Assembly (NCBI GenBank): GCA_014859225.1
Contig: JACUUP010000025.1
Location: forward strand, 1-15,344
Direction of reading: 5' to 3'
Origin: Candidatus Aerophobota bacterium
Lineage (GTDB): Bacteria > Aerophobota > Aerophobia > Aerophobales > B3-G15
DNA: 15,344 nucleotides
Both the position numbers and the translations under genes were made by a program. Each line of letters opens with the position of its first letter. Within the stretch, counting starts at the first letter, position 1. Of the stretch, positions 1 to 15,344 are shown one piece after another. A model generated the notes under the pieces. It was not told where the DNA came from and made no database searches. It worked only from the letters and a program-made list of their open reading frames with translations.

Positions 1-53
1 TTTTAATTCTTGGCTGGGTTCTTTTCTTTGTAGCCATCTTTTTGCGTGGTTAA
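1..53 (+). pseudogene. Tail of a small membrane protein (left copy, cut by window edge)
   Basis: Read in the frame starting at base 3, this encodes the hydrophobic end LLILGWVLFFVAIFLRG followed by TAA at 51-53. The same peptide and stop occur at 1927-1979. The two nucleotide differences inside the coding part (around 38 and 42) are both synonymous (Ile and Leu codons), so the two tails diverged while still translated. The piece continues to the left of the window, where an intact gene may lie. The family is not recognised. Confidence 0.5.
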
Positions 54-70
54 TTCTTCGCTGATTTTCC

Positions 71-130
71 TTACTGTTTTTTGTTAGTTGGAATTCCTTC
101 CTTATTCCATCCCCTTAGTTCGTAATACTC
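71..130 (-). pseudogene. 3' tail of a second aldehyde:ferredoxin oxidoreductase gene
   Basis: The minus strand reads EYYELRGWNKEGIPTNKKQ and a stop at 73-71. This is identical to the C-terminus of the intact enzyme at 1997-3814 except for one Ile-to-Thr change. The other nucleotide differences in this stretch (Leu and Gly codons) are silent. Upstream of position 130 the frame stays open for some 30 codons but the residues no longer resemble the enzyme. The rest of the gene was therefore lost or replaced, leaving about 19 codons. It is evidence for a former paralogous locus, not a working gene. Confidence 0.75.
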
Positions 131-304
131 GAGGAGAGAAAAAAGAGGGATTGTATTTTCAAAAGAACAGCTGTAGAAAGATCTTTTTTTAGTTTGCTTA
201 GCATTGCTATACAGAATCCTACTACAGTGGATTTAAATGCTACGTAGAATCACTGCACCATAGCTCATATTGCTTCTTTGCTTGTAGCCTTAACCTACAA
301 CATT
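131..304. other. Non-coding scar between gene remnants
   Basis: I see no convincing gene, promoter, terminator or tRNA in this stretch. It joins the truncated oxidoreductase tail (ending at 130) to the truncated dehydrogenase start (305-382). It is probably a deletion or rearrangement junction. Confidence 0.5.
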
Positions 305-344
305 TTAAACTGGTTCAAAAGATTTCTTTTCGACACTTGGCCAA
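305..344. repeat. Perfect 40-bp direct repeat, left copy (partner 1513-1552)
   Basis: Forty bases are identical to 1513-1552, and neither flank extends the match. The two copies bracket the zinc alcohol dehydrogenase with a period of 1208 bp. On the minus strand both copies read WPSVEKKSFEPV followed by TAA, in the same frame relative to the repeat. The repeat also contains the small dyad AAAAGA-AA-TCTTTT. Confidence 0.95.
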
Positions 345-382
345 TTTCCCCTAATTATCGCCGCTTTCATTTTGATACTCAT
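305..382 (-). pseudogene. N-terminal stub of a zinc alcohol dehydrogenase-like gene
   Basis: On the minus strand an ATG at 370-368 (or 382-380, four codons earlier) opens MKAAIIRGNW then PSVEKKSFEPV and stops at 307-305. The MKAA start and the Pro-containing end resemble the first 20 residues of medium-chain dehydrogenases, including the neighbour at 421-1440 (MKAIVYSSPG, ending VPKP at the equivalent place). An AGGAG lies 12 bases before the upstream ATG. It starts 38 bases after the stop of the intact dehydrogenase, so it looks like the start of a second dehydrogenase cistron whose remainder was deleted. The resemblance is short, so the family assignment is tentative. Confidence 0.45.
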
Positions 383-420
383 CACTCTTTAGTTCTCCTA
401 TGAGTTGGAATTTATAAGTA

Positions 421-1440
421 TCAGGAGGGTATAATTGCTATTTTTACACCCTGGCGTTCTTTCATAATTTTTAACGCTTTACCATAATCTTTTAAGTGAA
501 TCTCATGAGTGATAAGCTGGTCAACTTTTATCTGCTTGTTTTCCAAATAAAGTAGCGCTCGACCAAAACAATGAGTTTGGGCAAATGACCCCTTTATGGT
601 AAGCTCTCGTTTGAAAATATCGTAGGGCTTCACGATTATATTAGACTCTTCAGGATATACACCATAGGCAATTATTTGTCCCCCTACCTTCGCATACTTG
701 GGGGTCTCACTTAAAAGCTGCGGCACTCCAGTAGCATCGATTACAATATCAAATCCTTTTGGGTGGCTTGTTATGAGGGTTCTTTCGTGTTTGGAGTAAT
801 CTTTTTTATCTACTGGCACAATCTCATCAGCCGCCAGCTTTTTTATCAGATCAAGCTTAATTCCTGGTGGTGCTGCGACTGTTAGGTATGCTGCTCCATT
901 TTGCTTGAGAAGCTGAGCCAATATATTACCAGTGGGTCCTGCACCAAACAGTAACACTTCGCTTCCTGGCCTGGCCTTTATTATATCCAGGCCATGAATA
1001 GCGCATGCTGTGGGCTCAACCATCACCGCCTCTCGAAAGGAAAGGTTCTTAATTTTAAAAACTTTTTTGGCCTTTATGGCCACATATTCTGCAAAGCCGC
1101 CTGCACAATTACACCCGTGGGACACAAAATTCTCACAGTACAATGGCTGATTATTGCGGCAAAAATAACAGGCACCACACAGCTCGGTATTGTCTGCAAG
1201 TACCCGGTCCCCTACTTTGAAATCTTGGACTTTCTCACCCACTTCCTCTACTATTCCTGCAAATTCGTGGCCATTAATGAGAGGAAATTTAGCAATAAAA
1301 TGCCCCTCGTGGATATGTATATCTGTACGGCACAAACCGCAAGATTTAATCTGGATGAGAACCTCATCCGATTTTACTGTAGGTTTAGGAACATCCGTAT
1401 ACTTGAATTTACCCGGCGAGGAATAAACAATGGCCTTCAT
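421..1440 (-). CDS. Zinc-dependent medium-chain alcohol/polyol dehydrogenase
   Basis: This 339-residue protein has the full medium-chain (GroES-like plus Rossmann) layout. Catalytic zinc ligands are Cys37 in CGLCRTD, His58-Glu59 in GHEFAG, and probably Glu142. The structural zinc lobe has Cys88, Cys91, Cys94 and Cys102. The nucleotide-binding loop is GAGPTG at 166-171. The closest relatives by pattern are the sorbitol/arabinitol/threonine dehydrogenases, which oxidise polyols or secondary alcohols to ketones; the substrate cannot be read from sequence. After the second Rossmann strand the usual acidic residue is missing (LTVAAPPGIKLDL), so NAD preference is not assured. The ATG follows AGGAAAG at good spacing. 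The gene has its own promoter at 1690-1718 with a leader of about 240 bases, is flanked by 40-bp repeats, and sits in a rearranged zone separate from the main operon. Confidence 0.93.
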   Translation of the reverse strand: MKAIVYSSPGKFKYTDVPKPTVKSDEVLIQIKSCGLCRTDIHIHEGHFIAKFPLINGHEFAGIVEEVGEKVQDFKVGDRVLADNTELCGACYFCRNNQPLYCENFVSHGCNCAGGFAEYVAIKAKKVFKIKNLSFREAVMVEPTACAIHGLDIIKARPGSEVLLFGAGPTGNILAQLLKQNGAAYLTVAAPPGIKLDLIKKLAADEIVPVDKKDYSKHERTLITSHPKGFDIVIDATGVPQLLSETPKYAKVGGQIIAYGVYPEESNIIVKPYDIFKRELTIKGSFAQTHCFGRALLYLENKQIKVDQLITHEIHLKDYGKALKIMKERQGVKIAIIPS

Positions 1441-1689
1441 GGTTCTTTCCTATTTACTTTGTGACACTCGGCAGAAATTACTATTCACGAAGAATTGGCG
1501 CCTTCTTCCTCATTAAACTGGTTCAAAAGATTTCTTTTCGACACTTGGCCAAATGATAACTTTTTTAGACTGAGGAGTAAAAATTGCCACCGTAGCTTGT
1601 AAGTAGAACTAAAATAGCAGTTTAAAAATGCAAAAAATGAATTTTTGGTGTAAAAATAGCTAAGTTTACCGAATCCGGCTTTGTTATAC
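1441..1689 (-). other. Leader of the zinc dehydrogenase transcript
   Basis: No convincing gene lies here. On the minus strand the segment runs from the promoter to the dehydrogenase start. It holds the right copy of the 40-bp repeat (1513-1552), preceded by a short open frame with no start codon that again ends WPSVEKKSFEPV-stop. A 77-codon minus-strand frame (1718-1485) begins inside the promoter and has no recognisable features, so it is not called. Confidence 0.5.
1513..1552. repeat. Perfect 40-bp direct repeat, right copy (partner 305-344)
   Basis: Identical over 40 bases to 305-344. It lies 73 bases upstream of the dehydrogenase start codon, inside its leader. It could be a duplicated piece of the truncated dehydrogenase-like gene, the scar of a tandem duplication, or a duplicated regulatory site. 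Confidence 0.95.
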
Positions 1690-1718
1690 AGTATAGTGCA
1701 GATAAATATTTTTGTCAA
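1690..1718 (-). promoter_or_regulatory. Sigma70-type promoter of the zinc dehydrogenase
   Basis: The minus strand reads TTGACA (1718-1713), a 17-base spacer, then TATACT (1695-1690), close to a perfect consensus. From the -35 through AAAATATTT it is nearly the same as the promoters before the ABC and transketolase operons. The sequence after the -10 lacks their TGAAAT-N3-ATTTCA dyad, so the gene probably lies outside that regulon. Confidence 0.8.
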
Positions 1719-1796
1719 GTTGCAGTTAGAAACCCGAAAAATTGAAAGCAGCTCTTTATTTTAAGAATTTTAAAGGCTATAGTATTCCTTCTCTAA

Positions 1797-1979
1797 AGAA
1801 CCATATTCAGGGATAACCCTAAACTGGGTGATTTTTACGGAGATGTGGCAAGTTTCCTTGCATCTCTTACCGCTGTTTACCTTTTACTTTTGCTTGTGGC
1901 ATCGGCTAAAAAAATCATAGGAGTGCTTTTAATTCTTGGCTGGGTTCTTTTCTTTGTAGCCATTTTTCTGCGTGGTTAA
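1797..1979 (+). pseudogene. C-terminal remnant of a small membrane protein (right copy)
   Basis: An open plus-strand frame of 60 codons ends with TAA at 1977-1979, after an in-frame stop at 1794-1796, and has no ATG. It encodes two clear hydrophobic segments: VASFLASLTAVYLLLLLVAS, then a Lys-Lys pair, then IIGVLLILGWVLFFVAIFL with RG at the end. The last 17 residues are repeated at 1-53 with only silent changes. The 5' end is missing. It converges on the aldehyde oxidoreductase with 17 bases between stop codons. The family is not recognised. Confidence 0.55.
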
Positions 1980-2056
1980 TTCTTGGCTGATTTTCCTTAC
2001 TGTTTTTTGTTAATTGGAATTCCTTCCTTATTCCACCCCCTCAGTTCGTAATACTC
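1927..2056. repeat. 130-bp imperfect direct repeat, right copy (partner 1-130)
   Basis: This is the partner of 1-130 (124/130 identical, no gaps). It covers the last codons of the membrane-protein remnant, the short convergent gap and the last 20 codons of the intact aldehyde oxidoreductase. Confidence 0.9.
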
Positions 2057-3814
2057 ATCCAGCATTTTTTCCAGGTCAACAACGTAACCCCTGGCTCCAC
2101 CTTCCTGGTGAGGAATGGAAAGTCTGGCGGGTAGAAGGTCATCTTTGCGGGAAACTCCCAGCTTAGTATTAATTGTTCTTTTCAGGTTAAACCCTCTTTC
2201 CCCGACTCTCATCAACTCATTTATATCCATATTCCAGCCAGTTGCCAGATTTAAAAGCTGGGTAATATGCGGAGGCTGAATCCCGGCACAGAGGCTAAAC
2301 TTGCACATAACCAGAGATTCCATCACTTCACAAAAATCCTGGAAGGTTTTTACTAAAAAAGCTTTCCTTTCAGCGTCAAATCTGTCTAATGGTTTATCTA
2401 AGGCGATTGCCGGGAACGTTATACCTCTTTCAATCCAGTAAGCTGGTGCAGAGATGTGGCAGGCGCCCCGATTTGACGTAGCGTAGACCAGCGCCCAGCT
2501 ATTGAAAGCGCGAGAGTCATGCATGGGAACCTCTAATCCTTTAACGTGTAGTGCAAACTTTTCTGTCTCCTTTCCAATTTTCTCAGCGGCTCTTTTACTT
2601 CCCTCTGCCAGTATATCTCCAATTCCCTCTCTTTGTCCTATTTTTTCAACCATCTTAACCATTGCTTTATGGTTTCCCCAGGTTAAATCTAAACCATCTG
2701 TATCTTTTCTGGAAAGCAGTCCTTTCTCATAACATTCCATGGCGAAAGCAATGGTGCAGCCGGTTGAAATAGTGTCAAGTCCATAGAGCGTGCAAAGCTC
2801 ATTTGCTTTAGCTACTGCTTCAAGGTTGTCATTTAAAAGTAGTGGACCAAGGCTGGCAGCAGTCTCATATTCGGGTCCTTTTCCGCTTACGCCTGCATAA
2901 AACCCCTCGTCAATTTTTATTTTTCTTTCACAGCCTATAGGACAGCCTCTGCAGGCAGCGTATCCGGATAATATGGTTTCAGCCATAAATTGACCAGAGA
3001 CCTTATGGCACCCCTGGGCCCAGAACCCTTGTCTGAAATTCTGGATCGGGACATCACCAAAATCGTGCAAAACGTTCATCAAACCATCTGTGCCGTATGC
3101 ACGTAAAGATGCTCTTGCCGGAGCTTTAATAATAATTTGGTGTAACTGTTTTGCAAAATTGTGGAATTCTTCTTTTTTGGCAATCTGTGGTTTTTTTGTT
3201 CCCCGAATGGCTATCGCCTTCAAGTTTTTTGAACCCATTACTGCTCCCAGTCCGCATCTTGCGGCGAATCTACCATAATCGTTGGCTATGCTGGCTATGC
3301 GGGAAAGTTTCTCTCCGGCCGGGCCAATGCAGGCGACTCTCAACCTTTTATCAGCATGCTCTTTTATCAAGAGGTCCTGAGTTTCAATAGTATCTTTTCC
3401 CCATAAATGTTCAGCGTTTTTGATTTCTACTTTATCATCCTGAATCAAAAGATAAACCGGACTTTTTGCCCTTCCCTTTATAATGATTCCATCTAACCCG
3501 GCCAGTTTTAATTCAGCTCCAAAATAACCTGCAGCATGTGCTTCTCCCCAGATTCCCGTGAGGGGGGATTTAGCCGAAACCACGTATCTGCTGCAACAGG
3601 GTGCCGATGTTCCGGTAAGCGGACCTATTGTAAAAACGAGAACATTTTCTGGAGCAAAAGGATCAGTATTCCAGTCCATTTCCTGCAGGATTTTTGCTGC
3701 CAATCCACATCCACCTAAGTATCTTCTGGCTATTTTTTCATCCAGGTTTTCAAAAGATACCCCTGGCTTCTCAGATAAATTCACATTTAGAATTTTACCA
3801 GTGTATCCGAACAT
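1997..3814 (-). CDS. aor: Tungsten-type aldehyde:ferredoxin oxidoreductase
   Basis: At 605 residues it matches the usual length of the AOR family, which interconverts aldehydes and carboxylates with ferredoxin using a bis-pterin tungsten or molybdenum cofactor and one [4Fe-4S] cluster. The start MFGYTGKILNVNL and the N-terminal half with GPLTGTSAP and KSPLTGIWGE are typical. Cluster cysteines Cys288, Cys291 and Cys295 lie in CRGCPIGC, with the fourth probably Cys504 in VMCKFSLC. The pterin motif region LDTISTGCTIAFAME is at 346-360. An ideal AGGAGGT precedes the ATG, and the upstream fumarase-type beta gene ends 19 bases away, so it is the last gene of the long operon. Its likely role is to oxidise an aldehyde made by the pathway, or to reduce an acid for the alcohol dehydrogenases. 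The substrate is unknown. A 19-codon copy of its 3' end survives at 71-130. Confidence 0.95.
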   Translation of the reverse strand: MFGYTGKILNVNLSEKPGVSFENLDEKIARRYLGGCGLAAKILQEMDWNTDPFAPENVLVFTIGPLTGTSAPCCSRYVVSAKSPLTGIWGEAHAAGYFGAELKLAGLDGIIIKGRAKSPVYLLIQDDKVEIKNAEHLWGKDTIETQDLLIKEHADKRLRVACIGPAGEKLSRIASIANDYGRFAARCGLGAVMGSKNLKAIAIRGTKKPQIAKKEEFHNFAKQLHQIIIKAPARASLRAYGTDGLMNVLHDFGDVPIQNFRQGFWAQGCHKVSGQFMAETILSGYAACRGCPIGCERKIKIDEGFYAGVSGKGPEYETAASLGPLLLNDNLEAVAKANELCTLYGLDTISTGCTIAFAMECYEKGLLSRKDTDGLDLTWGNHKAMVKMVEKIGQREGIGDILAEGSKRAAEKIGKETEKFALHVKGLEVPMHDSRAFNSWALVYATSNRGACHISAPAYWIERGITFPAIALDKPLDRFDAERKAFLVKTFQDFCEVMESLVMCKFSLCAGIQPPHITQLLNLATGWNMDINELMRVGERGFNLKRTINTKLGVSRKDDLLPARLSIPHQEGGARGYVVDLEKMLDEYYELRGWNKEGIPINKKQ

Positions 3815-3833
3815 TACGTACCTCCTCGTATCC

Positions 3834-4427
3834 TCAGTTTACTGTTTTTATGAACATATCTTGCATTTTTTTCAGGGCTTTTTCTTTCACTTCCTGATAT
3901 AGGCTCTTTCCTTGAGAGTCCATTCCCACTATTAGAGGGCCAAAACACTTCGCCTCAAGAACCCAGATGGCCTCGGGCACACCTAAATCTAACCAGTGTA
4001 CCTGTTTAATGCTTTTTACTCCTTCTGCCAGCTTTACCGCGCAACCTGGTGGGGCTTGTAGATAAATTCCTCCTATCCTCTGCAATGCCGCAAGAGTGTC
4101 CTCTCCCATCCCCCCTTTTCCTATTATAGCCTTGACTCCAATATCACCCAGCATGCGGGTATAAGGTTCCATCCGGATGCTGGTAGTTGGACCTATTACC
4201 CTTAGTATGTATTTTTCGTCTACTTTTTCCACTACAGGTCCTGCATGAAAAATGACAGCACCTTTGAATTCAAGAGGGAGTTGTTTTCTTTCAGATAGGT
4301 ATTCTTTCATTCGCAGATGAGCCATATCTCGTGCGGTGAGTATTGTACCGCTGATATGGACGATGTCTCCTATCATCAAATCAGTCAGGTTGCTTGTTAC
4401 AGGTGCCATTAATTGGACATTTTGCAT
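3834..4427 (-). CDS. Fumarase/tartrate dehydratase-type hydratase, beta subunit
   Basis: This 197-residue protein corresponds to the C-terminal domain of class I fumarases and to the beta subunit of two-subunit fumarases and L-tartrate dehydratases. Visible family signatures are SGTILTARDMAH at 26-37, GPTTSIRMEPY at 79-89 and IGKGGM at 102-107. It pairs with the alpha subunit 36 bases upstream to form the iron-sulfur enzyme, which adds or removes water on a C4 dicarboxylate or close relative. A modest GGGG-type ribosome site lies about 7 bases before the ATG. Whether the real substrate is fumarate/malate, tartrate or another hydroxy-dicarboxylate cannot be told from this subunit. Confidence 0.9.
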   Translation of the reverse strand: MQNVQLMAPVTSNLTDLMIGDIVHISGTILTARDMAHLRMKEYLSERKQLPLEFKGAVIFHAGPVVEKVDEKYILRVIGPTTSIRMEPYTRMLGDIGVKAIIGKGGMGEDTLAALQRIGGIYLQAPPGCAVKLAEGVKSIKQVHWLDLGVPEAIWVLEAKCFGPLIVGMDSQGKSLYQEVKEKALKKMQDMFIKTVN

Positions 4428-4463
4428 AGCGATACCCCATTCTTTATAATAGAACTTTTATAT

Positions 4464-5360
4464 TTAGAATATTCTTTGTATTGTAGCATCCGGGAATATT
4501 TTTATTCCACCTTTTCTTGCCACCCAGCAGTGGAAATTCACTGCCACCGGGGCGATGGCAGTATGAGTGTGGGAAAGTTCAATTTTAACCGCTAAAGCGG
4601 TGGTATCACCTCCCATGCCAGCAGGTCCTATGCCTAAGCTATTTACGGCTTGCAAGAGATAAGATTCCAGGTTACTTATGCCCGGGTCAGGGTGAGTATC
4701 TCGCCAGTCCCTGATACTTACTGCTTTTCTGCTCAGCCTTGCTGCAACATCCATCTGTCCGCCAATACCTATTCCCACAGCAACAGGTGGGCAGGGTTTG
4801 CCACCTGCTTCAATCACCGCTCTCAAAATAAACCGCTTCAAGCCCGTGTATTTTTTCCCAAGTTGAGCTGGGGTAAAAATCTTCAAGGCATTACCCAGTT
4901 CAGCTCCACATCCCTTGAAACTGATTATGAGCTGGAGATAATTTTGTCCGGGAACGTACTGGTATTCCATATTGGGAATGCCGATTCCGGAGTTATTCCC
5001 GGTATTTTTCCGGGTCAAGGGATGAACCATGCTTGGTCTTAGATATCCATCTTTTGTGGCAGCCTGTATAGCTTTCGGTAAACTGTCCTGGATATCTTGC
5101 AGGTTAGATTGTTCACCAAAACTTATATAGCAGGTAGGAAAACCGGGAGATTGACATACGGGTTTTTGTTGTTGTTTCGCCAGTTTCGTATTCACAAGCA
5201 TTGTTTCTAATATATCTTTGGCAGTTTTGTTTTTTTCTTTTTCTTTTGCTTCTTTGAGCAATGTTAGACAATCTTCAGAAATTCCCGTACAGACATCCTT
5301 AACCAGCCTGTATATCTGCTCATACATATTCGTAGCACTTTTTGATATTATTTTATGCAT
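4464..5360 (-). CDS. Fumarase/tartrate dehydratase-type hydratase, alpha subunit
   Basis: This is the N-terminal-domain equivalent of class I fumarases and carries the catalytic [4Fe-4S] cluster. Numbering from the GTG at 5366, the three expected cluster cysteines are Cys71 (PVCQSPGFP), Cys192 (GKPCPP) and Cys280 (VNFHCWVAR). Other typical blocks are SFKGCGAELGNALK, GIGIGGQMD and GIGPAGMGGDTTALAVKI. I chose the ATG at 5360 (298 residues) because AGGAG sits 8 bases before it but only 2 bases before the GTG at 5366. The first cluster motif is unusual: the family normally has Cys-Gln/Glu-Asp-Thr-Gly, but here it is Cys-Gln-Ser-Pro-Gly. The third is also atypical (Cys-Trp-Val rather than Cys-His-Ala). 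The enzyme may thus act on something other than fumarate. It lies about 70 bases after the MmgE/PrpD gene with no clear terminator between. Confidence 0.9.
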   Translation of the reverse strand: MHKIISKSATNMYEQIYRLVKDVCTGISEDCLTLLKEAKEKEKNKTAKDILETMLVNTKLAKQQQKPVCQSPGFPTCYISFGEQSNLQDIQDSLPKAIQAATKDGYLRPSMVHPLTRKNTGNNSGIGIPNMEYQYVPGQNYLQLIISFKGCGAELGNALKIFTPAQLGKKYTGLKRFILRAVIEAGGKPCPPVAVGIGIGGQMDVAARLSRKAVSIRDWRDTHPDPGISNLESYLLQAVNSLGIGPAGMGGDTTALAVKIELSHTHTAIAPVAVNFHCWVARKGGIKIFPDATIQRIF

Positions 5361-5433
5361 TACCACTGCTCCTATCCACCCATTTTTTCACTCTGAGATA
5401 TTAGCTCTGAATTTTTTTATTCTATCTCCTGAA

Positions 5434-6795
5434 TCAAAAGATATCCTGGAAAAAAAGCGACATATCATGGATCTGTTCCAGGCTCCTCACTTTTTTTAGG
5501 AGAGTCTCTATCCTGGCAGGAGATAAAACCTTTCCAGCCAACTCCTTAAATTTTTCCTCAAGCTCCTCCTGCGAGAGAGGGTTCTGGGGAGAGCCCCGGG
5601 GATAATCTACCGAGGCTCTATATTTTTTGCCATCCCGGGTGCTTATCTCCAGAATACAGGGCCATTTTTCCGGATACCGGGCATCCAATTTCTCATCTAC
5701 CTTTAGCCTGGTTATTTGCATAAGTTCCTTTATATCCTTATCTTTCAGTTTCTCCTCGCTGAACTCATCCAGGCTCACCTTTCCATATTTTAGTGCCAGG
5801 GCAACACAGAAGGGCAAACTGAATTTTGCCTGGTAGGCGGTTTGAGGAGAAAAGCTTTTCTCTCCCCCCGCTATGTTTAAAGCAGTGGTGTAGGTTGACA
5901 GGGTAATATGTGCAATTTGCTTATAGTTAAGTTCATGGTTTGTAATTAGTTGCTTTGCCCCATCTATAGCTGAATGGGTGTGGCGGCAGGAGGCATAAGG
6001 TTTAAAGGAGACCTCCATTATTTTGTAATCTTTACCCAGGTTTTTGGTTATTTTTCCAAAATGGCAGTTTTCACTGGTGACCCTGCAGAACCCTTTTTCT
6101 CCTTCCAGTATCTTTCTTGCTCCTGTGAACCCCTTCCTGGCAAGAAGAGCTGCTAAAAGTCCGTTCTGGGCGGCTTTTGCCGGATGAAGCTGTTTGCTCA
6201 TTGCCCCATCAATAAGAAACTCCCACAAGCCTCCAGCCTGTGTTCCTGCATTACCCAGGGCATTTATCATCTGGTCTTTGTTCAGTTTGAACACTTTACC
6301 CGCAGCCACACAGGAGCCAAAGTTGCCACAGGTGGCAGTGGTGTGCCAGAGTTTGTAGTGACTGGGACCCACCGCCTCCCCGATTCTGATGGAGGCATCG
6401 TATCCCAGGATTAGGGAAGTGAGAAAGGTTTTACCGTCCGTTTTTTCCTTCTGGCAAGCTGCCAGGGCAGAGGGGATAACCGCTGCTGCCGGATGATAAG
6501 CTGCTCCATGATGGGTATCATCAAGCTCTAAAATGTGAGACATGGCTGCATTTGCCAGGGCGGCATTGAGGCAGGAGTTTTTCCGGGAATGATTTATCAC
6601 AGTTGCCTCTTCCACTCCTCCCTCCTCATCGATGAGAGATACCATGATGCGAGCCGCATCTTCTATGGAGCCAGCCAGAGCCGACCCCAGCCAGTCCAGG
6701 AAACATTGCTTTGCTTTTTCTACAGTATCCGGAGTGAGCTGGAGGTATCCGGTTTTTACCACGAAGTCTGCCAGAGTTTGGGTAACTTTACTCAT
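5434..6795 (-). CDS. MmgE/PrpD-family protein (methylcitrate dehydratase/aconitate decarboxylase-like)
   Basis: This 453-residue protein belongs to the MmgE/PrpD family. Known members dehydrate 2-methylcitrate, decarboxylate cis-aconitate or epimerise iminodisuccinate, all with di- or tricarboxylates. Signatures are CFLDWLGSALAGS near the N-terminus and the long block NAAMSHILELDDTHHGAAYH followed by PAAAVIPSALAA. I start it at the ATG at 6795 (MSKVTQ), which has AGGAGG six bases upstream. The longer frame from 6834 lacks such a site and overlaps the lyase remnant. The start overlaps the stop of that remnant by 8 bases (ATGAGTAA), so the two were once translationally coupled. The exact reaction cannot be chosen from sequence. 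The neighbouring fumarase-type hydratase and lyase remnant point to a branched or N/O-substituted dicarboxylate. Confidence 0.9.
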   Translation of the reverse strand: MSKVTQTLADFVVKTGYLQLTPDTVEKAKQCFLDWLGSALAGSIEDAARIMVSLIDEEGGVEEATVINHSRKNSCLNAALANAAMSHILELDDTHHGAAYHPAAAVIPSALAACQKEKTDGKTFLTSLILGYDASIRIGEAVGPSHYKLWHTTATCGNFGSCVAAGKVFKLNKDQMINALGNAGTQAGGLWEFLIDGAMSKQLHPAKAAQNGLLAALLARKGFTGARKILEGEKGFCRVTSENCHFGKITKNLGKDYKIMEVSFKPYASCRHTHSAIDGAKQLITNHELNYKQIAHITLSTYTTALNIAGGEKSFSPQTAYQAKFSLPFCVALALKYGKVSLDEFSEEKLKDKDIKELMQITRLKVDEKLDARYPEKWPCILEISTRDGKKYRASVDYPRGSPQNPLSQEELEEKFKELAGKVLSPARIETLLKKVRSLEQIHDMSLFFQDIF

Positions 6796-6985
6796 CTTCT
6801 TCCTCCTTTTTACGTGCAGCCTTTGTAGAGGCAATCACCTTATCTGTTGAGGATAGAGAAAGCCCAAGATAGTTGGCAGGGTCAAGGAGTTTTTCAATCT
6901 CATCCTGACCAAGGTGTCCTCTTATCTCAGGGTTCTCCATTAGTAGCTTTTTAAAGGGGATGTTTTGCTCAAAGCTTTTCGCCCT
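6788..6985 (-). pseudogene. C-terminal remnant of an adenylosuccinate-lyase-family gene
   Basis: An open minus-strand frame of 65 codons has no start codon. It reads RAKSFEQNIPFKKLLMENPE, then IRGHLGQDEIEKLLDPANYL, then GLSLSSTDKVIASTKAARKK and EEEDE-stop. The block F-x-x-LL-x-(E)NPE, HL-x-x-(D/E)E(I/L), LLDP-x-NYLGL is typical of the C-terminal domain of adenylosuccinate lyases and related aspartase/fumarase-superfamily lyases, normally about 450 residues long. An in-frame TAA (6988-6986) and the transketolase C gene, ending 22 bases beyond, leave no room for the rest. An internal deletion inside the operon is the simplest explanation. Its stop overlaps the start of the MmgE/PrpD gene. The lost enzyme probably cleaved a C-N or C-O bond to release fumarate or a similar product. 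Confidence 0.7.
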
Positions 6986-7006
6986 TTATGCCAATTTTTT
7001 CTCGTC

Positions 7007-7942
7007 TCAGGAAACAATTTCCCTTGCCTTATCTGCAATATTTGATGCAGTGATACCGTATCTTTCCAGTATTTCAGGGTGAGCTCCAATTACCACAAAT
7101 GTGTCCGGGATGCCAATTCTTTTTACCGGCACACATTTTTCTTCGGCAATCACTGTTGCTACCGACTCACCCAATCCTCCCCAGAGGTTGTGCTCCTCTA
7201 CTGTCACTATGCCCCTGGTCTCCTCTGCTGCTCTTATAACGGTTTCTCTGTCCAGGGGTTTGATGGTATGGATGTTGATGACCCTGGCATCTATACCTTC
7301 TTCAGCCAGCTCATCAGCTGCCTTTAGTGCTTCACTGACCACAAGTCCGGTAGCAATTAGGGATATATCTTTTCCTTCTCTCAGGGTGACTGCTTTGCCC
7401 ATTTCAAAGTTATAGTCGTTCTGGTAAATGATCGGCTCATTACTTCTCCCTATCCTCATGTACACAGGACCTTTATGCTCTACGGCAGCTCGTACTGCTT
7501 TTCCCATTTCTTTGCCATCAGCCGGAACGATAATGCTCATGTTGGGAAGAGACTTTAATATTCCTATGTCCTCCAGGGCATGATGGGTGTTTCCCAGGAC
7601 GCCGCCAGCCACTCCACCACAGTAGCCGACAAATTTCACATTGGCATTGGAGTAGCAAACATCGGTTCTTATCTGTTCTAAAGCTCGCATGGAGAGGACA
7701 AAGGCGTGGGCAAATACAAAAGGAATTTTTCCTGAATGAGCTAACCCGGTGGCAATGCCCACCATATTCTGTTCAGCTATCCCTGTTTCCACGGTCTGCT
7801 TTGGTATTCTCTCTTTCATGGTGGGGAACCCAAAGGACACTCCTACGTCTGCGGTCAAGACAAAAATGTCGGGATTTTTCTCCGCCAGCTCCAGAACCGT
7901 CTCCCGAAATACATCACGCATACTTGTGCTTTTTTCACTCAT
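7007..7942 (-). CDS. Transketolase, C-terminal subunit
   Basis: This 311-residue protein carries the pyrimidine-binding and C-terminal domains of a split transketolase. The thiamine-activating glutamate is Glu57 in ETGIAEQNM. VFAHAFVLSMRALEQIR and the later PVYMRIGRSNEPIIY are typical of archaeal and anaerobic two-subunit enzymes. Together with the N subunit encoded 15 bases upstream it moves a two-carbon ketol unit between sugar phosphates or related aldehydes. A GGAGA ribosome site precedes the ATG. Such split pairs often sit in specialised catabolic operons instead of the housekeeping pentose phosphate pathway, and the shared promoter with an importer regulon supports a dedicated role here. 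Confidence 0.95.
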   Translation of the reverse strand: MSEKSTSMRDVFRETVLELAEKNPDIFVLTADVGVSFGFPTMKERIPKQTVETGIAEQNMVGIATGLAHSGKIPFVFAHAFVLSMRALEQIRTDVCYSNANVKFVGYCGGVAGGVLGNTHHALEDIGILKSLPNMSIIVPADGKEMGKAVRAAVEHKGPVYMRIGRSNEPIIYQNDYNFEMGKAVTLREGKDISLIATGLVVSEALKAADELAEEGIDARVINIHTIKPLDRETVIRAAEETRGIVTVEEHNLWGGLGESVATVIAEEKCVPVKRIGIPDTFVVIGAHPEILERYGITASNIADKAREIVS

Positions 7943-7957
7943 GGTTATCTCCCATAT

Positions 7958-8806
7958 TCATTTTAACTTTGTCAGAGCTAAATCAATTTCTCTAATAGCC
8001 TGCCTGGCTTCATCATTGTCAGGTGCTTTATAATGCCATACTACCTGATTTTCCATGAAGGACACACCTTTCCCTTTGATGGTATGGGCAATAATTATCC
8101 TTGGTTTTTCTTCTTTGTACCCAAAAACTCTCTCAAGGGTACTCAGAATATCTTCAATGTCGTTTCCATCCATCTCTTCAACATACCAGCCGAAACTTTT
8201 CCATTTATCCTTCAATGGTTCAATATTCATAACTTCTTTTACCGGACCATCAATTTCCAGCTTGTTGCAGTCAATAATCCCTGTAAGGTTATCAAGTCTG
8301 TAATGAGCTGCAGCCATTGCTGCTTCCCATACTGTTCCTTCCTGGAGTTCCCCATCGCCCATAACCGTAATTACTCTATATTTTTTATTATCGGATTTAG
8401 CCGCAATAGCCATACCTATGGCTATAGGTAGACCATGTCCTAAGGAGCCGGTTGATATTTCTACTCCTGGCACGGCGAGGCAATCAGGGTGACCGCCCAG
8501 ACAGCTATCCAGTTGGCAGAAGGTATCCAGTTTTTCCATGGGGAAAAATCCTTTTCTCGCCAGAGCAGAATAAAGTGGCAGGCAGCCATGACCCTTACTC
8601 AATATAAATCGGTCCCTGTTGAGCCAGTCAGGATTCTTGGGGTCAATCCTCAGTTGGTGAAAAAAAAGCACCGTGCAGATATCTGTCCAGGACAGTCCCG
8701 GACCTACGTGACCGCATCCAGCTTTAAGTGACATCTGAATGGAATCTCTTCTGATAAACGCAGCCATCTTTTTCAATCTTTTAACCAGTTCCGCATCTTG
8801 GACCAT
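7958..8806 (-). CDS. Transketolase, N-terminal subunit
   Basis: This 282-residue protein is the thiamine-diphosphate (pyrophosphate) binding half. The motif GDGELQEG begins at 150 and is closed by Asn181 about 30 residues later. Conserved substrate/cofactor histidines are visible at His33 (GHVGPGLS), His73 (SKGHG), His106 (GGHP) and His124 (GSLGHG). An excellent AAAGGAGG precedes the ATG. It is the first gene of the operon, about 120 bases from the promoter and operator at 8908-8958. The His33 motif has Pro-Gly where many transketolases have other small residues, a minor variation of uncertain meaning. Confidence 0.95.
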   Translation of the reverse strand: MVQDAELVKRLKKMAAFIRRDSIQMSLKAGCGHVGPGLSWTDICTVLFFHQLRIDPKNPDWLNRDRFILSKGHGCLPLYSALARKGFFPMEKLDTFCQLDSCLGGHPDCLAVPGVEISTGSLGHGLPIAIGMAIAAKSDNKKYRVITVMGDGELQEGTVWEAAMAAAHYRLDNLTGIIDCNKLEIDGPVKEVMNIEPLKDKWKSFGWYVEEMDGNDIEDILSTLERVFGYKEEKPRIIIAHTIKGKGVSFMENQVVWHYKAPDNDEARQAIREIDLALTKLK

Positions 8807-8907
8807 TATTTTCCTCCTTTTTGGTCTAAAAGTATTATCAAAAATTCTTGCGCATCCCCCTCCAATCCTTTATTAACGATATTGACTTGCTTCTGTTTAT
8901 CCACTAC

Positions 8908-8924
8908 GTGAAATAAAATTTCAC
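8908..8924. promoter_or_regulatory. Dyad operator before the transketolase operon (site A)
   Basis: A 17-base dyad, GTGAAATTTTATTTCAC on the minus strand, has perfect 7-bp arms around TTT. It continues into GTAGTGGATAA. It sits just downstream of the -10, overlapping the expected transcription start, so binding would repress. The layout TGAAAT-N3-ATTTCA resembles the operator type of KdgR-like IclR regulators, from memory. It is shared with sites at 12961-12977 and 13085-13101. Confidence 0.75.
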
Positions 8925-8929
8925 TATAT

Positions 8930-8958
8930 AGCGTAGAACAGAGAAGTATTTTTGTCAA
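8930..8958 (-). promoter_or_regulatory. Promoter of the transketolase-to-oxidoreductase operon
   Basis: The minus strand has TTGACA (8958-8953), 17 bases, then TACGCT (8935-8930). It is nearly identical over about 65 bases to the distal ABC-operon promoter. No other clear promoter was found before the downstream minus-strand genes down to 1997, so it probably drives all of them. Confidence 0.75.
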
Positions 8959-9032
8959 CCCCTGGTGACAAGATTGCTCAAATTCATTGTTACAATACGT
9001 GCAAAGAAGCTACTAAGGATGTAAAAATATAA

Positions 9033-9242
9033 ATATACCGAAGAAGATACCACGGTTATTTTGGGACGAGTCTGGGTTTTACCCCAAAAGGAAGGTTGGA
9101 AAAACATGTAAGCAAATGTTCTAAATGTAAAGAGAGAATGTTGGAAATACTTGAGAATAGAATTTTTGCCGGGACTCTAAAAGGGTTTACTGAGTATTTG
9201 CTTTATTTGATTGCGCCAAGGGTTACACCCTTTACTATGTAG
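9033..9242 (+). pseudogene. Possible remnant of a zinc-finger (anti-sigma ZAS-like) domain
   Basis: A plus-strand frame with no ATG encodes KGRLEKHVSKCSKCKERM followed by LEILENRIFAGTLKGFTEYL. The His-x3-Cys-x2-Cys spacing, preceded by Leu-Glu, is that of the zinc-binding anti-sigma (zf-HC2/ZAS) domain. It is bounded by TAA at 9030-9032 and TAG at 9240-9242, and its end overlaps the permease gene in antisense. There is no ribosome site and no start, so at best it is a fragment. The match rests on one short motif and could be chance. Confidence 0.25.
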
Positions 9243-10105
9243 CGCTGCAGTATCACAAAAACCATCAGCATGGGAAGAATTGAAAGAATGGTGAAGGCAT
9301 TTACTACTGACCAGTCCTGCACGCCGACGCTCTCTCTTAGTAGAAATAACTGATAAGGCAGGGTTCGGGCACTTACGGAAGTGGTAAAAGCAAGAACGAA
9401 CGGAAATTCATTCCAGGATTCCCTTATACACATGATCAATGCTGTGACAATTCCAGGCCAGCTTACAGGGATGAGGATATACCAAAGGATCTGCCAGAGC
9501 GAAGCTCCCTCTATGGTTGCCGCCTCATCCAAATCATTAGGGATAGCCGCAAAAAAACCGGCCAATACCCATGAGGCAAGGGGAATTGCCGTAGCTGAAT
9601 AGGTAATGGTTAACCACAACCTGGAATCCATTAATCCCAGTGAAACCATTAATTCATAAAGGGGTATTATCAAGCTTACCCGGGGGAGAATTCGGGGAAT
9701 TAATATTGCCAGCAGTAGCACATGACGCCAGCGAAATGCATAACGAGCAAAGGCATAACCTGCCAGAATGCTTGCAGCGACGGCAACAAGGGTGGAGCTT
9801 ATTGCCAGAAAGGTGCTGTTGAAAAAAACAACCGGGAAATCCTTCCAGGCTAACACCTCCCCGTAGGCTCTCAAAGAAGGATTTTTAGGCAAAAAATCCC
9901 AGAGTGTTCTTGCTGAATATATCTCAACCATACTCTTAAAAGAGGCACTCAAACTCCAGAGTATAGGAGTAATGAACATGATGGTGAGGATGATTGTAGG
10001 AATCCAGACCCAATTCTTGGAGATGATATACATCATTCGCTTCATACTGTTGCGTCTGATGGACTTAAAAGGCTTTTGTTGCCTGGCTTTTGCCGTGTTC
10101 CACAT
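9203..10105 (-). CDS. Sugar ABC transporter permease, MalG type (CUT1)
   Basis: This 300-residue inner-membrane protein has about six hydrophobic segments. The cytoplasmic EAA loop reads DEAATIEGASLWQILWYILI followed by PVSWPG (from about residue 193), which docks the ATPase. It is a family member of MalG-like permeases that import sugars, oligosaccharides or polyols. The start is taken as the ATG at 10105 because AGGAG lies 7 bases upstream. A GTG at 10123 would add six residues but lies before that ribosome site. It follows the other permease after 66 bases and is the last gene of the transporter operon. Confidence 0.93.
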   Translation of the reverse strand: MWNTAKARQQKPFKSIRRNSMKRMMYIISKNWVWIPTIILTIMFITPILWSLSASFKSMVEIYSARTLWDFLPKNPSLRAYGEVLAWKDFPVVFFNSTFLAISSTLVAVAASILAGYAFARYAFRWRHVLLLAILIPRILPRVSLIIPLYELMVSLGLMDSRLWLTITYSATAIPLASWVLAGFFAAIPNDLDEAATIEGASLWQILWYILIPVSWPGIVTALIMCIRESWNEFPFVLAFTTSVSARTLPYQLFLLRESVGVQDWSVVNAFTILSILPMLMVFVILQRYIVKGVTLGAIK

Positions 10106-10171
10106 TATTTTTCTCCTGCACACTTTTTTAAGACTGACGAAGCTACCAGAAATAATCCAACTACTCCCATG

Positions 10172-11059
10172 TCAGACCCTGAAGAGTTTTAGATATACAA
10201 AGCTCATTGCGATATTTATAACTAAAATGACTGTCATTATCGCATAGCCGGTGGCATAATCCAGCGCGTGGAAAGCAACTCTATACATAGCTACTGCCAT
10301 TACCTCTGTAGCACGCCCCGGTCCACCTCCTGTAGTGGGCAGTACAATATCAAAGATGCTAAAACTTGCAAAACTTAACCATATAAGGCTTATCCCGATC
10401 ATTGGTTTTATAAGCGGGACGGTTACATGCCAGAGCGTACGAAGTCCATAGCACCCATCTATAGCGGCTGCATCGTAGTAATTGGGGTCGATTGTCTGAA
10501 GGCCAGCAAACATGACCAGAATTGCAAAAGGGCAAAGAAACCAGGTGTTGGTTAGTATTAATACCAGCATAGCCCGTCCCGAATGCCCCAACCAGCTAAC
10601 CGCCTGGAAACCTAAACTTTCGTATAGCACATAGATGAGCCCCCCGTTCCCACTGAACAAAAAGCGAAACATGACCGCTGCTGCTATTCCAGAAACTAAC
10701 CAGGGCACCAAGCTAACTCCACGGAAAAAAGCTTTAAAGATTCTAATACTATTTAAACAGAGGGCAAAACTCAAAGAAAGAAACAATCCGAGTCCTATAG
10801 TCCCGCCTGCCAGGATAACGGACCTCAGTAAGGAATTTTGGAACCTGGGATTGGTAAAAAGTCTTAAATAGTTATTCAATCCGGCAAATTCACTTTCCAG
10901 AGTAAACATGTCGTAAGTATATAAAGAACCGATAAAACCAGACACCACAGGATAAGCTAATATGAGCATAACAAAAGCTAAAGCCGGTGCGATGAGAAAA
11001 TATGGGTACATTGCCTTAAGCATTTTTTGTCTTTTATACGCTTTGCTTGCAGGGTTCAA
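10172..11059 (-). CDS. Sugar ABC transporter permease, MalF type (CUT1)
   Basis: This 295-residue protein has six predicted membrane spans. Its EAA-like loop is YDAAAIDGCYGLRTLWHVTV followed by PLIKPM (from 195), with Asp replacing the first Glu. The conserved TTGGGPGRATEVMAV lies before the last span. The start is TTG at 11059, 8 bases after a strong AGGAGG. No ATG lies near enough to use that site. It partners the MalG-type permease downstream and the binding protein upstream. It is separated from the binding protein by a strong hairpin, which probably lowers permease expression relative to the binding protein. Confidence 0.93.
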   Translation of the reverse strand: MNPASKAYKRQKMLKAMYPYFLIAPALAFVMLILAYPVVSGFIGSLYTYDMFTLESEFAGLNNYLRLFTNPRFQNSLLRSVILAGGTIGLGLFLSLSFALCLNSIRIFKAFFRGVSLVPWLVSGIAAAVMFRFLFSGNGGLIYVLYESLGFQAVSWLGHSGRAMLVLILTNTWFLCPFAILVMFAGLQTIDPNYYDAAAIDGCYGLRTLWHVTVPLIKPMIGISLIWLSFASFSIFDIVLPTTGGGPGRATEVMAVAMYRVAFHALDYATGYAIMTVILVINIAMSFVYLKLFRV

Positions 11060-11089
11060 ATATACAACCTCCTCTCAGCAGCGCTTAAA

Positions 11090-11120
11090 GCAGGTCGGGG
11101 ATACTAATACCCCGACCTGC
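11090..11120 (-). terminator. Intercistronic hairpin between binding protein and permease
   Basis: GCAGGTCGGGG (11090-11100) and its exact complement (11110-11120) form an 11-bp G+C-rich stem with a 9-base loop. On the transcribed minus strand only a short TTTAAG follows, not a long U run. It is therefore more likely an mRNA-stabilising or partial-termination element than a full terminator, as is common after binding-protein genes. Confidence 0.75.
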
Positions 11121-11135
11121 CTCTAACAACCCAAT

Positions 11136-12413
11136 CTATCTTAAGCCAGCTGCTTCATTGAATTCTCTTTGATATCTTCTTGCCATCTCAGCCGGATCAG
11201 CAGTAACATTCGTTAATGATTCTTGCAGCAGGTCCTTCCAAGTTTCAAATAACTGTATGATGCGGGGGTGAGTTGGCATCGGTTCCATCTGGTCCATATA
11301 TTCAAGTGGGTGTGCATCTGCAGCCCAGGGCTTAGCTGCAAGATAACGAGGATCGTCAAAAACACTCATAGTCGTGGAATCCTGGTAGGTGCTTGCCACT
11401 GACACGGTTATGTCCGGACGAGCCAGGTAGCGAAGTACAAGTGAAGCCTCGTAGGGATGTTTGGTCTGGTTACTTACATAATAAGGCCACGCCATTAAGA
11501 ATAATTTACGTTCGTTCTCTGCTCCTTTGCGCCCAGGCATGGGTACTTGACCCCACATTTTTTTGTAAGGTCCCAATTCCTTCTGTATCATGGGGTAGAT
11601 ATTCCAGCCAATAGGAGCCATGGCAGCCCGGCCAGCTGCAAAGCCTATTCTCATTTCTCCACTGTCCCAGGCAAGCGTTTCAGGATGAACGAGACCTTCC
11701 CTGGTCAGAGTTTGGTGTACTTTTATGAAATAGCGTCCAGCCTCTGAATCGATTTGAGGAACTCCATTTACATGTCCTCCACCCATAGCCATAAAGATTC
11801 CAACCGACCAGACCGGTTCCACTACACGGGAACCAATCATGGAAACACCGACCATATCCGGAGTTTTAACTTTCCTGGCAATATCAATCACTTCATCCCA
11901 ATTGTTGGGAGGTTGCAACCCATGTTTTTCCAGTACATCTTTGCGATAGACAAACCAGCTTCCATTAGTTCCAAATCCGTGAACTGCAATGCCACGCGGA
12001 GCTCCATCGTGCATAACAAAGTCCCACGCCAGCTGGGAAATATCTGCGTAAAGCTCAGGGTCCTCTTGTTTCCACCTCTCAATCAACTTCGTCATATCCT
12101 GCATCATTCCTGCAACCAGAAGGGGAGTTACCGAATAATGTCCACACTGCGCGATATCCGGTGATATTCCTGCTCTATAAGCCCTGGAAAATGAGGCAAC
12201 AGTTTCCTCCAGGGGAACTGTATCTACGTTAAGCTTAATATGAGGATATTGTTGTTGGAAGCTCTTGAAATTATCTTCCGGTATGAACATAGACCTCCCA
12301 AACCACATATTAAGTTCTACCCCTTGAGCATACGTAGCTGGCTGAATGACGAAACCAAAGCCTACTACAAAAAAACAAATTAACATGGTTAAAGCAAGCT
12401 TTTTATTACGCAA
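11136..12413 (-). CDS. Extracellular solute-binding protein, family 1 (sugar ABC importer)
   Basis: This 425-residue protein starts with a Sec signal peptide: basic RNKK, a hydrophobic core (LALTMLICFFVVGFGFVI) and probable cleavage after TYA near residue 29. No lipobox Cys is evident. The mature part begins VELNMWFGRSMF and has the family 1 pattern of maltose/sn-glycerol-phosphate-type binding proteins, for example PDIAQCGHYSVTPLLVAGMM and the GRAAMAPIGWN block. It should capture a carbohydrate-like ligand outside the membrane and deliver it to the two permeases. The start is TTG at 12413 with AAAGGGGG seven bases upstream. An internal ATG ten codons later would remove the positive N-region. 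No ATP-binding subunit is encoded in this window, so a shared MsmK/UgpC-like ATPase elsewhere is likely. The ligand is not known. Confidence 0.92.
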   Translation of the reverse strand: MRNKKLALTMLICFFVVGFGFVIQPATYAQGVELNMWFGRSMFIPEDNFKSFQQQYPHIKLNVDTVPLEETVASFSRAYRAGISPDIAQCGHYSVTPLLVAGMMQDMTKLIERWKQEDPELYADISQLAWDFVMHDGAPRGIAVHGFGTNGSWFVYRKDVLEKHGLQPPNNWDEVIDIARKVKTPDMVGVSMIGSRVVEPVWSVGIFMAMGGGHVNGVPQIDSEAGRYFIKVHQTLTREGLVHPETLAWDSGEMRIGFAAGRAAMAPIGWNIYPMIQKELGPYKKMWGQVPMPGRKGAENERKLFLMAWPYYVSNQTKHPYEASLVLRYLARPDITVSVASTYQDSTTMSVFDDPRYLAAKPWAADAHPLEYMDQMEPMPTHPRIIQLFETWKDLLQESLTNVTADPAEMARRYQREFNEAAGLR

Positions 12414-12714
12414 TTTGATTCCCCCTTTCTATTTATGGCAACATGCTTCATTTTTCTCTGAAAGCTTCCTGAAAGAAATTTAATTATTTAACGCTTCTCT
12501 TCTTTTTAGAAAGCTTTCTTTTCCTGGCTAATGGACCTCTTATTTCTTATTTTATCACCTCCTCCTGGCCCTATTTTAGCCTCCTCCTTCAAAGCTCTTA
12601 CTACTATTGCAATACTGTTTTTCTTTTGTCAAGCGGGCTTTTTGAAGGACAAGTTTTTTTGAATTTCTTTGGATAAACTTAAGCAAAGGCTCTGCCGAAT
12701 TTCGTGTTTCCTCC
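12414..12714 (-). other. Leader of the ABC transporter operon
   Basis: No gene is seen here. It is the transcribed leader between the proximal promoter and the binding-protein start. It contains the 12-bp palindrome AGAAAGCTTTCT at 12508-12519, whose role is unknown, and several purine-rich stretches on the transcribed strand without a following start codon. Confidence 0.4.
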
Positions 12715-12746
12715 TCATCTCATATGAATTATTCCATATGAGATGA
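12715..12746. promoter_or_regulatory. Perfect 12-bp dyad operator at the proximal ABC promoter
   Basis: TCATCTCATATG (12715-12726) and its exact complement (12735-12746) are separated by 8 bases. The dyad covers the -10 box and the spacer of the promoter at 12728-12755, so a bound dimer would block RNA polymerase. The half-site is unlike the TGAAAT sites, which points to a different regulator. It has no U run and is unlikely to be a terminator. Confidence 0.75.
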
Positions 12747-12755
12747 ATTTGTCAA
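12728..12755 (-). promoter_or_regulatory. Proximal promoter of the ABC transporter operon
   Basis: The minus strand has TTGACA (12755-12750), a 16-base spacer and AATAAT (12733-12728). It would give a leader of about 310 bases before the binding-protein gene. Confidence 0.6.
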
Positions 12756-12960
12756 GAAAAAACGTGAAATAACTATCATAAAGAACTACCCAGCTTCTGA
12801 GGAGATTGAACTATGTGATGGTCAAAACTTTCGGCACTTTCTGAAAACTTTCACTCCCACAAAAAACTGACTCATCTACCTGCTTGTCGTCTCCTTCCCG
12901 GCATTAAATTTCACTTTTTTTGTAAGTTCTTATAGAATCAAGTTATTCTTTCTCCACCTC

Positions 12961-12977
12961 ATGAAATAAAATTTCAC
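12961..12977. promoter_or_regulatory. Dyad operator at the distal ABC promoter (site B)
   Basis: On the minus strand this reads GTGAAATTTTATTTCAT, arms TGAAAT/ATTTCA around TTT, then GAGGTGGA. It is in the same position relative to the -10 as site A, and the two promoter blocks match almost base for base from TTGACA to ATTTCA. Confidence 0.75.
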
Positions 12978-12982
12978 TATAT

Positions 12983-13011
12983 AGTGTAGTATAGAAAAAT
13001 ATTTTTGTCAA
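12983..13011 (-). promoter_or_regulatory. Distal promoter of the ABC transporter operon
   Basis: The minus strand has TTGACA (13011-13006), 17 bases, then TACACT (12988-12983). It is back to back with the iclR promoter, with 32 bases between the two -35 boxes. The leader to the binding-protein gene would exceed 550 bases and pass through the proximal promoter and its dyad. Confidence 0.7.
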
Positions 13012-13043
13012 CCCTTCGCTTTTTTATGTGTTAACGCGCGCAG

Positions 13044-13071
13044 TTGACAACAACATTTTCTACTTTATACT
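13044..13071 (+). promoter_or_regulatory. Promoter of the iclR-type regulator gene
   Basis: TTGACA (13044-13049), 16 bases, TATACT (13066-13071). Expected start of transcription is near 13078, only about 20 bases before the GTG start codon. Confidence 0.8.
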
Positions 13072-13084
13072 ATAGAACAAAATC

Positions 13085-13101
13085 TTATTTCACGTAGTGG
13101 A
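13085..13101. promoter_or_regulatory. Operator half at the iclR start (site C, autoregulation)
   Basis: TTATTTCACGTAGTGGA is identical over 17 bases to the downstream half of site A (8900-8916) and has the same distance to the -10. The upstream TGAAAT arm is degraded to ACAAAAT. The site runs over the GTG start codon at 13097, so the regulator probably represses itself, perhaps more weakly. Confidence 0.65.
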
Positions 13102-13897
13102 CAAAGTGGATAAAAACACGAACGATAAATCATCGGTACGATCTGTGCAAAGAGCAGTGGATATACTGGAAGCTCTGAAGGATAAAATTCCAGAAAAAAC
13201 TGTTACAGAGTTGAGTCGCGAATTGGGTTTGAGTCCCACTACGATATACAGACTTCTTGGCACCCTGAAAGAGAGAGGTTTTATTGAAAAGGATGCAAAC
13301 ACAGCTAAATACAGGTTGGGAATGAAAGCTTTTGAATTAGGGAGTGCTGTGGTTAGAAGGATGAACATAAGAAAAGAGGCTGAGCCAATTCTGATGGAGC
13401 TGGCAGAAAAAACCGGGGATTCGGCTTACCTTATTGTTCCATACCAGGACGAGGCTCTTTGTCTGGAAAGAATAGATGGCGATAATTATCTAAAGTCTCT
13501 TTCGCTGGTACTGGGTGACCGAATGCCCCTGCATATTGGTGCTGGACCCCGTGTGCTCCTTGCCCATTTACCGGAGAGTGAAATTGACAGAATTATTGCC
13601 AGCAAGGGTCTTGCCCGATGGACAGATAAAACAATCACAGACCCCTTCATATTAAAGGAAGATCTCAGGCAGGTTAGAGAGCAGGGTTATGCACTGAGCC
13701 TGGAGGATGCTAACAAGGGTGTCGCTGCTATTGGGTGTCCCGTGAGGGACCGTACCGGAAAAGTTGTGGCATCAATAAGTGTTGGGGGTCCCTCTATCTA
13801 CTTCGAGCCTGAAAGCGTTGACAAAATGGTTCCGCTGATTAAAAAGGCAGCAGAGAATCTTTCCAGAAGACTGGGATATGGAGTAAATCAGGAATAA
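13097..13897 (+). CDS. IclR-family transcriptional regulator
   Basis: This 266-residue protein has the two-domain IclR layout. A winged helix-turn-helix spans about residues 13-75 (VRSVQRAVDILEAL, then TVTELSRELGLSPTTIYRLL). A C-terminal GAF-like ligand-binding domain spans about 80-260, with GDRMPLHIGAGPRVLLAHLP, GYALSLEDANKGVAAIGCPV and the end block VASISVGGPS. IclR proteins bind small acids or sugar derivatives and usually act as dimers or tetramers on short inverted repeats. The start is GTG at 13097 with no Shine-Dalgarno and a leader of only about 20 bases; a second GTG lies at 13106. Its own promoter, the divergent ABC promoter and the transketolase promoter share the same operator sequence, so it is the obvious candidate regulator. 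Confidence 0.93.
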   Translation: MDKVDKNTNDKSSVRSVQRAVDILEALKDKIPEKTVTELSRELGLSPTTIYRLLGTLKERGFIEKDANTAKYRLGMKAFELGSAVVRRMNIRKEAEPILMELAEKTGDSAYLIVPYQDEALCLERIDGDNYLKSLSLVLGDRMPLHIGAGPRVLLAHLPESEIDRIIASKGLARWTDKTITDPFILKEDLRQVREQGYALSLEDANKGVAAIGCPVRDRTGKVVASISVGGPSIYFEPESVDKMVPLIKKAAENLSRRLGYGVNQE

Positions 13898-13986
13898 GCA
13901 TGAGAGTTGATTTACTTGCGGTAGTGCACAAGAATTCTCTCAAAAAAGTAGAGTTAAAATAATTTAGTTAATATTGGAGGGAAAAA

Positions 13987-15186
13987 ATGTCGGATGAAAG
14001 AAAAGTCGCCAAAAAAGGGTACTTTCACTGCCATATGCCCACCAGGGTTATTTTCGGGCCGGGAAGACTGAGTGAAATCGGGGATGTGTGTCGGGAATTT
14101 GGAAAAAAGGTTCTCCTCTTTTCTGACCCCTTTCTGAAGAAAGTGGGACTAACCGAGCGAGTTATTGGATACCTGAAGAAAGAGGGGTTAGGAGTAACAA
14201 CTTATGATACCATCAAATCTAATCCTTTATGTACCAGTGTCGATGAGGCTGCCGGAATTTTAAAAGAAGAAAAATGCGATTTTGTCATTGCCCTGGGCGG
14301 AGGAAGTACCATAGATACGGCAAAAGCAGCAGTTGTAGTGGCAAGCAATGGAGGAAAAAGCTGGGATTACGTGTGGGGTTCAGATCATGAGCCTGTCTCC
14401 GTAACTGATGTCTCTTATTCTATCATCACCATTCCTACTACCTCTGGAACCGGTTCAGAAGTTACTCCCTGGATAGTGATAAGTAACCCTGCATTAAAAG
14501 GTCAAAAAGCAGCGTTTGGAGATTATCGTCTGGTTGCTAAAGTGAGTGTTGTTGACCCCGAGCTTATGGTGAGTATGCCCCCTGCACTTACAGCTTCCAC
14601 AGGAATTGATGTGCTGTCTCATACCCTGGAAGCATATGTGAACGTCAACGCCACTCCCTTAGCCAATATGTTAGCTCTGGACGCTATAAAACTGGCAGCA
14701 GAGAACCTGCCCACAGCCTTTGGGAATGGCAACAATCTGGAGGCCAGAGCGAAGATGGCTTGGGCCGATGTGCTGGCTGGTTGGACCATAAGTCATGCAG
14801 GGACGGGATTACCTCACGCTATGGGAATGGCTGCCGGTGGTTTGTACGATATACCCCATGGAGTGAGCATAGCCCCCTGCCTGGCAAAATGGATGGAGTT
14901 TAGCTTGGCTTCCAGCTTGAACAAGTTTGCCAGCGTTGCTGAGGCTATGGATAATGATGTAAAAAACATGCCTCTTCGTAAAAAAGCTGAGAAGAGCTCA
15001 GAATTGGTAAAACAGCTTCTAAAAGATGTGGCTCTGGACGTTACCTTTAGCGATTTAAGGGTCACCGAAAATGACATAGATTACCTGGTGGAGGTAGTCT
15101 ACACCCGGTTTGGAGGGGATGTAGAGTCTTGTCCGCGCAAACCTACTCGAGAAGAGGTAGCTGAACTTTATCGTCAATGTCTATAA
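13987..15186 (+). CDS. Iron-dependent (group III) alcohol dehydrogenase
   Basis: This 399-residue protein is a standard-length member of the iron alcohol dehydrogenase family, which reduces aldehydes to alcohols with NAD(P)H. Nucleotide binding is shown by GGGSTIDTAK at 104-113 and TTSGTGSE from 151. The metal ligands are Asp208 and His212 (GIDVLSHTLEAY), His277 (TGLPHAMG) and His291 (IPHGVS), with spacing as in lactaldehyde reductase FucO. GGAGG precedes the ATG by seven bases. It lies 89 bases after iclR on the same strand and is probably co-transcribed. It could remove a short aldehyde such as glycolaldehyde or lactaldehyde made by the pathway; this is inference. No clear separate promoter or terminator was found in the gap before it. 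Confidence 0.95.
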   Translation: MSDERKVAKKGYFHCHMPTRVIFGPGRLSEIGDVCREFGKKVLLFSDPFLKKVGLTERVIGYLKKEGLGVTTYDTIKSNPLCTSVDEAAGILKEEKCDFVIALGGGSTIDTAKAAVVVASNGGKSWDYVWGSDHEPVSVTDVSYSIITIPTTSGTGSEVTPWIVISNPALKGQKAAFGDYRLVAKVSVVDPELMVSMPPALTASTGIDVLSHTLEAYVNVNATPLANMLALDAIKLAAENLPTAFGNGNNLEARAKMAWADVLAGWTISHAGTGLPHAMGMAAGGLYDIPHGVSIAPCLAKWMEFSLASSLNKFASVAEAMDNDVKNMPLRKKAEKSSELVKQLLKDVALDVTFSDLRVTENDIDYLVEVVYTRFGGDVESCPRKPTREEVAELYRQCL

Positions 15187-15216
15187 TGTTTTGCGGATAA
15201 TAGAACACTTATTTGA

Positions 15217-15231
15217 ACAATCAATGATTGT
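15217..15231. terminator. Weak hairpin between converging genes
   Basis: ACAATCAATGATTGT is a 15-base palindrome in the 47-base gap between the iron alcohol dehydrogenase and the converging uracil-DNA glycosylase gene. The stem is A+T-rich and no long U run follows on either strand, so termination activity is doubtful. It is called mainly for its position. Confidence 0.25.
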
Positions 15232-15233
15232 GT

Positions 15234-15344
15234 TTAGTTGACCCTCTCCAGCTCTTTTTTTATCTTATTTAAGTCAAGCAGGAACTCTTTTTTCCAGGGT
15301 GGGCGATAGATGCAGGCTGCAGGATGGTAGGTGGGAATTAGAAC
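15234..15344 (-). CDS. Uracil-DNA glycosylase family 4, C-terminal part (cut by window end)
   Basis: The minus strand from the window edge reads VLIPTYHPAACIYRPPWKKE, then FLLDLNKIKKELERVN and a stop at 15236-15234. P-T-Y-H-P-A-A, followed by W-K-x-E-F-x-x-D-L-x-K, is the characteristic C-terminal motif of the iron-sulfur family 4 (and related family 5) uracil-DNA glycosylases, which remove uracil from DNA. The HPA motif helps form the active site. Only the last 36 residues are in the window; the full protein is normally near 200. It converges on the iron alcohol dehydrogenase and is probably housekeeping DNA repair, marking the edge of the catabolic cluster. Confidence 0.8.
   Translation of the reverse strand, partial: VLIPTYHPAACIYRPPWKKEFLLDLNKIKKELERVN

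Follow-up and report, generated by a model that had tools for sequence, protein, structure and literature searches.

The locus raises the question of whether an ABC importer, a split-transketolase operon and an IclR-family gene answer to one regulator. The window is the whole stretch of DNA analysed here, 15,344 nucleotides from a Candidatus Aerophobota bacterium. The original prediction was that one promoter-operator signal ties the three units together. This is supported: the signal is unique in the genome and matches the published grammar of IclR operators. Very probably, one neighbouring IclR regulator jointly controls the importer, the transketolase operon and the gene that encodes it.

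Promoters and the genes behind them

Each of the three units has its own promoter, and a fourth promoter carries part of the same sequence.

8930..8958, minus strand: promoter A, TTGACA at 8958-8953, 17-nt spacer, TACGCT at 8935-8930; split-transketolase operon
12983..13011, minus strand: promoter B, TTGACA at 13011-13006, 17-nt spacer, TACACT at 12988-12983; importer operon
13044..13071, plus strand: promoter C, TTGACA at 13044-13049, 16-nt spacer, TATACT at 13066-13071; IclR gene
1690..1718, minus strand: promoter D, before a Zn-dehydrogenase gene, with the A/B core and without the operator (BLAST and sequence)

The positions predicted for A, B and C are correct, as are the shared TTGACA and the similar spacing (spacers of 17, 17 and 16 nt). 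The predicted common element after the -10 is also present, and a constant 13 nt separate the -10 from TTATTTCA at A, B and C. From TTGACA to box 2 of the operator described below the distance is 44 nt at A, 44 nt at B and 43 nt at C. The 1-nt difference is due to the spacers, and since the spacer alone differs, the operator lies equally far from the -10 at each promoter. When the promoters are aligned on TTATTTCA, A and B are near-identical, GGGTTGACA through GTGGA, and C has sequence in common mainly past the -10. Over the 52 positions that run from TTGACA to TTTCAYG inclusive, A and B share 46, and BLAST of block B against the genome gives 86% identity with A over 66 bases (E=1.5e-16). A and C are identical at 20 of 21 positions of the box 2-3 element, while their promoter cores differ (22 of 69 positions agree beyond TTGACA). 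The third match of block B in the genome, 1718-1685 on the minus strand (85% over 34 bases, E=1.2e-4), falls at promoter D, and the sequence after the -10 of D is quite unlike that of A and B. The near base-for-base match of A and B over 50 or more bases is thus real, but part of it is promoter core that also occurs at D. On the sequence evidence, the promoter core and the operator are separate modules, each kept independently: D has the core without the operator, and C has the operator with another core.

The genes behind these promoters, with the regulator, are as follows.

13097..13897, plus strand: IclR-family regulator, HTH_IclR and IclR_C, presumed binder of the sites
13987..15186, plus strand: iron-containing alcohol dehydrogenase, after an 89-nt gap behind the IclR gene
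11136..12413, minus strand: solute-binding protein of a sugar-type ABC importer, nearest solved structure SmoF (7nbz), a weak match
10172..11059, minus strand: importer permease, MalF/UgpA type
9203..10123, minus strand: importer permease, MalG/GlcU type
7958..8806, minus strand: split transketolase, N-terminal subunit, nearest solved structure 6yak, a split-chain transketolase
7007..7942, minus strand: split transketolase, C-terminal subunit (TktC)
5434..6834, minus strand: MmgE/PrpD-family protein, 172 nt after TktC in the same direction
4464..5366, minus strand: fumarase/tartrate dehydratase, alpha subunit
3834..4427, minus strand: fumarase/tartrate dehydratase, beta subunit
1997..3814, minus strand: aldehyde:ferredoxin oxidoreductase family protein

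Genes within each operon would be co-transcribed; the iron-containing alcohol dehydrogenase is probably transcribed with the IclR gene, and the MmgE/PrpD-family gene is a probable member of the transketolase operon. There is no importer ATPase gene within the window. A sulfosugar pathway was considered, since SmoF is the solved structure closest to the binding protein, and was dropped; the second match is nearly equal, and the window holds no sulfosugar isomerase or glycosidase.

About 540 nt (12414-12950, minus strand) separate promoter B from the first gene of the importer. No Rfam family matches in this region or at the A/B palindrome. Promoter matches of at least 10/12 number 5 in the intergenic region upstream of the importer, against 0.2 expected. 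They include a second importer promoter at 12715-12755 on the minus strand (TTGACA-16-TG-AATAAT, 11/12). A perfect inverted repeat, with 12-nt arms and an 8-nt gap (12715-12726/12735-12746), overlaps this promoter and probably serves a different regulator as its operator; no other copy of the palindrome was found among the loci analysed. A single TTATTTCACGT half-site lies at 12762-12772, just upstream of the -35 of this second promoter.

Architecture of the predicted three-box operator

Downstream of the -10, each of the three promoters runs into the same kind of element.

8898..8924, minus strand: operator A, box 1 GTGAAAT (8918-8924), box 2 ATTTCAC (8908-8914), box 3 GTGGATA (8898-8904); exact published three-box consensus
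12951..12977, minus strand: operator B, box 1 GTGAAAT (12971-12977), box 2 ATTTCAT (12961-12967), box 3 GTGGAGA (12951-12957); exact published three-box consensus
13077..13103, plus strand: operator C, box 1 degenerate, ACAAAAT (13077-13083), box 2 ATTTCAC (13087-13093), box 3 GTGGACA (13097-13103)

The general layout is GTGAAAT-N3-ATTTCAC-N3-GTGGA, which at A reads GTGAAAT-TTT-ATTTCAC-GTA-GTGGATA. The boxes alternate in direction (right, left, right) and are 10 bp apart, which is one helical turn and places them on one helix face. The operator starts 5 nt past the -10 at A, B and C. Counted from the predicted transcription start, which falls inside box 1, it covers positions of about +1 to +27. 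What had been described as a separate GTGGA box is box 3 of this operator. The dyad TGAAAT-N3-ATTTCA, predicted in two copies, is exact at A and B. The third site had been said to keep one arm only; box 1 of C is indeed poor (2 of 5 core bases wrong), but C keeps a complete second dyad, TTTCAC-N3-GTGGA (box 2-3), which is common to A, B and C.

Two consensus groups have been published for IclR operators, group 1 GKTYCRYW3-4RYGRAMC and group 2 TGRAACAN1-2TGTTYCA (Suvorova and Gelfand 2021, PMC8222616). Operators of three alternating boxes, with one box pair for each consensus group, were predicted for 32 IclR orthologous groups, and site positions peak at -3 to +1 (PMC8222616). The group 2 pair TGRAA-N5/6-TTYCA is exact at A and B; C fails in box 1, with 2 mismatches. 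The group 1 core TTYCRY-N3-RYGRA, which shares the middle box, fits TTTCAC-GTA-GTGGA (A and C) and TTTCAT-GAG-GTGGA (B), though not every outermost group 1 base is matched. At C, box 3 overlaps the GTG start codon of the IclR gene at 13097, and the group 1-type pair is centred 2 nt before this codon (-2), within the published peak. The leader of the IclR gene is very short (13078-13106, plus strand), and possible GTG starts at 13097 and 13106 lie in or beside operator C. No Shine-Dalgarno sequence is visible before GTG 13097, so the exact start of the gene is uncertain.

Occurrence of the operator sequence in the genome

The genome searched comprises 1,806,108 bases (1.81 Mb), is fragmented and is 91% complete. 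Random scatter of the motif over the genome would have spoken against the original prediction, and no scatter was seen: in the 1.81 Mb an exact TTATTTCAYGNNGTGGANAAA occurs three times only, at promoters A, B and C. Four further matches carry 3 mismatches each, and the reversed-pattern control gives 3+3 such matches. TGAAAT-N3-ATTTCA is exact only at A and B genome-wide (control 0). These two patterns were derived from the sites themselves, and the published consensus serves as a non-circular test. This independent pattern, the merged published core TGRAA-N5-TTYCRY-N3-RYGRA, has three exact matches genome-wide, A, B and one at 2709-2732 of another contig (G000:C241). All three are intergenic, in stop-free frames of at most 67 codons, while the six matches with one mismatch all lie within stop-free frames of 210 to 911 codons. 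By an estimate from base counts, about 0.1 exact matches per genome would be expected by chance.

The IclR regulator, its paralog and relatives

The gene at 13097 does encode an IclR protein, as had been proposed. The 266-aa product exceeds the Pfam cut-offs for HTH_IclR (E=2.1e-15, 56.7 bits, cut-off 22) and IclR_C (E=3.6e-40, 137.8 bits, cut-off 24). Among solved structures, Thermotoga TM0065 (1mkm) comes closest (E=4.4e-37). The protein falls under every NCBIfam equivalog cut-off, among them BhcR (194/350) and KdgR NF011671 (170.4/275 bits). Only two HTH_IclR and two IclR_C domains occur genome-wide, the second pair in a paralog.

10583-11332 of contig C90 (L040, G000:C90), minus strand: IclR paralog, 49% identity, one in-frame TGA

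The TGA may mark a pseudogene, or it may stem from an error in the assembly. The paralog sits between two glycyl-radical diol/glycerol-dehydratase-like enzymes, near a ribose-type importer. In its promoter TTGACA-TATAAT is followed by the 17-bp imperfect palindrome GCAAGATTAAATTTTGC, three bases and ACGAAA. The layout is the same in different letters, which fits a diverged specificity.

Orthologs of the regulator were sought in 98 and in 386 genomes, where the best protein besides the in-genome paralog has 39% identity; a regulator-based contig scan of genomes also gave no ortholog. Apart from that paralog, no homolog above 39% occurs in the 386 genomes, which leaves none for phylogenetic footprinting. 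A transketolase-based scan returned 80 named loci; none of them carries this set of genes or a syntenic operon, and the gene set is likewise absent from the other related loci examined. Exact dyads in the relatives G015, G007 and G005 were considered as a shared regulon and rejected by their positions: two lie in the same coding gene, one is probably coding and one precedes an operon that is unrelated and has no IclR gene. A scan upstream of 34 IclR genes, made with no multiple-testing correction, gave few clear family-type sites and a perfect three-box site only in the window. A weaker site occurs at an IclR gene of a genome from the same order (L032, G003:C104; 29% identity), where TTTCACAAAGTGAAA with an incomplete third box directly precedes the start.

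Proposed regulation and alternatives

We propose that A, B and C are candidate operators of the IclR protein 13097-13897, which would act as the repressor of an autoregulated local regulon; we put the probability of this reading at about 0.82. One signal at three units, a divergent IclR gene and the family grammar together give strong support for a local IclR regulon. The IclR protein, probably as a dimer or tetramer, would occupy the three alternating boxes and block the start region after the -10. The block would repress the importer operon, the transketolase operon and the IclR gene with the downstream alcohol dehydrogenase. The regulator would be released by an inducer, probably the compound taken up by the importer or a product of its breakdown. 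We infer both the binding by the IclR protein and repression rather than activation. The placement of the putative operators past the -10 is that of a blocking repressor, which favours repression, short of proof. The regulon may extend beyond the window.

The same protein might bind the same sites and activate at least one unit with an effector, as PcaU and PobR do. The IclR family includes activators, these two have three-box sites (PMC8222616), and A and B have poor -10 hexamers (TACGCT and TACACT) that could need help. We nevertheless consider activation unlikely: boxes at about +1 to +27 are placed so as to block polymerase, the usual location of activator sites is upstream of the -35, and TTGACA is perfect at all three promoters. 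The chance that the sites serve another regulator, either the C90 paralog or a non-IclR protein, with the neighbouring IclR gene a bystander, is small. A paralog with 49% identity does exist, and a fragmented genome, 91% complete, may hide further regulators; but the paralog is interrupted by TGA and has a different palindrome, in the same place, at its own promoter, and the sites fit the IclR grammar, one of them on the promoter and start codon of the IclR gene itself.

It is quite improbable that A and B simply arose when one promoter block was recently duplicated, in which case their likeness would say little on shared control. Their likeness does extend over core and operator (86% over 66 bases), but C has the operator with a different core (20/21 against A in box 2-3) and D the core without the operator. 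This pattern points to selection acting on the operator and is poorly explained by duplication alone; a copied site would keep its function anyway. That the palindrome is an RNA hairpin at the transcript 5' ends rather than a protein site is hardly credible. At A and B the 7-nt arms, with a 3-nt loop between them, could form a stem in the RNA. Such a stem would be weak, being AU-rich; the predicted start lies inside the first arm, no Rfam family matches, and C, which has no pairing arm, still keeps the DNA element.

A possible wider regulon

Repression by the local IclR protein, if extended beyond the window, might bring in the third exact match to the merged consensus.

2709-2732 of contig C241 (L226, G000:C241), minus strand: third exact three-box site, ATGAAACTCTGTTTCATGATACGAAAC / TGAAACTCTGTTTCATGATACGAA, KdgR-like

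At the inner pair, T/A in A and B, this site carries C/G, giving a KdgR-like TGAAAC-N3-GTTTCA at C241:2718-2732. It stands directly after a TTGACA-17-TAAAAT promoter. The operon behind it encodes a PfkB kinase most like KDG (2-keto-3-deoxygluconate) kinases, under the cut-off of both NF041633 and NF041332, and a sugar-binding protein. Because only two IclR genes were seen, the site may belong to the regulator of the window; it is possible that a third IclR gene is absent from the assembly, the genome being 91% complete. Our most tentative proposal has two joint parts and is rather doubtful: the IclR protein might run a wider sugar-acid regulon that includes the C241 KDG-kinase-like/importer operon, and this regulon might join import, split transketolase, MmgE/PrpD, tartrate/fumarate-type dehydratase and aldehyde:ferredoxin oxidoreductase in one undescribed catabolic pathway.

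For a phylum that has been little sampled (17 genomes in the collection), the locus offers a regulon open to testing, and the shared signal, by grouping the genes of an unassigned catabolic pathway, helps to find the substrate. It is also a clean case of a predicted three-box IclR site. A and B carry all three boxes and C only boxes 2 and 3, and the two predicted dimerisation modes could be distinguished at one locus. The three-box arrangement itself is of an already known type, and the finding is a useful but ordinary one in gene regulation.

Comparison with known systems

PcaU and PobR are activators for aromatic compounds with sites upstream, whereas the boxes here are downstream of the -10. 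Their Acinetobacter operators resemble the present ones in having a palindrome and one further half-site (PMC8222616), but their boxes are of the GTNCG type. KdgR of gamma-proteobacteria and Thermotoga TM0065 (PMC3750489) has the same 5 nt between TGAAA and TTTCA. The KdgR-like dyad spacing that had been predicted stands, as the spacing of group 2, but by the NCBIfam cut-off the protein itself is no KdgR (170 vs 275 bits). The KdgR operator is TGAAAC-N3-GTTTCA, while A and B read TGAAAT-N3-ATTTCA with an inner pair T/A and not C/G, and the window has no KDG or pectin gene. The closest likeness in layout is to the three-box IclR operators (PMC8222616): box pair 1-2 fits group 2 and pair 2-3 fits group 1, A and B have the exact consensus, and one site lies on the start codon of the regulator's own gene. 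Unlike those cases, the lineage here is without close orthologs of the regulator, and the first box of C is weak. Autoregulation together with control of an adjacent importer is standard for such sugar regulators (PMC3750489).
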